Source: Halorubrum trapanicum
GTDB taxonomy: Archaea > Halobacteriota > Halobacteria > Halobacteriales > Haloferacaceae
Direction: 5' to 3'
DNA length: 64,000 nt
NCBI RefSeq assembly: GCF_017873555.1
Contig: NZ_JAGGKE010000001.1
Location: forward strand, 310,001 to 374,000
Shown: piece after piece, positions 1-64,000 of the stretch
Position numbering within the stretch: the stretch's first letter is position 1
How the letters are laid out: each line of letters opens with the position of its first letter
Position numbers and translations under genes: made by a program
The notes under the pieces: generated by a model
Seen by the model: the letters and a program-made list of their open reading frames with translations, nothing else
Told to the model about the DNA's origin: nothing
The model's database searches: none

Positions 1-862
1 CGTCGGCGATGTACTCGCGCGCCCAGCGCGCGGTCACGACCGACTCCTCGACGTGTTCGTCGTCGTCGAGCGCGGCGAGCGCGGCGCGGCAGGCCAACTC
101 GTTCGCGGCGAACGGCGTGTTGACGCGGGCGTACGCCTCGCCCCACGCCTCGGGGACGACGCTGTAACCGATCCGGAGTCCGGCGAGACCGTACGCCTTC
201 GAGAAGGTGCGAAGCACCGCCACGTCGTCACGCTCGTCGACGAGCGGGATCGCGCTGTCGACGTCGGCGAACTCCCCGTACGCCTCGTCGACGACGACGA
301 GCGTCTCCTCGGCGGTCGCGTCCGCGATCGCCTCGACCTCGTCGAGCGGCATCGTGGAGCCGGAGGGGTTGTGCGGCGAGGTGACGTAGACGATCCGCTC
401 GCCGCCGTACGCGCTCAGCACCGTCTCCGCGTCCTGCGCGAACCCGTCGGCGGGCGAGAGCTCGTACTCGGTCACCTCGCCGTGGTGGTACCGCGACGAC
501 ATCGCGTAGTAGGCGAAGCCGGGACTCGGCACCAGCACCTCGTCCCCCGGCTCCAAGGCGGCGCGCGAGAGGTAGTCGATCGAGCCGTCCGCGCCCGGCG
601 ACACCCACACCTGCTCGTCGTCGACCCCCCACTTCTCGGCGAGCCTCGCGGTGAGGTCCGTGTGCGAGGACTTCGGGTACTGGTTCACCCGGTCGGCGTG
701 CTCGCGGATCGCCTCGACCGCCGCCGGACTCGGGCCGTGCGGGTTCTCGTTCGAGGAGAGCTTGATGAGGTCGTCGGGGTCGAGCCCGCGTTCGCGGGCG
801 ACCTCCTCGACGCCCCGCCCGGGCACGTACGGCGAGTGATCGGAGAGATCCCGTGGTCGCAT
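1..862 (-). CDS. hisC: Histidinol-phosphate aminotransferase, 3' end cut by the window edge
   Basis: PLP-dependent transamination of imidazole-acetol phosphate to histidinol phosphate in histidine synthesis. The first 287 residues are present; the C-terminus lies beyond position 1. The N-terminus has the family signature LIKLSSNENPHGPSP, and the PLP-lysine motif FSKAYGLAG puts the Schiff-base lysine near residue 222. The ATG at 860-862 is preceded by a CTTAAG box at 887-892, which fits a leaderless transcript. Other fold-type I aminotransferases look similar, but the N-terminal SSNENP signature favours HisC. Confidence 0.93.
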   Translation of the reverse strand, partial: MRPRDLSDHSPYVPGRGVEEVARERGLDPDDLIKLSSNENPHGPSPAAVEAIREHADRVNQYPKSSHTDLTARLAEKWGVDDEQVWVSPGADGSIDYLSRAALEPGDEVLVPSPGFAYYAMSSRYHHGEVTEYELSPADGFAQDAETVLSAYGGERIVYVTSPHNPSGSTMPLDEVEAIADATAEETLVVVDEAYGEFADVDSAIPLVDERDDVAVLRTFSKAYGLAGLRIGYSVVPEAWGEAYARVNTPFAANELACRAALAALDDDEHVEESVVTARWAREYIAD

Positions 863-886
863 GCCCGGGAGTCGGTGGCCGGCGGG

Positions 887-892
887 CTTAAG
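887..892 (-). promoter_or_regulatory. TATA-like box of hisC
   Basis: CTTAAG lies 25-30 nt before the hisC ATG, the usual spacing for a leaderless haloarchaeal promoter. Confidence 0.5.
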
Positions 893-965
893 CGTGGTCT
901 TGGCGGGCGACCGGGTCGGCCTTCTCCCGCGCCGCGGTCGGGACCGGCGTCGCTCGTCGCGTGGC

Positions 966-1709
966 TCAGGGCACGCGCACGTCGTGTTCGAGGGTGCCGA
1001 CGCCCTCGACCTCCACCTCGACGGTGTCGCCGTCGGAGAGCGCGCCGACGCCCTCGGGGGTGCCCGTCGCGATGACGTCGCCGGGTTCGAGCGTGAGGTA
1101 CGTCGTGATCTCCTCGATCAGCGTCGGCACGTCGAATATCATGTGCTCGCGGTCGCTCGACTGCTTCGTCTCGCCGTTGACGCGGAGCTCGACGCTCGCG
1201 TCGTCGGGCACCTCGTCGGGCGTCGCGAGGACCGGACCCAACGGCGCGGCGCCGTCGAACGCCTTCCCGCGCACCCAGTTCTGCTCGCGGTTCTGGTCGT
1301 CGCGGTTCGACACGTCGTTCATACAGGTGAACCCCGCGACGACGTCCATCGCGTCTTCGGCGTCGACCGCCTTGCACTGCTCGCCGATCACCACCGCGAA
1401 CTCCGCCTCCCAGTCGATCCGGTCTTTGCCGGCGGGGACGGTCACGGTGTCGCCGTGGCTCGCCACCGCGTTCGGCGGCTTCAGGAAGAGCAGCGGGCGG
1501 TCGGGCACGTCGTTGCCGAGTTCGGCTGCGTGGTCGGCGTAGTTGCGTCCGATACAGACGATCTTCGAGGGGTCGGTCGGCGCGAGCACGTCGATCGCGG
1601 GGTCGGAGAACGCGTACTCGTCGCCGCCGAAGGCGACCGTGTCGGTCGCCGGGTCGTACTCGCCCTCGCGGATCGATCCGGCCGGGTCGCGGAACCGTGC
1701 GCGGTACAT
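966..1709 (-). CDS. Fumarylacetoacetate hydrolase-family protein
   Basis: A 247-residue cytosolic metal-dependent hydrolase or decarboxylase of the FAH superfamily (acylpyruvate hydrolase, HpcE-like). Motifs seen are IGRNYADHAAEL, then FLKPPNAV, EAEFAVVIG with the acidic metal ligands, and VIATGTPEGVG near the C-terminus. The length is typical of the single-domain type. It stands alone between hisC and a zinc-ribbon gene, with no pathway partner, so the substrate is open. The ATG is at 1707-1709. Confidence 0.88.
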   Translation of the reverse strand: MYRARFRDPAGSIREGEYDPATDTVAFGGDEYAFSDPAIDVLAPTDPSKIVCIGRNYADHAAELGNDVPDRPLLFLKPPNAVASHGDTVTVPAGKDRIDWEAEFAVVIGEQCKAVDAEDAMDVVAGFTCMNDVSNRDDQNREQNWVRGKAFDGAAPLGPVLATPDEVPDDASVELRVNGETKQSSDREHMIFDVPTLIEEITTYLTLEPGDVIATGTPEGVGALSDGDTVEVEVEGVGTLEHDVRVP

Positions 1710-1787
1710 ACGAGTGCGATCGGGCGGCCGCCCGAAAAGGGTTCCCGGAGAGGCAATCGACGACGATGACGGTCCTGCCCCCGCCGA

Positions 1788-2957
1788 TCACTCGGCCGAG
1801 TCGGTCGCCTCGCGGACCGAGTCGGTCTCCCCCTCCGACGGATCACCCGTCGGTTCCCGGGCCGAACTGTCCGCGACATCGTCGTCGACTGCGCCCGAAT
1901 CTCCGTCGTCGACTGCGCCCGAATCTCCGTCGTCGACTGCGCCCGAATCTCCGTCGTCCGCGAGGTCGTCGAGCGACGGCGCGCCGACGCGGTCGCCGAA
2001 CACCTCGGACCGCGCGCAGTCGGCGCAGTAGTGGTTGTGGCGCATCGAGTGGGTGCGGACCGGAACGCCGGCGACGACCGTCTCGTCTCGGCGCCGCCTG
2101 ACGAGGCCGCGCTCGAACTCCTCGCCGCAGACGACGCAGGTCTCGTCGACGGACTCCGGCGGGCGAACGACCCGATGGTCGACCGTCTTCTGCCGGCCGA
2201 ACTTCGTGACCCCGTGGCGACGGTCGAGCCGTCGGCGCACCGGCGGGGCCACGCCGAGTCCGAGTCCGGCGAACGCGAGTCCGATCAGCGCGGCGGGCGG
2301 GGAACTACTCGTCGCCGCGAGGAACGTGATCAGGCCACCGATCAGCAGCAGCAACGCGGTTATCATGTACGCGGAGACGGTCTCCACCCGCGTCTCGCCC
2401 TCGCGGCCGGTGGTAGAGCGCGCGGGCGTCCCGTCGCCGCGAACGAGCCGGCGGCGCTCCGCCAGCTTGGAGTAGTGCCACCAGCCGTACAGCAGGTTCC
2501 CGATCCCGCTGGTGAAGACGAACAGGAGGACGTGGATCCCGACGGAACCGATCCCCCTGTCGACGAGGACGACGCGGTCGCCGTCGTCCCGCTCGATCTC
2601 CCACCCGGCGTCGAGGTGGTCCTGTACCCGGCGGCGAAAGGAGCGCAGACTCTCTCCCGGAGACGACGGCGAACGCGACGGGGACGAGTCCGCGCCGCTG
2701 GACCGCTGCGATGCGTCGGTCGACGGGTCGGACGCGACCGCGGTCGACCCGCCGCCCGACCGCGACGCGCCGCAGTTCGAGCAGAAGCGGTCGTCGTCGT
2801 CGAACGCCTCGCCGCACTCGGCGCAGTACGCGGGGTCGGCGGGGTCGCCGAGGTCGGCGCCGCAGTCGGGACAGAAGCTCGCCCCGGCGGGCACCGCCTC
2901 ACCGCAGGCCGGACACGCGGCGGAGGGACCGTCCGGGTCGCTGGTCTCGGAGGGCAT
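1788..2957 (-). CDS. Double zinc-ribbon membrane protein with acidic C-terminal repeats
   Basis: 389 residues. The N-terminus holds two zinc ribbons (CPACGEAVPAGASFCPDCG, then CAECGEAFDDDDRFCSNCG). One or two hydrophobic helices follow near residues 155-180, then a helical pair (SAYMITALLLLIGGLITFL onward) near 225-275. A further CVVC...CADC pair sits near 300-345, and the tail has three DDGDSGAV repeats. The ribbons are like those of small haloarchaeal zinc-ribbon membrane proteins. Function is unknown; a scaffold or regulator at the membrane is only a guess. It is divergent from the MBL hydrolase. Confidence 0.75.
   Translation of the reverse strand: MPSETSDPDGPSAACPACGEAVPAGASFCPDCGADLGDPADPAYCAECGEAFDDDDRFCSNCGASRSGGGSTAVASDPSTDASQRSSGADSSPSRSPSSPGESLRSFRRRVQDHLDAGWEIERDDGDRVVLVDRGIGSVGIHVLLFVFTSGIGNLLYGWWHYSKLAERRRLVRGDGTPARSTTGREGETRVETVSAYMITALLLLIGGLITFLAATSSSPPAALIGLAFAGLGLGVAPPVRRRLDRRHGVTKFGRQKTVDHRVVRPPESVDETCVVCGEEFERGLVRRRRDETVVAGVPVRTHSMRHNHYCADCARSEVFGDRVGAPSLDDLADDGDSGAVDDGDSGAVDDGDSGAVDDDVADSSAREPTGDPSEGETDSVREATDSAE
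1881..1952. repeat. Three tandem 24-bp repeats in coding sequence
   Basis: Three identical 24-bp units encode DDGDSGAV (8 residues) in the C-terminal tail of the zinc-ribbon membrane protein. Perfect identity suggests recent slippage; the copy number probably varies between strains. Confidence 0.9.
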
Positions 2958-2982
2958 TCGCCCGAGGGTTCGCGCTCGTCCC

Positions 2983-3035
2983 GGTTAATTGCTTTCGCCG
3001 CCGGGCGACGGATTCCGCGGCGTCGAGTTTTATTA
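2983..3035. promoter_or_regulatory. Divergent promoter pair (zinc-ribbon gene and MBL hydrolase)
   Basis: AATTAACC read on the minus strand (2983-2990) lies about 27-33 nt before the ATG at 2957. TTTATTAC on the plus strand (3028-3035) lies about 29-36 nt before the ATG at 3064. Both fit TATA boxes of leaderless or nearly leaderless transcripts. Confidence 0.5.
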
Positions 3036-3063
3036 CCGCTCGCCGAGATGTACCGAACGAACC

Positions 3064-3786
3064 ATGGAACTCACCTGGCACGGCCACTCCACGTGGCACG
3101 TCGTCGTCGAGGACACGGAGCTGCTCATCGACCCGTTCTTCGACAACCCGAAGACCGACGTCGACCCCGAGGAGCTGGACCCCGACTACCTCCTCCTGAC
3201 CCACGGGCACACCGACCACATCGCCGACGCCGACCGGTTCGAGGGGGCCACCGTGGTCGCGACCCCGGAACTGACCAGCTACGTTCAGGAGAACTTCGGC
3301 CACGAACACACGCTCCCGGCCGGCGGGATGAACATCGGCGGTACCGTCGAGGTCGGCGACGCGTGGGTGACGATGGTCCGCGCGGACCACTCGAACGGCA
3401 TCGACACCGGCTACGGCACCTCCGGCGGCATGCCGACCGGGTTTGTCATCGGCGACAAGAAGCCGACCCAGGAGTCGGACGCGGACTGTACCACGTTCTA
3501 CCACGCGGGCGACACGGGCCTGATGTCCGAGATGGTCGACGTGATCGCGCCGTACCTCGAACCGGACGCGGCCGCGCTGCCCGCCGGCGACCACTTCACG
3601 ATGGGTCCCGCGGGCGCCGGCATCGCCGCCGACTGGGTGGGCGCCGACGTGGTCTTCCCGATGCACTACGACTCGTTCGGGCCGATCGAGATCGAGACGC
3701 GCGAGTTCGTCAACGAGGTGAAGGCCGCGGGCGCCGCGGCCGAGCCCGTCGTCCTCGACGGCGACGAGACGTACACGCTCGAGTAG
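3064..3786 (+). CDS. MBL-fold metal-dependent hydrolase (UPF0173 type)
   Basis: 240 residues of the metallo-beta-lactamase fold. It starts [13 protein letters not shown], and the binuclear metal motif THGHTDH sits near residue 55. Later metal ligands are in FYHAGDTGL and [10 protein letters not shown]. Length and motifs match the UPF0173 group of putative L-ascorbate-6-phosphate-lactonase-like hydrolases; the physiological substrate is unknown. The frame is open further upstream, but the ATG at 3064 follows a TATA box and begins the conserved first strand. Confidence 0.9.
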
Positions 3787-3850
3787 CGCGGCGACGCTCC
3801 GGACGCCGGTCCGATCCGACGCGGCCGGCGCGACGCGTGGCGACGGCCGC

Positions 3851-3856
3851 TTTTTT
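3851..3856 (+). terminator. Poly-T terminator candidate after the MBL hydrolase
   Basis: A T6 run about 65 nt after the stop codon, in GC-rich surroundings. Archaeal termination often needs only a U-tract. Confidence 0.3.
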
Positions 3857-4010
3857 CGAGGCGACGACGCGATCGCGGAGCGCGAGGTCCGCGTGCGGTC
3901 TCCGTTCGACGCGGCGAGGCGACACCGCCGGCGACCGGTTGTAGAATACTATTTGAATCTGAATAAATATTAGGTAGCTGAGTGTAGATTTCGTATATCG
4001 CTGCCAGCAC

Positions 4011-4029
4011 AAATATATCGGATATATTT
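4011..4029. promoter_or_regulatory. 19-bp perfect palindrome, candidate operator
   Basis: AAATATATC-G-GATATATTT: nine-base arms that are exact inverted complements around one central base. It ends about 25 bp before the TATA box of the sugar porter, where an activator or repressor could act. The AT-rich setting raises the chance of a random palindrome. Confidence 0.5.
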
Positions 4030-4053
4030 AAATTAATAATAAACCAAAAGTCT

Positions 4054-4065
4054 TCTAAATAAAAG
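4054..4065 (+). promoter_or_regulatory. TATA box of the sugar porter
   Basis: TCTAAATAAAAG lies 26-37 nt before the ATG at 4091. Confidence 0.5.
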
Positions 4066-4090
4066 TTGGTTAGGACCGAATTGGTACACC

Positions 4091-5488
4091 ATGTCAACCG
4101 CTGATATGCGGGCTGTGATCCGGGGGGACGGCGGACGGTTCGTGTACATCGTCTCCGCGCTCGCAGCGCTCAACGGACTCCTGTTCGGGTTCGACACGGG
4201 GATCATCTCGGGAGCTATCCTCTTCATCGACACCACCTTCGAGCTGAGTCCCCTGGTGGAGGGAATCGTCGTTAGCGGCGCGATGGTCGGCGCGGCCGCC
4301 GGTGCGGCCGTCGGCGGACAGATATCCGACCGCATCGGTCGCAAGCGATTCATCCTGGTCTCCGCCGGGGTGTTCTTCCTCGGCTCGTTCCTCATGGCGG
4401 TCGCGCCGACCGTCGAGGTGCTCGTCGCGGGACGGATGATCGACGGGATCGCCATCGGGTTCGCGTCGATCGTCGGTCCGCTGTACATCTCCGAGATCGC
4501 GCCGCCCTCCGTCCGCGGCGGCCTCACGTCGCTGAACCAGCTGATGGTCACCGTGGGGATCCTCTCGTCGTACTTCGTCAACTACGCCTTCTCCGGCTCC
4601 GGGTCGTGGCGGATCATGCTCGGCGCGGGGATGATCCCCGCGGTCGTGCTCGCGGCCGGGATGATCCGGATGCCCGAGAGCCCGCGGTGGCTCTACGAAC
4701 AGGGCCGGACCGACGAGGCCCGCGCGGTCCTCCGTCGCACGCGCGACGGCGACATCGAGTCGGAGCTGTCGGAGATCGAAACCACCGTCGAGGCCCAGTC
4801 CGACAGCGGGGTCCGCGACCTCCTCAGTCCGTGGATGCGCCCGGCGCTGATCGTCGGTCTCGGGCTCGCGATCTTCCAGCAGATCACCGGGATCAACGCG
4901 GTGATGTACTACGCGCCGACGATCCTGGAGTCGACCGCGTTCGGAAGCTCGCAGTCGATCCTCGCGTCGGTGTTCATCGGCACCGTCAACGTCGTGATGA
5001 CGGTCGTCGCGATCCTCCTCGTCGACCGCGTCGGGCGACGCCCGCTCCTGCTCGTCGGGACCGGCGGGATGATCGGGTCGCTGGCCGTCGCCGGGCTCGT
5101 CTTCCAGTTCGCCGACCCGACCGGCGGGCTGGGGTGGCTGGCGACGCTCACGCTCATCTCGTTCGTCGCGTCCTTCGCGATCGGACTCGGGCCGGTGTTC
5201 TGGCTGCTGATCTCCGAGATCTACCCGCTCGCCGTCCGGGGGAGCGCGATGGGGATCGTGACCGTCGCCAACTGGCTCGCGAACCTCGCGGTGACGCTGT
5301 CGTTCCCCGTGCTGCTCGACGGGATCGGCACGCCGCTGACGTTCTGGCTGTTCGGCGCCTGTAGCGTCGTCGCGCTGCTGTTCACCTACCGCACCGTCCC
5401 CGAGACCAACGGTCGGACCTTGGAGGCGATCGAGGCCGACCTCCGGGGCGCGACCGGAATGACGGCGGCCGCGTCCGACGACGACTGA
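4091..5488 (+). CDS. MFS sugar porter (GLUT/XylE-like)
   Basis: 465 residues with 12 predicted membrane helices. Sugar-porter signatures are GFDTGIISGA in helix 1, ISDRIGRKRF in loop 2-3, PESPRWLYEQGR before the central loop, FQQITGINAVMYYAPTI in helix 7, DRVGRRPLLL and VPETNGRTLE at the end. It likely imports a hexose or pentose by proton symport. No sugar-catabolic genes adjoin it, so the substrate cannot be named. The AT-rich upstream region suggests regulated expression. Confidence 0.93.
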   Translation: MSTADMRAVIRGDGGRFVYIVSALAALNGLLFGFDTGIISGAILFIDTTFELSPLVEGIVVSGAMVGAAAGAAVGGQISDRIGRKRFILVSAGVFFLGSFLMAVAPTVEVLVAGRMIDGIAIGFASIVGPLYISEIAPPSVRGGLTSLNQLMVTVGILSSYFVNYAFSGSGSWRIMLGAGMIPAVVLAAGMIRMPESPRWLYEQGRTDEARAVLRRTRDGDIESELSEIETTVEAQSDSGVRDLLSPWMRPALIVGLGLAIFQQITGINAVMYYAPTILESTAFGSSQSILASVFIGTVNVVMTVVAILLVDRVGRRPLLLVGTGGMIGSLAVAGLVFQFADPTGGLGWLATLTLISFVASFAIGLGPVFWLLISEIYPLAVRGSAMGIVTVANWLANLAVTLSFPVLLDGIGTPLTFWLFGACSVVALLFTYRTVPETNGRTLEAIEADLRGATGMTAAASDDD

Positions 5489-5556
5489 GGCGGCGGCCGC
5501 GAACCGGCGCCGTCGCGCCGCGGCTCGGTACGTCCTCGACGTGCCGATGCCGATAG

Positions 5557-5565
5557 CCTTTATCC
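5557..5565 (+). promoter_or_regulatory. TATA box of the OsmC gene
   Basis: CCTTTATCC lies 27-35 nt before the ATG at 5592. It decides against the earlier in-frame ATG at 5541, which lies upstream of the box. Confidence 0.5.
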
Positions 5566-5591
5566 GCGCGAGACCGAACGAACACTCGACT

Positions 5592-5990
5592 ATGGCAGAC
5601 ATCGAGACGTCCACCGTTTCCGAAGAAGGGTACGCCAGCACCAGCCAGGTCGGCGAGTTCGACCTCCAGATCGACGCGACCGACGAGACGGGACCGAACC
5701 CGAACGCGACGCTCGTCGCGACGTACGCCTCCTGTTACCTCCCGGCGTTCCGCGTCGGCGGGAGCCAGCGCGGCGAGGAGGAGCTGGGCAAGATCCAGAT
5801 CGACGCGAGCGCCGAACTCGACGAGGACGACGACCTCGAATCGATCGCGTTCGACGTCCACGTCGAGACCGACCTCGACGACGAGACCGCCGCCGACATC
5901 GCCGAGCGCGCCGAGGGCATCTGTCACGTCCACAGCGCGCTCCGCGAGGGACTCCACGCCGACATCAGCGTCTACCCCGGCGCGTTCTGA
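5592..5990 (+). CDS. OsmC-family protein
   Basis: 132 residues. The OsmC fold is supported by two conserved cysteines, ATYASCYLPAFRV near residue 47 and GICHVHSALREG near residue 112, the pair used for organic-hydroperoxide reduction in OsmC/Ohr proteins. It likely acts in the cytosol in peroxide or thiol detoxification. It is convergent with the following kinase, so no operon. Confidence 0.85.
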   Translation: MADIETSTVSEEGYASTSQVGEFDLQIDATDETGPNPNATLVATYASCYLPAFRVGGSQRGEEELGKIQIDASAELDEDDDLESIAFDVHVETDLDDETAADIAERAEGICHVHSALREGLHADISVYPGAF

Positions 5991-6035
5991 GCCGGACCGC
6001 AGGCTCCGCCGTCTTTTCGTTCGCGGCTCGATCGC

Positions 6036-8702
6036 TCAGTCCCGGGGCTCGACCTCTCCCGCGGTCGACTCCGCCTCCTCGGCGGTCGACTCCGGCCGGT
6101 CGACCCCGGTGAACTCGAAGCGGGCGCCGCCGCGCTCGCCCTCGGTGACCGCGACCTCCCAGCCGTGCGCCTCGGCGATGCGCTGGACGATCGAGAGACC
6201 GAAGCCGGTGCCCGTCTCGGAGGTGGTGTAGCCGCTCTCGAACACCCTGTCGCGCTGGTCCGGATCGATCCCCGGTCCGTCGTCCTCGACGTAGAAGCCG
6301 TCGGGCAGGTCGCCCACGACGACACGCTCGACGCCGCGTTCGTCGGCGTCGTCCGGCTCCGCCCGACTGTCCGTGGAGCCGTGTTCCACGCTGTTCCGGA
6401 ACAGGTTCCCGAGGAGCTGACGGACGCGCCCGGGGTCGGCGCAGATTTCGCTGTCGGTCTCGACCGCGATCTCGATCGGCGTCCCCTCCGCGCCGCCCCC
6501 CGCGTCCTCGATCCCCCCGAACGGGTCCTCGCCGCCGGTCGAGCCGAACGCCTCGTCGCCGTACGCGGCGGTCAGTTCGCCGAGGTGGACGCGCTCGAAC
6601 GACCCGACCGTCTCGCCCTGTTTCGCGAGCGCGAGCACGTCGTCGATCAGCCGCTCCATCTCGTCGAGCGCGCGTTCACAGCGGTCGAAGTACGAGTCGG
6701 TCCCCGTCTCGCGGGCGAGCCGGAGGTACCCGGAGAGGACGTTGAGCGGGTTCCGGAGGTCGTGTGAGACGATCGACGCGAACTCGTCGAGGCGCTCGTT
6801 CTCGCGTTCGATGCGGCGCTCGTACGCCTTGCGCTCGGAGATGTCGCGGCTGCTCGCCAGAAAGCGGTCCTCGCCGCGAACGTCGATGCGCCTGACGTGG
6901 ACCTCGACGGGGAACGTCGAGCCGTCGGCGCGGGCGAACGTCGTCTCCAGCCGGAGCGTCTCGTCCATCTCCAGGCCGTCCCAGAGCCGAACGCCCTCCT
7001 CCGGATCGAGTTCGTCGTCGACCTCCCACACGTCCATGCCGACGACCTCGTCTCGGTCGTACCCCAGCTCCCTCGTCATCGCCCGGTTGGCGTCGACGAT
7101 CTCCCCCGCCTCGTCGTGGATATCGATCATGTCCGGGGAGCGCTCGAACAGCGCTTCCAGCCGCGCGGAGGTGTGTTCGAGCCGCCGCTGTCGCCGCCGC
7201 TCGTCGGTCACGTCCCGCGAGATGCCGAGCACCCCGTCGAACTCGCCGTCGATGACGAGCCGCGTCAGGGCGTAATCGACGATGGCGTCCGACTTCGTCG
7301 GTAGATCGAGCTCCCTCGTCCCGGTCAGCGAGTCGCGGTCGCCGTCGACGAGCGCCTCGAACGGGTCGCCGTCGCTCTCCGCTCGGATCCGCTCGACGAG
7401 GCAGCTCTCCGCTCCGACGAGCGCCTCGGGAGCGGTGCCGTACACGTCGGCGGCGTGGTCGTTGACGAGCGCGAACCGGCCGTCAGCGTCGTAGACGCAG
7501 ACGGACTCGGGCAGCTCGTCGACGATGCGACGGTACCGCTCCAGCTCCCGCTCGCGCGCCTTCTCCTCGGTGACGTCGATGTGGATACCGACGGCGCGAC
7601 GGGGATCGCCGTCGTCGGTCCGCTCGACGACGCGACCGCGGTCGCGGATCCACTTCCACTCGCCGGACTTCGACCGCATCCGGTAATCGCACTGGTAGAG
7701 GTCGGTCTCCCCGGCGAAGTGGGTCTCGATGGCGCTCCACGCCGAGCCGAGGTCGTCCGGGTGGACGCGGTCCTCCCACGAGGAGATGTCGAACCCGATC
7801 TCCTCGCGATCGTACCCGAGCATCGCCGCCCACCGCTCGTCGAACCGGACCTCGTCGGTCTGAACGTCCCAGTCCCAGACGCCGACGTCGGCCCCCTCGA
7901 CGGCCAGCTGGAGGCGCTCTGAGAGCTCGCGGAGCTCGCGCTCGCGCTCGCGCCGTTCGGTCACGTCGCGGAAGTACAGCGCGAGACCGTCGCCGGTCGG
8001 ATACGCGTTCACGGCGAGGTCGGCCCCGAGCCGGTCGAGGTGCTGTTCGAACCGCACGGGGTCGCCGGTCGCCGCGGCCTCGCGGAGCGTCGCCTCGCCG
8101 TCCGTGCCGACGGTCTCGGGGAACAGATCCCAGATACGCTCTCCGAGGAGATCGTCGGCGTCGAGGTCGATCATGTCGGTCGCGCGGTCGTTGAGGTGCG
8201 TCACCCGCCAGTCGCCGTCGACCTCGCAGAACGCGTCGGAGATCCGTTCGAGGTGGTCGGCGACCCGGCGCTCGCTCCGGGTGCGGGAGACGACGTCGTC
8301 GACGGCGGCCGCGAGCCGGTCGTACCGGTCCGGCGTCTCCCCGCGGACGTACTCGTCGACGCCCGCGGAGACCGCGGCGCTGGCGACGGCTTCGGACCCC
8401 GCTCCGGTGAACAGCACGAAGGGGAGGTCGCCGTGTCGCCCGCGGACGGTTTCGAGCAGCTCGATCCCGTCGGTCTCGGGCAGCTCGTACCCCGAGACGA
8501 CGCAGTCGAACGAGGACGACGACAGCGCGTCGAGCGCCGCCGCCGCGCTTTCGACCGGCGCCGCGTCGATCCGATCTCGGCGCCGTTCCAGCGCCGAAAC
8601 CGTCTCGTCCGCGAACTCGGGTTCGTCGTCGACGACGAGGACGCGGACGACCGGTCGCTCCCGTCCGGCGTCGGTCCCGTCGGCTCCGTTCCCTCCGCTC
8701 AT
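6036..8702 (-). CDS. Multi-PAS sensor histidine kinase with degenerate receiver domain
   Basis: 888 residues. Order: receiver (20-140), four PAS-like domains (about 150-250, 262-385, 390-500, 515-625), HisKA with ASIVSHDLRNPL (His 647), then HATPase with N770 and DDGPGIDP, GTGFGLSIV. The receiver keeps the acidic pair VVDDE, but the phospho-acceptor position is Gly71 (VVSGYELP) and the late lysine is replaced, so it should not be phosphorylated. No membrane segment is seen, so it probably senses a cytosolic cue. It shares layout with the kinase at 19907-22609. The partner regulator is unknown. Confidence 0.9.
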   Translation of the reverse strand: MSGGNGADGTDAGRERPVVRVLVVDDEPEFADETVSALERRRDRIDAAPVESAAAALDALSSSSFDCVVSGYELPETDGIELLETVRGRHGDLPFVLFTGAGSEAVASAAVSAGVDEYVRGETPDRYDRLAAAVDDVVSRTRSERRVADHLERISDAFCEVDGDWRVTHLNDRATDMIDLDADDLLGERIWDLFPETVGTDGEATLREAAATGDPVRFEQHLDRLGADLAVNAYPTGDGLALYFRDVTERRERERELRELSERLQLAVEGADVGVWDWDVQTDEVRFDERWAAMLGYDREEIGFDISSWEDRVHPDDLGSAWSAIETHFAGETDLYQCDYRMRSKSGEWKWIRDRGRVVERTDDGDPRRAVGIHIDVTEEKARERELERYRRIVDELPESVCVYDADGRFALVNDHAADVYGTAPEALVGAESCLVERIRAESDGDPFEALVDGDRDSLTGTRELDLPTKSDAIVDYALTRLVIDGEFDGVLGISRDVTDERRRQRRLEHTSARLEALFERSPDMIDIHDEAGEIVDANRAMTRELGYDRDEVVGMDVWEVDDELDPEEGVRLWDGLEMDETLRLETTFARADGSTFPVEVHVRRIDVRGEDRFLASSRDISERKAYERRIERENERLDEFASIVSHDLRNPLNVLSGYLRLARETGTDSYFDRCERALDEMERLIDDVLALAKQGETVGSFERVHLGELTAAYGDEAFGSTGGEDPFGGIEDAGGGAEGTPIEIAVETDSEICADPGRVRQLLGNLFRNSVEHGSTDSRAEPDDADERGVERVVVGDLPDGFYVEDDGPGIDPDQRDRVFESGYTTSETGTGFGLSIVQRIAEAHGWEVAVTEGERGGARFEFTGVDRPESTAEEAESTAGEVEPRD

Positions 8703-8748
8703 CTGTGATGGTGTTTCTAATCCGACAGGATAACCGTTTCGTTCGAGT

Positions 8749-9414
8749 TCACCCGACGACCGTCGAGACGGCGATCCCGGAGCCGACGGGGAGGACCGCG
8801 GTCTCGACGGCGTCGTCCGAGCGGACGGTCCCCAGGTACTCCCCGATGCCGCGCGTCTCCTCGTCGACCGCGGCGTCCGGGAGCGGTTCGCCCGCCTCGA
8901 AGTGCGCGACGAGGGCTTGGAAGTCGATCGGACCGCGCGCGACGTTGTCGGCGACGATCACGCCCCCGGACCGGACCTTCGGGAGGGCCGTCCAGTAAGC
9001 GTCGGCGTACCGGCCCTTCTGGTGGTCGATCAGGACCACGTCGAAGGGTCCGTCGTAGCGGTCGACCGTCTCCATCGCGTCGCCGACCTCGAAGGTGACG
9101 CTCTCGGCGTAGCCGCCGTCGGCCGCGAACGCGGCGCCGCGCTCGGCCTCATCGGCGTCGAACTCGGTACAGACCACGTGCTCGGCGCCGCCCCGGAGGA
9201 ACCAGGTAGCGGAGTAGCCGAACCCGGAACCGAACTCGAAGACGCGGTCCGCGTCCGTCAGCCGCGCCAGCAGGCGGAGGACCGCCCCCGCCTCGGGACC
9301 GATGATCGGGAACCCCCACTCGTCCGCGAGGTCGGCCATCTCCCTCTGAACCGGCGTGTGCTCCGGTGCCGTCGCAGTCAGGAACCGACGCACGGGGTCT
9401 GTGAGCACGTCCAT
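8749..9414 (-). CDS. O-methyltransferase (class I SAM-dependent)
   Basis: 221 residues resembling caffeoyl-CoA/catechol O-methyltransferase-type enzymes. The SAM-binding motif is VFEFGSGFGYSATWFL, followed by VVCTEFDADEAE and VVLIDHQKGRY, with VADNVARG after it. The start at 9414 (MDVLTDPVRR) is preferred over an earlier GTG at 9438, because that GTG overlaps the TATA box. The methyl acceptor is unknown; DUF-type family members in haloarchaea are uncharacterised. Confidence 0.87.
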   Translation of the reverse strand: MDVLTDPVRRFLTATAPEHTPVQREMADLADEWGFPIIGPEAGAVLRLLARLTDADRVFEFGSGFGYSATWFLRGGAEHVVCTEFDADEAERGAAFAADGGYAESVTFEVGDAMETVDRYDGPFDVVLIDHQKGRYADAYWTALPKVRSGGVIVADNVARGPIDFQALVAHFEAGEPLPDAAVDEETRGIGEYLGTVRSDDAVETAVLPVGSGIAVSTVVG

Positions 9415-9437
9415 GTCGTCGGGTCGAGCGCGTGACA

Positions 9438-9443
9438 CTTAAA
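9438..9443 (-). promoter_or_regulatory. TATA box of the O-methyltransferase
   Basis: TTTAAG on the minus strand, 24-29 nt before the ATG at 9414. Confidence 0.5.
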
Positions 9444-9504
9444 TCGGATCGGCGGCCCCGTGGCGTCGGATCGCGCCGGGACGGTCGCCGGCGGGCTGAA
9501 AACT

Positions 9505-9510
9505 GTTAAG
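9505..9510 (+). promoter_or_regulatory. TATA-like box of methylmalonyl-CoA mutase
   Basis: GTTAAG lies 26-31 nt before the ATG at 9536, which suggests a leaderless transcript. Confidence 0.45.
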
Positions 9511-9535
9511 TCCCGCTCGGTCGACCGATTCAGTA

Positions 9536-11209
9536 ATGTACGACCCTGAGGAACTCGCCGCGATCCGGGAGGCCAAGGAGTCGTGGGAGGCGGGCACCTA
9601 CGGCGAGACGGTCGACCGGTTCGGCGAGCGCGAGGAGACGTTCACCACCGACACCGGCGGCCAGGAGGTCGACCCGCTGTACACGCCCGCCGACGCCGAG
9701 ACGGACTACCGCGAGGACCTCGGCTACCCCGGCGAGGAGCCGTACACCCGCGGCGTCTACTCGACGATGCACCGGGGGCGCCTGTGGACGATGCGCCAGT
9801 ACGCGGGGATGGGAACCGCCGCGGAGACGAACGAGCGCTTCCAGTACCTCATCGACGAGGGGTCGTCGGGGCTGTCGATGGCGTTCGACCTCCCGACGCA
9901 GATGGGGTACGACTCCGACGCCGCGATGGCCGAGGGCGAGGTCGGGCGCTCCGGCGTCGCCATCGACACGCTCGACGACTTCGAGACCGTCTTCGACGGC
10001 ATCCCGCTCGACGAGGTGTCCACCTCGATGACGATCAACGCCCCCGCGGCGGTGCTGCTCGCGATGTACGTCGCGATGGGCGACGAGCAGGGCGTCCCGC
10101 GGGAGGAGCTCCGCGGGACGATACAGAACGACATCATGAAGGAGTACATCGCGCGGAACCTCTACATCTACCCGCCGAAGCAGTCGATACGGCTGATCAC
10201 GGACATCTTCGAGTTCTGCGCCGCCGAGGTCCCCAGCTTCAACACCATCTCCATCTCCGGGTACCACATCCGGGAGGCGGGGTCGACCGCGGCCCAGGAG
10301 ATCGCCTTCACCCTCGGCGACGGCATCGAGTACGTCGAGGCCGCGATCGACGCCGGACTCGACGTCGACGAGTTCGCCCCGCAGCTCTCCTTCTTCTTCA
10401 ACGCCCACAACAACATCTTCGAGGAGGCCGCGAAGTTCCGCGCCGCGCGCCGGATGTGGGCGCGGATCATGGAGGAGCGGTTCGACGCCGACAACCCGAA
10501 ATCGAAGCAGCTGAAGTTCCACACGCAGACCGGCGGTTCGACGCTCACCGCCCAGCAGATCGAGAACAACGTCGTTCGCGTCTCGTATCAGGCGCTCGCG
10601 GCCGTCCTCGGCGGCACGCAGAGCCTCCACACGAACGGGAAAGACGAGGCGCTCGCCCTACCGACCGAGAAGTCCGTCCGCACCGCGCTCCGCACCCAGC
10701 AGATCCTCGCCCACGAGTCGGGCGCCGCGGACACGATCGACCCGCTCGCGGGGTCGTACTACGTCGAGGACCTCACCGACGGGATCGAGGAGGGGGCGTT
10801 CGAGATCATCGAGGAGGTCGACCGCCGCGGCGGCATGCTGGAGGCCGTCGAGAGCGGCTGGGTCCAGCGGCAGATCCAGGACGTCGCCTTCGAGCGCCAG
10901 CAGGAGATCGAGGAGGGCGAGCGGATCATCGTCGGCGTCAACGAGTTCGAGGTCGACGAGGAGCCGGAGATGGACTTAGAGGAGGTCGACCCGGAACAGG
11001 AGCAGAACCAGCGCGACCGCCTGAACGAGGTGAAGGCCGACCGCGACGACGACGCGGTCGACGACGCGCTCGCGGGCCTTCGCGAGGCCGCGCGGGGAAC
11101 CGAGAACGTGATACCCCACGTCGTCGACGCCGTGAAGGCGTACGCGACGGTCCAGGAGATATCGGACGTGCTCCGCGACGAGTTCGGCGAGTACAAGCCG
11201 GGGCGGTGA
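9536..11209 (+). CDS. mcmA1: Methylmalonyl-CoA mutase, large (catalytic) subunit
   Basis: 557 residues, the TIM-barrel catalytic chain that interconverts succinyl-CoA and methylmalonyl-CoA. Family blocks seen are [58 protein letters not shown] and [10 protein letters not shown]. The B12-binding domain is absent, as is normal for archaeal split mutases, where it is a separate small subunit. That subunit is not in the window. The epimerase lies 1 kb downstream beyond an inserted FNT gene. Confidence 0.95.
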
Positions 11210-11234
11210 CGGCGCGGTCGCGGGGCGCCGCGGC

Positions 11235-12038
11235 TCAGCTCGCCCCCCGAACGACGTGCCCGTACTTCAGGGCCGCGACGAAGATGCCGCCGCCGACGGC
11301 GTTGCCGACGGTCGCGAGCGCGAGGAACGAGAGGTAGTCGGTCACCGTTATCGCGGGCGAGGAGAACAGCCCGAACAGCACCTCGACGTTGCCGGCGATC
11401 GAGTGGGGCAGGTGGAGCATCCCGATCGTGCCGGTCACGATCAACACGAGGAGCAGGCGGCCGGTCGTCTCCTGTGCCGCCGTGATGAGCCACGCCAGCA
11501 GCCCCATCAGCCACCCGGCGAAGATCCCGCCGACGAACAGCCACTGGAGGTCGTGGCTGACGAGCTTCAGGGCAATCTCCTCGAACGCCGCCGGCTCGAC
11601 GACGCCGAGTCCGGGGGTCAAGAGCACGGCGAGCAGGGTGAAACACAGCCCGCCGAGGAGGTTGCCGACGTACACCAGTCCCCAGAGCCGACCCAGCTGT
11701 CCGAGGGAGGCCTGTCCGTCCAACACGGGGATCACGGCGAGCATCGTGTGTTCGGTGAACAGCTCCGAGCGGCCCAGGATGACGAAGATGAAACCGACGG
11801 AGTAGACGCTCGCGAGCAGCAGCTCGGTCCCAAGGTCCCCGTACCCCCCCGGTGAGAGCGTCAGCACCACCGCCATCATCAGCGGGCCGAAGCCGATGTC
11901 GAGTCCCGCGGACAGCCCGGAGAGGAGCAGCCCGGACCGCTCCCGGTTCAGCTCGTGGAGCGCGCTGTCGAGGATGGAGTCGAGGATCGTCCGCGACGAC
12001 TTCTGTTCTAACGCCGTGTCGGTGTTCTGATCGCTCAC
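11235..12038 (-). CDS. Formate/nitrite transporter family channel
   Basis: 267 residues with about six membrane helices and FNT-type features such as GRSELFTEHTMLAVIPVL, VYVGNLLGG and HSIAGNVEVLFGL. FNT channels are homopentamers passing formate, nitrite, hydrosulfide or lactate. A GTG at 12036-12038 (MSDQNTDTALEQKS) is the likely start; longer in-frame starts give a low-complexity, non-conserved N-terminus. It is convergent with the mutase and divergent from the epimerase. Substrate is not decided by sequence. Confidence 0.87.
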   Translation of the reverse strand: MSDQNTDTALEQKSSRTILDSILDSALHELNRERSGLLLSGLSAGLDIGFGPLMMAVVLTLSPGGYGDLGTELLLASVYSVGFIFVILGRSELFTEHTMLAVIPVLDGQASLGQLGRLWGLVYVGNLLGGLCFTLLAVLLTPGLGVVEPAAFEEIALKLVSHDLQWLFVGGIFAGWLMGLLAWLITAAQETTGRLLLVLIVTGTIGMLHLPHSIAGNVEVLFGLFSSPAITVTDYLSFLALATVGNAVGGGIFVAALKYGHVVRGAS

Positions 12039-12201
12039 GCGGAGTCCCGCGTCGCAGTTGTCGCCCGGGATACCCAATTCTTTCCATCGGCGAACCCAGG
12101 TTCCGCGACCGTCGGAGCGGTCCGACGCCGTCGGTCCCCGTTTTCCGACCTCGTCGCGACGCCCGCCGTCATTTATGTGCTCCGCGCCGCGACGTGTCGC
12201 C

Positions 12202-12588
12202 ATGCGCTTCGATCACGTCGGCGTCGCGACGCGCGACGCCACCGTCCTCGCCGACCTGTTCGGCGGCCTGCTCGACGCCCCGGTCGCCCACGAGGAGACG
12301 TTCGACGACATGCGGATCGTCTTCCTCGAACTCGACGGCGGCGGCTACTTCGAGCTGCTCGAACCGGACGCCGGCGGGACGATCGCCGACTACCTCGACC
12401 GCGAGGGACCGGGGATTCACCACGTCGCGCTCGCGGTCGACGACCTCCCGGCCGCGCTCGACGACGCGCGCGACCTCGGGATCGACCTCGTCGACGGGGA
12501 GCCGCGTCCCGGCGCGTGGGGCCACGAGGTCGCCTTTCTTCACCCGCGGTCGACGGGCGGCGTGCTCGTGGAGTTCGTCGAGGGCTGA
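12202..12588 (+). CDS. mce: Methylmalonyl-CoA epimerase
   Basis: 128 residues of the vicinal-oxygen-chelate fold. It begins MRFDHVGVATRD with the first metal His (H5). GPGIHHVALAVDD supplies the second His, and VLVEFVEG the terminal Glu. It epimerises (S)- and (R)-methylmalonyl-CoA for the mutase at 9536-11209. A TATTTA-like stretch at about 12170-12180 precedes the ATG. Confidence 0.93.
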   Translation: MRFDHVGVATRDATVLADLFGGLLDAPVAHEETFDDMRIVFLELDGGGYFELLEPDAGGTIADYLDREGPGIHHVALAVDDLPAALDDARDLGIDLVDGEPRPGAWGHEVAFLHPRSTGGVLVEFVEG

Positions 12589-12651
12589 GTCCGGTTCGCG
12601 GCGACCGCGACCGTGGCGGGCCGGCCGCGGCTCGGTCGGCGGGTCGGTTCC

Positions 12652-14784
12652 TCAGTCCTCGGCCTCGACCGCCGGGTCGTGGGTCTCGTACCAGTCGAGG
12701 ATCTTCTCCAGCCGGTGGATCGCGCGGTCGGGGTCGCCGATGTTGTGGTGCTCGTCCGGGTAGACGACCAGTTCGGCGTCGATCCCTTGCTTCCGGGCCG
12801 CGACGTACAGCTGCTCCGACTGCGAGGAGGGGCACCGCCAGTCCTCGCCGCCCGCCATCACCAGCAGGGGCGTCTCGATGTTCCCGGCGTCGAGGACCGC
12901 GGTCGACGCGTCGTACGCCTCGGGGTTCTCCCACGGGAGGCCGAACTCCGCCTCCAGCCAGACGTGGGTGTCGTCCGTGCCGAACGCCGACCGGAGGTCG
13001 TAGATGCCGTGTTCGGGCGCGGCGGCGGTGAACAGCTCCGGCTCCTGCGTGACGAGGAACCCCTGCGCGATGCCGCCGTAGGAGAATCCGTGGCCGAACA
13101 CGCGGTCGGGGTCGACCCAGCCGCGCTCCGCGAGCGACTCGACCCCAGCAGCGATGTCGTCGACCTCGGCGGTCCCCCACTTCCCGGTCAGCTCCGCGGT
13201 GAACTCGCGGCCGCGTGAGGTGCCGCCGCGGTAGTTGGGACGGAAGACGAGGTAGCCGCGGCTCGTCAGCGCGGCGTGGCCGAAGCTGAACACCGGCTCG
13301 TCGTACGACATCGGCCCGCCGTGGATCGCCACCACCAGCGGGTGGTCGCCGTCTTCCGGATCGACCTCGGGGTCGTGGTAGAGCACGCCGTCGAGCGTCC
13401 AGCCGTCGGACTCCCACTCGACGCGGCGGGCCTCCGGCATCGAGAACTCGTCGACGAGCGACTCGTTGACGCGGGTGAGCCGCCGGAAGGAGTCGGGTTC
13501 GGCGGATGCGTCGAGGTCCTCGACGTCGACCGCGTACAGGTCGCTCCCGTCCTCCGGGTCCGACAGGACCGTCACCGCCGTCGACCCGTCGTCGGCCACG
13601 TCGAAGTCGGCCATGGCGCGGTCGCGGCCCTGCGCCTCGAAGACGCGCTCCGTCGTGCCGTCGGTCTCCACGCGGACCAGGCGAGTGCTGCTCTCGTCCG
13701 CGATCCGGACGTATATCGCGCCGTCGACCCACACCGGCTCCCCGCCGCGGGCGACCGTCCGGTCGAGGTCCGCGGTGAGCGAAGCGGTCCCGCCGCCGTT
13801 CTCGTCCACGAGGTACACCTCCGCCGGGGCGGGCGGGTCGTCCGGGTCGCTCGCGACCGTCGCGACCCCGTCGGCGTCGGGGCGCCACGCCGGCGCGCCG
13901 TGGGTGAGGTCGACGTCCGTGAGCCGCTCCGCGTCGCCGCCCTCGGGCGAGACCGCGTACAGATCGCGGACGGTGGTGTCGTCGGGGCGGTCGAGGCGAC
14001 AGGCGGTGAACGCGATCCGGCCGCCCTCGCTCCACGCGGGGTCCATCCCGGCGAGGTCCTCGAAGGCCCCGCCGCCGTACGCGTCGTCGAGTCGGCGGGG
14101 GTCGCTCTCGGGGTCGTCGAGGTCGACGACGAACAGGTACCGCGTCACGTCGTCGGTCCAGCCGGCGCCGTTCACCTTGTGCTGGAGCCGGGTCGTCTCG
14201 ATCGGGCCGCCCTCCTCTCGCACCTGATCGAGGTACTCGGACTCCTCGTCGGTCGGGTCGCGTGACTCGATCACCAGCCGGTCGCCGTCGGGCGACCAGT
14301 CGAAGCCGGCGACGCCCTCGTCGCGCTCCGTCACCTGTCGGGCGTCGCCGCCGAGGGCGAGGTCGAACAGCCACACCTGCGGTTTCGGCTCTTCGTCGCC
14401 GTTTCCGAGGGGTTCGTCGTCCTCGTCTTCTGTGCCCTCCTCGTCGTCCTCGGCGCTTCCCCCGTCGTCCGCGGCGCCCTCGCCGTCCTCCCCGTCTCGG
14501 TCGCGCCACCCCACCCGTCGCTCGGCGTCGCGCTCGCGGGCCGCGAGAAACGCGAGGCGGTCGCCGTCCGGTCCCCACGTCGGCGCGGAGGCGCCCGACG
14601 CGCTCGTCAGGCGGTGCGGCTCGCGGGAGCCGTCGGTCGGGGCGACGAACAGCGAGGCGACCGCCTCGTCGGCGGCCTGGTCGTACTCGGTCGCGGTGAA
14701 GGCGACGCGGTCGCCGGTCGGTGAGACGGCGACCTCGCCGATCTGGGTCAGATCGTAGTACGCGTCCAGCGGCAGTTCCGACAT
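12652..14784 (-). CDS. S9-family serine peptidase (acylaminoacyl/dipeptidyl-peptidase type)
   Basis: 710 residues. The N-terminal two-thirds has TolB/WD-like beta-propeller repeats (for example GEVAVSPTGDRVAFTAT and GFDWSPDGDRLVIES), interrupted by an acidic low-complexity loop near residues 95-130. The C-terminal alpha/beta-hydrolase has the nucleophile in GHGFSYGG, an Asp around MAGGEDWRCP and a His in DEHHNIGD. It probably acts on small peptides in the cytosol; no signal peptide is seen. A TATTTCC box at about 14806-14813 supports the start at 14784. Longer open frame upstream is antisense to the cyclase. Confidence 0.92.
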   Translation of the reverse strand: MSELPLDAYYDLTQIGEVAVSPTGDRVAFTATEYDQAADEAVASLFVAPTDGSREPHRLTSASGASAPTWGPDGDRLAFLAARERDAERRVGWRDRDGEDGEGAADDGGSAEDDEEGTEDEDDEPLGNGDEEPKPQVWLFDLALGGDARQVTERDEGVAGFDWSPDGDRLVIESRDPTDEESEYLDQVREEGGPIETTRLQHKVNGAGWTDDVTRYLFVVDLDDPESDPRRLDDAYGGGAFEDLAGMDPAWSEGGRIAFTACRLDRPDDTTVRDLYAVSPEGGDAERLTDVDLTHGAPAWRPDADGVATVASDPDDPPAPAEVYLVDENGGGTASLTADLDRTVARGGEPVWVDGAIYVRIADESSTRLVRVETDGTTERVFEAQGRDRAMADFDVADDGSTAVTVLSDPEDGSDLYAVDVEDLDASAEPDSFRRLTRVNESLVDEFSMPEARRVEWESDGWTLDGVLYHDPEVDPEDGDHPLVVAIHGGPMSYDEPVFSFGHAALTSRGYLVFRPNYRGGTSRGREFTAELTGKWGTAEVDDIAAGVESLAERGWVDPDRVFGHGFSYGGIAQGFLVTQEPELFTAAAPEHGIYDLRSAFGTDDTHVWLEAEFGLPWENPEAYDASTAVLDAGNIETPLLVMAGGEDWRCPSSQSEQLYVAARKQGIDAELVVYPDEHHNIGDPDRAIHRLEKILDWYETHDPAVEAED

Positions 14785-14919
14785 GAACCGACACAGCGCC
14801 GGACCGAGGAAATACGTTCGGGCCGCGGAACCGCAGCGGGCGACGGGGATCCGGCGCGACCGCGCCTCGAGGCGAGCGACGGCGACCGACTTAACCGCGA
14901 CGCGGCCCGACCGACGGCC

Positions 14920-15615
14920 GTGTTCCGCGACCTCTCGCGACCGATCGAGACGGGGATGCCGACCTACCCCGGCGACCCCGACGTGACGCTCGCGCCCGAC
15001 GCGACCCACGAGGCCGACGGCTACGCGACGAGCGAACTCCGGACCGGCACCCACGCGGGAACGCACGTCGACGCGCCGCGACACACGATTCCCGGCGGCG
15101 AGACGGTCGACGAACTCGGCGTCGGGCAGTTCGCGTTCGACGCCCGCCTCGTCGACCTCCGGTCGCTGGAGCCGCGCGAAGCGATCGCGCCCGAGTCGCT
15201 GCCCGATCCGAGCGACCTCGACGCCGAAATCGACCTCCTCGTCCTCCGGACCGGCTGGGCCTCGTACTGGGGGACCGACCGATACCGCGACCACCCGTAC
15301 CTGACCGCGGCGGCCGCCGAGCGCTGCCGGGAGGCGGGCGTCGGGGTCGGTCTCGATACCTTCGGGCCGGACCCGACGCCGACCGCGGAAGGCGACGCTG
15401 ACCCTCCCTCGAACGCGCGAGGCGACGAACCCGACGGCACTCCGGCCCACGACGTTCTCCTGGGCGACTCGCTCCCGATCGTCGAGAACCTCTGTGACCT
15501 CGACGACCTCCCGGCTCGGTTCCGGCTGTCCGCCTTCCCGCTCCGGATTCGCGACGGGGACGGGTCGCCGGTGCGGGCGGTCGCGGAATGGGAGGGACGA
15601 CCGGGAGACACGTAG
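14920..15615 (+). CDS. Cyclase-family protein (kynurenine formamidase-like)
   Basis: 231 residues. The hallmark metal motif GTHAGTHVDAPRH sits near residues 43-55, and DLSRPIETGMPTYPGDP opens the protein. Members hydrolyse N-formylkynurenine, isatin or related amides; no tryptophan-catabolic neighbour is present to decide. The GTG at 14920 follows a CTTAAC box at about 14890. It is divergent from the S9 peptidase. Confidence 0.88.
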   Translation: MFRDLSRPIETGMPTYPGDPDVTLAPDATHEADGYATSELRTGTHAGTHVDAPRHTIPGGETVDELGVGQFAFDARLVDLRSLEPREAIAPESLPDPSDLDAEIDLLVLRTGWASYWGTDRYRDHPYLTAAAAERCREAGVGVGLDTFGPDPTPTAEGDADPPSNARGDEPDGTPAHDVLLGDSLPIVENLCDLDDLPARFRLSAFPLRIRDGDGSPVRAVAEWEGRPGDT

Positions 15616-15714
15616 CCGCGAGACCACGAGACCGGGGAACGCGCCGACTCGCGCGCACCCAGACCAAACCCGTTTTAAGCGTCGGCGACGAACCGCGTTT
15701 CAAGGTCGATATCC

Positions 15715-15996
15715 ATGGAAATGCCACGCCGCTTCAACACGTACTGCCCCCACTGTGACTCTCACCACGAGCACGAGGTGGAGAAGGTTCGATCGGGTCG
15801 CGCGACCGGAATGAAACGCGACGCTCGGCAGCGACGCCGCGCGCTCGCGACGATCGGCAACGCCGGCGGGTACTCGAAGGTGCCCGGTGGCGACAAGCCG
15901 ACGAAGAAGACCCACCTGAAGTACCGCTGCGGCGACTGCGGGAAGGCCCACATGCGCGAGGGATGGCGCGCCGGCCGTCTCACGTTCCAGGAGTAA
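15715..15996 (+). CDS. rpl44e: Ribosomal protein L44e
   Basis: 93 residues ([18 protein letters not shown]...), with a zinc site made of CPHC and CGDC. It is a large-subunit archaeal/eukaryotic protein near the E site. The gene is followed after 2 nt by S27e, the start of a conserved archaeal translation cluster. A TTTTAAG box at about 15671-15677 gives a short leader. The start could also be at 15721. Confidence 0.97.
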
Positions 15997-15998
15997 GC

Positions 15999-16172
15999 AT
16001 GGCGGGAGACTTCCACCGCGTCGCCTGCGGCGACTGCGAGAACGAACAGGTCGTCTTCGGCAAGGCCTCCTCGACGGTGTCGTGTGCGGTCTGCGGTACG
16101 ACCCTCGCGACCCCCACCGGGGGAGAGGCCGAGCTTCACGGCGAGATCGTCGAAACCGTTGAGGCGCGGTAA
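15999..16172 (+). CDS. rps27e: Ribosomal protein S27e
   Basis: 57 residues, a small zinc-ribbon protein of the small subunit (CGDC...CAVC). The start overlaps nothing but lies 2 nt after the L44e stop, so it is co-transcribed. Length is normal for archaea. Confidence 0.97.
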   Translation: MAGDFHRVACGDCENEQVVFGKASSTVSCAVCGTTLATPTGGEAELHGEIVETVEAR

Positions 16173-16190
16173 CCGCCTCACCGCTCCGTC

Positions 16191-16991
16191 ATGAAGTACA
16201 GCGGCTGGCCCGAACCCGGCGAGCTGGTGGTCGGCGACGTCGACGAGATCGCGGACTTCGGCGTGTTCGTCGACCTCGACGAGTACGAGGACAAGCGCGG
16301 TCTCTGCCACATCAGCGAGGTCGCCTCCGGCTGGATCAAGAACGTCCGCGACCACGTCCGCGAGGGACAGACGGTCGTCGCGAAGGTGCTGGAGATCGAC
16401 GAGTCGGCGAACCAGATCGACCTGTCGATCAAAGACGTCAACGAGCACCAGCGCAAGGAGACGATCCAGGACTGGAAGAACGCCCAGAAGGCGGACAACT
16501 GGATGCTCATCGCGCTCGGCGAGGACGTCGACGACGATCGCTACACGTCGGTCGCCAACGCCCTCCTCGTCGAGTACGAGAGCCTCTACGACGCCTTCGA
16601 GGCGGCCGCGATCAGCGGCGACGAGGCGCTCGAAGACGTCGACGTCGACGACGACACCGTCGACGCGATCGTCACGGCCGCCCGCGACAACGTCTCGGTC
16701 CCGTACGTGGACGTGACGGGGTACGTCGACCTCGAGTCGGCGGCCCCCGACGGCGTCGACGACGTGCGCGACGCGCTCGCGGCCGCCGAGGGGAACGGCG
16801 AGATCCCGGACGGCGTCGAGCTCGACGTCGGCTACGTGGGATCGCCCGAGTACCGGATCAAGGTCCGCGCGCCGAACTACAAGACGGCGGAGGCGCAGCT
16901 CGAATCCGCCGCCGAGCGCGCCCGCGAGTCGATCGAGACCGCCGGCGGCGCCGGCGAGTTCCACCGCGAGCGGCGCGAAGACGACGAGTAA
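16191..16991 (+). CDS. eif2a: Translation initiation factor aIF2 subunit alpha
   Basis: 266 residues. N-terminal S1-type OB domain ([27 protein letters not shown], about residues 5-80), a middle helical domain and a C-terminal alpha-beta domain that binds the gamma subunit. It stabilises Met-tRNAi binding by aIF2-gamma. It is the third gene of the L44e-S27e-aIF2a-Nop10 cluster, 18 nt after S27e. Confidence 0.97.
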
Positions 16992-17025
16992 CCGCGAGCG
17001 GCCGAGGACACGACCCCTTCTTCCC

Positions 17026-17208
17026 GTGAAATCAGATATCCGCGTCTGCGCGAACTGGGAGACCGTTCACGACCGGCCGGTGTACGCGCTCGGCGACCGC
17101 TGCCCGGAGTGCGACGGCCCGACCGAGAACAGCGCGCCGGCCCCGTTCGGGCCGGAGGACCCCTACGGCGAGTACCGCCGGCGGGCGCGGCGACGCGACT
17201 CGGAGTAG
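17026..17208 (+). CDS. nop10: H/ACA RNP protein Nop10
   Basis: 60 residues, GTG start at 17026. It contains the zinc-binding pieces IRVCANW and RCPECDGPTE and the basic C-terminus of archaeal Nop10, which binds Cbf5 in pseudouridylation guide RNPs. It lies 34 nt after aIF2-alpha in the standard archaeal order. Confidence 0.94.
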   Translation: MKSDIRVCANWETVHDRPVYALGDRCPECDGPTENSAPAPFGPEDPYGEYRRRARRRDSE

Positions 17209-17315
17209 GCGTTCGACGCTCGGCGGCACCGGCGGCGGAGTTTCCGGGTACCGATCGACCACGGGAGCCACCGGAATAGCCACGCTCTTGTGACCGCCGC
17301 CCGGACGGGCACGGT

Positions 17316-18068
17316 ATGGAAGAGATCGAGATCGACGAGGTCGCGACGCCGGAGCTTACGGACCCGGTGTTGATCGAGGGGCTGCCGGGCGTCGGTCACG
17401 TGGGGAAACTCGCGGCCGAGCACCTGCTGGAGGAGTTCGACGGGGAGTTGGTCCGTCGGGTGTACGCCACGGAGTTCCCGCCGCAGGTGAGCGTCGACGA
17501 TGGGGGCGTCGCGGAGCTGACCTGTGCGGAGTTCCACGCCGTCGAGACCGACGGCGCCGACCTGCTCGTGTTGACCGGCGACCACCAGGCCGGGTCGAAC
17601 GCCGGCCACTACCGGCTCACCTCGACGTTCCTCGACATCGCCGAGGAGTTCGGCGCCGACCGGGCGTTCGCGCTCGGCGGCGTCCCGACCGGCGAACTCG
17701 TCGAGGAGTACACGGTTCTCGGCGCCGTCTCCGACGCCGACCTCGTCGACGACCTCGAAGACGCCGGCGTGGAGTTCCGCGCGGACGAGCCGGCCGGCGG
17801 CATCGTCGGCGTCTCCGGACTCGTGCTGGGACTCGGCGGTCGCCGCGGGTTCGACGCCGCCTGTCTGATGGGCGAGACGAGCGGCTACCTCGTCGACCCG
17901 AAGAGCGCGCGCGCCGTGCTGGAGGTCTTGGAGTCCGTCCTCGACATGGCCGTCGACTACGAGAGCCTCGAGGACCGCGCCGAGGAGATGGAGGAGGTCG
18001 TCGGAAAGATCCGCGAGATGCAGGAGGGACCGGCCGTGCCGGACGACGACCTGCGGTACATCGGATAA
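17316..18068 (+). CDS. PAC2-family proteasome-assembly chaperone homologue
   Basis: 250 residues. The opening block VLIEGLPGVGHVGKLAAEHLL and the middle GGVPTGELV and GLVLGLGG match the PAC2 family, with a charged helical C-terminus. In archaea it habitually follows nop10. A role in proteasome assembly is inferred from homology only. Confidence 0.9.
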   Translation: MEEIEIDEVATPELTDPVLIEGLPGVGHVGKLAAEHLLEEFDGELVRRVYATEFPPQVSVDDGGVAELTCAEFHAVETDGADLLVLTGDHQAGSNAGHYRLTSTFLDIAEEFGADRAFALGGVPTGELVEEYTVLGAVSDADLVDDLEDAGVEFRADEPAGGIVGVSGLVLGLGGRRGFDAACLMGETSGYLVDPKSARAVLEVLESVLDMAVDYESLEDRAEEMEEVVGKIREMQEGPAVPDDDLRYIG

Positions 18069-18182
18069 ACGGAAGGGCACGGCGACTTCGACCCCGTTTC
18101 TCCGCAGGCGATCGCCCTCGTCGGCCGAGCGAAACCCCCGCTTCCGGCAGAGCTAAACCGCATCCCCGATCATCGTTCGTGT

Positions 18183-19349
18183 ATGACAGACGTACGCGTC
18201 GCCGGGGTGGGGCTGACGCGCTTCGGCAGCCACCCGGAGCGCACCGGCCGCGACCTGTTCGGCGAGGCCGCGCTGCGGGCGTTCGAGGACGCCGACGTCG
18301 ACAGGGCCGACGTCGAGGAGCTGAACTACGGGAACTTCATGGGCGCGCTCGCCGAGCATCAGGGCCACCAGGCGCCGCTGATGGCCGAGGCCGCGGGGGT
18401 CCGGTGTCCGGCGACGCGGTACGAGTCGGCGTGCGCGTCGGCCGGCGTCGCGGTCCGCGAAGCGGTCCGGACGGTGGCGGCGGGCGACGCCGACGTCGTC
18501 CTCGCGGGCGGGATGGAGCGCATGACGAACCTCCCGACCGACGAGGTGACGGAGGGGCTGGCCATCGCGGCCGACGACCTCTTCGAGGTCCGGGCGGGCG
18601 TGACGTTCCCGGGCGCCTACGCGCTCATGGCGAACGCCTACTTCGACGCGTACGGCGGGAGCCGCGAGGACCTCGCGCACGTCGCCGCCAAGAACCACGC
18701 GAACGCCGTGCCGAACGAGTACGCCCAGTACCGCGAGGAGGTCTCAGTCGAGGAGGCGATGGACGCCCCGCCCGTCGCGGAGCCGCTCCACCTCTACGAC
18801 GCCTGTCCGATCACCGACGGCGCGAGCGCGCTCGTGCTGGTCTCCGAGGAGTACGCGGCCGACCGCGACCTCGACGCGTCGGTCGCGGTGACGGGGACCG
18901 GACAGGGGACCGACCGGATGGCGCTCGGCGACCGCGAGCACCTCGCGCGGACGCCCGCCGCGGACGACGCGGCGGATGCGGCCTACGCCGACGCCGGAAT
19001 CGAGGCCGACGCGGTCGACGTCGCGGAGGTCCACGACTGCTTCACGATCGCCGAGGTGCTGGCGCTGGAGTCGCTGGGGCTGTTCGAGCCGGGCGAGGGG
19101 ATCTCGGCGGCCCGGGAGGGGGTCACGACCGCCGCCGGCGACCTCCCGGTGAACCTCTCGGGCGGGCTGAAGGCGAAGGGACACCCGGTCGGCGCGACCG
19201 GCGGCTCCCAGATCGCGGAGCTGACTCGGCTCCTCCGCGGCGACCACCCCAACAGCGAGCACGTCCCCGACGCCGAGGTCGGCGTCGCGCACAACGCGGG
19301 CGGAACCGTCGCCAGCGCGGTCGTCCACGTGCTGGAGGTGGCGGAATGA
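18183..19349 (+). CDS. Thiolase-family protein (SCP-x/acetyl-CoA acetyltransferase-like)
   Basis: 388 residues. The nucleophilic cysteine is in YESACASAG, near residue 84. The catalytic His is in KAKGHPVGATG, and the C-terminal motif is HNAGG rather than the CxG of classical thiolases, which is typical of the archaeal SCP-x group. These enzymes act with a DUF35 OB-fold partner, which here overlaps by 4 nt. Likely acyl-CoA thiolysis or condensation. Confidence 0.92.
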   Translation: MTDVRVAGVGLTRFGSHPERTGRDLFGEAALRAFEDADVDRADVEELNYGNFMGALAEHQGHQAPLMAEAAGVRCPATRYESACASAGVAVREAVRTVAAGDADVVLAGGMERMTNLPTDEVTEGLAIAADDLFEVRAGVTFPGAYALMANAYFDAYGGSREDLAHVAAKNHANAVPNEYAQYREEVSVEEAMDAPPVAEPLHLYDACPITDGASALVLVSEEYAADRDLDASVAVTGTGQGTDRMALGDREHLARTPAADDAADAAYADAGIEADAVDVAEVHDCFTIAEVLALESLGLFEPGEGISAAREGVTTAAGDLPVNLSGGLKAKGHPVGATGGSQIAELTRLLRGDHPNSEHVPDAEVGVAHNAGGTVASAVVHVLEVAE

Positions 19350-19780
19350 GCGACAACGGGGCGGCGGCGGACGCCTCGCCGCCGACGGACCGCGAGTACG
19401 CCGAGTGGCTCGACGCGCTGGCCGGCGGAGACGGGTTCGCGCTCGTCTGCCCGGACGGCCACGGGTCGCTCCCGCCGCGCCGGGTGTGCCCCGAGTGCGG
19501 GTCCGCCGAACTCTCGCGGGAACCCCTCCGCGAGGCGGGGACCGTCGAGACGTACAGCGTCGTCCACGTCCCCTCGCCGCGCTTCGCGGACGACGCGCCG
19601 TACGCGACCGCCGTGGTCGATTTCGGCCCGACGCGGCTGACCGGGATCGTCCGCGACGGCGACCACGGGCGCGACGCGACGCCCGAGGTCGAAATCGGTG
19701 ACCGGGTCGCGGTCGGCGTCGGCGAGCGCGTCACCGACGGCGAGCGGCTCGTCGTCTTCCGCCCCGTGGACGGCGAGTGA
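19346..19780 (+). CDS. DUF35 OB-fold/zinc-ribbon partner of the thiolase
   Basis: 144 residues. Rubredoxin-like zinc site LVCPDGHGSLPPRRVCPECGS near residues 32-52 followed by an OB fold (GTVETYSVVHVPSP, then TGIVRDGD). Its ATG overlaps the thiolase stop (ATGA), so the two are translationally coupled and probably form a complex. Such partners may help channel acyl-CoA. Confidence 0.9.
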   Translation: MSDNGAAADASPPTDREYAEWLDALAGGDGFALVCPDGHGSLPPRRVCPECGSAELSREPLREAGTVETYSVVHVPSPRFADDAPYATAVVDFGPTRLTGIVRDGDHGRDATPEVEIGDRVAVGVGERVTDGERLVVFRPVDGE

Positions 19781-19874
19781 GACCGGAAGGCGCACGTCAG
19801 TCCCCGGAACCGACTCGCCCGGCCGGGACGACCCGCCGACCGGTACCGACAGCAGGTACCGACGCCGCCAAAAC

Positions 19875-19884
19875 GGTTATATCC
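19875..19884 (+). promoter_or_regulatory. TATA box of the second multi-PAS kinase
   Basis: GGTTATATCC, 23-32 nt before the ATG at 19907. Confidence 0.55.
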
Positions 19885-19906
19885 GGTTCGTCGGTACTCG
19901 AGACGT

Positions 19907-22609
19907 ATGTCCGACCGCATCTCGGTCCTCCTCGTCGACGACGATCCGGATCTGCGCGCGGTCACTGCCTCGTTCCTGGAGCGCGAGGACGACCGGATCG
20001 CGGTCGAGACGGCCCCAGACGCGGACGCCGGACTCGACGCCTTGGCGGAGCGCGACGTCGAGTGCGTCGTCTCCGACTACGAGATGCCGGGACTGGACGG
20101 GCTCGACTTCCTCGACGCGGTGCGCGAGCGCCGCCCGGATCTGCCCTTCATCCTCTTCACCGGACGGGGCAGCGAGGCGGTCGCGAGCGAGGCCATCTCC
20201 GCCGGCGTCACCGACTACCTCCAGAAGCGGGGGGGAACGGAGCGGTACGAGCGGCTGGCGAACCGGATCGTCGAGGCCGTCGAGAAGTGCCGGGCCGAGC
20301 GCGACGCCGAGCAGGCGGTCGAGCAGTTCCGCGCGGTCGCGGAGGGCGCGTCGGACGCGATCGTCTCGATCGACACCGAGGGCGTGATCCGGTTCGCGAA
20401 CCCGGCCGTCGAGTCGGTGTTCGGCTACGAGCCGGCGGAGCTGGAGGGCGAACATCTGGCGACGCTGATGCCCGAACGGTACCGCGAGGAGCACCGCAAG
20501 GCGGTCGAGCGCTACCTCGACACCGGCGAACGGGGTATCGACTGGTCGAACGTCCGGTTCGAAGCGCTCCACCGCGACGGCAGCAAGATACCCGTCTCCG
20601 TGTCGTACGGCGAGTTCACCGTCGACGGGGAGCGGCAGTTCGTCGGCGTGGTCCGCGACGACGCCGACCGCGACCGACACCGGGCGTTCATCGAACACAC
20701 AAGCGACGTGGTCGCCGTGTTATCGAGCGACTGGCGGTTCCGGTACCTGAGCCCCTCCTGTGAGCGCGTGACCGGCTACGCCCCGTCGGAGCTGCTCGGC
20801 GAACGGTCCCTGGACTACATTCACCCGGAGGACCGGGAGGCCGTCGAGGCGGCGTTCGGCGAGCTCGACGGGGACCTCCCGAGCGCCGAGTATCGCTTTC
20901 GGACGGCGGACGGCGAGTACCGCTGGCTCGAGTCCGTCGGCAGCGAGCGGATCGACACCGACGGGATCGAGGGGTACGTCGTCACCACGCGCGACGTCTC
21001 CGCGCGGAAGGAGCGCGAGCGAACCCTCTCCCGGCTCCGAGAGTGGACGCGGGAACTCAACTACACCCGGACGACCGAGGAGGCGGCCGAGCTGGCGGTC
21101 GAGGCGATCGACGACCTGATCGACGCCGGGCTGAGCGGCATCCACCTGCGAACCGAGGACGGGGACCGCCTCGAACCGGCCGCGCTCGGCCAATCGGTAC
21201 CCGCGCTGTTCGAGACGCAGCCGTCCTACGACCGCGACGCGCCGCCGGGAACGCGGGCGGCGCTGGCGTGGAACGCCTTCCGAGGCGAGGAGTCGGTCGT
21301 CATCGACGAACTCTCGACGTACGAGCGGATCGACGAGTCCTCGCCCGCGGAGAGCCTGGTGTTGCGCCCGATCGGCGATCACGGGCTGTTCGTCGTTTCC
21401 TCCCCGGAGCCGCGCAAGTTCACCGACACCGATATCCTCGTGGCGGAGATCCTCTCCGGCCACCTCGAAGCCGCGCTCGACCGCATCGAGCGAGAGAGCC
21501 GCGTCGAGCGGCTCCACGGCGCCACGCGAACCCTCGTGCGGGCTGAGTCGCGGGCGGAGATCGCCGAGCGAGCGGTCGAGGCCGCGACCGACGTGCTGGG
21601 ATTCTCGATCGTCACCGTCCGAGTTCACGACGAGGCCGCGGGCGGACTGGTGCCGTCGGCGGTCTCGCCGGAGGCTGAGGCGCTGCTCCCGGAGCGCGAG
21701 ACGTTCACGCCCGACGGCGGGAGCCTCAACTGGGCGGCGTTCGAGTCGGGCGAACCACGGATGTACGACGACATTCGCACGGCCGACGCGCTCGACGCCG
21801 ACACGGCGCTTCGCAGCCTGCTGATCGTCCCGATCGGCGAGTACGGAACGATCGCGATCGGCGAGACGGAGCCGGGGGTGTTCGGCGGGGTCGACGAGTA
21901 CCTCGCCGGAATCCTCGCGACCGCGGCCGAGACGGCGTTCCAGGCCGAGGCGCGAACCCGCCGGCTCGCCGAGCGAACCGCCGATTTGGAGCGACAGAAC
22001 GACCGCCTGGAGGAGTTCGCCGGCGTGGTGTCTCACGACCTCCGGAACCCGCTCGAAGTCGCGCGGGGGCGGACCGAACTCGCCCGCGAGGAGTGCGACA
22101 GCGAGCACCTGGCGGCGGTCGAGCACGCGCACGGGCGGATGACCGCGCTGATCGACGACCTGCTCACGCTCGCCCGGGAGGGAGACCCCGTCACCGACGC
22201 CGAACCGGTCGATCTGGGGCAGGTCGTCGGCTCCTGTTGGCGGACAGTCGACACGAGGGACGCGACGCTGCGCGCCGAGGCCGAGCGGATGATCGTCGCG
22301 GACGAGAGCCGGCTCAGACAGCTGTTGGAGAACCTGATGCGAAACAGCGTGGAACACGGCGGCGACGGCGTGACGGTCACGGTCGGGTCGCTGCCGGACG
22401 GGTTTTACGTGGCCGACGACGGGCCGGGGATCGAACCGGACCGGCGCGAGGAGGTGTTCGACGCCGGCTACTCGACGTCGCAGTCGGGGACCGGCTTCGG
22501 GCTGCGGATCGTCGAACAGGTGGCCGACGCGCACGGATGGTCCGTGCGCGCCGTCGAGAGCGAGGCGGGCGGGGCGCGCTTCGAGATCACCGGCGTCGAG
22601 TCCGCGTAA
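19907..22609 (+). CDS. Receiver-PAS-GAF hybrid sensor histidine kinase
   Basis: 900 residues, no membrane segments. Order: receiver with phospho-Asp57 (VVSDYEMPG) and Lys107, two PAS domains (about 135-250 and 255-370), two GAF-like domains (about 390-520 and 535-680), HisKA with GVVSHDLRNPL (His710) and HATPase ending DDGPGIEP...GTGFGLRIV. The C-terminal half closely parallels the kinase at 6036-8702, so the two are paralogues. Here the receiver is intact. The output partner is not nearby. Confidence 0.92.
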   Translation: MSDRISVLLVDDDPDLRAVTASFLEREDDRIAVETAPDADAGLDALAERDVECVVSDYEMPGLDGLDFLDAVRERRPDLPFILFTGRGSEAVASEAISAGVTDYLQKRGGTERYERLANRIVEAVEKCRAERDAEQAVEQFRAVAEGASDAIVSIDTEGVIRFANPAVESVFGYEPAELEGEHLATLMPERYREEHRKAVERYLDTGERGIDWSNVRFEALHRDGSKIPVSVSYGEFTVDGERQFVGVVRDDADRDRHRAFIEHTSDVVAVLSSDWRFRYLSPSCERVTGYAPSELLGERSLDYIHPEDREAVEAAFGELDGDLPSAEYRFRTADGEYRWLESVGSERIDTDGIEGYVVTTRDVSARKERERTLSRLREWTRELNYTRTTEEAAELAVEAIDDLIDAGLSGIHLRTEDGDRLEPAALGQSVPALFETQPSYDRDAPPGTRAALAWNAFRGEESVVIDELSTYERIDESSPAESLVLRPIGDHGLFVVSSPEPRKFTDTDILVAEILSGHLEAALDRIERESRVERLHGATRTLVRAESRAEIAERAVEAATDVLGFSIVTVRVHDEAAGGLVPSAVSPEAEALLPERETFTPDGGSLNWAAFESGEPRMYDDIRTADALDADTALRSLLIVPIGEYGTIAIGETEPGVFGGVDEYLAGILATAAETAFQAEARTRRLAERTADLERQNDRLEEFAGVVSHDLRNPLEVARGRTELAREECDSEHLAAVEHAHGRMTALIDDLLTLAREGDPVTDAEPVDLGQVVGSCWRTVDTRDATLRAEAERMIVADESRLRQLLENLMRNSVEHGGDGVTVTVGSLPDGFYVADDGPGIEPDRREEVFDAGYSTSQSGTGFGLRIVEQVADAHGWSVRAVESEAGGARFEITGVESA

Positions 22610-22648
22610 TCGTCCAGAGACGCGACGCTCGCCGGCCTTCGGAGCCGA

Positions 22649-23416
22649 TCAGTCCCGAGTGACCAGCTCGACCTCGTGGCCGTCCTGGTCCTTCGTGAAC
22701 GCGTAGTTGTGGTCGCAGGAAGCGGGGTCGCGGTAGTCGGGCGCTTCGCGGGTCATCAGGTCGTCCCACGCCTCGTCGAGGTCGTCGACGCGCACCGCGA
22801 CGTGGCCCCAGCCGTCGCCCATCGTGTACTCGCGGCCGTCGTAGTTGTACGTGAGTTCGAGCTTCATCGCCTCCTCCGGGGCGTCTTCGGGCGCCACGAA
22901 GTAGTTCGAGAAGGTGTCGGCCTCCCAGCGGCCGGGCACCTCGGTGTACTCGAACTTGCGGGTCCAGTAGCCGAGCGCCTCGTCGGCGTCCTCGACGCGG
23001 ACCATCGTGTGGTCGATGCTCCACTTCGCGCCGTGGTCGCGCTTGACGATCTCGATCTCGTGGCCGTCGGGATCCTTCACGAACGCGTAGCGGTTCCCGC
23101 ACGAGTCGGGGTCGCGGTAGTCCTCGACGCCCTCCGCCATCAGCTGGTCGTACGACTCCTGGAGCGCGTCCTCGGGGACGCGGACCGCGACGTGGCCCCA
23201 CGCGTCGCCGATCTCGTAGCTCCGGCCGTCGTGGTTGTACGTGAGCTCGAGGAGGGCGCCGTCCTCGTGGACGTCCTCGGGACCGAGGAAGACGTTGGTG
23301 AACGTGTCCGCCTCCCAGCGACCCTTCTCCTCGTAGTCGAGGTGCGTCTGGTACCAGCCGAGGCTCTCCTCTAAGTCCTCGACGCGGATCATCACGTGGT
23401 CGAAGGTTCCGTCCAT
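22649..23416 (-). CDS. Tandem VOC (glyoxalase-like) protein
   Basis: 255 residues made of two similar halves. Each half starts with a DHxMxRVED block (FDHVMIRVEDLEES, then IDHTMVRVEDADEA) and ends with a DGHEIE/DGHEVE block. It resembles lactoylglutathione lyase, but in glutathione-free haloarchaea the thiol substrate is unlikely to be glutathione. The ATG at 23416 (MDGTFDH) follows a CTTTTGA box on the minus strand at about 23437. Substrate unknown. Confidence 0.87.
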   Translation of the reverse strand: MDGTFDHVMIRVEDLEESLGWYQTHLDYEEKGRWEADTFTNVFLGPEDVHEDGALLELTYNHDGRSYEIGDAWGHVAVRVPEDALQESYDQLMAEGVEDYRDPDSCGNRYAFVKDPDGHEIEIVKRDHGAKWSIDHTMVRVEDADEALGYWTRKFEYTEVPGRWEADTFSNYFVAPEDAPEEAMKLELTYNYDGREYTMGDGWGHVAVRVDDLDEAWDDLMTREAPDYRDPASCDHNYAFTKDQDGHEVELVTRD

Positions 23417-23514
23417 ACGAGAGCGATCGGCCGCTCGGGTCAAAAGCGTACTGAAGCCCGAACCAACCCCGCGGCCGCGACGGCTCGGACGATCTGATAC
23501 CAGCGAAATTCCAG

Positions 23515-23523
23515 TTTTATTAA
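23515..23523 (+). promoter_or_regulatory. TATA box of the UbiA gene, implying a leader of about 50 nt
   Basis: TTTTATTAA sits 76-84 nt before the ATG, much farther than for its neighbours, so the mRNA should have a 5' leader that carries the hairpin at 23567-23594. Confidence 0.45.
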
Positions 23524-23566
23524 TGCCGTGCGGCGTGGATAGATACGTTTCGGTCCCCCATTCCGG

Positions 23567-23594
23567 GTGTTCGCCGCCGTCCGGCGGCGAACAC
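23567..23594 (+). promoter_or_regulatory. 12-bp perfect hairpin in the leader of the UbiA gene
   Basis: GTGTTCGCCGCC, loop GTCC, GGCGGCGAACAC. The arms are exact complements and end 4 nt before the ATG at 23599. In the mRNA it would occupy the ribosome landing zone, so it may control translation or act as an attenuator. The downstream hairpin at 24565-24583 uses the same GGCGGCGA/TCGCCGCC arms. Confidence 0.6.
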
Positions 23595-23598
23595 AGTC

Positions 23599-24564
23599 AT
23601 GGCAAACGAACCGACCAGCCCGTCGACGACAGACGGCACGGCAGAGCAGTCTCGTTCACGACTAACGATCCCCAACGCGAGCGCGCTCCGGGGGATCGCC
23701 GCGTTCGCCGCGGGGGCACCGTTCACGGCGTTCGTCGCCGCCGTCGAGGTCGCGATCGCGACGGCGGCGCTCGGCGTCCCGCGGTCGACCGCGCCGGTCG
23801 CGGTGGGACTCGTGGCGTTCGCGGTGTACGCCGCGGACCACGTCGCCGACGCCGAGGGCGACATGGGGTCGACGCCCGCGCGGGCGCGGATCGCCTTACG
23901 CTACGGCGATCAGCTGATGACGGCCGCCGCGGTGAGCTACGGGGCGGCGGTCGCGCTCGCGGTCGTCGCCGGTCCCTCCGCACTCGCGCTCGTCCTCGTC
24001 CCGGGGGCGGTGTGGATAGGGTACGCCTCCGACTGGCTCCCGACGGTCGGCGACCTGGCCGCGCCGCTCGCCGCGGTCTCCGTCCCGCGGCTGAAGGACG
24101 TGTTCCTCCTCAACTCCGCGGCGGTCGCGCTCGCGTGGGCGGTCGCCGTCGTCGCCGCCCCCCTCGCGTTCGGCGTCGTCGCCGTCGACGCCGTCGGGAC
24201 GCCGACGGTCGCGCTCCTCTTCGCGTACGTCGCCCTCCGCTCGTTCGTCGACGTCGAGGTCCCGAACGTCAGAGACGTCGCCGCGGACGCCGCGCGGGGT
24301 GTTTCGACGCTCCCGGTCGCGTACGGCGTCGGCGGAACGCGCCGAGTGCTGCTCGGCGTCGACGCGCTCGCGGCCGGACTGCTGGCGGTCGTCGCCGCGA
24401 CCGGCGCCGCGCCGCGACCGGTCCTCGTCGCGCTCGCCGCGGGCCTCGCCTTCTCCGTGGCCGTCACCGCGCTGGCCGACCGGCTCGGCGGCGCTGCGCT
24501 CGGCGTCGCGCCGGACTGTAGCTACCTCGTCGCGGGCGCTGTTCTCCTCGCGCTCGGTTGGTAG
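23599..24564 (+). CDS. UbiA-family prenyltransferase
   Basis: 321 residues with about eight hydrophobic helices. The first Asp-rich motif is YAADHVADAEGD (near residue 75), and the second is near residues 215-235 (VPNVRDVAADAARGVSTLP), where UbiA proteins carry their second Mg-diphosphate site. It likely transfers an isoprenyl chain to an aromatic or lipid acceptor in the membrane. A menaquinone step (MenA) is possible but not shown; a more distant UbiA-like enzyme is equally likely. Confidence 0.8.
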   Translation: MANEPTSPSTTDGTAEQSRSRLTIPNASALRGIAAFAAGAPFTAFVAAVEVAIATAALGVPRSTAPVAVGLVAFAVYAADHVADAEGDMGSTPARARIALRYGDQLMTAAAVSYGAAVALAVVAGPSALALVLVPGAVWIGYASDWLPTVGDLAAPLAAVSVPRLKDVFLLNSAAVALAWAVAVVAAPLAFGVVAVDAVGTPTVALLFAYVALRSFVDVEVPNVRDVAADAARGVSTLPVAYGVGGTRRVLLGVDALAAGLLAVVAATGAAPRPVLVALAAGLAFSVAVTALADRLGGAALGVAPDCSYLVAGAVLLALGW

Positions 24565-24607
24565 GGCGGCGACGTTCGCCGCCGAGGGGCCGCGCCGACG
24601 ATTTTTA
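24565..24607 (+). terminator. Hairpin plus T-run after the UbiA gene
   Basis: GGCGGCGA, loop CGT, TCGCCGCC at 24565-24583 begins immediately after the stop codon, and a T5 run follows at about 24602-24606. It may end or stabilise the transcript. Confidence 0.4.
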
Positions 24608-24660
24608 CATGAAATTTACCGACCCGATAAGTTATAACGCCAATAACCGTAAAAAACGCC

Positions 24661-26439
24661 ATGGCCGCGCTGAGTCCGCTATCCGTCGCGCTCCTCGTCG
24701 CCGTGACGGTCGGGTTGGCGGCGGCGATTCTCGCGTGGCGGGAGCGTCCGGAGCCGGGCGCGACGTGGCTCGCCGTCCTCCTCACGGGGCAGGTCTGGTG
24801 GGCGACGTTCCTCGTCTTCGAACTCGAGGCGGCGACGCTGCCGGCGAAGGCGCTGTGGTACGACGTCCAGTGGGTCGGCGTCGTCGCGATTCCCGTGGGG
24901 TGGCTCTTCTTCGCGCTGGAGTACACGGGCCGGGACCGCTACGTGACCCCCTTCTCGATCGCGCTGGTGTCGATCGTTCCCGTCGCCACCGTCGCGGTCG
25001 CCGCCGCCGGCGACCCCGGGAACCTCCTCGCGGTCGACCGCGTCGTGCGCGAGACCGCGGTCGGGACGTTCCTCGATGTCGCTCCCGGACCGCTGTACTA
25101 CATCATCGCGGGCTACACCTACCTCCTCGGCGCGGTCGGGTCGATCCCCCTGCTTCAGCTGATCCGCGACGACGCCCGTCCGTTCCGCGGACAGAGCGCC
25201 GCCCTGCTCGTCGGGACCGCCGCGCCGTGGGGCGGCAGCGTCGCGTATCTCACCGGCGCGATCCCGATCCCCGGACTCGACCCCACGCCGCTGGTGTTCG
25301 CGGTCTCCGGGGTGGCGTACCTCTTCGCGCTCTCGCGGTTCCGGCTGTTGACGCTCGCGCCGGCCCCGCGTCGCCGCGCGCGCCAGCTCGTCTTCGAGCA
25401 GCTCCACGACCCGGTGTTCGTCGTCGGCACCGAGGGGCTCCTCGTCGACTTGAACGAGAGCGCGGCCGAGACGTTCGGCATCGACCGCCGCGACGCGATC
25501 GGTGAAGCCGCCGCGGCGGTCGTTCCGAAGTACGACTCGGTCCGCGAACTCGCCGCCGGCGAGGCCGACAAGCCGCGGGCGATCCCGATCGTCGGACGCG
25601 ACGGACAGCGACCGTACGAGGCGACGGTCCGGGAGGTGGTGGACGACCACGGGCGCACCACCGCCCGGGTGATCGCCTTCCACGACGTGGGCGCGTACCT
25701 CGGCCAGCAGCAGCGCCTCAACGTGCTCAACCGAGTGTTCCGGCACGACGTTCGGACGGAGACGAACCTCATACGGGGGTACGCCGAGCAGCTGCGGGCG
25801 GACCCGACCGACGAACGCGCCCTCTCCGTCATCGAGGAGAGCGCCGGACGCATGCTCGAACTCAGCGAGCGCACCCGGACCGCCGGCGAGCTGTTCGATC
25901 CGACCGAGGAAGCGAAGTCGGCGCCGCTCCCGGAGGTCGTCGACGAGGTCGTCGCGGGCGTTCGGGGCGTCGATCCCGACGCCCGTATCGAGGTCGGCTC
26001 GGTGCCCGACGTTCGGGTGCCGGTCGTGTTGCGGGTCGTCCTGGAGAACCTCTGTTCGAACGCGGTCCGCCACAACGACGCGGAGTCGCCGTGGGTCCGG
26101 ATCGACGCGGCGGTCGCGGACGGGTGGGTCGAGGTCACCGTCGCGGACGACGGCCCGGGAATCGACCCCGCCGAGTACGACGTGTTGGACCGCGGCACGG
26201 AGACGCCGCTGCGACACGGCAGCGGGATCGGCCTGTGGATCGTCAAGTGGGGCGTCGACCATCTCGGCGGGCGGATCTCGTTCGACGAGCGCGACCCGCG
26301 GGGAACGGCGGTGACGGTCTGTGTCCCGGTCGACCGGTCGGAATCGACCGGGGGCGGCCGCGGGGCATCGACACTCGGCGACGGGTCGGTCGACGACGAG
26401 TGGGGGACGCTCGGATCGCTGCCCAACGCGGGTCGATAG
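24661..26439 (+). CDS. 7TM-type sensor histidine kinase with PAS domain
   Basis: 592 residues. Seven hydrophobic helices fill residues 1-230 (MAALSPLSVALLVAVTVGLA onward), the pattern of the histidine-kinase 7TM N-terminal sensor. A PAS domain follows (240-340), then a HisKA with the atypical RHDVRTETNLIRGY H-box, then HATPase (DDGPGIDP...GSGIGLWIVKWG). It should sense a membrane or extracellular signal. A GTTATAACG box lies 23-31 nt before the ATG in an AT-rich upstream stretch. Confidence 0.9.
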   Translation: MAALSPLSVALLVAVTVGLAAAILAWRERPEPGATWLAVLLTGQVWWATFLVFELEAATLPAKALWYDVQWVGVVAIPVGWLFFALEYTGRDRYVTPFSIALVSIVPVATVAVAAAGDPGNLLAVDRVVRETAVGTFLDVAPGPLYYIIAGYTYLLGAVGSIPLLQLIRDDARPFRGQSAALLVGTAAPWGGSVAYLTGAIPIPGLDPTPLVFAVSGVAYLFALSRFRLLTLAPAPRRRARQLVFEQLHDPVFVVGTEGLLVDLNESAAETFGIDRRDAIGEAAAAVVPKYDSVRELAAGEADKPRAIPIVGRDGQRPYEATVREVVDDHGRTTARVIAFHDVGAYLGQQQRLNVLNRVFRHDVRTETNLIRGYAEQLRADPTDERALSVIEESAGRMLELSERTRTAGELFDPTEEAKSAPLPEVVDEVVAGVRGVDPDARIEVGSVPDVRVPVVLRVVLENLCSNAVRHNDAESPWVRIDAAVADGWVEVTVADDGPGIDPAEYDVLDRGTETPLRHGSGIGLWIVKWGVDHLGGRISFDERDPRGTAVTVCVPVDRSESTGGGRGASTLGDGSVDDEWGTLGSLPNAGR

Positions 26440-26469
26440 GCACTTGTCGCCGGGAGGCGTCCCCGGGAT

Positions 26470-26910
26470 ATGGACGCTACGGCCACGACATATCTCCCGT
26501 ACGCGCTGCTCGCGATGGGCGCGTACGCGCTCGTCTCGCCGCTGATGCGCGTCGCCACGACCGGTCCGAACGCGATCCCGAGCGACGTCGCCGTCGTCGT
26601 CTCGAACACCCTGCTCGTCGCCATGGCGGTCGGCGTGATCGCGTACACCGGGCAGGGGTTCACGACGCACCTCGCGTCGCCGAAGCTGGCGCACGTGCTC
26701 GCGGCCGGGCTCTTCCTCGGGATCGGCATCCTCGCGCTGTACCGGTCGCTGTCGCTCGGTCCGGTGAGCGTCGTGACGCCCATCTTCGCGATGTTCCTCG
26801 TCTTCTCGTCGGTGATCGGCTTCCTGTTCCTCGGCGAGTCGTTCACCGCCCGCAAGGGGCTCGGAATCGTCTTCGCCGCCGCGGCCGTCTACCTGGTCTC
26901 CGGGGCCTGA
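26470..26910 (+). CDS. EamA-type small transporter subunit
   Basis: 146 residues with five predicted helices and the DMT/EamA pattern ALYRSLSLGPVSVVTPIFA...FLGESFTARKGLGIVF. One EamA unit instead of the usual two, so it probably works as a dimer. Located 30 nt after the 7TM kinase. Substrate unknown. Confidence 0.8.
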   Translation: MDATATTYLPYALLAMGAYALVSPLMRVATTGPNAIPSDVAVVVSNTLLVAMAVGVIAYTGQGFTTHLASPKLAHVLAAGLFLGIGILALYRSLSLGPVSVVTPIFAMFLVFSSVIGFLFLGESFTARKGLGIVFAAAAVYLVSGA

Positions 26911-26996
26911 CCGCGGGTCGATCCGGAGACCTCGATCCCGCAATCCGGAGACCTCGACCCCGCGATCCGGAACCGTCTGCCGCGTGACGAAACCCC

Positions 26997-27002
26997 TTTA
27001 AT
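26997..27002 (+). promoter_or_regulatory. TATA-like box of the MATE exporter
   Basis: TTTAAT lies 28-33 nt before the GTG at 27030 and supports that start. Confidence 0.45.
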
Positions 27003-27029
27003 CGCCAGCGGAAAAGGAGCGCATCTGCC

Positions 27030-28643
27030 GTGTCTCGCCTTCCGAAATCCCTCCGTGCGCTGATCTCATACGTCGCTGGCCTTCCGAACCCGTTCCGCCT
27101 GCTAATCCTCTACATCGGCTTCGCCCTCGCGAAGGCCGGGCTGATCGACCGCCACCGCGTGGTCCGGACCACCGACCTCGCGTGGCCGCGGATCGTCACG
27201 GGGATCGCCCGGATGTCGAAGAACGCGGTCGACGTCGCGATGGTCGGCGTCGCCGTCGGCACGAGCGCCGTCGCCGGCGTCGGCTTCGCGGGTCCCTACT
27301 GGGGGCTCGCGTTCGCGCTCGGCGGGGGCGTCGCCGGCGGCACCATCGCCCTGGTCTCCCAGCGCTACAGCGCCGAGGCGTTCGTCGAGCTCGGCGACGC
27401 GGTCCGGTCGAGCGTCCTCCTCGTGATCGCGATCAGCGTCCCGGTCAGCGGGGCCTTCTGGCTGTACGCGCCCGCCTTCATCGACGTCCTGAGCAGCAAC
27501 GAGGCGGCGATCGCCTACGGCGCCGACTACCTCCGCGTGGTCGGTCTCGGCGTCCCGTTCGCCGCGCTCAACCTCGTCGGCAGCCGCGTGCTGGTCGGCT
27601 GCGACGACGCCTACACCGCGATGCAGGTCCGGGCGGGCGGCGCGGTCGCGAACATCGTCCTCAGCGCGCTGTTCATCTTCGGCTTCGGCTGGGGCGTCGA
27701 GGGCGCCGCGGTCGGCACCGTCCTCTCGAACGTGCTCGCGGTCGCAGGCTTCACCGTCGGTCTCGTCCGCGGGAGCGCCCCGCTCGTCGGCGAGTTCCCG
27801 GTCGCGATCGACCCGGCCGGCTCCTACCTCAACCCCGACATGCTCCGCGACCTCGTCGAGATCGGGGTGCCCGTCGGCGCGCGCAACCTCGTCTGGACGG
27901 CCGCGGAGTTCCCCATGCTCGCCATCCTCGACGTGTTCGGCCAGAACACCGTGGCCGCGTTCGTCATCGCGCGCCGCATCTGGGGGATCATGAACACCCC
28001 CGGCTGGGGGTTCGGTCTCGCCTCCTCCAGCCTCGTCGGCCAGGAGCTCGGCGTCGAGCGCCCCGACGAGGCCGAGGCGTACGCCCGCGACATCATCCGC
28101 TTCTCGGTGGCGACGTACGCCGTCTCGGCGGTGCTGATAGCGGTCTTCGCGACGGACATCGTCTCGCTGTTCGCCGAGTCGCCAACCAGCCCCGAGATCC
28201 CGATCGCGAGGGACCTCGTGTACGCGGCCTGCTGTGCGGTGATCTTCCAGGGCGTCTCCGGCGGGGCGGCCGGTCCCCTCGACGCCGCCGGCGACACCAA
28301 GATCCCCTTCGCGAGCCAGTTCCTCGGGATGTTCTGCGTGTCGATCCCGCTCGCGTACATTGGCGCACACGACGCGACGCCGGCGATAACGGTCCCCGAA
28401 ATCCTCACGATCCCGGCGGTAGAGGTCCCGCTCGTCGGCTTTGCGACCCCGCTCATAGAGATCCCGTTCGTCGGGTTCACGCTCCCGCAGGTCGCGCTCC
28501 CCGCGATCGGGATCTGGGGGCTGTACCTCGCGTTCATGGCGGAGACGACGATCCCCGCCGCGATCAACTACCTCCGATTCCGCTCCGGCAAGTGGAAGAA
28601 GATAAGCGAGGCGTACCGGCCCGAGGCGACCGCGAACGACTGA
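27030..28643 (+). CDS. MATE-family multidrug/cation exporter
   Basis: 537 residues, GTG start. Two bundles of six helices typical of MATE transporters, with MSKNAVDVAMVGVAVGTSAVAG in the first helix pair. Near residues 447-495 there is an inserted segment rich in short beta-like IP/VP units (ITVPEILTIPAVEVPLVGF and relatives) between the last helices, probably outside the membrane. Na+- or H+-driven export; substrate unknown. Confidence 0.9.
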   Translation: MSRLPKSLRALISYVAGLPNPFRLLILYIGFALAKAGLIDRHRVVRTTDLAWPRIVTGIARMSKNAVDVAMVGVAVGTSAVAGVGFAGPYWGLAFALGGGVAGGTIALVSQRYSAEAFVELGDAVRSSVLLVIAISVPVSGAFWLYAPAFIDVLSSNEAAIAYGADYLRVVGLGVPFAALNLVGSRVLVGCDDAYTAMQVRAGGAVANIVLSALFIFGFGWGVEGAAVGTVLSNVLAVAGFTVGLVRGSAPLVGEFPVAIDPAGSYLNPDMLRDLVEIGVPVGARNLVWTAAEFPMLAILDVFGQNTVAAFVIARRIWGIMNTPGWGFGLASSSLVGQELGVERPDEAEAYARDIIRFSVATYAVSAVLIAVFATDIVSLFAESPTSPEIPIARDLVYAACCAVIFQGVSGGAAGPLDAAGDTKIPFASQFLGMFCVSIPLAYIGAHDATPAITVPEILTIPAVEVPLVGFATPLIEIPFVGFTLPQVALPAIGIWGLYLAFMAETTIPAAINYLRFRSGKWKKISEAYRPEATAND

Positions 28644-28715
28644 GCCGTTGACTCGTCGCACCGTCGTTTTGCGAGCGAGTCATCTGCGGATGCCGCACCG
28701 AAGAAGGATTGTACA

Positions 28716-29357
28716 CTACGGGTCGCTCCGGGACGACTCGACGAGGTCCGCGAAGTTGGCGAGCGTTCGGGTGGCGGTGGAGTCCTCGAAGGAGCTGTCG
28801 GCGGCCTCCCAGCCGTCGTACTCGTCGGCGATCCGAGGGGTGAATTCGGGGTGATACTGGACCGACCAGACCGGCCGGTCACGGTGTCGGGTGGCGAAGT
28901 ACTCGTAGTAGTCCGCACGCCCGATGACCTCCATTCCGTCGCCGAGCTCCGTCACCACGTCGGAGTGAAGGACGGGCACGCTCGGTTCGACGCCCTCGAA
29001 CAGCGGCTCGTCGGCGTCGAGATCGGCGTCGTGGAGCCGGAGGCGGGACGTCCCGCTGTCCACGACATCGCCGCCGAGGGCGGCGTTCAGAATCTGATGG
29101 CCGAAACAGATACCGAGCGTCGGGACGCCCTCCTCGACGAGTCGGCGCGCGAACCGCTTCTGGGCCGTGATCCACGGCTGGTCGGGCTCGTCGTACACGC
29201 CGACCTCGCTTCCGCCGATAACGACGCCGCCCACGTCTTCGAGGCTCGGGTCGCCGTCCTCGTGCGGGTAGTGGTACGCGCGGGCGTCGGGGAGGAAGCG
29301 GACGATCTCGTCGGTCATGTAGCCGCCGTCGACCGCGTTATTGAGTACCAATATCAT
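28716..29357 (-). CDS. Class I glutamine amidotransferase (GuaA-subunit-like)
   Basis: 213 residues. Nucleophile in GICFGHQIL (near residue 93) and the His-Glu of the triad in VQYHPEF. Resembles the GMP synthase glutaminase subunit or a stand-alone paralogue; the synthetase is not adjacent. The start MILVLNNAVDGG begins the first beta strand. The TATA box at 29365-29374 fits the divergent sufS fusion, not this gene. Confidence 0.85.
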   Translation of the reverse strand: MILVLNNAVDGGYMTDEIVRFLPDARAYHYPHEDGDPSLEDVGGVVIGGSEVGVYDEPDQPWITAQKRFARRLVEEGVPTLGICFGHQILNAALGGDVVDSGTSRLRLHDADLDADEPLFEGVEPSVPVLHSDVVTELGDGMEVIGRADYYEYFATRHRDRPVWSVQYHPEFTPRIADEYDGWEAADSSFEDSTATRTLANFADLVESSRSDP

Positions 29358-29362
29358 CTGGG

Positions 29363-29374
29363 ATTTATTTAAGC
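29363..29374 (+). promoter_or_regulatory. TATA box of the sufS-sufU fusion
   Basis: ATTTATTTAAG lies 24-35 nt before the ATG at 29398; only 8-17 nt separate it from the divergent amidotransferase ATG. Confidence 0.5.
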
Positions 29375-29397
29375 CAAACTGATCTCTTGGTAGTAAC

Positions 29398-31008
29398 ATG
29401 AGTTTCGATGCCGAAGCGATACGTGCGGATTTCCCCGTGCTCGACCGACGGGTAAACGGGCACCCACTCACCTACCTCGACAACGCCGCGACAACGCACA
29501 CGCCCCGGCAAGTGTACGACGTCTTCGAGGAGTTCTACGCGGGGTACAACGCGAACGTCCACCGGGGGATCCACGAGCTCAGCCACGAGGCCTCGCTCGC
29601 CTACGAACGGGCACACGACCGCGTCGCCGACTTCCTCGGCGCGGACGGCCGCGAGGAGATCGTCTTCACCAAGAACACCACCGAGAGCATCAACCTCGTC
29701 GCGTACGGTCTCGGCCGGCACCTGGGCGAGGGCGACGATATCGTCGCGACGGAGATGGACCACCACGCCTCGCTGGTCACCTGGCAGCAGATCGCCAAGC
29801 GCACGGGCGCGACCGTCCGCCACGTCCCCGTCACGGCCGACGGCCACCTCGACATGGACGCCGCCCGCGACCTCGTCACCGACGACGCCGCGGTCGTCTG
29901 CGCACCCCACGTCTCGAACGTGCTCGGGACGGTCAACCCCGTCGCGGACCTCGTGGCCCTCGCACACGACCACGACGCGTACGCGGTCGTCGACGGCGCC
30001 CAGTCCGCCCCGACGCGGCCCGTCGACGTGGAGGCGATGGACGCTGACTTCTTCGCGTTCAGCGGCCACAAGCTCGCCGGTCCCACCGGCATCGGCGGGT
30101 TGTACGGGAAACGGGAGATCCTGAAGGAGCTCGATCCGTTCCTGTTCGGCGGAGAGATGATCCGGAACGTCACGCTTACCGACTCGACGTGGAACGAACT
30201 CCCCTGGAAGTTCGAGGCCGGCACGCCGCCCATCGCGGAGGGCATCGCGCTCGGCGCCGCCGTCGACTATCTCGCGGAGCTGGGGATGGACGCCGTCCGC
30301 GACCACGAGAACGACCTCGCGCAGTACCTGCTCCGGGAACTCGGCGACCGAGAGTTCGTCCAGACGTACGGTCCCGGCGTCGGCGAGGAGCGCACCGGCC
30401 TCGTCTCGTTCAACGTCGAGGGGGTCCACGGCCACGACCTCTCCAGCCTCCTCAACGATCGGGGTATCGCCATCCGCGCCGGCGACCACTGTACGCAGCC
30501 GCTCCACGACCGACTCGACGTCCCCGGCTCCGCTCGCGCGTCGTTCTACGTGTACAACACCCGTGCGGACGTCGATCGCCTCCTCGACGTCGTCGACACC
30601 GCCCGCGACGACATCGACGCGTATCTCGCCTCCGACCGCTACCACGACCTCATCAGCGAACACTACCACCGCCCCCGCAACTCGGGCGCCCTCACCGACC
30701 CGACGTTCGTGAAGTCCTCCGAGGAGACGACCTGCGGCGACGACGGCGAGTTCCACGTCGCCGTCGCTGACGGGCACATCGAGGAAATCGCCTTCGAGAG
30801 CCAGAGCTGCGCGGTCAGCCGCGCCGTCGCCAGCCTCCTCTCGGAGAAACTCGACGGGATGCCGGTCGAGGCGGTCGCCGACCTCGACGGGTACGTCACT
30901 CGCGAGCTCGACGGACAGTACCCCGACCTCCGACGCGAGTGCGTCGAAGGCCCCGAGGACGTCATCCGAGAGGCGGCCCGCGAGTACGTCGCGGAGAACC
31001 GCGCGTAG
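29398..31008 (+). CDS. sufSU: SufS cysteine desulfurase fused to a SufU/IscU-like scaffold
   Basis: 536 residues. Residues 1-410 are a SufS-type desulfurase: NAATTHTPRQV, PLP-lysine in FSGHKLAGPTG (near 225) and the persulfide Cys in AGDHCTQPLHD (near 365). Residues about 415-536 are a scaffold of the SufU/NifU-N fold: YHDLISEHYHRPRNSG, then TTCGDDG, SQSCAVSRA and RRECVEGPED, giving all three cluster-ligand cysteines plus the conserved Asp. It should make sulfur from cysteine and build Fe-S clusters on one chain. Elsewhere SufS and SufU are separate proteins. Confidence 0.88.
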   Translation: MSFDAEAIRADFPVLDRRVNGHPLTYLDNAATTHTPRQVYDVFEEFYAGYNANVHRGIHELSHEASLAYERAHDRVADFLGADGREEIVFTKNTTESINLVAYGLGRHLGEGDDIVATEMDHHASLVTWQQIAKRTGATVRHVPVTADGHLDMDAARDLVTDDAAVVCAPHVSNVLGTVNPVADLVALAHDHDAYAVVDGAQSAPTRPVDVEAMDADFFAFSGHKLAGPTGIGGLYGKREILKELDPFLFGGEMIRNVTLTDSTWNELPWKFEAGTPPIAEGIALGAAVDYLAELGMDAVRDHENDLAQYLLRELGDREFVQTYGPGVGEERTGLVSFNVEGVHGHDLSSLLNDRGIAIRAGDHCTQPLHDRLDVPGSARASFYVYNTRADVDRLLDVVDTARDDIDAYLASDRYHDLISEHYHRPRNSGALTDPTFVKSSEETTCGDDGEFHVAVADGHIEEIAFESQSCAVSRAVASLLSEKLDGMPVEAVADLDGYVTRELDGQYPDLRRECVEGPEDVIREAAREYVAENRA

Positions 31009-31130
31009 GACCGTCACCGCGTCGTCCGGCGTCCCTCTCGGACGAGACGGTAGACCGTCTCAAGAGGTCGATCCATCGGAGTCGGAGACTCGTTCAGACG
31101 ATCGGTCGATCTCCCTCTCTCGGGGCTCGG

Positions 31131-32927
31131 TCACTTCTCGTCGGCGTGCCGGACCTCGACCGCGACCCCCCGCGTCGCCCCCGCCATCTCCGGGCCGGAC
31201 ATCGCCGCGCGGCCGACCGCGAACGCCTTCGGTCCCTCGATCACGACCTCGTCGCCCACCCGAATCTCGTCGGCGGCGTCGACGACGCCGGGCGCGAGGA
31301 CGGAGCCGTGCGGGACGAACGAGTCGATCTCGACCCGCTTCGTCGGCGCGTCGCCCTCGACCCAGCGGCGCGCGCCGGCGAGGGTGAAGGATAGGGTGCC
31401 GTACTGCGGGACCATCGTCGCCAGCTGCTCGCCCGGCTCGCCCTCGCGGCCGGCGTCGGGGTCGTCGCCCCACACCTGAAGCTTGGGGTAGCGCCCGGTG
31501 GTGCGGACGTCGGACTCCCCTGGTCCGCCGAACAGGTCGTCGCCCGCGCCGTCGCCGAGCAGGTAGTCGGCGAGCGCGCGGACCGTGTTGTGCTCGCGCT
31601 CGCGCTTGCTGTAGGCGGGTTCGCCCTGTAAGGCGGCGTTCAGTTCGCCGAGCGACTCGTCGGTCGTCGGGTGGTCGACGCAGGTGTACTCGAAGGGGAC
31701 GTCGACCGCGCCCTCGACGCGCTCGCAGATCTCGCGGTAGCCGTCCTCGGGGACGTGCGCGACGACGCGCGAGTAGTCGTTGCGTTCCAGGTACCGTCGA
31801 AGCACCTCCGCGACGAACTCGATCTCGTCTTCGCTCCAGTCGCCGGTGACGACCGAGTCGTAGTGCTGAGCGGGGTAGGTCGTCTCCAGCTCCTGTGGCA
31901 CCACGCCGATGGGCGAGGTCATCGAGACGGTGTGGCCGCGCCACTTGATCGCGTCGTGGAACTGGCGGTGGCTCTGGGAGTCGCTGTACGGCTTCGTCGC
32001 CGAACAGGGGACCAACACGAGCGGCTGGTCGGAAAATCGGTTGCGGTAGCGGCTCGTGACGCGGTCGGCGAACCGCCGGATCTCGACGCGGTCGAGCGTC
32101 TCAGCGGAGGCCGCCGTCACCTCGGCGTCGCGCATGAGCGGGGTCCGCTCCTCCAGGTACCCCCACTGGTCGTCGAACTCGCGGAACGCGGCCGTGAGCC
32201 ACCCCTCGTGGCGGGCCTGCCCCTCGACGTAGTCCCGGAGGCGACCGCTCCGGATCCGCTCGCGGACGCGGCGGAGTTCGGCGCGCAGGGCGTTGACGTT
32301 GTGATCGGCGCAGTCGGCGCGCGTGAACTCGTCTCGGGGTTTCGCGCAGGCGGGGCAGGCGCAGGGGAGTTCGTCGAGGTCCTCGAGGAAGTGCTCCGCG
32401 TCGGCGGTGAGGTACATCCCCTGAGTCCCCTTCGTCCGCGCGAGCGTCGCGTCGACGAGGTCGACCCCGGCGTACGCGAGGACCGCGACGTTCCGGGGCG
32501 TCGCGACGCCGGAGAGCCCGAGCGCGGCGTCCGGGGGGAGGGTCTCCTTCGCGCGGACGACCGCGTCGCGGAACGCCTCGCCGTGGCCGACGAACCCCTG
32601 CGCGTCGGAGAGGAGGTAGGCGTCGGCGCCGAGGTCGCGGGCGCTCCGGCTGTCGACGACCGCGGCCGAGGGGAAGTCGGCGTCGGGGTGCTCGACCGCG
32701 AACGACTCGCGCACCTCGTCGCGGGTCCCGGCCGGGAACGACCGGTGCGGCAGCACCGTCAGCGCGTCCTCGTCGCCGTCGGGCACCTCGCGGTCGCCGG
32801 CCCAGAGGCTGCCGGCGTCGTCGAGGAACGGGTCCGCGAGCGCCGGCGTCGTGACGGGGTCGGCGAGGCGGACCTCCCCGAGGCGAGCGGCGCCGTCGCG
32901 CTCGTGGACCTCGAAGTAGTCGGTCAT
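31131..32927 (-). CDS. arcS: Archaeosine synthase ArcS (tRNA-guanine transglycosylase paralogue)
   Basis: 598 residues. N-terminal transglycosylase-like barrel with a CACPACAKPRDEF zinc site, then the ArcS core with PCSATKPYSDSQSHRQF, and a C-terminal PUA-type RNA-binding domain (about 515-598, VEIDSFVPHGSVLAPGV). It converts preQ0-15 in tRNA to archaeosine, often with QueF-like or RaSEA partners. The ATG at 32927 is preceded by an AATTGACC-like box on the minus strand. Convergent with the sufSU fusion. Confidence 0.93.
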   Translation of the reverse strand: MTDYFEVHERDGAARLGEVRLADPVTTPALADPFLDDAGSLWAGDREVPDGDEDALTVLPHRSFPAGTRDEVRESFAVEHPDADFPSAAVVDSRSARDLGADAYLLSDAQGFVGHGEAFRDAVVRAKETLPPDAALGLSGVATPRNVAVLAYAGVDLVDATLARTKGTQGMYLTADAEHFLEDLDELPCACPACAKPRDEFTRADCADHNVNALRAELRRVRERIRSGRLRDYVEGQARHEGWLTAAFREFDDQWGYLEERTPLMRDAEVTAASAETLDRVEIRRFADRVTSRYRNRFSDQPLVLVPCSATKPYSDSQSHRQFHDAIKWRGHTVSMTSPIGVVPQELETTYPAQHYDSVVTGDWSEDEIEFVAEVLRRYLERNDYSRVVAHVPEDGYREICERVEGAVDVPFEYTCVDHPTTDESLGELNAALQGEPAYSKREREHNTVRALADYLLGDGAGDDLFGGPGESDVRTTGRYPKLQVWGDDPDAGREGEPGEQLATMVPQYGTLSFTLAGARRWVEGDAPTKRVEIDSFVPHGSVLAPGVVDAADEIRVGDEVVIEGPKAFAVGRAAMSGPEMAGATRGVAVEVRHADEK

Positions 32928-33116
32928 ACCACCACTCGCACGGGGACGGTCAATTCTCTTGTGTTCCGCGGTCGGCGGGACTCCGCGGTCCGGACGGTCG
33001 CCGCGGGCCGGACGGTTGCCGCGGCTCGGACGGTCGCGGTCGACCGTCGAGGTCGATTCCACCGATTGATAGCCGCGCGCCAACGGTTTTGTGTCGCCGC
33101 TTCGTCTCTCCGTCCA

Positions 33117-34292
33117 ATGAGTCGTCGGTTCGACACGCGTGACGCGAGCAGGAATCGCCTCCAAGAGCTACTGGTGACCCTCGGAATCGCCGATCCGGAC
33201 TACGCCGAGGGCCGCCCGGAGGGCGGACTCACCCGGGCGGCCGCCGCGGCGTTCGTCTCGCTCACCGGATTCGCGCTCCTGGTCCCGAACGTGACGCCGC
33301 TCGCGTCGGGCGGGGAACCCCCGATCGGCGTCGCGCTCTCGGTCCTCGGAACGGTCCTCTCGGTCGCGCTCATCGCCGTCGGCGGGCTGCTGTTCCGGAG
33401 TTCCTTCTCCACGCAGAACGCGGTCCGGATCGCGGTCTGGAACCTGTTCGGGATCACGGTCCTCGGCGGGATCATGCTCGGCATCCTCCAGTACCAGGCG
33501 GCGCTCGGCTCGCCGCTCGTCGCGCCCACCTTCTCGGTCGCGAAGGTGCTCTCGATCGGCGCCGTCGCGCACGTGATCATCGGCGTCTACGACGCCCGAC
33601 GGGTTCGGGCACAACAGCTGGCGAAGGAACAGCGCAAGCTCTCGGTGCTCAACCGCGTGATCAGACACAACCTCCGCAACGAGACGACGGTGCTCGGCGG
33701 ACACGCGTCGCTCGTCGCCGAGGGGGTCGACGACCCCGACCTCCGCGAGTCCGCCGAGACGGTCGCGCGCAGCGCGTCGGTGATCGGCGGGCTGGCGGAG
33801 GACGCGAAGCGGCTCCAGGCCGCGTTCGAGCGGCGCCCCGACAAGCGCGGTCCCGTCGACGCCGAGTCGATCGTCGAAGACGCCGCCGACGCGGCCCGGG
33901 AGGCGGGCGCGGAGACGGTCGAGGTCGACGCCGACCCCGTCGCCGCGCTGGCCGACGACCGGCTGGCGACGGCGGTCGAGGAGCTGGCGACGAACGCGGT
34001 CGAACACGGGGCGAGCGAGGTCTCGCTGTCGGCCCGCGAGCGCGACGGCGACGTGGAGATCGCCGTCGGCGACGACGGGCCGGGCATCCACGAGTCGGAG
34101 AGCCGGGTGATCACCGGACGGGACCCGGAGACGCAGCTGGAACACGCGAGCGGGCTGGGGCTGTGGATCGTGCGCGCGACCGCCGACGCGTTCGACGGGT
34201 GGCTCTCGATCGAGACGGTTCGCGAGGACGACGAGGGCGCGAGCGCGGCGGAGACGGGGACGACGATCACGCTCGGCGTGCCGGCGGCGTAA
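33117..34292 (+). CDS. Membrane sensor histidine kinase
   Basis: 391 residues. About four hydrophobic helices (residues 40-160) act as a short membrane sensor, then HisKA with the haloarchaeal NRVIRHNLRNETTVL motif and HATPase ending GDDGPGIHESE and SGLGLWIVRAT. No PAS domain is seen. A GTTTTGT box lies 26-32 nt before the ATG. The long open frame running upstream into 31671 is antisense to arcS and is excluded. Confidence 0.88.
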   Translation: MSRRFDTRDASRNRLQELLVTLGIADPDYAEGRPEGGLTRAAAAAFVSLTGFALLVPNVTPLASGGEPPIGVALSVLGTVLSVALIAVGGLLFRSSFSTQNAVRIAVWNLFGITVLGGIMLGILQYQAALGSPLVAPTFSVAKVLSIGAVAHVIIGVYDARRVRAQQLAKEQRKLSVLNRVIRHNLRNETTVLGGHASLVAEGVDDPDLRESAETVARSASVIGGLAEDAKRLQAAFERRPDKRGPVDAESIVEDAADAAREAGAETVEVDADPVAALADDRLATAVEELATNAVEHGASEVSLSARERDGDVEIAVGDDGPGIHESESRVITGRDPETQLEHASGLGLWIVRATADAFDGWLSIETVREDDEGASAAETGTTITLGVPAA

Positions 34293-34375
34293 GCACCGAC
34301 GTCTCGACGTTCCGATCGATGCGCTCCGCCGGAGACCGCCGCAACTGTTAGGCGGAACGCGACCGAGGGACCGGT

Positions 34376-34873
34376 ATGGACCCGACCGGCCCGTGGGACC
34401 GCGACCGCGTCGACGAGTTCCTCGCCGCCTCGCGCGTTCCGGTCCGCCTCGGCTGCCGCACGGCGAGCGACCGACCGTGGATCGTCTCGCTGTGGTTCGC
34501 GTGGGACCCCGACGCCGGAGTCGGGGGCGACGCGGAAGCGGAATCGGACGGCCCCGCGGGCGCGATCCGCTGTGCGACGAGCGCGAGCGCCGACCTCGTC
34601 GAGTTCGTCGACCACGACGATCACGTCTCCTTCGACGTGTCGACCAACGATCCCCCGTACAAGGGCGTCCGCGGTCGCGGCCGCGCGACCGTGGTGCCCG
34701 ACGACGACAAGCGACTCCTGCGGTCGCTGCTGACGAAGTACCTCGGCGGGACCGACAACGCGACCGGCGACCGGCTTCTGCGACCCGACCGTGAGGAGGT
34801 CGAGATCCGGATCGCGCCGGAGCGGCTCCACTCGTGGGACTACACGGAGCGCATGGGATCGACGGACGAGTGA
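34376..34873 (+). CDS. Pyridoxamine 5'-phosphate oxidase-family (split barrel) protein
   Basis: 165 residues with the flavin-binding split-barrel pattern (VPVRLGCRTASDRPWIVSLWF, then GRGRATVVPDDD). An acidic insertion lies near residues 52-62. Such proteins bind FMN or F420; the reaction is unknown. A TGTTAGG box at about 34345 fits the ATG at 34376. Confidence 0.83.
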   Translation: MDPTGPWDRDRVDEFLAASRVPVRLGCRTASDRPWIVSLWFAWDPDAGVGGDAEAESDGPAGAIRCATSASADLVEFVDHDDHVSFDVSTNDPPYKGVRGRGRATVVPDDDKRLLRSLLTKYLGGTDNATGDRLLRPDREEVEIRIAPERLHSWDYTERMGSTDE

Positions 34874-34958
34874 GCCGACCGCAGTCGGACGAGTTTCGGC
34901 GGTCCCCGTCGCTGGCCGGCAGGCGATCGTTTAAGCGGTCCCCGGGCCACCCACGGGT

Positions 34959-36239
34959 ATGAGCGCTCTCGACAACGACGAGTACCGCGCGTTCCGCCGC
35001 GACCTCCACCGCCACCCCGAGCCGGCGTGGCGCGAGTTCTACACCACCGCCCGCATCGTCGAGGAACTCCGCGAGCGGGATCTGACGGAGCTCCACGTCG
35101 GACGCGACGCGCTGGCGACCGACGAGCGACTGAACGTCCCCGACGACGACGAGCTGGCCGAGTGGGAAGGGCAGGCCCGCGACGCGGGCGCCGACCCCGA
35201 GATACTCGAACAGCTCTCCGGCGGCTACACCGGCTGCGTCGCGGTCGTCGAGCGCGGCGACGGCCCGGTAGTCGGCCTGCGCGTCGACATCGACGGCCTC
35301 CCGATCACGGAGTCGGAGTCGGACGACCACGTCCCGGCCGGGGAGGGGTTCCGCTCCGAACACGAGGGGTTCATGCACGCCTGCGGCCACGACGCCCACG
35401 CGACGATGGGACTCGGCGCGCTCGACGCGGTCCTCGACTCCGACTTCTCGGGCACGCTGAAGGTGTTCTTCCAGCCGGGCGAAGAGCAGGTCGCAGGCGG
35501 CAAGCCGATGGCCGAGTCGGGCCACCTCGACGATGTCGACTACCTCTACGCGGTCCACGTCGGCCTCGACCACCCCTCCGGGGAGGTCGTCTGCGGCGTC
35601 GAGGGGTTCCTCGCGGTGCGACACCTGCTCGCGGAGTTCGAGGGCGAACCCGCCCACGCCGGCGCACGCCCCGAGCAGGGCCGGAACGCGGTCCAGGCGA
35701 TGGCCGCGGCGGTCCAGAACCTCTACGCAATTCCCCGGCACGCCGACGGCCCGACGCGGGTGAACGCCGGGCTCGTCGGCGGCGGCACCGCGACGAACAT
35801 CATCCCCGAGGAGTCGCATATCGAGGGCGAGCTGCGGGGACAGACGACGGAGCTGGCCGAGTACATGTCCGACCACGCCGACCGCATCCTTGAGTCGGCC
35901 GCCGAGATGCACGACTGCGAGGTCGAGGTGTCGACACTCGGCGAGGCGCCCAGCGCGACGAGCGACGACGCGCTCGCCGGTCTCGTCCGCGAGTCCGCGG
36001 GCGACGTGGCGGGCGTCACGAGCATCGTCGACAGCGACGACCTCGGCGGCTCCGAGGACGCAACGTACCTGATGAACCGCGTCCAAGAGCAGGACGGGCT
36101 CGCCTGCTACCTCGGCGTCGGCACCGACCACCCGGGCGGCCACCACACGAGCGACTTCGACGTGGTCGAAGGCGACATCGGAATCGGTATCGACGTGATC
36201 GCCGGCGCGATCCGGCGGGTCGCCGAGACGCGGCCGTAG
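34959..36239 (+). CDS. M20-family amidohydrolase (AbgA/AbgB-like)
   Basis: 426 residues. Metal ligands in ACGHDAHATMG, the Asp of GLRVDIDGLP and the Glu pair in FFQPGEEQVAGG. The lid/dimerisation domain is in the middle (VRHLLAEFEGEPAHAG). The N-acyl or p-aminobenzoyl-glutamate amidohydrolase group fits, but the substrate is open. TTTAAGCG at 34930-34937 is a likely promoter element. Confidence 0.9.
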   Translation: MSALDNDEYRAFRRDLHRHPEPAWREFYTTARIVEELRERDLTELHVGRDALATDERLNVPDDDELAEWEGQARDAGADPEILEQLSGGYTGCVAVVERGDGPVVGLRVDIDGLPITESESDDHVPAGEGFRSEHEGFMHACGHDAHATMGLGALDAVLDSDFSGTLKVFFQPGEEQVAGGKPMAESGHLDDVDYLYAVHVGLDHPSGEVVCGVEGFLAVRHLLAEFEGEPAHAGARPEQGRNAVQAMAAAVQNLYAIPRHADGPTRVNAGLVGGGTATNIIPEESHIEGELRGQTTELAEYMSDHADRILESAAEMHDCEVEVSTLGEAPSATSDDALAGLVRESAGDVAGVTSIVDSDDLGGSEDATYLMNRVQEQDGLACYLGVGTDHPGGHHTSDFDVVEGDIGIGIDVIAGAIRRVAETRP

Positions 36240-36287
36240 GGATCTGGAGCGCTTTTCGGATCGGGCTTAAAAACGTCTGCGACTGGT

Positions 36288-36577
36288 TTTATAAACGAAT
36301 GCGGTGGCGCGTGCCTGCGAGGCCGCTACGCGGCCGAGCAGCACCGCGCGAGGGAGTCAGTCGCCCGGAGCGAAGCGACGGGCGACTGACGAGGCTGGGG
36401 AGGTGTGAGGTGCTGTGCGGTGCGGGGCGGGATTCGAAGGGGCAGCCGTGAGGCGGGCGCAGGCGACGGAAGCACTGGAGGGAGCGAGCAACGCGAGCGA
36501 CCGAAGCGCGCAGCGAGCGTGCGCCCGCCTCACGGCTGGGGCTTCGGTGGTGTCTGTGTCGATCGGTCATTTATAAG
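36288..36577 (+). repeat. Structured repeat element, copy 1
   Basis: About 290 nt bounded by TTTATAA at both ends. Stems read directly: P1 36307-36318 with 36338-36349 (bulged), closed over a P2 hairpin GGCCGC-TAC-GCGGCC at 36321-36335 with a GA/GA internal loop; P3 GTCAGTCGCCC (36356-36366) with GGGCGACTGAC (36380-36390) and a conserved GGAGCGAAGCG loop; long-range P4, a 19-bp pair 36443-36461 with 36520-36538. Copy 2 at 47310-47664 keeps every stem with compensatory changes. Probably a transcribed structured RNA or hairpin-rich mobile element; a TTAAAAA box at about 36267-36273 could drive it. Confidence 0.8.
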
Positions 36578-36700
36578 AACCATCGTCGTACAGCCGAGCG
36601 GCTGAGGCTTCGGAGACCTTCACCGGAGATCTACTGGCAACGATTTATAAGCGAGCGGCTTGGGCTTCGACGGACATCGTTGCGAGGCGGTCATTGATAA
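36578..36700. repeat. Truncated 3'-end copies of the structured repeat
   Basis: GAGCGGCT followed two bases later by GGCTTCG occurs at 36596-36612 and again at 36653-36669, each preceded by a TTTATAA motif (36570, 36644); a degraded third junction lies near 36694. The unit resembles the CGGCTGGGGCTTCGG 3' end of copy 1, suggesting nested truncated insertions. Confidence 0.5.
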
Positions 36701-36826
36701 TATGGGCCCTGCTGTAATCCTCTTTTTCAGACACACTATCGACTGAAACAGCGGGTCGACGAAGAGTGCGTATTGTTCAATTCTTCCTGACATACCGGAC
36801 TATCTTGTCTTAGCTCGACACCGAGT

Positions 36827-36835
36827 TTTATATTG
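36827..36835 (+). promoter_or_regulatory. TATA box of the small membrane protein
   Basis: TTTTATATT lies 22-30 nt before the ATG at 36857. Confidence 0.5.
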
Positions 36836-36856
36836 AATGGTTGAAAACTCACAGAT

Positions 36857-37075
36857 ATGAATAAAGAAGGTAGTGGAAACCAAGTGACTGCTATTGTGGC
36901 CGGTCTCATCGGGGTGGGGATGGTCGGTTATCCACTTGTATTTGCCTCCGACGAAATGTGGTCAATTTATTCAATCATCATCGGAGTGTTATTGATCATC
37001 GCATCAGCGGTTGTGTTCTTTTCCGACTCTACGCCGCAAGAAGACCACGTCTACAATCGTGGTGGCGGGGTCTGA
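36857..37075 (+). CDS. Small two-helix membrane protein, low GC
   Basis: 72 residues: short hydrophilic start, helix 1 near 11-30 (VTAIVAGLIGVGMVGYPLVF), helix 2 near 38-56 (YSIIIGVLLIIASAVVFF), then a charged tail. Codon use is AT-rich compared with neighbours, which suggests transfer. I recognise no family. A strong TATA box supports expression. Confidence 0.6.
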   Translation: MNKEGSGNQVTAIVAGLIGVGMVGYPLVFASDEMWSIYSIIIGVLLIIASAVVFFSDSTPQEDHVYNRGGGV

Positions 37076-37092
37076 TCACTCAATGTGAACGT

Positions 37093-37257
37093 CTAGTTTC
37101 CAGTGGCAAGGTTCTCACACAGTAGCCACACAGTGCCGTTGATCTGTGAATTCTTGTACTGAGTGATTTGTGAGTCCCCTGTACTGACCGTACCGAGGTA
37201 GAATATATCACTTCCCGCTGATTTCAGCGAAGCCATAACGTAGAAACGCCCGACCAC
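37093..37257 (-). CDS. Short orphan reading frame, possible gene fragment
   Basis: From a GTG at 37255-37257 it reads 54 residues, or 47 from the ATG at 37234-37236 (MASLKSAGSDIFYLGTVSTG start), ending TAG at 37093. Composition is ordered and lower in GC than the window. It lies in the same frame directly after the Rieske stop, so it may be an old C-terminal piece rather than a gene. No promoter seen. Confidence 0.3.
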   Translation of the reverse strand: MVGRFYVMASLKSAGSDIFYLGTVSTGDSQITQYKNSQINGTVWLLCENLATGN

Positions 37258-37284
37258 GGGCTCGCCTTCCGGACCGTCCTCGAC

Positions 37285-37764
37285 TCAGAACGTCAGGTGC
37301 GAACTCGACGACGGTCCCTCGTCGTCGCCGTTGTCGTCCGGTAACCCCCCGTAGAGGTACGTGAGATCCTCGTCGACGAGGAACACCGCGCCGTCGCGCA
37401 CGTCGACGTCGATCGAGCGGAGCGTCGTCCCCGCGGCCTCGCCGTTGTCGCAGGAGCCTTCACACGTGTCGAACGCCGACCCGTGCTTCGGACAGACGAC
37501 CGAGCCGCCCCGCGTCACGGCCCCGACCCCCTCGCGGTGGAGCCGCTGGTCCTCGTGGGTACAGCGGTTGATCCACGCGCGGACGGGCTGGCCGTCGTCG
37601 TCGCCGTTCGTCTCCCCGTCCACGTCGTTCCCCGCGTCCCCGTCCGACTCGTCCGCGCACGGGACGAGGAACACCTCGCGGTCGGCGTCGCCCTCGCGGG
37701 CCGTGAACGCCCACGACCCCTGCTCGCGCACGGTCTCGACGGTGGTGAGTCGGTAGCCGCTCAC
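37285..37764 (-). CDS. Rieske [2Fe-2S] ferredoxin-like protein
   Basis: 159 residues. Cluster ligands in RCTHEDQRL (C and H) and VCPKHGSAF (C and H), the classical C-x-H...C-x-x-H pair. An acidic Asp/Asn-rich loop sits near residues 38-58. It starts 5 nt after the stop of the geranylgeranyl reductase on the same strand, so co-transcription and an electron-carrier role for that reductase are plausible. No signal peptide. Confidence 0.9.
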   Translation of the reverse strand: MSGYRLTTVETVREQGSWAFTAREGDADREVFLVPCADESDGDAGNDVDGETNGDDDGQPVRAWINRCTHEDQRLHREGVGAVTRGGSVVCPKHGSAFDTCEGSCDNGEAAGTTLRSIDVDVRDGAVFLVDEDLTYLYGGLPDDNGDDEGPSSSSHLTF

Positions 37765-37768
37765 GGTC

Positions 37769-39139
37769 TCAGTACTTCGCGTCGGCGCCGGTCGTCTCGT
37801 AGACGCGGTCCATGATGGCGTCGCGCTCGCGGGTCCAGTTGGCCATCGCGGCGGGGCTCGTCGGGTACTCGTCGTAGTGACCGATCAGCTCGTCGGCGAG
37901 CGACTTCGTCTGGTAGAAGTTCCGGATCGTCCCCCAGTAGCCGAAGCTCTTGATCGCCGCTTTCACTTTCAGCCCGAAGGACATCGAGGTCGACCCCTCG
38001 TATAACGCCTCCGCGAGCTTCTCGCCCGGCAGCGACGCGAGCAGGCCCATCAGGTCGTCGACGTCGACCGCGGTCGAGAGGACGTTGTACACGTCGAGAC
38101 CGGCGTAGCGCCCGCCGAAGTGGTCCATCACGCGGGTGTTGTACCGCCAGAGGTTCTCCTCGCTCACGTCGCCGTCCGAGATCGCCTTCACCGCCTGCTC
38201 GCCGGCGTACTTGCCCGCGTACGCCGCGCCGGCGATGCCGCCGCCGGTGGTCGGGTTCACGTGGCCCGCGGCGTCGCCGACCGCCATGTACCCCGGCGCG
38301 ACCGCCGAGTCGTAGGGGCGTCGCGTGGGGAGCGCGGCGCCGAGCTTGTCGCGGACCTCCGCGCCCTCGAACTCGGGGCGGTCCCGGAGGTCCTTCTTCA
38401 GCGACTCGACCAGCTGCATCGGCTCCTCGGTCATCTGGAAGCCCAGCCCGGCGTTGATCTCCGTCGCCGTCCGCGGGAAGTACCAGAGGTAGCCCGCGGC
38501 GCGGTCGGTCGCCTTGAACACGAGGGCGTCGTCCCACTCCACCGGTTCCGGCACCTCGACGATCTCGCGGTACGCCGAGCAGAACTGCGAGTACCGGACG
38601 TTGGTGTCGAACGTCGTCCCCTCGAAGTCGGCCTTGTCCTGGAGCAGCGAGAGCGACCCGGCGCCGTCGATCACGACGTCGGCCGCGTACGTGACGGGAT
38701 CGCCTTTTCGCACCGCGCGAAGCCCGGTGACGCGCCCCGTCTCGTCCTGTACCACGTCGTTGATGACCGTGTCGTAGTGGAAGTCGACGCCCGCGTCCTC
38801 GGCGCCGGCGATGATCTGGCGGCCGTACTCCCAACGGTCGATGACGGCGAGCTCGCCGGGGACCGGGATCTCCAGGATGGTGTCCTCTTGGGGGATCTCG
38901 AAGCGACCGTGGTCGACGCCGGTGTTCGTGAACGCCGGCTCCAGCCGGTCTTTCGGGATCGCCTCCGGGAAGGCGTCCGCGCCCTTCAGGGCGTCGCCGC
39001 AGGCGATGTGGCCGGCCTCCTCAGCGTCCTTCCGCTCGACGATGACGACGTCGAGCCCCTCGTTCGCGATCGTCGCGGCGGCGTAGCAGCCGGCGGTGCC
39101 GGCGCCCGCCACGACGACGTCGTACTCGTCGATATCCAT
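37769..39139 (-). CDS. Geranylgeranyl reductase-family FAD oxidoreductase
   Basis: 456 residues. FAD-binding DVVVAGAGTAGCYAAATIA at the start and GDAAGHVNPTTGGGIAGAAYAG in the middle are diagnostic of the geranylgeranyl reductase family, which saturates archaeal lipid chains or reduces prenyl side chains of quinones. The ATG at 39139 (MDIDEYDVVV) is favoured over an upstream in-frame ATG. The Rieske gene follows 4 nt later. Confidence 0.92.
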   Translation of the reverse strand: MDIDEYDVVVAGAGTAGCYAAATIANEGLDVVIVERKDAEEAGHIACGDALKGADAFPEAIPKDRLEPAFTNTGVDHGRFEIPQEDTILEIPVPGELAVIDRWEYGRQIIAGAEDAGVDFHYDTVINDVVQDETGRVTGLRAVRKGDPVTYAADVVIDGAGSLSLLQDKADFEGTTFDTNVRYSQFCSAYREIVEVPEPVEWDDALVFKATDRAAGYLWYFPRTATEINAGLGFQMTEEPMQLVESLKKDLRDRPEFEGAEVRDKLGAALPTRRPYDSAVAPGYMAVGDAAGHVNPTTGGGIAGAAYAGKYAGEQAVKAISDGDVSEENLWRYNTRVMDHFGGRYAGLDVYNVLSTAVDVDDLMGLLASLPGEKLAEALYEGSTSMSFGLKVKAAIKSFGYWGTIRNFYQTKSLADELIGHYDEYPTSPAAMANWTRERDAIMDRVYETTGADAKY

Positions 39140-39379
39140 TACCGGAGCGTGTCGTGCCCCCGGCAAAACTCTTTGCTCCCGTTTCGGTCGGCTCAGAGGC
39201 GACGCATTTCCCGTCCCGACGGGAGATCGCCGGTCACGGGACCGGAGCCTAACCGCTCAGGCTCGCCGCTTACCGGCGTGGAGACGTTTTTCAAGGCACG
39301 GGCCGACTCGCTCAGCGCCGCGGGGGCGTCAGACCGGGTCGGGGCGCCCCCGCCGGGCCCGCCGGTTTCCCGGCGCGAC

Positions 39380-40378
39380 CTACTCCTCCGTCTCGTAGTG
39401 CTCGCCCGCGGCCTCGGGGATCTGGGTCCGGCCGACGAACGCCAGAACCACGATCACGGCCACGTACGGGATGGTCTCGACCAGCGAGCTCGGAATCCCG
39501 TAGCCGAGCTGCTGGAGTCGGGTCTGGAGCGCCTGTAGCCCCGCGAACAGCGTCCCCGCCCCCAGCGCGCCGATCGGGTTGTAGTTACCGAACAGGTAGA
39601 CGACGATGGCGATGAACCCCTTCCCCTGTACCATCGTCTCGCCCGAGCCGACGAACTGACCGATAGACAGCGCCAGCGCCGAGCCGCCGACCCCGGAGAG
39701 GACGCCCGAGAGCAGGACGCCGGCGTAGCGCACCTTCGACACCGAGACGCCGACCGTGTCGAGCGCCTTCGGGTTCTCCCCGGCCGCCCGGAGGTGTTTC
39801 CCGAAGGCGGTCTGGTTCAGCAGCCACCACGAGCCGACGGTCGCGAGGAGCACCAGGGCCGCGGAGTACCGCCACCCGACGCTCGCCCCGAGGTTCGGCG
39901 TGTTGACGCCGCCGAAGAACACGGTCGACATGAACGGCGCGAGCCCCAACGCGATGAGCCAGATGGCGAGTCCGGCGATGATCTGATCGGCCTTGAACTC
40001 GATACAGACGACAGCGAACACCGCCGACAGGAGCGTCGACGCGGCGATACCGGCGAGGAACCCGACCGCGAGGGCCGGGACGCCGAAGACGGTGCTGCCG
40101 ATTTCGACGACCGACGCGGCGTACACCGACACGAACGCCGAGATGATTAACAGTCCCTCCAGCCCGATGTTGATGACGCCCGACTTCTCGGCGAAGATAC
40201 CGCCCAGCCCGGCGAGCACGATGGGCGCCGCGAGCCGCGCCGTCGACGTCGCGGTGCTCGTCGAGAAGACGATTCCGGCGAGGTCGCCCGCGACCGACTC
40301 GGGGAACGCGAGGCCGAGTATCCCAAGTAGCGCGAGCACCCCGACCGTGCCGACGATCAGCGAAAGCGGATTACGCAT
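39380..40378 (-). CDS. BMP-type ABC uptake permease, second subunit
   Basis: 332 residues, about eight to nine helices, of the branched-chain/nucleoside permease family; GVINIGLEGLLIISAFVSVY and GGSALALSIGQFVG are typical. It overlaps the first permease by 8 nt (ATG at 40378). Acts with the permease, ATPase and Tat lipoprotein upstream in the same transcript. Substrate is likely a nucleoside or a related compound. Confidence 0.9.
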   Translation of the reverse strand: MRNPLSLIVGTVGVLALLGILGLAFPESVAGDLAGIVFSTSTATSTARLAAPIVLAGLGGIFAEKSGVINIGLEGLLIISAFVSVYAASVVEIGSTVFGVPALAVGFLAGIAASTLLSAVFAVVCIEFKADQIIAGLAIWLIALGLAPFMSTVFFGGVNTPNLGASVGWRYSAALVLLATVGSWWLLNQTAFGKHLRAAGENPKALDTVGVSVSKVRYAGVLLSGVLSGVGGSALALSIGQFVGSGETMVQGKGFIAIVVYLFGNYNPIGALGAGTLFAGLQALQTRLQQLGYGIPSSLVETIPYVAVIVVLAFVGRTQIPEAAGEHYETEE

Positions 40379-41672
40379 CGGTCTCACCTCCGTCGCCGCC
40401 GGTCTCGTCCGGCTCCGTCGACGCCGCGACGCCGCCACCACCGACGCCCGCGTACCGGCCGATCATCCGGAAGAACTCCGGCATCGCCACGAACAGGATG
40501 ATGAGCCCGCGCAACACGGCGACGAGTTCGGTGGGGACGTCCGTCCGGAACCCGATCTCCAGGGCGCCGCCCTTCAGGATCCCGAAGAGGAACGCCGCCG
40601 GCAACACGCCGATCGGGTTGTTCCCGGCGAGGATCGAGACGGTGATACCGTCGAAGCCGAGGTCCGGGATCGAGGCCATCCACCGACCCTCGGACATCAG
40701 CACCCACACCGCGCCGCCGACGCCCCCGAGCGCGCCCGACAGCGTCATCGCTCGGACGGTCGTGAGCTTCGCGTTCACGCCCCCGTACTCGGCCGCGGCG
40801 GCCTGAACCCCGCTCGTCCGGAGGTCGTACCCGAGCGACGTGTGTTCGACGAAGTAGTAGAGCGCGCCGATGAAGCCGACGCCGACGAGCAGCGCGATCA
40901 GCGCGAAGTCGCTGGAGGCGGGGAACAGCCACGGCCGGAGCTGCGCGTACTCGGGGACGTACCCGGTTGCGACCACGGAGGAGCCCTCGGCGCGGAACAC
41001 CTCCAGCACGAGCACGTACGCGACGTTCGCGGCGACGAAGTTGAGCATGATCGTCGTGATCACCTCGTTGGCGTCGGCGTACGCCTTGAGCGCGCCGGGT
41101 ATCGCTCCCCACAGTCCGCCGGCGACGGCGCCGGCAACGGTCCCGACGACGATCAGCACGACCCCGGCGACCCGGCCCGCGGGGAGCAGGGGCACGAGCG
41201 CCAGGACCGAGAGCGCGGTCGCGAGCGCCCCGACGACGAGCTGTCCCTGCGTCCCGATGTTGAACAGGCCGGCGCGGAAGGCGACGGCGACTGAGAGCCC
41301 GGTGAAGATCAGCAGCGTCGTCTCCGAGAGCGTCAGGCCGAACGAGAGGTTAAACGGCGACCACCCGGGGTTGAACAGGCCGGGGTCGCCGACCGCGAAC
41401 GGGTAGCCGAGCGCCCCGTTGAACAGCACGACGTACACCTCGACCGGGTCGTAACAGAACCCGATCCCCGTGAACGGCAACGTCCAGGCCGCGGTCGAAC
41501 ACTCGGCGATCCGGCCGGAGACGAGCACGATCGCGAACCCGACGAGGATCGAAAGGAAGATCGCGGCGACGCTGATGACGAGGCGCTCCGCGACGCTCCG
41601 GTCGACGAACGGCGCGACCAGCCGGGCGAGGACGGACGGGGAGCGGTCGGTGTCGGGATCGGAGTCGCTCAC
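40371..41672 (-). CDS. BMP-type ABC uptake permease, first subunit
   Basis: 433 residues with about ten helices and the pattern FRAGLFNIGTQGQLVVGA in the first half. It overlaps the ATPase by 4 nt and the next permease by 8 nt, so translational coupling is likely. The cytoplasmic N-terminus is longer than usual and acidic. Confidence 0.9.
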   Translation of the reverse strand: MSDSDPDTDRSPSVLARLVAPFVDRSVAERLVISVAAIFLSILVGFAIVLVSGRIAECSTAAWTLPFTGIGFCYDPVEVYVVLFNGALGYPFAVGDPGLFNPGWSPFNLSFGLTLSETTLLIFTGLSVAVAFRAGLFNIGTQGQLVVGALATALSVLALVPLLPAGRVAGVVLIVVGTVAGAVAGGLWGAIPGALKAYADANEVITTIMLNFVAANVAYVLVLEVFRAEGSSVVATGYVPEYAQLRPWLFPASSDFALIALLVGVGFIGALYYFVEHTSLGYDLRTSGVQAAAAEYGGVNAKLTTVRAMTLSGALGGVGGAVWVLMSEGRWMASIPDLGFDGITVSILAGNNPIGVLPAAFLFGILKGGALEIGFRTDVPTELVAVLRGLIILFVAMPEFFRMIGRYAGVGGGGVAASTEPDETGGDGGETDA

Positions 41673-43330
41673 GCGTCCACCCCCTCGCCACCGCCGGCCG
41701 ATCCGTCGATCTCGTCGCCCGGCGAGTCGTCCGCGCCGTCGCCGTCCCCCGCGTCGCCGGTCCCCGCGCCGTCGCCCGCGTCGTCGTGGAGCGCCGCCCC
41801 TTCGACCGATTCGTCGTCGAGCGACTCGCCGGCCATCAGCAGGCCGATCTCCTCTTCCGTCACGGTCGCGGGGTCGACGATCCCGGTGAACTCCCCCTCG
41901 TGCATCACCGCGAGCCGGTCGGAGAGGCCCTGTACCTCGTCGAGCTTCGAGGACACCAGCAGGACGGCCTTCCCCTCGGCGCGCAGTTCGAGCAGCCGGT
42001 CGTGGAGGAACTCCGTCGAGCCGATGTCGACGCCGCGGGTCGGGTGGGTCGCGACGACGAGGTCCGGATCGCGCTCGAACTCCCGGCCGACGATGAACTT
42101 CTGCTGGTTCCCGCCCGACAGCGACTCGGCCTCGGCGCCCGCGTCGGGCGGTCGGACGTCGTACTGCTCGATGACGGACTCCGCGTGGTCCCGCGAGGCG
42201 CGCCAGTCGAGCCGCCCGCCGCGAGCGAACGGCGGATCGTGTTGGCTCCCGAGAATGGCGTTCTCTGTGAGGTCGTACGACATCACCAGCCCGCGCTCCT
42301 GTCGGTCCTCGGGGATGAACGCCATTCCGCGCTCGATCCGGTCGCGGCGCGTCTTCCCCGCCATCGGCTCGCCGCGGTAGCGGACGTCCCCGGACGACGA
42401 CTCGCGCAGTCCCGTGATCGCCTCGGCGAGCTGCGACTGGCCGTTGCCGTCGACGCCCGCGACGCCCAATATTTCCCCGGCGCGAAGCTCGAAGGAGAGG
42501 TCGGAGACCGCCTCGACGCCACGGTCGTCCTCGACGCTGAGACCGGTCACCTCAAGCACCCGGTCGCCCGTCTCTTGGGGCGGCGTCGCGGGGTCCATCA
42601 ACACCTCTCGGCCGACCATCATCTCCGCGAGCTCCTCGCGGGTCACGTCCGCGGCCGCGACCGTCCCGACGTTGACGCCGTCGCGGAGGACGGTGATGTC
42701 GTCGGCCGCCGACAGCGCCTCGCCGAGCTTGTGCGAGATGAAGATGATCGTCTTCCCCTGCTCGGTCAGCTCCTCGAAGACGCCGTACAGCTCCTCGACC
42801 TCCTGGGGAGTCAACACCGCGGTCGGCTCGTCCATGATGAGCACGTCGGCGCCGCGGTACAGCGCCTTCAGGATCTCGACGCGCTGCTGTTCGCCGACCG
42901 AGACGTCCGCGACCGTCGCGTCCGGATCGACGTCGAACCCGTACCGCTCGCTCAGTTCGACGACGGCCTCGCGGGCCGCCGCCCTGTCGACGCGCAGGCC
43001 GCCCCACGTCTTCGGCTCGTTGCCCAAGACGACGTTCTCCCACACCGTCATCGGGTCGACGAGCATGAAGTGCTGGTGGATCATGCCGACGCCGGCGTCG
43101 ATCGCGTCCCGCGGCGAGTCGAACGACTGCGGCTCGCCGTCGAGGCGGACGATCCCCTCGGTCGGCTGGTAGAGACCGTACAGCACGTTCATCAGCGTGG
43201 TCTTGCCGGCCCCGTTCTCGCCGAGTAGGGCGTGGACGCTCCCGCGCTCCACCTCGAGATCGACGTCGTCGTTCGCGACGACCCCGGGGAATCGCTTCGT
43301 GATGCCGTCCAAGTGGACCGCCGGGTTCAT
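41669..43330 (-). CDS. BMP-type ABC uptake ATPase with two ABC domains
   Basis: 553 residues. The first ABC domain has LLGENGAGKTTLMNVL (Walker A), the signature DVSVGEQQR and IMDEPTAVLT (Walker B); the second has IPEDRQERGL, LSGGNQQK and VVATHPTRGVD. This is the tandem-ABC type of sugar and nucleoside importers (RbsA/YufO-like). The acidic C-terminal tail (after about 505) is unusual. A TTTTTAG box about 25-33 nt before the ATG suggests its own promoter. Confidence 0.94.
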   Translation of the reverse strand: MNPAVHLDGITKRFPGVVANDDVDLEVERGSVHALLGENGAGKTTLMNVLYGLYQPTEGIVRLDGEPQSFDSPRDAIDAGVGMIHQHFMLVDPMTVWENVVLGNEPKTWGGLRVDRAAAREAVVELSERYGFDVDPDATVADVSVGEQQRVEILKALYRGADVLIMDEPTAVLTPQEVEELYGVFEELTEQGKTIIFISHKLGEALSAADDITVLRDGVNVGTVAAADVTREELAEMMVGREVLMDPATPPQETGDRVLEVTGLSVEDDRGVEAVSDLSFELRAGEILGVAGVDGNGQSQLAEAITGLRESSSGDVRYRGEPMAGKTRRDRIERGMAFIPEDRQERGLVMSYDLTENAILGSQHDPPFARGGRLDWRASRDHAESVIEQYDVRPPDAGAEAESLSGGNQQKFIVGREFERDPDLVVATHPTRGVDIGSTEFLHDRLLELRAEGKAVLLVSSKLDEVQGLSDRLAVMHEGEFTGIVDPATVTEEEIGLLMAGESLDDESVEGAALHDDAGDGAGTGDAGDGDGADDSPGDEIDGSAGGGEGVDA

Positions 43331-43500
43331 TCACCCGTAACTCCGCACCGCAGCCTAAAAACTCGCGGATTTCGGTCTGACGACCCCTGTACTGTCGGTC
43401 GGCCGACCAAACCGTCGAAAAGGTCGCGTCGGCTACGGTCGCCGCGAAGACGCCGCGATCCGCCGCCGTCCCGCGGTTGAGTCGGCCGACGCCGCGCCGC

Positions 43501-44586
43501 TCAGTTGCTCGTGGTTTCCGGCACGTCGATGTTGCCGGCGATGATCTCGTCGCGCGCGTCCGAGACCGCGGTCGTGATCTCGTCGGGCACCTGGTCGCCG
43601 ATCTGCTGCCCGTAGACGCACTCCACGCCGTTGGACTCCAGGCCGAGCGCCGTCGTCGACCCGCCCTGATGCTCGTCGTCGATGACGTTCGAGATCGACT
43701 CGTACACCGCGGTGTCGACGCGTTTCACCATCGACGCCAGGATCACGTCCGCGAACGACTCGTCGGAAACCGACTGGTCCTGGTCGACGCCGAACGCGAA
43801 CCGCCCCTCCGACTGCGCGGCCTGGAACACGCCGACGCCCGTCGCGCCCGAGGCGTGGTAGACGATGTCTGCGCCGCTCTGGTACATCGACAGCGCCGCC
43901 TCCCGTCCGCCCGTGGGGTCGCTGTAGCTGCCGACGTAGCTCGTGGTGACGTCGACGTCGTCGGACGCGTAGTCGACGCCCGCCTCGAAGCCGGCCTGGA
44001 ACCGGCGAATCACGGGGCTGTCCAAACCGCCGACGAACCCGACGTTCGTCGAGTCCGGGTCCGTCTCGCCGGCGCCCGCGGAGAACTCGGTCTCGGTCAG
44101 GCGCGCGGCGAGGACGCCCATCAGGAACGAACCCTCGTGCTCGCGGAACAGGTAGCTCGCGACGTTCGGCTCGTCGACCGTGGTGTCGACGATCATGAAG
44201 TCCTGATCGGGGTACTCGGGCGCGGTCTGCGTGAGCGCGTCGCCCTGATTGAACCCGATGGTACAGACCAGGTCGTACGCCGGGTCCGTCGATCCGGCGT
44301 ACTGCTGCTGGAACTGCTCGAACTCGCCGGCGCCGTCCGGCTCCGACTCGTCGTACTCGATGCCGAACTCCTCTTCGGCCTGGAAGATACCCTGTTGGGC
44401 CGCGTCGTTGAACGAGTTGTCGCCCAGCCCCCCGTCGGAGTAGACGATGCCGACCCGCGCCGGCACGTCGCCGTCGCCCCCGTCGCCCCCGTCGCCGCTC
44501 GGGCCGCCGCTACACCCGGCGAGGCCGACGAGACCCGCTGCGCTTGCCGCCTTGATGAACCGCCGCCGATCGAAGTCGGATGCCAT
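43501..44586 (-). CDS. BMP-family (basic membrane protein) Tat lipoprotein, substrate binder
   Basis: 361 residues. Twin-arginine leader DRRRFIKAAS and lipobox LAGC near residue 20, so it is Tat-exported and lipid-anchored. The BMP ligand fold shows RVGIVYSDGGLGDNSFND and ASGATGVGVFQAA; members bind nucleosides. First gene of the import operon; a TATA box (ATAAAT) is at 44615-44620 on the plus-strand numbering. The start at 44586 gives the Tat leader; earlier ATGs do not. Confidence 0.92.
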   Translation of the reverse strand: MASDFDRRRFIKAASAAGLVGLAGCSGGPSGDGGDGGDGDVPARVGIVYSDGGLGDNSFNDAAQQGIFQAEEEFGIEYDESEPDGAGEFEQFQQQYAGSTDPAYDLVCTIGFNQGDALTQTAPEYPDQDFMIVDTTVDEPNVASYLFREHEGSFLMGVLAARLTETEFSAGAGETDPDSTNVGFVGGLDSPVIRRFQAGFEAGVDYASDDVDVTTSYVGSYSDPTGGREAALSMYQSGADIVYHASGATGVGVFQAAQSEGRFAFGVDQDQSVSDESFADVILASMVKRVDTAVYESISNVIDDEHQGGSTTALGLESNGVECVYGQQIGDQVPDEITTAVSDARDEIIAGNIDVPETTSN

Positions 44587-44614
44587 CTCGTCCGTACCAC
44601 CGTCGGAACACGGC

Positions 44615-44620
44615 ATAAAT
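44615..44620 (-). promoter_or_regulatory. TATA box of the BMP lipoprotein
   Basis: ATTTAT on the minus strand, 29-34 nt before the ATG at 44586. Confidence 0.5.
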
Positions 44621-44817
44621 TCGTCGTTCCCGCAGCACAGAGGTGACACGTTCGTGAAGAGAAGCGGCTTTTTTCGGGGAGATCTTCCGCTGACTACGAT
44701 ATTTTGATCCACGAAGTCGGATTTCTCACGGTTGTGAACGGGTCGCCGTGCGGGTCGCCGCGCGGGCCACCGGGATCGATACCCCGTCGATGATCTCGGG
44801 GGCGGATCGGTCGTCGG

Positions 44818-46350
44818 CTACGCCGCCGCGACCGCGTCCTCGACCACGTCCTCGACCTCGGCGACGAGCCGATCGACGTCGTCGCTTTCGGCGTACACGC
44901 GGACGTACGGCTCCGTGCCGGAGGGACGCACCAGCGTCCACGAGGCGTCGTCGAACTCCAGCCGCACGCCGTGGTCGGTGTCGACCGCGGCGTCGGGGAA
45001 CGCCCCGGGGAGCGCCGTCTCCAGCCGGTCCATGGCCGACTCCTTCGCGTCGTCGGGGCAGGAGACGCTCACCTTCCGGTACGGCCGCTCGGTGACCGGC
45101 TCGCGGAGCGCGTCGAGTCCCTCGTCGGCGACGAGCCGCGCGAGCACCGCCGCCGAGGCGACGCCGTCGATCCACCCGCCGAAGCCGACGTGGACGTGCT
45201 TCCACGGCTCGGCCGCGAAGACGACGCGGGTGTCGTCATCGCCCGCTCCGTCCGGGTCCGCGGCCGCCTCCCGAACCGCGGCGATCCCCTCGTGGAGCGC
45301 GCCGAGGCGCACGCGCTCGACGCGGCCGCCCGCCTCGCGGACGCGCTCGTCGATCCGACCCGAGGCGTTCGGCGTCGTCACGACGACCGGGTCGGCGGCG
45401 TCGCTCTCGCGGGTGTACCGCTCCGCGAGCACCGCGAGCACCGTGTCCTCGTGGACGACCTCGCCGTCGGCGTCGACGATCACGATCCGGTCGGCGTCGC
45501 CGTCGTGCCCGATGGCGAAGGCGAACCCCTCCGCCTCGTCCGCTCCGCCGTCGTCGCCATCACCGCGTTCGCCGTCGCTCCCGTCGCTCGTCGGACGGCC
45601 CGGACGCTCCACACCCTCGTTGGCGTCGGCGACGAACGCGCGGAGATCCGCGAGCGTCTCCGGCGTCGGCTTGCTCCCGCGGCCGGGGAAGTGACCGTCG
45701 ACGTTGCCGTTGAGCGTGACCACGTCGGCGCCGAGCTCGCGGAGGACGGTCGGCGTCGCGGGCGCGCTCATTCCGTTGCCGCAGTCGACCGCGACGCGGA
45801 GGCCGTCGAGGTCAGCGCCGAACTCCGCGGCGTACTCGCGCACGTCGGCGAGGTAGTCGCCGAGCGGGTCGGTCCGGGTCGCCTCGGTCCACTCGTCCCA
45901 CCGGGCGACCGACTCCTCGTCGGCGACCCGCGACTCGACGGCGCGCTCCGCGTCGCGGTCGAACTCGGTGCCGTCGCGGAACAGCTTGATCCCGTTGTCG
46001 GTCGGCGGGTTGTGCGAGGCGGTGAGCATCACGCCGTAGCGACCCTGCGAGGCGTGTGCGAGCGCCGGCGTCGGGAGCCGGCCGGCGCGGCGAACGGCGA
46101 CGCCGCCGGCGGCCAGCCCGGCCTCCATCGCGGCCGCGAGCGCCGGGCCGGTCACCCGCCCGTCGCGGGCGAGTACGACCGTCGGCTCGGGGGGTGACTC
46201 GGAAGTCGATCCGGATGTCGGTTCGTCGGCCGACTCGTCGGCTCGGCTTCGGATCTCGGCGCCCACGGCTCGCCCGACTGCGAGCGCGAGCGCCGGCGTG
46301 ACGCGGTCCCCGACGCCGCCGCGGATCCCGGCGGTTCCGAACAGGTCCAT
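44818..46350 (-). CDS. Phosphohexomutase (phosphoglucomutase/phosphomannomutase/GlmM type)
   Basis: 510 residues. Phosphoserine loop TASHNPPTDNGIKLF (active Ser), metal loop GHDGDADR and phosphate-binding RPSGTEPYVR are all intact. Two acidic low-complexity inserts (near 40-57 and 255-275) are typical of halophilic adaptation. The gene starts MDLFGTAGIRGG; the substrate among glucose, mannose and glucosamine phosphates cannot be told from motifs. Confidence 0.93.
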   Translation of the reverse strand: MDLFGTAGIRGGVGDRVTPALALAVGRAVGAEIRSRADESADEPTSGSTSESPPEPTVVLARDGRVTGPALAAAMEAGLAAGGVAVRRAGRLPTPALAHASQGRYGVMLTASHNPPTDNGIKLFRDGTEFDRDAERAVESRVADEESVARWDEWTEATRTDPLGDYLADVREYAAEFGADLDGLRVAVDCGNGMSAPATPTVLRELGADVVTLNGNVDGHFPGRGSKPTPETLADLRAFVADANEGVERPGRPTSDGSDGERGDGDDGGADEAEGFAFAIGHDGDADRIVIVDADGEVVHEDTVLAVLAERYTRESDAADPVVVTTPNASGRIDERVREAGGRVERVRLGALHEGIAAVREAAADPDGAGDDDTRVVFAAEPWKHVHVGFGGWIDGVASAAVLARLVADEGLDALREPVTERPYRKVSVSCPDDAKESAMDRLETALPGAFPDAAVDTDHGVRLEFDDASWTLVRPSGTEPYVRVYAESDDVDRLVAEVEDVVEDAVAAA

Positions 46351-46402
46351 GTCGACCACCTCGGCGCCCGGGAGTTAGTAGGCGTCGGTTGCGGGCGGGG
46401 CG

Positions 46403-46408
46403 TTTAAG
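46403..46408 (+). promoter_or_regulatory. TATA box of acylphosphatase
   Basis: TTTAAG lies 26-31 nt before the ATG at 46434; it rules out the earlier in-frame ATG at 46389, which lies upstream of the box. Confidence 0.5.
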
Positions 46409-46433
46409 CGGGCCGCGGTCCCACCGTCGGGCG

Positions 46434-46712
46434 ATGACCGACCGCGTTCGCGCACACGTGTTCGTCTCGGGTCGCGTTCAGGGCGTCTACTACCGGGCGA
46501 CGACCCGCGACACGGCCCGCGAGAAGAGCGTCGACGGCTGGGTGCGGAACCTCGACGACGGGCGGGTCGAGGCCGTCTTCGAAGGTCCCGAGGGGGACGT
46601 CCGCGACATGGTCGCGTGGTGTAAAACCGGCAGCGAGGCCGCCGACGTCGACGACGTGGACGCCGAGTACGGCGCGCCGGAGGGCGCCGAGGGGTTCGAG
46701 GTCCGGTGGTGA
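46434..46712 (+). CDS. acyP: Acylphosphatase
   Basis: 92 residues with the catalytic Arg in HVFVSGRVQGVYYRATTR and the Asn in GWVRNLDDGRVEAVFEG. It hydrolyses acyl phosphates. Divergent from the phosphohexomutase. The longer frame is excluded by the TATA box. Confidence 0.95.
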   Translation: MTDRVRAHVFVSGRVQGVYYRATTRDTAREKSVDGWVRNLDDGRVEAVFEGPEGDVRDMVAWCKTGSEAADVDDVDAEYGAPEGAEGFEVRW

Positions 46713-46722
46713 GGCGGATCGA

Positions 46723-47118
46723 TCAGTCGTCGTCCGCGGGCGTCGACTCCCCGGGGTCCGCGGCGCCGCCGGGACCGTCTCGCACGCCGAGCTCCTCCAG
46801 CGCGCGCAACACGACGACCGCCTCGACCACGTCGCGCTCCTCGGTGTAGGGGTCGTCGACCGCGTCGAGGGTCGCCTCGGCCTCGCGCGACAGCCGCGCC
46901 TCCAGTTCCGTTTGGTCCGTCTCGGCCTTCGTCGCCGACAGCAGCGCCTCGTGGTCCTCGCGGAGGTCTAAGGAGACGTGAGCCGCGTTACACCGCGAGA
47001 GAGGATGCGCGTCCATCTCGATCGCGAGGTCGCTCACGAGGTCCCAGTCGTCGGCGCAGAAGCGGAGCGTCACCGTGCCGACCACGTCGCGCCACGCGAT
47101 CGGCCCGCCGTTCTCCAT
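46723..47118 (-). CDS. Haloarchaeal hypothetical protein
   Basis: 131 residues, very acidic, with two cysteines (about 21 and 43) and a helical C-terminus (EALLSATKAETDQTELEARL). No family recognised. The frame has a clean ATG and normal haloarchaeal composition. Confidence 0.6.
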   Translation of the reverse strand: MENGGPIAWRDVVGTVTLRFCADDWDLVSDLAIEMDAHPLSRCNAAHVSLDLREDHEALLSATKAETDQTELEARLSREAEATLDAVDDPYTEERDVVEAVVVLRALEELGVRDGPGGAADPGESTPADDD

Positions 47119-47309
47119 GAGCCGGAGCGCGCGGCGGCACGGCGATCAGGGTGTGAGTGTCGTCCCGGCCGCACAGACAACAGGGGGTGTTCTTCAGTCC
47201 GGCGTACACGGTCAACCATATGGGCCGGAAGAGGGTGTGTGTTTTGTCGCGGAGAGGCGGTTTCCGGCGGCACGATATATAAATAGACACGAACCGCGAT
47301 GTCAGTTAC
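47119..47309. other. Intergenic stretch before repeat copy 2
   Basis: 191 nt with no gene found. It includes a strong TATA-like GATATATAAATAG at 47274-47286, which could drive the structured element about 45 nt downstream. Confidence 0.5.
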
Positions 47310-47664
47310 TTATAAATGAATGACGCGGTGGCGCGTGCCTGCGAGCGGCCGGTAGGCCGCGAGCAGCACGCGCGAGGTCGCCGGCGCTACGCGCCGGCTG
47401 CCAGAGGGACCTTCGGTCCCTCGCTGGAGTCGGTCGGCCGGAGCGAAGCGGAGGCCGGCCGACGAGGTTGGGGAGGTATGAGGTGCGGTTGCGGTGCTGT
47501 GCGGGGCAGGACTCAAAGGGGCAGCCGCGAGGACGGCGCAGGCGATGTAAGCACCGCAGGGAGCGAGTGAAACGAGCGACCGAGGAGCGCAGCGAGCGTG
47601 CGCCGTCCTCGCGGCTGGGGCTTTGGCGGTGTTCGCGATCGATCCGCCAGCAACAATTCATAAA
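47310..47664 (+). repeat. Structured repeat element, copy 2
   Basis: About 355 nt. Same layout and direction as copy 1, with P1 47331-47342/47363-47373, GA/GA loop, hairpin GCGGCC-GGTA-GGCCGC (47345-47360), P3 GTCGGTCGGCC (47429-47439) with GGCCGGCCGAC (47453-47463; one G-U) and P4 47522-47540 with 47599-47617 (19 bp, all Watson-Crick). Compared with copy 1, P3 and P4 change bases on both sides so pairing is kept. Copy 2 has two extra hairpins between P1 and P3 (47380-47398, 47404-47422). Confidence 0.8.
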
Positions 47665-47723
47665 CAGACAGCCACGAGGTCGAGGCTCACTTATAAACTG
47701 TCAGCATTACCGTTGACCAGATA
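47665..47723. other. Tail of repeat copy 2 with a further TTATAA junction
   Basis: After the TTCATAAA at 47657-47664 a short CAGCCACGAGG...GAGGCTCAC piece leads to CTTATAAA at 47690-47697, parallel to the truncated copies behind copy 1. Confidence 0.4.
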
Positions 47724-48134
47724 TTACGCGTCACACTCGGCCAGCCATTCGTGGGCCCAGTCGTCGATCTCTTCGAAGACAGGGGCGAGCGACTCGCCTT
47801 TAGCAGTCAAACTGTAGTACGTCGCCACCGGCGAGTCCTCTTCGAGCCGCCGATCCACGAAGCCGGTCTCCTGGAGGTCGTCGAGCACGCGCGAGAGGGT
47901 GCGGGCGTTCGCGTCGGTCTCGCGTTTGAGCTCGTTGAACCGCGCCTCGCCGTTCAACAACTCGTGGAGGACGACGAGCCGCCAGCGCGATCCGATCTGT
48001 TCGAGCGAGTCGACGACCGGGCAGGGAGTTTCCGGCGTGGTCGCCTCGGTCGCGTCGGTCCCCGTCTCCCCCGTCGCGGCCGCCTCCGAGTCCGCATCCG
48101 CCGACTCCACCGCCGAAAGGTCCTGTGATGACAT
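47724..48134 (-). CDS. HxlR/DUF24-family redox-type transcription regulator
   Basis: 136 residues. Acidic Thr/Ala/Glu-rich N-terminal arm (1-36), then the winged helix of the HxlR family: CPVVDSLEQIGSRWRLVVL, ELLNGEARFNELKRE, LSRVLDDLQETGFVDRR. The conserved Cys38 is kept at the position used as redox sensor in bacterial family members, and a second Cys lies near the C-terminus (134). It divides promoters with the doxX-VOC genes and probably represses them. Confidence 0.9.
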   Translation of the reverse strand: MSSQDLSAVESADADSEAAATGETGTDATEATTPETPCPVVDSLEQIGSRWRLVVLHELLNGEARFNELKRETDANARTLSRVLDDLQETGFVDRRLEEDSPVATYYSLTAKGESLAPVFEEIDDWAHEWLAECDA

Positions 48135-48138
48135 CGGT

Positions 48139-48200
48139 GTTACCTACTAACCGTATTGTCCGGGAAGCGATAAATAGGTTACGTCCGTATAGCAGGTTAC
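48139..48200. promoter_or_regulatory. Divergent promoter with repeated GTTAC-type operator half-sites
   Basis: TAAATA at 48171-48176 is the TATA box for doxX (28-33 nt before its ATG). AGGTTAC occurs at 48176-48182 and 48194-48200, 18 nt apart, and an inverted near-copy (AGGTAAC on the minus strand) at 48139-48145. The repeats overlap the TATA box and the expected transcription start, the place for repression. Confidence 0.55.
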
Positions 48201-48203
48201 ACG

Positions 48204-48653
48204 ATGTTAGCTGAAATCACGACGCTACCGCTACAGTTCGACACCCCGTTCGCGGGCGAGCTCTTCCTGCTCGGCCGGATCCTGTTCGGCGCCACGCTCG
48301 CGTTCATGGGTCTCAACCACTTCATGGACCTCGAAACGATGACCGGCTACGCCGAGTTCAAGGGGCTGCCGGCCCCGCAGTTCTCGGTGATCGCGTCCGG
48401 CGCCGTCCTCGTCCTCGGCGGTCTCGGCGTCGCGGCGGGCGCGTACCCCGTCGTCTCCGCCGGCGCGCTCGCCGTCTTCCTCCTCGTCTCCGCCGTGACG
48501 ATGCACGACTTCTGGTCGCTTGACGACCCCGAGGAGAAGCAGAACGAGATGACGAGCTTCCTGAAGAACCTCTACGGCGCGGGCGCCGCGCTCGCCCTGC
48601 TCGCGGTTGGCGGCACCGCGTGGCCGTACGCGGTCGGCATCGGCCTGTTCTGA
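48204..48653 (+). CDS. DoxX-family membrane protein
   Basis: 149 residues with four helices (FLLGRILFGATLAFMGLNHFMDL first) and the DoxX pattern of soluble-quinone/thiosulfate:quinone-related membrane proteins. Bacterial CatD, a DoxX protein, is paired with a ring-cleaving VOC enzyme as here. Same direction as the VOC gene, 95 nt before it. Confidence 0.88.
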   Translation: MLAEITTLPLQFDTPFAGELFLLGRILFGATLAFMGLNHFMDLETMTGYAEFKGLPAPQFSVIASGAVLVLGGLGVAAGAYPVVSAGALAVFLLVSAVTMHDFWSLDDPEEKQNEMTSFLKNLYGAGAALALLAVGGTAWPYAVGIGLF

Positions 48654-48748
48654 GGCGACGCTAACGGGGAGTCCGCCGGACCGCGGCCGACGGCGCTGAA
48701 CGCTTGACCGCCGGAACGGCTAACCGTCTCGGCGGCGACGCCGAGCAC

Positions 48749-49231
48749 ATGAGCGACGTGCCGCCGACGACCGGACTCCACCACGTCACGAACATCTGTA
48801 CCGATATCGAGGAGACCGCGGCGTTCTACGAGGACGTCCTCGGCTGGCATACGGTCAAGCGGACTCAGAACTACGACGACCCCGGGACGCCGCACTACTA
48901 CTTCTCGTCGACGCCCGAGGGCGAGCCGGGGACAAACGTCACCTACTTCGAGTACCCGGACTCGCAGGGGACCCCCGGCCCGGGCGCGAGTCACCACTTC
49001 GCGTTCGGTGTCGAAGACGAGGAGACCCTCCGCGAGTGGCAGGAGCACCTGCGCGAGAACGACGTCCGCGTCTCCGAGGTGAAAGACCGCACCTACTTCA
49101 AAAGCGTCTACTTCACCGACCCGGACGGGCTGGTCTTCGAACTGGCGACGCAGGGACCCGGCTTCACTCGCGACGAGGACGACCCCGGCAGCGAGGTCAT
49201 CGACCCGTTCGAGGAGGGGTACGAGAACTGA
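48749..49231 (+). CDS. VOC protein of the ring-cleaving-dioxygenase type
   Basis: 160 residues. One VOC module with TGLHHVTNICTDIEETAAFYEDVLG, the second His in GASHHFAF and the Glu in GLVFELATQGPGF. The last block matches the C-terminal part of extradiol ring-cleaving dioxygenases, but this protein has one module where bacterial CatE/MhqO have two. Role in catechol or quinone detoxification is inferred from the neighbours. Confidence 0.8.
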   Translation: MSDVPPTTGLHHVTNICTDIEETAAFYEDVLGWHTVKRTQNYDDPGTPHYYFSSTPEGEPGTNVTYFEYPDSQGTPGPGASHHFAFGVEDEETLREWQEHLRENDVRVSEVKDRTYFKSVYFTDPDGLVFELATQGPGFTRDEDDPGSEVIDPFEEGYEN

Positions 49232-49289
49232 GCGCCGAGCGTCCCGTATCGCGGTACTGCCCGGCGAGGACCCCACGGCCCGAAGCGAT

Positions 49290-49751
49290 TCAGCGGTCCA
49301 CCGCGACGAGCGCCGCAAATCGATCCAGCGCACGCCGACAGATCGGGACGTACGGCGCCGCGAGCAGCGGGACTCCGATCACTACCCGACACCGATCCGG
49401 CGCTCCGGGATACCGATCCACTCGGTGACCGGTCGCGGGGAGGCGGCCGACCCGCCAGTCCCAGCGGAGCCGCGTCGCGGCCGTCACCCGGAACGGGACC
49501 CAGACGCCGTCAATCCGGACCCGCCCCGTCGTTCCCGTCTCGACGTATCGGTCCGCACTCTCGACGCCGCGGACGGACGGACTCCAATCTGACTACCGCC
49601 GCGTGTCGCGGAGCAGTTTCGCGGTCGGCTCGGGCGGCGCGGCGACGTCGCGACCGACCGCGAGCGTCGTCCCCTCCCTGACCACCGCGGTCCGATCGTC
49701 GCGGTCGGGATCCCCTGACACGTTTCGCGTTCCGGCGGGGCGGCGCTTCAT
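49290..49751 (-). pseudogene. SRPBCC-family gene broken by an in-frame amber codon
   Basis: The minus frame from ATG 49749-49751 to TGA 49290-49292 is open except for TAG at 49593-49595 (codon 53). Before it is an SRPBCC N-terminus (TTLAVGRDVAAPPEPTAKLL, DTRR), after it SDWSPSVRGVE and RVRIDGVWVPFRVTA. The stop replaces the Trp expected in DTRRWxxW, so one G-to-A change (TGG to TAG) explains it. Recent inactivation, readthrough or a sequencing error are all possible. Confidence 0.72.
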
Positions 49752-49940
49752 CGTCGCGGCTCACCAATTATTTCCGCACGCTCGTCCGGTTTCCGCCGCT
49801 CGAATCGAGAACAATTCGCGATCCGTTCACCGATCGAACCGCGGCCGCACCGTTCTGTATTAATTCCTAATATGATATCAAGACTCATTATCTCTTTCCA
49901 CGAAGGGTTAATACGGAGGTCCGAGGTATCGGGAGTCAAT
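49752..49940. other. AT-rich intergenic spacer
   Basis: 189 nt, with a marked AT-rich block at 49855-49915 holding the promoter of the small acidic protein. No other gene seen. Confidence 0.5.
49908..49913 (+). promoter_or_regulatory. TATA box of the small acidic protein
   Basis: TTAATA lies 28-33 nt before the ATG at 49941. Confidence 0.5.
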
Positions 49941-50060
49941 ATGGCAAGCGATCGCGACACCATGAAAGACGTCTCGCACACAGCGCCGAACGACACCTCC
50001 GCGGACGCCGTCTGGGAACGAGGACGGGGACCGGTCGAGGAAGAGGAAGAAGAGAAGTAA
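49941..50060 (+). CDS. Small acidic protein
   Basis: 39 residues (MASDRDTMKDVSHTAPNDTS start) ending in a poly-Glu stretch. A consistent TATA box and ordered sequence support a real gene. Like other haloarchaeal small proteins of unknown role; the frame could be extended upstream to 49872 but that lies across the TATA box. Confidence 0.55.
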   Translation: MASDRDTMKDVSHTAPNDTSADAVWERGRGPVEEEEEEK

Positions 50061-50178
50061 CGCGCCGACTCTCGCGGCTTTCTCTCCGGTTTCGCGGCCC
50101 GCGTAGCGGCGAGTTCGGCGTGTTTGTGGGCCCTCGTCGGTCCCGTCCACCGGTCCCATTCGCCGGCGTTCGACCGTC

Positions 50179-51177
50179 TCACCGACCAGAATCTTCGCCG
50201 TCGCGGCTCCCTTCTCGCTCGGTCTCTGACTCGGCCGTCGCGATGCCGAGTTCCTCCGCCTCCGTGGGCGCTCGGCCGAGCATCGCCCGCAGCGACGACC
50301 ACGCCTGCCGCCTGTCGCCGCCCTTCGAGAGCGGGATCCCCGCGAACGACGCCGCCGGGTGAGTGGTCTCGGGACCGAGGTGGTCCATGTGGGCGGCGAC
50401 CCACGTGAACGCGGCCGAGAAGGCCGTGAGGACGACGAAGGAGGACCACGACTCGACGGCCGTGAGTCCCGCCGCGCCCACGACGACCCCGGCGGTCACG
50501 TAGACGAAGGCGACGAAGATCAGCAGCACCGTCACCGTCGCCAGCAGGTCGTTGACCGCGGTGACGCGGGCGTTGTAGTCGATCCACTCGGCGTAGCTCC
50601 GGAGCAGTCGCTCGTCGAACTCGGCGTCGACCTCGGGACGGGAGGCCGCGTCGGGGTCGGCGTGGGCCGCGGACCGGGACCCGTCGTCCCGCTCTGCGGC
50701 GATCACCCTATCGACGGCCTTGAGATCGAGCCCCCCGCGGAGGTCGGAGGCGGTGTAGGTGACCGCGGCCAGCCCGGTCGACGCGAGCAGGAGGAGGCCG
50801 CCGACCACTGTGAAGGGGTTGAGGAAGGCGGCCAGGTCCACCGTCGTCTGGACCACGATCGACCCGCCGGTGACGACGATCCCGATGAGGAGCAGGTTCG
50901 CCTTCAGAATCTCGATCGCCTTGTTGTCGATCTCGCGGAGCCGCTCGACCTGGTAGTCGAACGTGGTGTGAAGCTCCTCGCGGGTCGTCGCCGCGACCGC
51001 CGGATCGATCGCGGCGTCGCCGTCCGGACCCTCGGACCCGGCGTCCGCGACGCGGTCGCTCCGATCCGCGGACCCGGCGTCCTCGGTCCGCTCGCCCGGG
51101 TGATCGGACGCGGCGGCCCCGCCGGCGTCGTCCGGCGCGTCGTCGCGCCCGCCGCTGACTCCCCGTCGATCGCTCAT
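50179..51177 (-). CDS. Membrane protein of unknown function (four helices)
   Basis: 332 residues: long acidic N-terminus (1-70), helix pair at about 95-150 (ILKANLLLIGIVVTGGSIVV), a charged loop, helix pair at about 215-270, then a hydrophilic C-terminus. The block IDNKAIEILKANLLL before helix 1 resembles the short DxKA-type lead of some two-helix stress or nucleotide-signal effectors; this is only a weak likeness. Divergent from the ABC ATPase. Confidence 0.65.
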   Translation of the reverse strand: MSDRRGVSGGRDDAPDDAGGAAASDHPGERTEDAGSADRSDRVADAGSEGPDGDAAIDPAVAATTREELHTTFDYQVERLREIDNKAIEILKANLLLIGIVVTGGSIVVQTTVDLAAFLNPFTVVGGLLLLASTGLAAVTYTASDLRGGLDLKAVDRVIAAERDDGSRSAAHADPDAASRPEVDAEFDERLLRSYAEWIDYNARVTAVNDLLATVTVLLIFVAFVYVTAGVVVGAAGLTAVESWSSFVVLTAFSAAFTWVAAHMDHLGPETTHPAASFAGIPLSKGGDRRQAWSSLRAMLGRAPTEAEELGIATAESETEREGSRDGEDSGR

Positions 51178-51316
51178 ACCGAGCGTGTTCTCGAAGCGCC
51201 GCCGTAAGGCTACCGGCGGTGAAACCCGACGGGGCGACTCGGCGGCGACGAGCGTCGTTCTCGCCGCCGATAACCACGGGCGTGGGTTTAACCCGGCCGC
51301 CGGCGGAGCCGCACGC

Positions 51317-52327
51317 ATGATCGAGGTGTCGGGCCTGCGGAAGACCTACGGCGACTTCGCGGCCGTGGTCGACAGCGACTTTTCAGTCGACGACGGCGAG
51401 GTGTTCGGGATCGTCGGCCCGAACGGGGCCGGGAAGACGACGACGCTCAAGATACTCGCCGGACTCGTCGAGCCGACCGACGGCGAGGTGACCGTCGCCG
51501 GGTTCGACGCCTCGGACCCCGAGATGCGCCGCCACCTCGGGTTCCTACCTGAGGAGTCCCCGCTGTACGAGGAGATGACCGCGCTGTCGTACCTCCGCTT
51601 CTTCGCCGACCTCTACGACGTGCCCCGGGAGGTCGCCGACGAGCGGATCGAGGCCGCGCTCGACCGCCTCGAACTGGACCACCGCGAGCGCCGCCTCGGT
51701 GACGTCTCGAAGGGGATGAAACGCAAGGTCGCCATCGCGCGCTCGCTCGTCAACGACCCGGACGTGCTGGTGTACGACGAGCCGGCCTCCGGACTCGACC
51801 CGGTGACGACGAACTCCGTGCTGGCGTTCACCCGCGAGCTCCGCGAGACGGGCAAGACCGTCGTCTTCTCGGCGCACAACCTCTACCACGTCGAGTCGGT
51901 CTGCGACCGCGTCGTGGTGATGAACGAGGGCCGGATCGTCGCCCGCGGGAGCGTCGACGGGATCCGCGAGCGACACGGCGAGACGACCTACCGCGTGTTC
52001 ACGGACGCCGAGCCGACCGCGACGCCGGCGCTCGCCGACCTCGACGCGACCACCGAGGAGGTCGGCGACCGCTTCCGAATGGCGGTCCCGAGCATGGACG
52101 CGGTCGCGGCCGTCCGCGAGGCCGTCGCCGACGCCGGCGGCGAGGTCGTCGACATCCGGAGCCGCGAGCCGAGCCTCGAGGACGTGTTCCTCGACATCGT
52201 CGGCCGGCCGATGCCCGGCCGGTACACCGGCGACCTCGGCGGTGACTCCGGGAAATCCGCGAACGACGAGGACGCCGGAGAGAGCGGAGGGACGAAGGCC
52301 GCGTCGACGACGGAGGCGACCGAGTGA
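51317..52327 (+). CDS. ABC transporter ATPase (NatA/CcmA-type)
   Basis: 336 residues. Walker A GPNGAGKTTTLK, Walker B VLVYDEPASGLD and signature DVSKGMKRK, where the usual LSGGQ is degenerate as in many NatA-type proteins. Acidic C-terminal tail. Overlaps the next gene (GTGA), so coupled to its two membrane partners. A GTTTAAC box precedes the ATG at 51317 by about 22-28 nt. Confidence 0.93.
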   Translation: MIEVSGLRKTYGDFAAVVDSDFSVDDGEVFGIVGPNGAGKTTTLKILAGLVEPTDGEVTVAGFDASDPEMRRHLGFLPEESPLYEEMTALSYLRFFADLYDVPREVADERIEAALDRLELDHRERRLGDVSKGMKRKVAIARSLVNDPDVLVYDEPASGLDPVTTNSVLAFTRELRETGKTVVFSAHNLYHVESVCDRVVVMNEGRIVARGSVDGIRERHGETTYRVFTDAEPTATPALADLDATTEEVGDRFRMAVPSMDAVAAVREAVADAGGEVVDIRSREPSLEDVFLDIVGRPMPGRYTGDLGGDSGKSANDEDAGESGGTKAASTTEATE

Positions 52328-54516
52328 CCGATCGGATCCGCCGCGTCGCCCGGCGGTGCGCGACCGGCGTTCGCCGCGTTCTCCGACGGCTCGCGGTCGG
52401 CGTCCGCCGCGTTCTCCGGGTCGCCAGGTGGGAGTCGGCCCGCGCGTCCGGCGGCGTCGACCGTCGAACCCTCGCCGCCGGAATCGCGCTCCTCCTCGTC
52501 GCCGGCGGCGTCGTCGGCGTCGGCGTGGCGACCGGCGTCGCCGGGCTGGACGTCGACCGCGACGTCTACCGAGTCGGCGTCGATCCCGGGTCGCCGTACG
52601 CGGAGGCGATCGACGAGGAGGCGTCGCTTCGGCCCGTTTCGCCCGAAACGGCGTCGATCGGCGACTCCGCGGACGCGGTCGTGGTAACGGTGATCCGCCC
52701 AGGCTCCGGCGACGACGGGACGATCGACGGCGCGGACGTCGAGGAGGTCGTCGTCCGCGCGACCGACACGCAGAAGGGTGAGGCGGCGGCAGCGTCGGTC
52801 CGCGAGGCGGTCGAGTCGCACAACGAGCGCCTGATGCGCGCCGAACCGAATCAGACGGCCGCCTTCCCCGTCACCGTCACGCTCCGGTACGTCGGCCGGA
52901 CGACCGGGTTCGACGACGGCGCGACGCTCGGCGGCGGCGGGAGCGACGACGGGACCGGCGGCGAGAGCGATAGCGGCAGCGACGCGACAGACGGAAAAAT
53001 AGACAGTAGAGGCTCTGAAACCGGAGATGCCAGTTCCGGTGGAAACTCCACTAGTCGTACAGATGATACCGAGACGGGTGACGGTCCGTCAGGAGGCGGA
53101 TCGGCCGACGGCGGACCGGACGGCTCTGATTCCGGTGTGGACGGTAGCGACACGAGTATCGGCGACACCGACTCCGGCGACGCGGACGCGGACTCGAGCG
53201 ACGACGGCGGCTTCGCGGTGCCGTCGATCGGCGGCGGCACCTTCGGCGCCGACACGGTCGGCTCGCCGGGTTCAATCACGCCCCCGTTCCCGTTCACCTC
53301 GCTGCTGTTGGCGTTCGCCTTCCTCGTCCCGATGAACTTCCTGATCCAGGCGTACGGCTCGTCTATCCTCGACGAGCGAACGAACCGCCGGGGGGAGCCG
53401 CTGCTCGTCACGCCGCTGTCGCCGGCCGAGATCGTCGCCGGCAAGACGCTGCCGTACGCCGCGGCCGCCGCGGTCGTCACGTCCCTCATCGCGCTCGCGG
53501 TCGGCGGCGGAGCGCTCTCGGTGGTCGCCGTGGCGCCGATAGCGGCGGCGTTCCTCGGGGCCACCTTCGTCGGCGCGATGTTCGCGCGCTCGTTCAAGGA
53601 GCTGACCTTCGTCACGGTCGGCGTGAGCGTCCTGTTGACCACCTACGCGTTCGTCCCGGCTATCTTCACGAACGTGACGCCCGTGGCGCTCGTCTCGCCG
53701 CTGACGCTCGTCGTCTTCGACCTCCAGGGCGAGGCCGTCTCGGCCGGCGAGGCGCTCTTCTCGACCGCGCCGATGGCGGTCGGGGCGGCGCTGCTGTTCG
53801 GTCTCGGTCTCGGCGTCTACCGCGAGGAGGACATGTTCTCGCAAAAGCCCGTGACGCGGAAGTTCCTCGACGCGCTCGCGGTGCGGCTCTTCGCGATGCC
53901 CGCCGGCGCCGGGGCGGTCGGGGGCGGAGTCCTCGACCGCGACCGGCTCCGCGCGCTCGGCTCGGTCGCGCTCCTCACCGCCTGTACGATCCCCTTCGTA
54001 TTCGTCGCGGAGCTTTTGGCCGTCGCGGTGCTGTTCGCGCTGCCGGTCACGGTGTCGATCCCGGTGTTGCTCGTGACCATCGCGTTCGTCGAGGAGGTCG
54101 CGAAGAGCGTCGGACTCTACGCCGGGTTCGAGCGCGGCGTCTTCGCGCGGACCGACGGCGTCGGAGACGGTGACGGCGTCGGCGACGGTGACGGAAGGCT
54201 CCGCGTCGCGCTCGCGGTCGGACTCGCCTCGGGGACCGGGTTCTTCCTCGCGGAGAAGGTCACCGCGGTCGTCCAGGCGGTCGGACTCACCGACCTGTTC
54301 CTGGGTCGCGCCGCCTTCGGCGACGTGACCGGACTCTCCGGGCTGCCGCCGCTCGCGCTGGCGGCGCTGTTCTTCGCGCCGCTCGTCCTCCACGTCGCGA
54401 CGACGAGCGTCGCGAGCGTCGGGGCGAGCCGCGGGCGGACCGCGTACGCCGTGGCGCTGACCCTGGCGACGCTGGGGCACGCCGCGTACAACGCCGGGGT
54501 GGTGAGCCTTGGATAG
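52324..54516 (+). CDS. ABC-2-type permease fused to a PrsW-like intramembrane protease
   Basis: 730 residues, GTG start overlapping the ATPase stop. One helix (51-74), an outside domain, a Gly/Ser/Asp linker (200-300), an ABC-2-type membrane region (about 320-500) and a C-terminal protease domain (545-730) with all four PrsW/CPBP-like motifs: FVEEVAKSVG (E590, E591), FFLAEKV (E644), VLHVATT (H690) and LGHAAYNAG (H719). It suggests transport linked to membrane proteolysis. The linker around 223-253 is coded by an AT-richer patch. Confidence 0.82.
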   Translation: MTDRIRRVARRCATGVRRVLRRLAVGVRRVLRVARWESARASGGVDRRTLAAGIALLLVAGGVVGVGVATGVAGLDVDRDVYRVGVDPGSPYAEAIDEEASLRPVSPETASIGDSADAVVVTVIRPGSGDDGTIDGADVEEVVVRATDTQKGEAAAASVREAVESHNERLMRAEPNQTAAFPVTVTLRYVGRTTGFDDGATLGGGGSDDGTGGESDSGSDATDGKIDSRGSETGDASSGGNSTSRTDDTETGDGPSGGGSADGGPDGSDSGVDGSDTSIGDTDSGDADADSSDDGGFAVPSIGGGTFGADTVGSPGSITPPFPFTSLLLAFAFLVPMNFLIQAYGSSILDERTNRRGEPLLVTPLSPAEIVAGKTLPYAAAAAVVTSLIALAVGGGALSVVAVAPIAAAFLGATFVGAMFARSFKELTFVTVGVSVLLTTYAFVPAIFTNVTPVALVSPLTLVVFDLQGEAVSAGEALFSTAPMAVGAALLFGLGLGVYREEDMFSQKPVTRKFLDALAVRLFAMPAGAGAVGGGVLDRDRLRALGSVALLTACTIPFVFVAELLAVAVLFALPVTVSIPVLLVTIAFVEEVAKSVGLYAGFERGVFARTDGVGDGDGVGDGDGRLRVALAVGLASGTGFFLAEKVTAVVQAVGLTDLFLGRAAFGDVTGLSGLPPLALAALFFAPLVLHVATTSVASVGASRGRTAYAVALTLATLGHAAYNAGVVSLG

Positions 54517-55555
54517 CCGCCTGACGATCGCTGGGCGGGAGCTGGCGGGGCTGCGCGCCGAGAAGACGATCCTGCTGGCGATCGGGATCCAGCTGTTCAT
54601 CGCGGCGTTGTCGTCGTTCCTCGTCGTCGGACTCGTCTCGATGTACGACCCGGGCGCGCTCGACGGGGCGGAGATCGAGGTCGCGGCCGCGGGCGACGCC
54701 GTCGGCGACTTAGAGCGCGCCGCGAGCGAGGTCCCCGGTGCCTCCGTCACGCCCTACGCGGACGCTGGCGCGGCCAGGAGCGCCTTCGAGCGGAACGCGG
54801 CCGACGCGGTGGTGGTCGCGACCCACACGGAGTCGGGGCGGGTGTCGACCGCCGTCACCGCCCCGGACGCCACCGTGGAGACGACGGTGATCGTGGTACA
54901 GCTGCGCGACCTGTTGCGGACCTACGAGCTGAACGAGCGCGAGCAACGGGTCTCGTTCCTCGAGGAGTCGCCGCTGCCGCTCCCGGACCGGGGCGAGACC
55001 AGCCCGTACTTCTCGTTCACCTACACCGTGTTGATCCCGGTACTGGTGTTCCTCCCGGTGTTCATCTCGGGGTCGCTCGTCGTCGACTCGATCACGGAGG
55101 AGCTGGACCGGGGCACGATGGAGCTGCTCCGCGTCGCGCCCGTCACGCTCGCCGAGATCGTCGACGGGAAGGCGGCCGCGGCGGTCGGGATCGCCCCCGG
55201 ACAGGCCCTGCTGTGGCTCCTCCTGCTGGAGGCGAACGGCACGTCGGTCGCGAACGTCGGCCCGATCCTCGCGCTGATGACCGCGCTGACGACGCTGGTC
55301 GTCGCCGTCGCGGTCGGCATCTCGGCGGTCGCGCCCGACCGGCGCGCGGCGCAGCTGCTCTACTCGGTCGCGGTCCTCGTCCTGTTCGGCGGGGCGACGG
55401 CGATGGCGGGCGGTCCCGCGAACGCGGTGGCGAGACTCGCCATCGACAGCGCGGACGCGACGACGGGCGTCCTCGTGGTCGCGTACGCCGTCATCGCCGC
55501 GGCCGCGTACCTCGGCGTCCGCCGGGTCGTCGCCGTCGAGGGCTTCGGTCAGTAG
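54509..55555 (+). CDS. ABC-2-type permease (NatB-like)
   Basis: 348 residues with about six helices; the block ELDRGTMELLRVAPVTLAEIVDGK is typical of ABC-2 permeases. TTG start overlapping the previous stop by 8 nt. N-terminal helix, then an outside domain of about 140 residues. With 51317-52327 and 52324-54516 it forms one exporter; the substrate is not known. Confidence 0.88.
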   Translation: MDSRLTIAGRELAGLRAEKTILLAIGIQLFIAALSSFLVVGLVSMYDPGALDGAEIEVAAAGDAVGDLERAASEVPGASVTPYADAGAARSAFERNAADAVVVATHTESGRVSTAVTAPDATVETTVIVVQLRDLLRTYELNEREQRVSFLEESPLPLPDRGETSPYFSFTYTVLIPVLVFLPVFISGSLVVDSITEELDRGTMELLRVAPVTLAEIVDGKAAAAVGIAPGQALLWLLLLEANGTSVANVGPILALMTALTTLVVAVAVGISAVAPDRRAAQLLYSVAVLVLFGGATAMAGGPANAVARLAIDSADATTGVLVVAYAVIAAAAYLGVRRVVAVEGFGQ

Positions 55556-55559
55556 TCGC

Positions 55560-56387
55560 TCACCCGCCGAACGCGCCGAGGCTCGACTGGAGTTCCCGCT
55601 CGGGCACCGCGTCGGTCAGCTCGTAGCCGACGAGGTCGCGCGCGTCGACCGCGTACGTCGAGCCGCCGCGGTCGAGAACGATCACCCGGCCCTTCCAGCC
55701 GCGGACGGTCCCCGCGGCCATCGTCTCGGCGACGGGGCGGTCGTCGAGTTCGAGACCGTAGTCGAAGTCGAACCGCGCGATCGGGTCGAACCGGTCGAGG
55801 AGCGCCTCCCACGCGGCGTCGTCGACCGCGCGACCGAACCCGTCGAGCTTCGTCGGGACGCGGACGCGGTCGACGAGGTCGTCGCCGGCGGCCAGTTCCG
55901 CCTCCACCTCGCGAGCGATTCGACCGTTCGGGAACGTCCGGATATGCGCCGCGCGGTCGGCGCCCTGCTCGCGGAGGCGGGTCCCGAGGCGCCACTCGCG
56001 GGTGACGCCGACCTTCAACACGTCGGGCGCGAACGCGGCGAGGTACATCGCGTGCGTCTCGTGACAGTCCATCTCGTCTTTCAGGCACGTCCCGGTACAC
56101 CGGGCGCACACCCAGACGTGCGAGTGGTCGTCGCAGTAGGGCGCGTCTCCGGCGTCGCAGGCGATGTGGGCGCCGTCGTGGACGGTCCCCGCGCAGCGGC
56201 GCTCGCCGAGTCCGAAGGCGAGTTCGGTACCCGGACTCGCGTCCACGTAGTCGACGCTCCCGCCGCTCGCGACGTAGAGTCCGCCGCCGACCGGCCCGTC
56301 CGCTTCGGGGATCGGATCCCGTTCCGGGTCGCCGTCCGCGTCCGGCGAGTCGCTCGCGACGTCCGTCTCGTAGCCGACGACCTGCAC
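55560..56387 (-). CDS. DUF2797-family protein
   Basis: 275 residues. Cys/His-rich N-terminal half with CAGTVHDGAHIACDAGD and CARCTGTCLKDEMDCHE, then a long folded C-terminal half. The GTG at 56387 (MQVVGYETDV) is preceded by TATAAGC at the right distance. Function is unknown; convergent end with the ABC operon. Confidence 0.82.
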   Translation of the reverse strand: MQVVGYETDVASDSPDADGDPERDPIPEADGPVGGGLYVASGGSVDYVDASPGTELAFGLGERRCAGTVHDGAHIACDAGDAPYCDDHSHVWVCARCTGTCLKDEMDCHETHAMYLAAFAPDVLKVGVTREWRLGTRLREQGADRAAHIRTFPNGRIAREVEAELAAGDDLVDRVRVPTKLDGFGRAVDDAAWEALLDRFDPIARFDFDYGLELDDRPVAETMAAGTVRGWKGRVIVLDRGGSTYAVDARDLVGYELTDAVPERELQSSLGAFGG

Positions 56388-56410
56388 GCCGAGCGGTAGG
56401 GGGAGCCGAG

Positions 56411-56417
56411 GCTTATA
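56411..56417 (-). promoter_or_regulatory. TATA box of the DUF2797 gene
   Basis: TATAAGC on the minus strand, 24-30 nt before the GTG at 56387; it decides the start. Confidence 0.55.
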
Positions 56418-56508
56418 GGCGTCGTCGGCCGCCTCACTCGCGGAGTCGCAAGCGAGACGGGACCCCGACCGCCGAGGAGTTTTATTCGCGGGCGTCGCAG
56501 ACGCGGCC

Positions 56509-56874
56509 ATGCTCGACGCGACGCTCGCGGCGACCGCGACCGACGACGGGATCGCGCTCTCGCTGCGGATCGAAAATCCGGGTCCGGAACCCGTCACGCT
56601 CGACTTTCGGACCGGGCAACGGGCGGAGTTCACCGCGTACCCGGCCGCCGAGGAGGGCGAGGGGTCGGACGCGGATCGGACGGATCCCGTCTGGCGGGAC
56701 GGTGCGGGACGGATGTTCACGCAGGCGCTCGGCAGCGAGACAGTCGCCTCCGGCGAGTCGGTCGGTTACGAGGGGAAATGGCGGGACCCGCCCCCGGGAA
56801 CGTACCGGATCGTCGGCGAGGTGACGGCGACCGACCGCGACGTCCGCGCGGAGACGGTCGTCGATCTGGGGTGA
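56509..56874 (+). CDS. BsuPI-related intracellular proteinase-inhibitor-like protein
   Basis: 121 residues of a beta-sandwich: GIALSLRIENPGPEPVTLDF, then SGQRAEF-type and SVGYEGKWRDPPPGTY. The BsuPI pattern in other organisms is intracellular and only inferred to inhibit proteases. TTTTATTC precedes the ATG by about 30 nt. Confidence 0.72.
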   Translation: MLDATLAATATDDGIALSLRIENPGPEPVTLDFRTGQRAEFTAYPAAEEGEGSDADRTDPVWRDGAGRMFTQALGSETVASGESVGYEGKWRDPPPGTYRIVGEVTATDRDVRAETVVDLG

Positions 56875-56929
56875 GGGCGACACCGTCCGGATCGTATTTT
56901 ATAAGTGAATCCGGATTCGGGTCTCGGAC

Positions 56930-57379
56930 ATGCGCACGGCAGCCCTCCCGCCGGTCGTCGCCGCGGTCGTCGCGCTCGCGGTCAGCGGAATCAGACGGCT
57001 CTCGCCGATCATCCTCCAGTCGCCCGTCTCGCTCCCCTCGACCGAGACGCTCTCGGTGTACCTCATGAGCGCTCAGTTCGCCGCGTTCGTCCTGATATAC
57101 GGCCTGTTGTTCGGCGTCGCGCTCGCGTCGGGGGCGCGGGACGCGGACGTCTCCGCGACGTCGACGGCGCTGGCGACGGGCGCGAGCGCGACCGTCGCGT
57201 TCCTCGTCGGTTCGGCCGCGGTCCTCTCGTACCTCGGTCCGGACCGCAGCCCGGTCGTCACCGCCGTCTTCGCGCTCGGCGCGAGCCTCGGCATCGGGAT
57301 CCAGTTCGCGGTCGTCGCCTACGCGGGGGTCACCCTCGGCGCCAGCCGCCGCGAGGGACCGAACCCGACCCCGCCCTGA
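56930..57379 (+). CDS. Haloarchaeal membrane protein, four helices
   Basis: 149 residues with about four helices (LPPVVAAVVALAVSG first). TTTTATAAG at about 56895-56903 precedes the ATG. Ends exactly where menD ends on the other strand (convergent). Function unknown. Confidence 0.7.
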   Translation: MRTAALPPVVAAVVALAVSGIRRLSPIILQSPVSLPSTETLSVYLMSAQFAAFVLIYGLLFGVALASGARDADVSATSTALATGASATVAFLVGSAAVLSYLGPDRSPVVTAVFALGASLGIGIQFAVVAYAGVTLGASRREGPNPTPP

Positions 57380-59359
57380 TCAGGCCGAGTCCGTCGCGTC
57401 CCCGTGGACCGCGCGCTCGACCGCTTCCGCCAGCCGCTCGCGCGTGCGGTGGCTCGCCTCGGCGTCGGTCTCGACCTCGATCAGGTGCGAGCCGGCCGCC
57501 TCGTGAGCCTCCGAAACGGCGGCGGCGAGGTCGTCGGCGACCGCCGCCGCGCGTTCCGCCGGACTCTCGCCGCGGTCGGCGAGCGCGTCGGGGCGCGCGT
57601 CGATCCGCGCGTATTCCAGCCCGTGAAGCTCCGAGAGCGGCTCGAAATCCAGCCCGTGCGGCGTCACGAACGACTCGGTGAACGGCGGTTCGAACGCCGC
57701 TATCGGGAGCTTGTGGAAGATGCCGCCGCCGTCGTTGTTGAGCGCGACGACGGTGACGTCGACGTCGCAGCGGCCGATCGCGAGCAGGCCGTTCGAGTCG
57801 TGGTATAAGCCGAGGTCGCCGACGACGAGCGTGAGGTCGTCGGTCGTCCCGGCGCCCGCGCCGAGCGCGCTGGAGACGATACCGTCGATGCCGGAGACGC
57901 CCCGGTTGCCGAGGGCGGTGACGTTCGCGGTCGTCGGCCCGACGAACCGGTCGAGGTCGCGGACGGGCATCGAGTTGGAGACGAACAGCGTCGCCGGGTC
58001 CGGGAGCGCCCCCGCGACCGCGCGCAGCGCGTCGCCCTCGTGGAATCCCGCCTCGGTCCCGCGGTCGCCGGCGGTCGGCTCGTCGTCCGCGGTCTCGTCG
58101 GCCGTCGCGTCCGAGTCAGCCTCGCCGGCCGCGTCCGCCTCGCGGGCGTGAACCGCCTCGGCGGCGCGGTCGGCTTCCTCCCACTGGGCGCGCCAGTCGG
58201 GGTCTCCGCTTCCGCCCGCGACGAGCCGCGAGAGGCGGGCGCAGAGCCGGCTCGGCTCGGCGACGACGAGGTCGGTCGCGGCGAACTCCGCCTCCCGCCA
58301 GCGCCCGGCGGGGTCGACCTGATACTGGTCGGCGCCCGTCCCGGCGAGGTACTTCCGGAGCCGCTTCGAGGTCGGGGAGGCGCCGAGCCGGAGGACGAGG
58401 TCGGGGTCGGCCCACGTCTCGCCCGTCTCGCCGGTTCGGGCCGCGTCGCCGGTCTCCTCACCGTCGCCCGCCTCGTCCCCGCCGCCAGCGAGGTCGGCAG
58501 AGAGGTACGCGTCGTAGCTCCCGATCACGGGCGCGACGCGCGTGTGTCCGCCGTACCGCAGTCCGGAAAGCGGGTCGGCCAGCACGGGGAACCCGGTCGC
58601 GTGCGCGAGCGCCGTGACCGACTCCGGATCGATACCCGGCGGATCGGCCGGCCCCGCGACGATCAGCCCGCGGTCCGCCCCGCTCAGTTCGGTCGCGAGC
58701 GCGCGCAGCTCGTCGTCGCCCGGCTCGGGCGCGCCCGGGGTCACGTCGACGTAGGAGCCGTCGCGTCCGCGCTCGGCCGCCTCCGGCAGGTCCTCGGGCA
58801 CGTCGCCCGGGACCGGCGTCGGCTCCAGCGGCTTTTTAAACGGAACGTTGAGGTGGACCGGTCCCTGATCGGCGCCCTCGGCGGCCGCGACGGCGCGGGC
58901 GACGGTAGTGCGCAGCGACCGGAGCGCCCGGTCGTTCGCGGCCGGCTCCGGGAGGTCCTTGTAGAACCGGACGGCGTCGCCGTACAGCTTCTCCTGGTCC
59001 GCGGTCTGGTTCGCGCCGGAGTCGCGCAGTTCGGGCGGCCGGTCTGCGGTGAGCGCGAGGAGGGGAACCCGGGCCTCGCTCGCCTCCATCACGGCCGGGT
59101 GGTAGTTGGCGGCGGCGGTGCCGGAGGTACAGATCAGCGGCGTCACGCGGCCGGTCCTGCGGGCGCGTCCGAGCGCGAAGTACGCGGCGGAGCGCTCGTC
59201 GAGCTGCGAGAACACGCTGATCTCGTCGTGGCCGGCGGCGGCCACGGTCAGCGGCGTCGAGCGGCTGCCGGGCGAGGCGACGACGGCGTCGACGCCCGCG
59301 GCGACGAGCTCGTCGACGAGCGCGTCCGCCCACAGGACGTTCCGGTTCGGCGCGGTCAT
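57380..59359 (-). CDS. menD: SEPHCHC synthase MenD
   Basis: 659 residues. ThDP-dependent addition of 2-oxoglutarate-derived succinic semialdehyde to isochorismate, a menaquinone step. Blocks: VASPGSRSTPL, FSQLDERSAAYFALG, LTADRPPELRDSGANQT and the ThDP motif GDLGLYHDSNGLL. Acidic inserts are found near 300-320 and 415-445. The TATA-like TATTTAC is at about 59382-59388 on the minus strand. Confidence 0.95.
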   Translation of the reverse strand: MTAPNRNVLWADALVDELVAAGVDAVVASPGSRSTPLTVAAAGHDEISVFSQLDERSAAYFALGRARRTGRVTPLICTSGTAAANYHPAVMEASEARVPLLALTADRPPELRDSGANQTADQEKLYGDAVRFYKDLPEPAANDRALRSLRTTVARAVAAAEGADQGPVHLNVPFKKPLEPTPVPGDVPEDLPEAAERGRDGSYVDVTPGAPEPGDDELRALATELSGADRGLIVAGPADPPGIDPESVTALAHATGFPVLADPLSGLRYGGHTRVAPVIGSYDAYLSADLAGGGDEAGDGEETGDAARTGETGETWADPDLVLRLGASPTSKRLRKYLAGTGADQYQVDPAGRWREAEFAATDLVVAEPSRLCARLSRLVAGGSGDPDWRAQWEEADRAAEAVHAREADAAGEADSDATADETADDEPTAGDRGTEAGFHEGDALRAVAGALPDPATLFVSNSMPVRDLDRFVGPTTANVTALGNRGVSGIDGIVSSALGAGAGTTDDLTLVVGDLGLYHDSNGLLAIGRCDVDVTVVALNNDGGGIFHKLPIAAFEPPFTESFVTPHGLDFEPLSELHGLEYARIDARPDALADRGESPAERAAAVADDLAAAVSEAHEAAGSHLIEVETDAEASHRTRERLAEAVERAVHGDATDSA

Positions 59360-59410
59360 TACCGCCGCTTCGGTCTCCGGCGTAAATACTCCGGCGGGTT
59401 CGACCGAACG

Positions 59411-59797
59411 TCACTCCGACTCGGACTCTCGCCCCGTCACCTTCCGGATACACGAGGAGCCGAACGGCCCGAGTTCGCCGGCGTCCAACTGGATGAAGTG
59501 GCCCGTCGAGATCGACGTGCCACAGCGCCGGCACTCGAACTCGCCCTCGCGGGCGACGACCTGGCTGTCGTACTCGACGTAGGTCCCGTTTCGCCGGACC
59601 CGCAATCGGGCGCCCTCGCGGTCGATGACCCCGCGCTTCTCGGCGGCGTCGAGGATGTCGCGGGTGAGCGCCGGGCTGGTCGTGATCGTCTCGATCCGGT
59701 CGACCGCCGCGGCGAGGTCCAGCTCCTCGCGTTCGAGGTGGGCCAGCAGCTCGACGCCGAGATCCAGCTTCTCGTCGCGGGTCGGCGGCTCCGTCAC
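59411..59797 (-). CDS. Haloarchaeal hypothetical with Cys-rich C-terminus
   Basis: 128 residues, GTG start at 59797 after a CTTAAG box about 25 nt away. Helical N-terminus (LDLGVELLAHLEREELDLAA), then FECRRCGTSISTGHF and SSCIRK, which look like a zinc site. Longer frame upstream is rejected because of the box. No named family is certain. Confidence 0.7.
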   Translation of the reverse strand: MTEPPTRDEKLDLGVELLAHLEREELDLAAAVDRIETITTSPALTRDILDAAEKRGVIDREGARLRVRRNGTYVEYDSQVVAREGEFECRRCGTSISTGHFIQLDAGELGPFGSSCIRKVTGRESESE

Positions 59798-59923
59798 GGC
59801 CGGCGAGACGGCGCGATCCCTCTTAAGTCGGCTGGATGGCGGCCGGGGTTTGAGCCGCCGCGCCGGTCGGGTCGCGCCGCCGCGGACCGGCAGTTTCACG
59901 TCGTTCGGCCGACACTTCTGGCC

Positions 59924-60289
59924 GTGGTCCGATCCCGCGACCGGTCCCGTCGCCGCCCCGCCTACCGCCGTCGGCCCGGCGAGTTCTACTGGCTGTGGAT
60001 CGCGGCGACCGCGACGTACGGCGTCGGCGACGTCGTCTCCACGATCGCCTTCCTCCGATACGTCCCGGCGATCGATGAGGCGAACCCGGTCGTGCGGGTC
60101 GCGCTGGAGTCGTTCGGGCTTTCGGGACTCGTCGCGCTGAAGATAGCCGTCTACCTCGTGATGCTCTGGATCAGCGTCGAGGGGGCGCGCGAGGGCGACC
60201 GCCTGCTGTACTACTTCCCGCCGGTGCTGCTCACGGCGACGGGCGCGTACCTCACCGCGAGCAACGTGCGCCTGCTCTGGCTCTCCTGA
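59924..60289 (+). CDS. DUF5658-like membrane protein
   Basis: 121 residues, GTG start. Basic start, then about three or four helices beginning FYWLWIAATATYGVGDVVST, with IDEANPVVRVAL in the loop. The combination matches small haloarchaeal membrane proteins. Start is the least certain part. Confidence 0.65.
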   Translation: MVRSRDRSRRRPAYRRRPGEFYWLWIAATATYGVGDVVSTIAFLRYVPAIDEANPVVRVALESFGLSGLVALKIAVYLVMLWISVEGAREGDRLLYYFPPVLLTATGAYLTASNVRLLWLS

Positions 60290-60381
60290 CGCGCGGACCG
60301 GGACGCTCGGGCGGTCTCGCGCCCCCGTCCGGAATCGCCCCCACCGACACCGACTTTCCCGCGCGGCGCGGATCTCCGGCC

Positions 60382-61506
60382 ATGCTCTCTGACACCCCCG
60401 GATTCCACCACGTCTCGGGGATCGTCGGCGACCCCGAGTCGCACGCCGCCTTCTACGGCGAGACGCTCGGGCTCCGCCTGCTCCGGCGGACGGTGAACTA
60501 CGAGGACGTCCTCAGGTACCACCTCTACTTCGGCGACGCGACCGGCTCGTCGGGGTCCGTGTTCACCGTCTTCCCGGACCCGAACGCCGATCCCGGTCGA
60601 ACCGGGAAACCCGGCTACGAGACCGTCGCCTTCGCGGTACCCCCGGACTCCATCAGCTACTGGCGCGACCGCCTCGCCGACCGCGGCATGGAGGCGGGAC
60701 CGCTCGACCCCGACGCGCGCTTCGGGGACCGCGGGCTGACGCTCGCGGACCCCTCCGGGACGAAGATCGAACTGGTCGGAACCGAGCGCAGCGGGTCGAA
60801 CCCGTGGATCGACGGTCCGGTGCCCGCCAAGCACGCGATCCGCGGACTCCGCGGGGTGACCGCGCTCCCCGCGGACCCGTACGGGACCGCGAGCGTGCTG
60901 GAGACCCTCGGCTTCGAGTACGAGGCCGAATCGGGCGACCGGGTGCGGTACCGCGCGCCCGGCGACCGCGCGACGGTCGTCGACTTACTCGACCGCGACG
61001 CCGCGTACCTCCGGGAAGGGCCGGGGACGCTCCACCACGCCGCGGTGCGCGTCGCCGACCGCGAGGCGCTGCTGGAGTGGCACGGGCTGTTCCGCGACCG
61101 CGGGTACGAGGTCTCGCGCGTGAAGGACCGGCACTTCTTCCACTCGCTGTACGTCCGCGGTCCCGGCGGTCTCCTCGTCGAGCTCGCGACCGAGGCGCCG
61201 ACCGCCGACGGGCCGCCCGGCCCGGGACTCGCCGACCCGGACGCGACCGGACACGCGACGGATCTCTACCTCCCGCCGCGGTTCGAGGACGACCGCGAGC
61301 TGATCGAGTCGCAGCTACCGACGTTCGAGATACCGGGACCGGAGCAAGGGAACTCAGGCGCGGATTCGTCGCGATGTGCCGCCGGATCCCCGGCGTCTCC
61401 GGGCCGCACGCGGACGCGACGCTCGTCACCGGCGGCGCCCCGGTCGCGGCCGCCGAGGTCGCGGTTGTGTTGGTCCACGGCCGCGGCGGCACGGCGGAGG
61501 GGCTGA
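60382..61506 (+). CDS. Ring-cleaving dioxygenase (two VOC modules, MhqE/MhqO-like)
   Basis: Up to 374 residues. Module 1 starts PGFHHVSGIVGDPESHAAF and module 2 GLRGVTALPADPYGT; the family tail LYLPPRFEDDRELIESQLP is seen near residue 300-318. A normal protein would end shortly after that, but here the frame stays open to 61506, some 130 nt into the next gene, so the last about 55 residues are non-homologous. A lost stop or frameshift near 61340-61370 is likely. The pair with the following esterase mirrors bacterial mhqED. Confidence 0.85.
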   Translation: MLSDTPGFHHVSGIVGDPESHAAFYGETLGLRLLRRTVNYEDVLRYHLYFGDATGSSGSVFTVFPDPNADPGRTGKPGYETVAFAVPPDSISYWRDRLADRGMEAGPLDPDARFGDRGLTLADPSGTKIELVGTERSGSNPWIDGPVPAKHAIRGLRGVTALPADPYGTASVLETLGFEYEAESGDRVRYRAPGDRATVVDLLDRDAAYLREGPGTLHHAAVRVADREALLEWHGLFRDRGYEVSRVKDRHFFHSLYVRGPGGLLVELATEAPTADGPPGPGLADPDATGHATDLYLPPRFEDDRELIESQLPTFEIPGPEQGNSGADSSRCAAGSPASPGRTRTRRSSPAAPRSRPPRSRLCWSTAAAARRRG

Positions 61507-62060
61507 TCCGGCTCGCCGACGAGTTCTACCGCTCCGGCGCGACCCTGCTCGCGCCCGGCGCGGTCCGGTCGACGTGGTTCCCGGCCCCGCACGAGGCGCC
61601 GCTGTCGGCCAACGAGCCATCGCTGACTTCGGCGGTCGACTGCGTCGATAGCGCGGTCGGCGTCGCGCGCGACGCCGGCGTCCCGCCCGAGCGCGTCGTC
61701 CTCGTCGGCGTCTCGCAGGGCGGCGCGGTGGTGGCCGAGTTCCTGCGACGCCGCCCCCGACGGTTCGGCGGCGCGTTCGTCGTCTCGGCCGCCCTGCCGG
61801 GCGAGGATCTCGATTCGGGCGGTGTCGAAGGGGCAGAACGCGACGAGGGCGGCCCCCTCGCCGAGACGCCGGTCGCGCTCGACAGCAGCGAGGACGACCC
61901 GTACGTCCCCGCCGAACGCGTCCGGGCGACCGCGGGTGTCTTCGAGCGCGCCGGCGCCGCGGTCGAACTCCGGATCGACGCGGGCGACGGCCACGGGCTC
62001 TCGGACGCGACGATGGGGCGGATCGGCGAGCGGATCGCGGAACTGCTCGACGACGGCTGA
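61374..62060 (+). CDS. Phospholipase/carboxylesterase (MhqD-like)
   Basis: 228 residues of the alpha/beta hydrolase fold. Oxyanion region LVHGRGGTAEGL, nucleophile GVSQGGAVVAEFL, Asp in SSEDDPYVP and His in GDGHGLSD are all present. ATG at 61374 lies within the open frame of the dioxygenase, giving an overlap. In Bacillus the counterpart protects against hydroquinones; that role here is inferred. Confidence 0.88.
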   Translation: MCRRIPGVSGPHADATLVTGGAPVAAAEVAVVLVHGRGGTAEGLIRLADEFYRSGATLLAPGAVRSTWFPAPHEAPLSANEPSLTSAVDCVDSAVGVARDAGVPPERVVLVGVSQGGAVVAEFLRRRPRRFGGAFVVSAALPGEDLDSGGVEGAERDEGGPLAETPVALDSSEDDPYVPAERVRATAGVFERAGAAVELRIDAGDGHGLSDATMGRIGERIAELLDDG

Positions 62061-62100
62061 CGCGCGGCCCTCTTCGGTAGCGCCCCGGCCGTGCCGATCC

Positions 62101-62112
62101 CGAACGTGTTCG
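62101..62112. promoter_or_regulatory. CGAAC-GT-GTTCG half-palindrome upstream of the DUF2249-cupin gene
   Basis: CGAACGTGTTCG, 42-53 nt before the ATG at 62154. The same 12-mer is found before nosZ and a near match before the halocyanin. Confidence 0.5.
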
Positions 62113-62153
62113 CGCCGTCCGACATGCGGCTGCGGCGTGGACGGTGAGACACG

Positions 62154-62696
62154 ATGCCGGAACTCGACGTCAGGGAGATTCCGCCGAACGAGCGACACGA
62201 CCGGATCCACGACGCGTTCGACGACCTGGAGCCGGGCGAGTCGCTCACGATAGTCAACGACCACGACCCGAAGCCGCTCTACTACGAGCTGTCGGCGGAG
62301 GTCCCCGCGTTCGACGACGAGGCGTACGCGGTCGAGCGCGAGGGACCCGAGCGGTTCGTCGCCGAGCTACCGAAGGCGGCGTCGACGGGCGATCCGGAGA
62401 CGGTACGGATCGACGATATCGACGGCGAGCCGGCCGCACAGGTGCTCCCCGGTAGCGAGCCGAAGACCGTCCGGCTCTCGCTGCCGGCGGGGGAGGGCGT
62501 CGCGGAACACGACCACCCCGACAGGGACGTGCTGTTCCACGCGCTGGAGGGCGCCTTCGACGTCGCCCTCGACGGCGAGGACCACCGCGTCGAGGCGGGC
62601 GAGCTGCTCCGGTTCGCCGGCGAGCGGAGCGTCCAGCCCACCGCGCGCGAGGACGCCACCGCGCTGATCGTGTTGGCGCCGCGGGGTGACGCGTAG
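62154..62696 (+). CDS. DUF2249 and cupin domain fusion protein
   Basis: 180 residues. N-terminal DUF2249 (about 1-60, MPELDVREIPPNERHDRI and SLTIVNDHDPKPLYYEL), then a cupin barrel (about 95-178) with the metal His pair in AEHDHPDRD and the Glu/His in HRVEAGELLRF. DUF2249 proteins commonly lie in denitrification loci; a metal-binding or nitric-oxide-related role is likely. Located before halocyanin and nosZ. Confidence 0.85.
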   Translation: MPELDVREIPPNERHDRIHDAFDDLEPGESLTIVNDHDPKPLYYELSAEVPAFDDEAYAVEREGPERFVAELPKAASTGDPETVRIDDIDGEPAAQVLPGSEPKTVRLSLPAGEGVAEHDHPDRDVLFHALEGAFDVALDGEDHRVEAGELLRFAGERSVQPTAREDATALIVLAPRGDA

Positions 62697-62746
62697 GCGC
62701 CGCGGCGCTCGCGCCCCCGCCCGCTGACCGGTAACGGGGGCGACGC

Positions 62747-62758
62747 CGAACATGTTCA
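62747..62758. promoter_or_regulatory. CGAAC-AT-GTTCA half-palindrome upstream of halocyanin
   Basis: CGAACATGTTCA, ending 35-36 nt before a weak GTTACAA box (about 62794-62800) and 72 nt before the halocyanin ATG. Same spacing to the box as before nosZ. Confidence 0.5.
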
Positions 62759-62829
62759 CCTCCGTTCCAGCCGAACGAAGCGACGCACGACTCGTTACAA
62801 CCACACGCGACCAACCGACGACCGAACAC

Positions 62830-63408
62830 ATGACCGACGACACCACACTCGATCGACGGCGATTCGTACAGGCGACGACCGCGGCGGGCGCGACGCTCCT
62901 GCTCGCCGGCTGTTCCGGCGACGGGTCTGACGGCGGAGACGGCGGAGACGGCGGTGACAGCTCCGACGGCGGAGACGGCGGAGACGGCGGTGACAGCTCC
63001 GACGGCGGAGACGGCTCCGACGGCGGCGACGGCGGGTCCGACGGCGGCGACACCCAGTACCTCGGCGAGGAGCCGGACTACGGCGGCTGGTTCGACGACG
63101 CCAACAACTACGAGCAGACCGTCGACGCCACCGGCCAGGACGAGGTCACCGTCGACGTCGGCGCGGGGAGCGGCCTCGCGTTCGGTCCGGCCGCGGTGGC
63201 GGTGAGCACCGGGACCACCGTCGTCTGGGAGTGGACCGGCCAGGGCGGCGGCCACAACGTCGCGGCCGAGTCGGGCGACTTCGAGAGCGAGACGGTCACC
63301 GAGGAGGGCCACACCTTCGAGTACACCTTCGAGGAGACGGGGATCCACGAGTACGTCTGTACTCCCCACAGCTCGGTCGGGATGAAGGGCGCTGTCGTCG
63401 TTCAGTGA
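62830..63408 (+). CDS. Halocyanin (blue copper Tat lipoprotein)
   Basis: 192 residues. Tat motif LDRRRFVQA, lipobox LLAGC, a Gly/Asp/Ser linker (about 29-70) and a cupredoxin with copper ligands: His in GGGHNVAAES, Cys and His in YVCTPHSSVG and Met in GMKGAVVV. Membrane-anchored electron carrier; as the gene just before nosZ it is a probable electron donor to nitrous oxide reductase. Start chosen for the Tat leader. Confidence 0.94.
   Translation: MTDDTTLDRRRFVQATTAAGATLLLAGCSGDGSDGGDGGDGGDSSDGGDGGDGGDSSDGGDGSDGGDGGSDGGDTQYLGEEPDYGGWFDDANNYEQTVDATGQDEVTVDVGAGSGLAFGPAAVAVSTGTTVVWEWTGQGGGHNVAAESGDFESETVTEEGHTFEYTFEETGIHEYVCTPHSSVGMKGAVVVQ
62929..63000. repeat. Two tandem 36-bp repeats in the halocyanin linker
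   Basis: Two identical 36-bp units (62929-62964, 62965-63000) encode a Gly/Asp/Ser linker; a degenerate third copy follows to about 63050. Confidence 0.8.
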
Positions 63409-63542
63409 ACGCCGGCCGCGGCTGAGCCGCGAGCCGGTCACGAACGCTACGCAGTCGCTTCTTTCCGGTCGATATTCGCGAGCAGCGGGCCGTCCGCGCT
63501 CGGACCGCGTTCTCACGATCCCGAAACGCGGACGCCGATCTC

Positions 63543-63554
63543 CGAACGTGTTCG
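63543..63554. promoter_or_regulatory. CGAAC-GT-GTTCG half-palindrome upstream of nosZ
   Basis: CGAACGTGTTCG ending 36 nt before the TATATA box (63591-63596), the place for an activator site. Same sequence as before the DUF2249-cupin gene. Confidence 0.55.
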
Positions 63555-63590
63555 CGCGCTTCCTACCGCACAGCAAGCCGCTTGACGAGC

Positions 63591-63596
63591 TATATA
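63591..63596 (+). promoter_or_regulatory. TATA box of nosZ
   Basis: TATATA, 56-61 nt before the nosZ ATG, so the mRNA has a leader of about 30 nt. Confidence 0.55.
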
Positions 63597-63651
63597 CCGG
63601 AGTCCGCAACGTCCGCCTGTCGCGAGGGAATCGCCGCTCGCGGATTCACCC

Positions 63652-64000
63652 ATGTCGAACGACACACAGCGGCCCACGGACGCGGAAGAATCGAGCGACC
63701 AGACGACCGGCTCGGCCGACGGGTTCGACTCGATGCTTCCGGGCGTCCGTCGCCGCGACTTCATGAAGGCCGGCGCTGCGACCGGCGCGCTCGGCGGGCT
63801 GGCGGGCTGTACCAGCCTGCTGAGCGAGGACGACGGCGTCGACGGGACGGCCTCGGCGAGCGGGGTCGACAACTCCGTGCCGCCGGGCGAACACGACGAG
63901 TACTACGCGATCCTCTCCGGCGGGCAGGCCGGCGACGTCCGCGTGTACGGACTGCCGTCGATGCGCGAACTCATCCGGATCCCGGTGTTCAACCCGGACG
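63652..64000 (+). CDS. nosZ: Nitrous-oxide reductase, N-terminal part (runs off the window)
   Basis: The first 116 residues are present. Tat leader RRRDFMKAGA with lipobox-like GLAGC, then EYYAILSGGQAGDVRVYGLP and MRELIRIPVFNPD, the hallmark of NosZ's N-terminal beta-propeller. The catalytic CuZ and CuA regions are outside. NosZ reduces N2O to N2 on the outer face of the membrane; the TATA box and CGAACGTGTTCG site upstream suggest anaerobic induction. Confidence 0.93.
   Translation, partial: MSNDTQRPTDAEESSDQTTGSADGFDSMLPGVRRRDFMKAGAATGALGGLAGCTSLLSEDDGVDGTASASGVDNSVPPGEHDEYYAILSGGQAGDVRVYGLPSMRELIRIPVFNPD

Follow-up and report, generated by a model that had tools for sequence, protein, structure and literature searches.

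A haloarchaea-wide family of intergenic repeats with a predicted two-domain fold maintained by base-pair covariation

Architecture of the two copies in the window

The window, a 64,000-nt stretch of the Halorubrum trapanicum genome, contains two copies of a structured repeat in the same orientation, which direct sequence reading places at 36301–36577 (copy 1) and 47325–47667 (copy 2). Copy 1 lies directly after an M20 peptidase gene, and the copy 2 locus adjoins an HxlR regulator. The two copies have common loops and stems that differ by paired changes, and both belong to a single family of intergenic repeats, approximately 250–340 nt long, that extends across the haloarchaea.

From 5′ to 3′, the hairpins P1 and P2 come first, followed by the hairpin P3 with a GGAGCGAAGCG loop and by a conserved G-rich stretch, GAGGCTGGGGAGG(C)GTGAGG. 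A variable linker then leads into the long P4 arm, and the element closes with a 3′ unit that terminates near a TTATAA box. The first bases of the conserved part are GCGGTGGCGCG, at 36301 in copy 1 and 47325 in copy 2, with a TTATAAA-type box ahead of them. All features of both copies are on the plus strand. In copy 1, the upstream box TTTTATAAAC (36287–36296) is target-like or TATA-like and precedes domain A, which comprises P1 and P2 (GCGGTGGCGCGTGCC...GCGCGAGGGA; 36301–36355) and P3 (36356–36390). The G-rich stretch GAGGCTGGGGAGG.GTGAGG and the linker occupy 36391–36433; the invariant columns of this stretch are kept outside Halorubrum as well. Domain B, the long P4 arm (TCGAAG-GGG-CAGCC...GGCTG-GGG-CTTCGG), spans 36434–36547 and encloses an inner motif GACGnAAGCAC/GCGCAGCGAG, and the 3′ unit (36548–36577) ends in TTTATAA. 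It is followed at 36578–36675 by two degenerate 3′-unit copies (GAGCGGCTGAGGCTTCGG..., TTTATAAGCGAGCGGCTTGGGCTTCG), whose 57-nt period recurs in other copies; the final ~57 nt of the element (GGCTGGGGCTTTGG...TTATAA) are also found as extra tandem units, exact or degenerate, at loci L018 and L074.

Copy 2 is preceded by the box ACTTATAAATG (47308–47318) and follows the same order, with P1 and P2 at 47325–47377, P3 at 47429–47463, the conserved G-rich stretch and linker at 47464–47512, the P4 arm of domain B at 47513–47626, and a 3′ unit ending in ATTCATAAAC at 47627–47667. It also contains a nested 49-nt double hairpin (TCGCCGGCGCTACGCGCCGGCTGCCAGAGGGACCTTCGGTCCCTCGCTG; 47378–47426) that is absent from copy 1. 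A similar nested insert is present at the same place in approximately 11 of 33 inspected copies of the window genome; this double hairpin (TCGCCGGCG...CTCGCTG) occupies one fixed point in the element and is closely similar across these copies. In other copies, the P4 arm harbors further nested hairpins (e.g., GAGAGAGCTTCGCTCTC), and the nested hairpins may represent a separate, smaller repeat family.

The original prediction held that the stems P2, P3, and P4 differ between the copies by paired changes around common loops, and each listed change could be read off the sequence. The P4 arm is CAGCCGTGAGGCGGGCGCA/TGCGCCCGCCTCACGGCTG in copy 1 and CAGCCGCGAGGACGGCGCA/TGCGCCGTCCTCGCGGCTG in copy 2, which differ by exactly three two-sided pair changes (T-A to C-G, C-G to A-T, and G-C to C-G). 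In P3, A-T is changed to G-C and C-G to G-C, in addition to one T-A to T-G change that leaves a G·U pair, and P2, enclosed by GA...GA, is GGCCGC/GCGGCC in copy 1 and GCGGCC/GGCCGC in copy 2. As single strands, both copies fold far better than shuffled sequences (z = –5.5 and –6.7 for copies 1 and 2, respectively).

Abundance, range, and genomic placement

The element had been described as a two-copy repeat, which greatly understates its abundance: its 15-mer core, with one mismatch allowed, occurs at 113 sites in the 3.08-Mb window genome, and the family is order-wide and high-copy, with up to approximately 200 copies per genome. A BLAST comparison of copy 2 with its own genome returned at least 69 matches, with 40 of 259 first-look candidates scored. 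Other sampled Halorubrum genomes contain 6 to 186 core sites (0 to 2 for a reversed-pattern control), and the element was found in all 52 Halorubrum genomes searched. A 400-kb stretch of the complete genome G022 contains 27 copies, approximately one per 15 kb.

A covariance model built on 19 copies matched 174 of the 243 genomes in the order, representing 60 of its 77 genera, with top scores of approximately 100 to 130 bits outside Halorubrum, so that further copies exist across haloarchaeal genomes. Of 292 genomes in the class, 183 contain a sequence pattern linking two conserved motifs, and the controls are near zero in most. A scan of named genomes gave matches in Halorubrum, Halobaculum, Haloarcula, Natrinema, Halovenus, Halosimplex, Haladaptatus, Salinarchaeum, Halopiger, Halobium, and others, together with a few in bacteria that are evidently due to chance. 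The motifs TGGCGCGYGC, GCGCGAGGGACGAC, GGAGTCGGCTGGGGAGG, GGGACTGAAAGGGGC, GACGYAAGCACYG, GAGGASCGCAGCGAG, and GGGGCTTTC recur in order outside Halorubrum around stems of unrelated sequence, which indicates real homology, and the architecture is kept in Haloarcula, Natrinema, Salinarchaeum, and others. Some copies outside Halorubrum appear to consist of the P4 domain alone. No match to the element was identified in a phage collection, and the few matches in a plasmid collection are haloarchaeal only. Genome G064, from another genus of the same family, has 72 core sites, and all those listed carry the variant GACTGAAAGGGGCAG; this variant is a second high-copy lineage outside Halorubrum.

The placement counts are approximate because the flanking genes were called with a simple script based on codon usage. 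Such genes were predicted for 137 Halorubrum copies, and 136 of these copies are intergenic, of which 51 lie between convergent, 71 between tandem, and 14 between divergent genes, compared with 60, 170, and 60 such gaps in the reference stretch. Between tandem genes, 45 copies run antisense to their neighbors and 26 run sense, a majority that argues against a simple sense 3′-UTR role; avoidance of promoters fits the placement better. In the first 400 kb of contig C1 of G022, 13 of 15 copies are on the plus strand up to approximately 232 kb and 8 of 12 on the minus strand beyond this point, a pattern suggestive of biased orientation along the chromosome.

TTATAA occurs within approximately 35 nt upstream of 65 of 151 Halorubrum copies and in 1 of 151 control stretches. 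At the right end, it was identified in 83 of 164 copies, and in 56 of 164 it is located at +33 past GGGCTTT. The box was also weighed as a promoter for the element, but its placement is poor: at approximately 20 nt from the 5′ end, it is too close to serve as a normal haloarchaeal promoter for an RNA containing P1. The TTATAA boxes at the ends and the 57-nt tandem 3′ units may be marks of original insertion or recombination sites.

Covariation, strand asymmetry, and evolution of the copies

Covariation was followed in 65 aligned P4 domains drawn from many genera, for which 28 pairs are predicted. Stem positions covary in this wider alignment, with double changes in 22 of the 28 pairs. Paired cells amount to 94.6% (70.9% in shuffles) and double-change cells to 406 (124 in shuffles); these cells, like those of the G·U counts below, are not independent events, and the figures give strength rather than probability. 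The covariation score of the consensus fold, 0.579, is above those of both controls, namely, shuffles (0.167, sd 0.009) and slid partners (0.05 to 0.11). In P3, 81 distinct stems were found, with Watson–Crick pairs in 535 of 567 cells. Judged from these sequence comparisons, the plus strand is predicted to adopt a conserved two-domain fold, with P1–P3 as domain A and the long P4 arm with its conserved internal-loop motifs as domain B, and this predicted fold is maintained by base-pair covariation.

The pairing is also asymmetric between strands. G·U, a wobble pair in plus-strand RNA, exceeds A·C, which would form a wobble pair on the minus strand only, by 46 to 15 in P4, 28 to 1 in P1 across copies, and 8 to 2 in P3 (82:18 overall), and one alignment pair is C-G in 39 sequences, U-G in 17, and U-A in 7, and never C-A. 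Of 230 sequences compared, 221 fold more stably as the plus strand, namely, 177 of 178 from Halorubrum and 44 of 52 from elsewhere. Together, the G·U excess and this stability indicate that selection or transcription favors plus-strand RNA. If a mutational strand bias were the cause, it would most simply imply plus-strand transcription because copies are present in both genome orientations. The suggestion that the element is a folded RNA thus gains strong support from cross-genus covariation, the G·U bias, and strand-asymmetric stability.

Many of the loci appear to be old. At the copy 2 locus, 21 of the 27 species with both flanking genes have the element, or a remnant of it, in the same position and orientation, and at the copy 1 locus, the element is present in 13 of 18 close relatives. 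Some copy 2 loci are empty: that of G028 has a single TATATAAAC, and occupied sites have a TATAAA-type box on each side. One empty site (L117) looks precise, and deletion between TATAAAC repeats would explain it equally well. At the copy 1 locus, where relatives have a full plus-strand copy, that of G028 (L360) is truncated and reversed and has a large deletion in P4.

In the sister pair G015/G047, all 12 of 12 sites are common. Some of these same-site pairs are almost identical, and others have common P1 and P2 but a wholly different P3 or P4. One pair shows clean double changes in P4 (CAGCCGCGAGGCAGAC/GTCTGCCTCGCGGCTG vs. CAGCCGGGAGGCGGAC/GTCCGCCTCCCGGCTG). Stepwise compensation thus accounts for only part of the difference between any two copies, another part being due to the exchange of whole hairpin modules. 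In G015, a copy at approximately 126.6–126.9 kb of contig C1 (L266–L274 joined, core at 126757) has an inverted P4 apex between intact outer stem arms, which is a natural hairpin-mediated inversion.

For copy 2, identity reaches 0.84 with paralogs and at most 0.725 with same-site copies, which means that its nearest relatives are paralogs rather than orthologs; the flanking genes are approximately 90% alike. The highest within-genome identity among the copies inspected in the window genome and in the G022 stretch is 0.91. Truncated or module-deleted copies are common, and hence not every copy can be essential. As far as sequence comparison can tell, these look like ancient loci that gene conversion homogenizes and that are under constraint as folded RNA, and not like the products of ongoing transposition.

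Explanations and relation to known systems

We consider it probable that these repeats are a haloarchaea-wide intergenic family whose fold is maintained, which acts as plus-strand RNA, is subject to gene conversion among paralogs, and spread at TTATAA-type boxes. Its RNA, whose expression is deduced here from sequence, would be a short non-coding RNA in its own right or a segment of intergenic or 3′-end transcripts. The unpaired conserved motifs, i.e., the G-rich stretch and GACGYAAGSAC/GASCGCAGCGAG, might be presented to a protein or RNP partner. Haloarchaea are polyploid, and gene conversion among paralogs would keep the copies of a genome alike, with stems renewed by compensatory change and hairpin swapping. 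The original spread probably took place by insertion or recombination at TTATAA-type boxes through some enzyme, and such spread does not seem to be going on at present. A bolder version, which we put forward only tentatively, is that the family represents a haloarchaeal ncRNA encoded at tens to hundreds of intergenic loci per genome, with inherited loci and with stems rewritten by gene conversion and compensatory change under selection for one fold, serving as a high-copy structural or regulatory RNP component of the chromosome for which no counterpart has been described.

Several other explanations were weighed against plus-strand RNA action. The repeats could be DNA-level palindromes of the REP/BIME type, in which DNA or cruciform sites between convergent genes are recognized by a nucleoid or topology protein and RNA is irrelevant. 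Enrichment in convergent gaps, depletion from divergent promoters, the almost exclusively intergenic location, high copy number, and very high Watson–Crick perfection of P4 all agree with this possibility. However, it does not sit well with the excess of G·U over A·C on one strand, the nearly invariable better folding of the plus strand, and the retention of long unpaired motifs in a fixed orientation inside the element, and we regard it as rather unlikely. Less likely still, palindromes might be kept by mutation, with template switching at hairpins and gene conversion perfecting or swapping stems without function. Wholesale P3 and P4 swaps between sister species, the inverted P4 apex, and nested hairpin inserts are what such a process would leave, but it predicts neither the bulges, internal loops, and unpaired motifs conserved across genera nor the G·U bias. 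A protein-coding origin, e.g., of a 119-aa minus-strand ORF at 47302–47661, has a negligible probability: the ORF is present, but it has no Pfam match, and the copies differ by non-triplet indels and inserts and by changes paired across stems.

The remaining alternatives concern mobility. The original prediction also allowed a hairpin-based mobile element, a possibility now weakened by sites shared between species, the lack of near-identical copies within a genome (best identity 0.91), and the 63-site genome G193, in which TnpA, TnpB, and reverse transcriptase were not detectable. A non-autonomous IS200/IS605 element, either a PATE or one bearing an omega-RNA, mobilized in trans by TnpA, would account for palindromes without inverted terminal repeats (no inverted termini were seen in the element) and for TTATAA at both ends; such elements are abundant in Haloquadratum (PMC3119063), and a copy lies within approximately 1.5 kb of 4 of 20 TnpB loci. 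TnpB matches number 13, 21, 19, and 0 and Y1 TnpA genes 4, 1, 2, and 0 in the window genome, G022, G038, and G193, respectively. However, G193 has its 63 element sites with no Y1_Tnp match, RAYT- or TnpA-type, and G038, with 19 TnpB matches, has only approximately 6–8 sites; copies near TnpB have no fixed position, and their proximity is not far from that expected from density. On these grounds, and with sites stable between species, dependence on IS605 is unlikely, and we assign the IS200/IS605 explanation a very low probability, although an extinct mobilizer may have been involved. Reverse transcription of an RNA, as for a SINE-like element or a group II intron fragment, is more improbable again: many dispersed copies resembling structured RNA, with a sharp 5′ end and repeated 3′ units, would suit it, but no near-identical copies were found and no RVT_1 domain was identified in four genomes (the window genome, G022, G038, and G193), three of them element-rich or element-carrying.

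The family is apparently undescribed, its kind being that of interspersed structured repeats. Consistent with the initial impression that no named family applies, Rfam searches at gathering and relaxed thresholds gave nothing credible in the window and no score above the gathering threshold, and no matching description was found in the literature, although subscription journals and preprints fall outside the search and a prior description is possible. BOX/ERIC/RUP-type repeats are likewise modular, intergenic, and structured, with optional internal modules, but are sequence-homogeneous and restricted to few genera; the element, compared here with a general description of these repeats, differs in that its stem sequences change across most haloarchaeal genera and its loops and pairing are kept. 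Bacterial REP/BIME/REPIN sequences share tens to hundreds of copies, an extragenic location, hairpin formation, and enrichment near gene 3′ ends, and REPs are often paired with a RAYT transposase. REPs are 20–40 bp long and often GTAG- or CGTC-tagged (PMC3733652), and a REP survey in the literature takes in some archaea. The element is not such a tagged palindrome: it has two domains over approximately 250–340 nt, its internal loops are conserved, and its covariation extends across the order.

Among haloarchaeal sequences, the PATEs, SMRs, and MITEs of Haloquadratum walsbyi are also short and transposase-free, some with near-terminal palindromes and nested insertions (PMC3119063). PATEs have strain-specific insertions and IS605-type ends (PMC3119063), whereas the sites of the element are kept between species, its covariation is RNA-type, and it is present in a genome in which TnpA and TnpB were undetected. 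Haloarchaeal omega/sot RNAs, stated to be RF02656 and RF02657 (PMC12558985), are similarly structured and multi-copy, but the window has no Rfam match and the element has no fixed place relative to tnpB, which also weighs against an omega-RNA-bearing origin. Twenty-two intergenic ncRNAs of unassigned function, conserved in multiple Halobacteria, were reported from halite (PMC7002113). Some of them could be members of the present family; in the accessible part of that report, and compared by description only, they are presented without a comparable family, copy number, or fold.

The element is thus present in most haloarchaeal genera and, in one Halorubrum stretch, approximately every 15 kb, and yet is absent from Rfam. 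If it acts as RNA, the haloarchaea would possess a structured RNA in massive copy number, together with a partner. If it is instead a DNA repeat, numerous loci in each genome evolve in concert with the fold retained; such a natural system would be unusual, and concerted evolution and compensatory change could be measured in it directly. Either way, the annotation of haloarchaeal intergenic regions and the interpretation of RNA-seq data would change.
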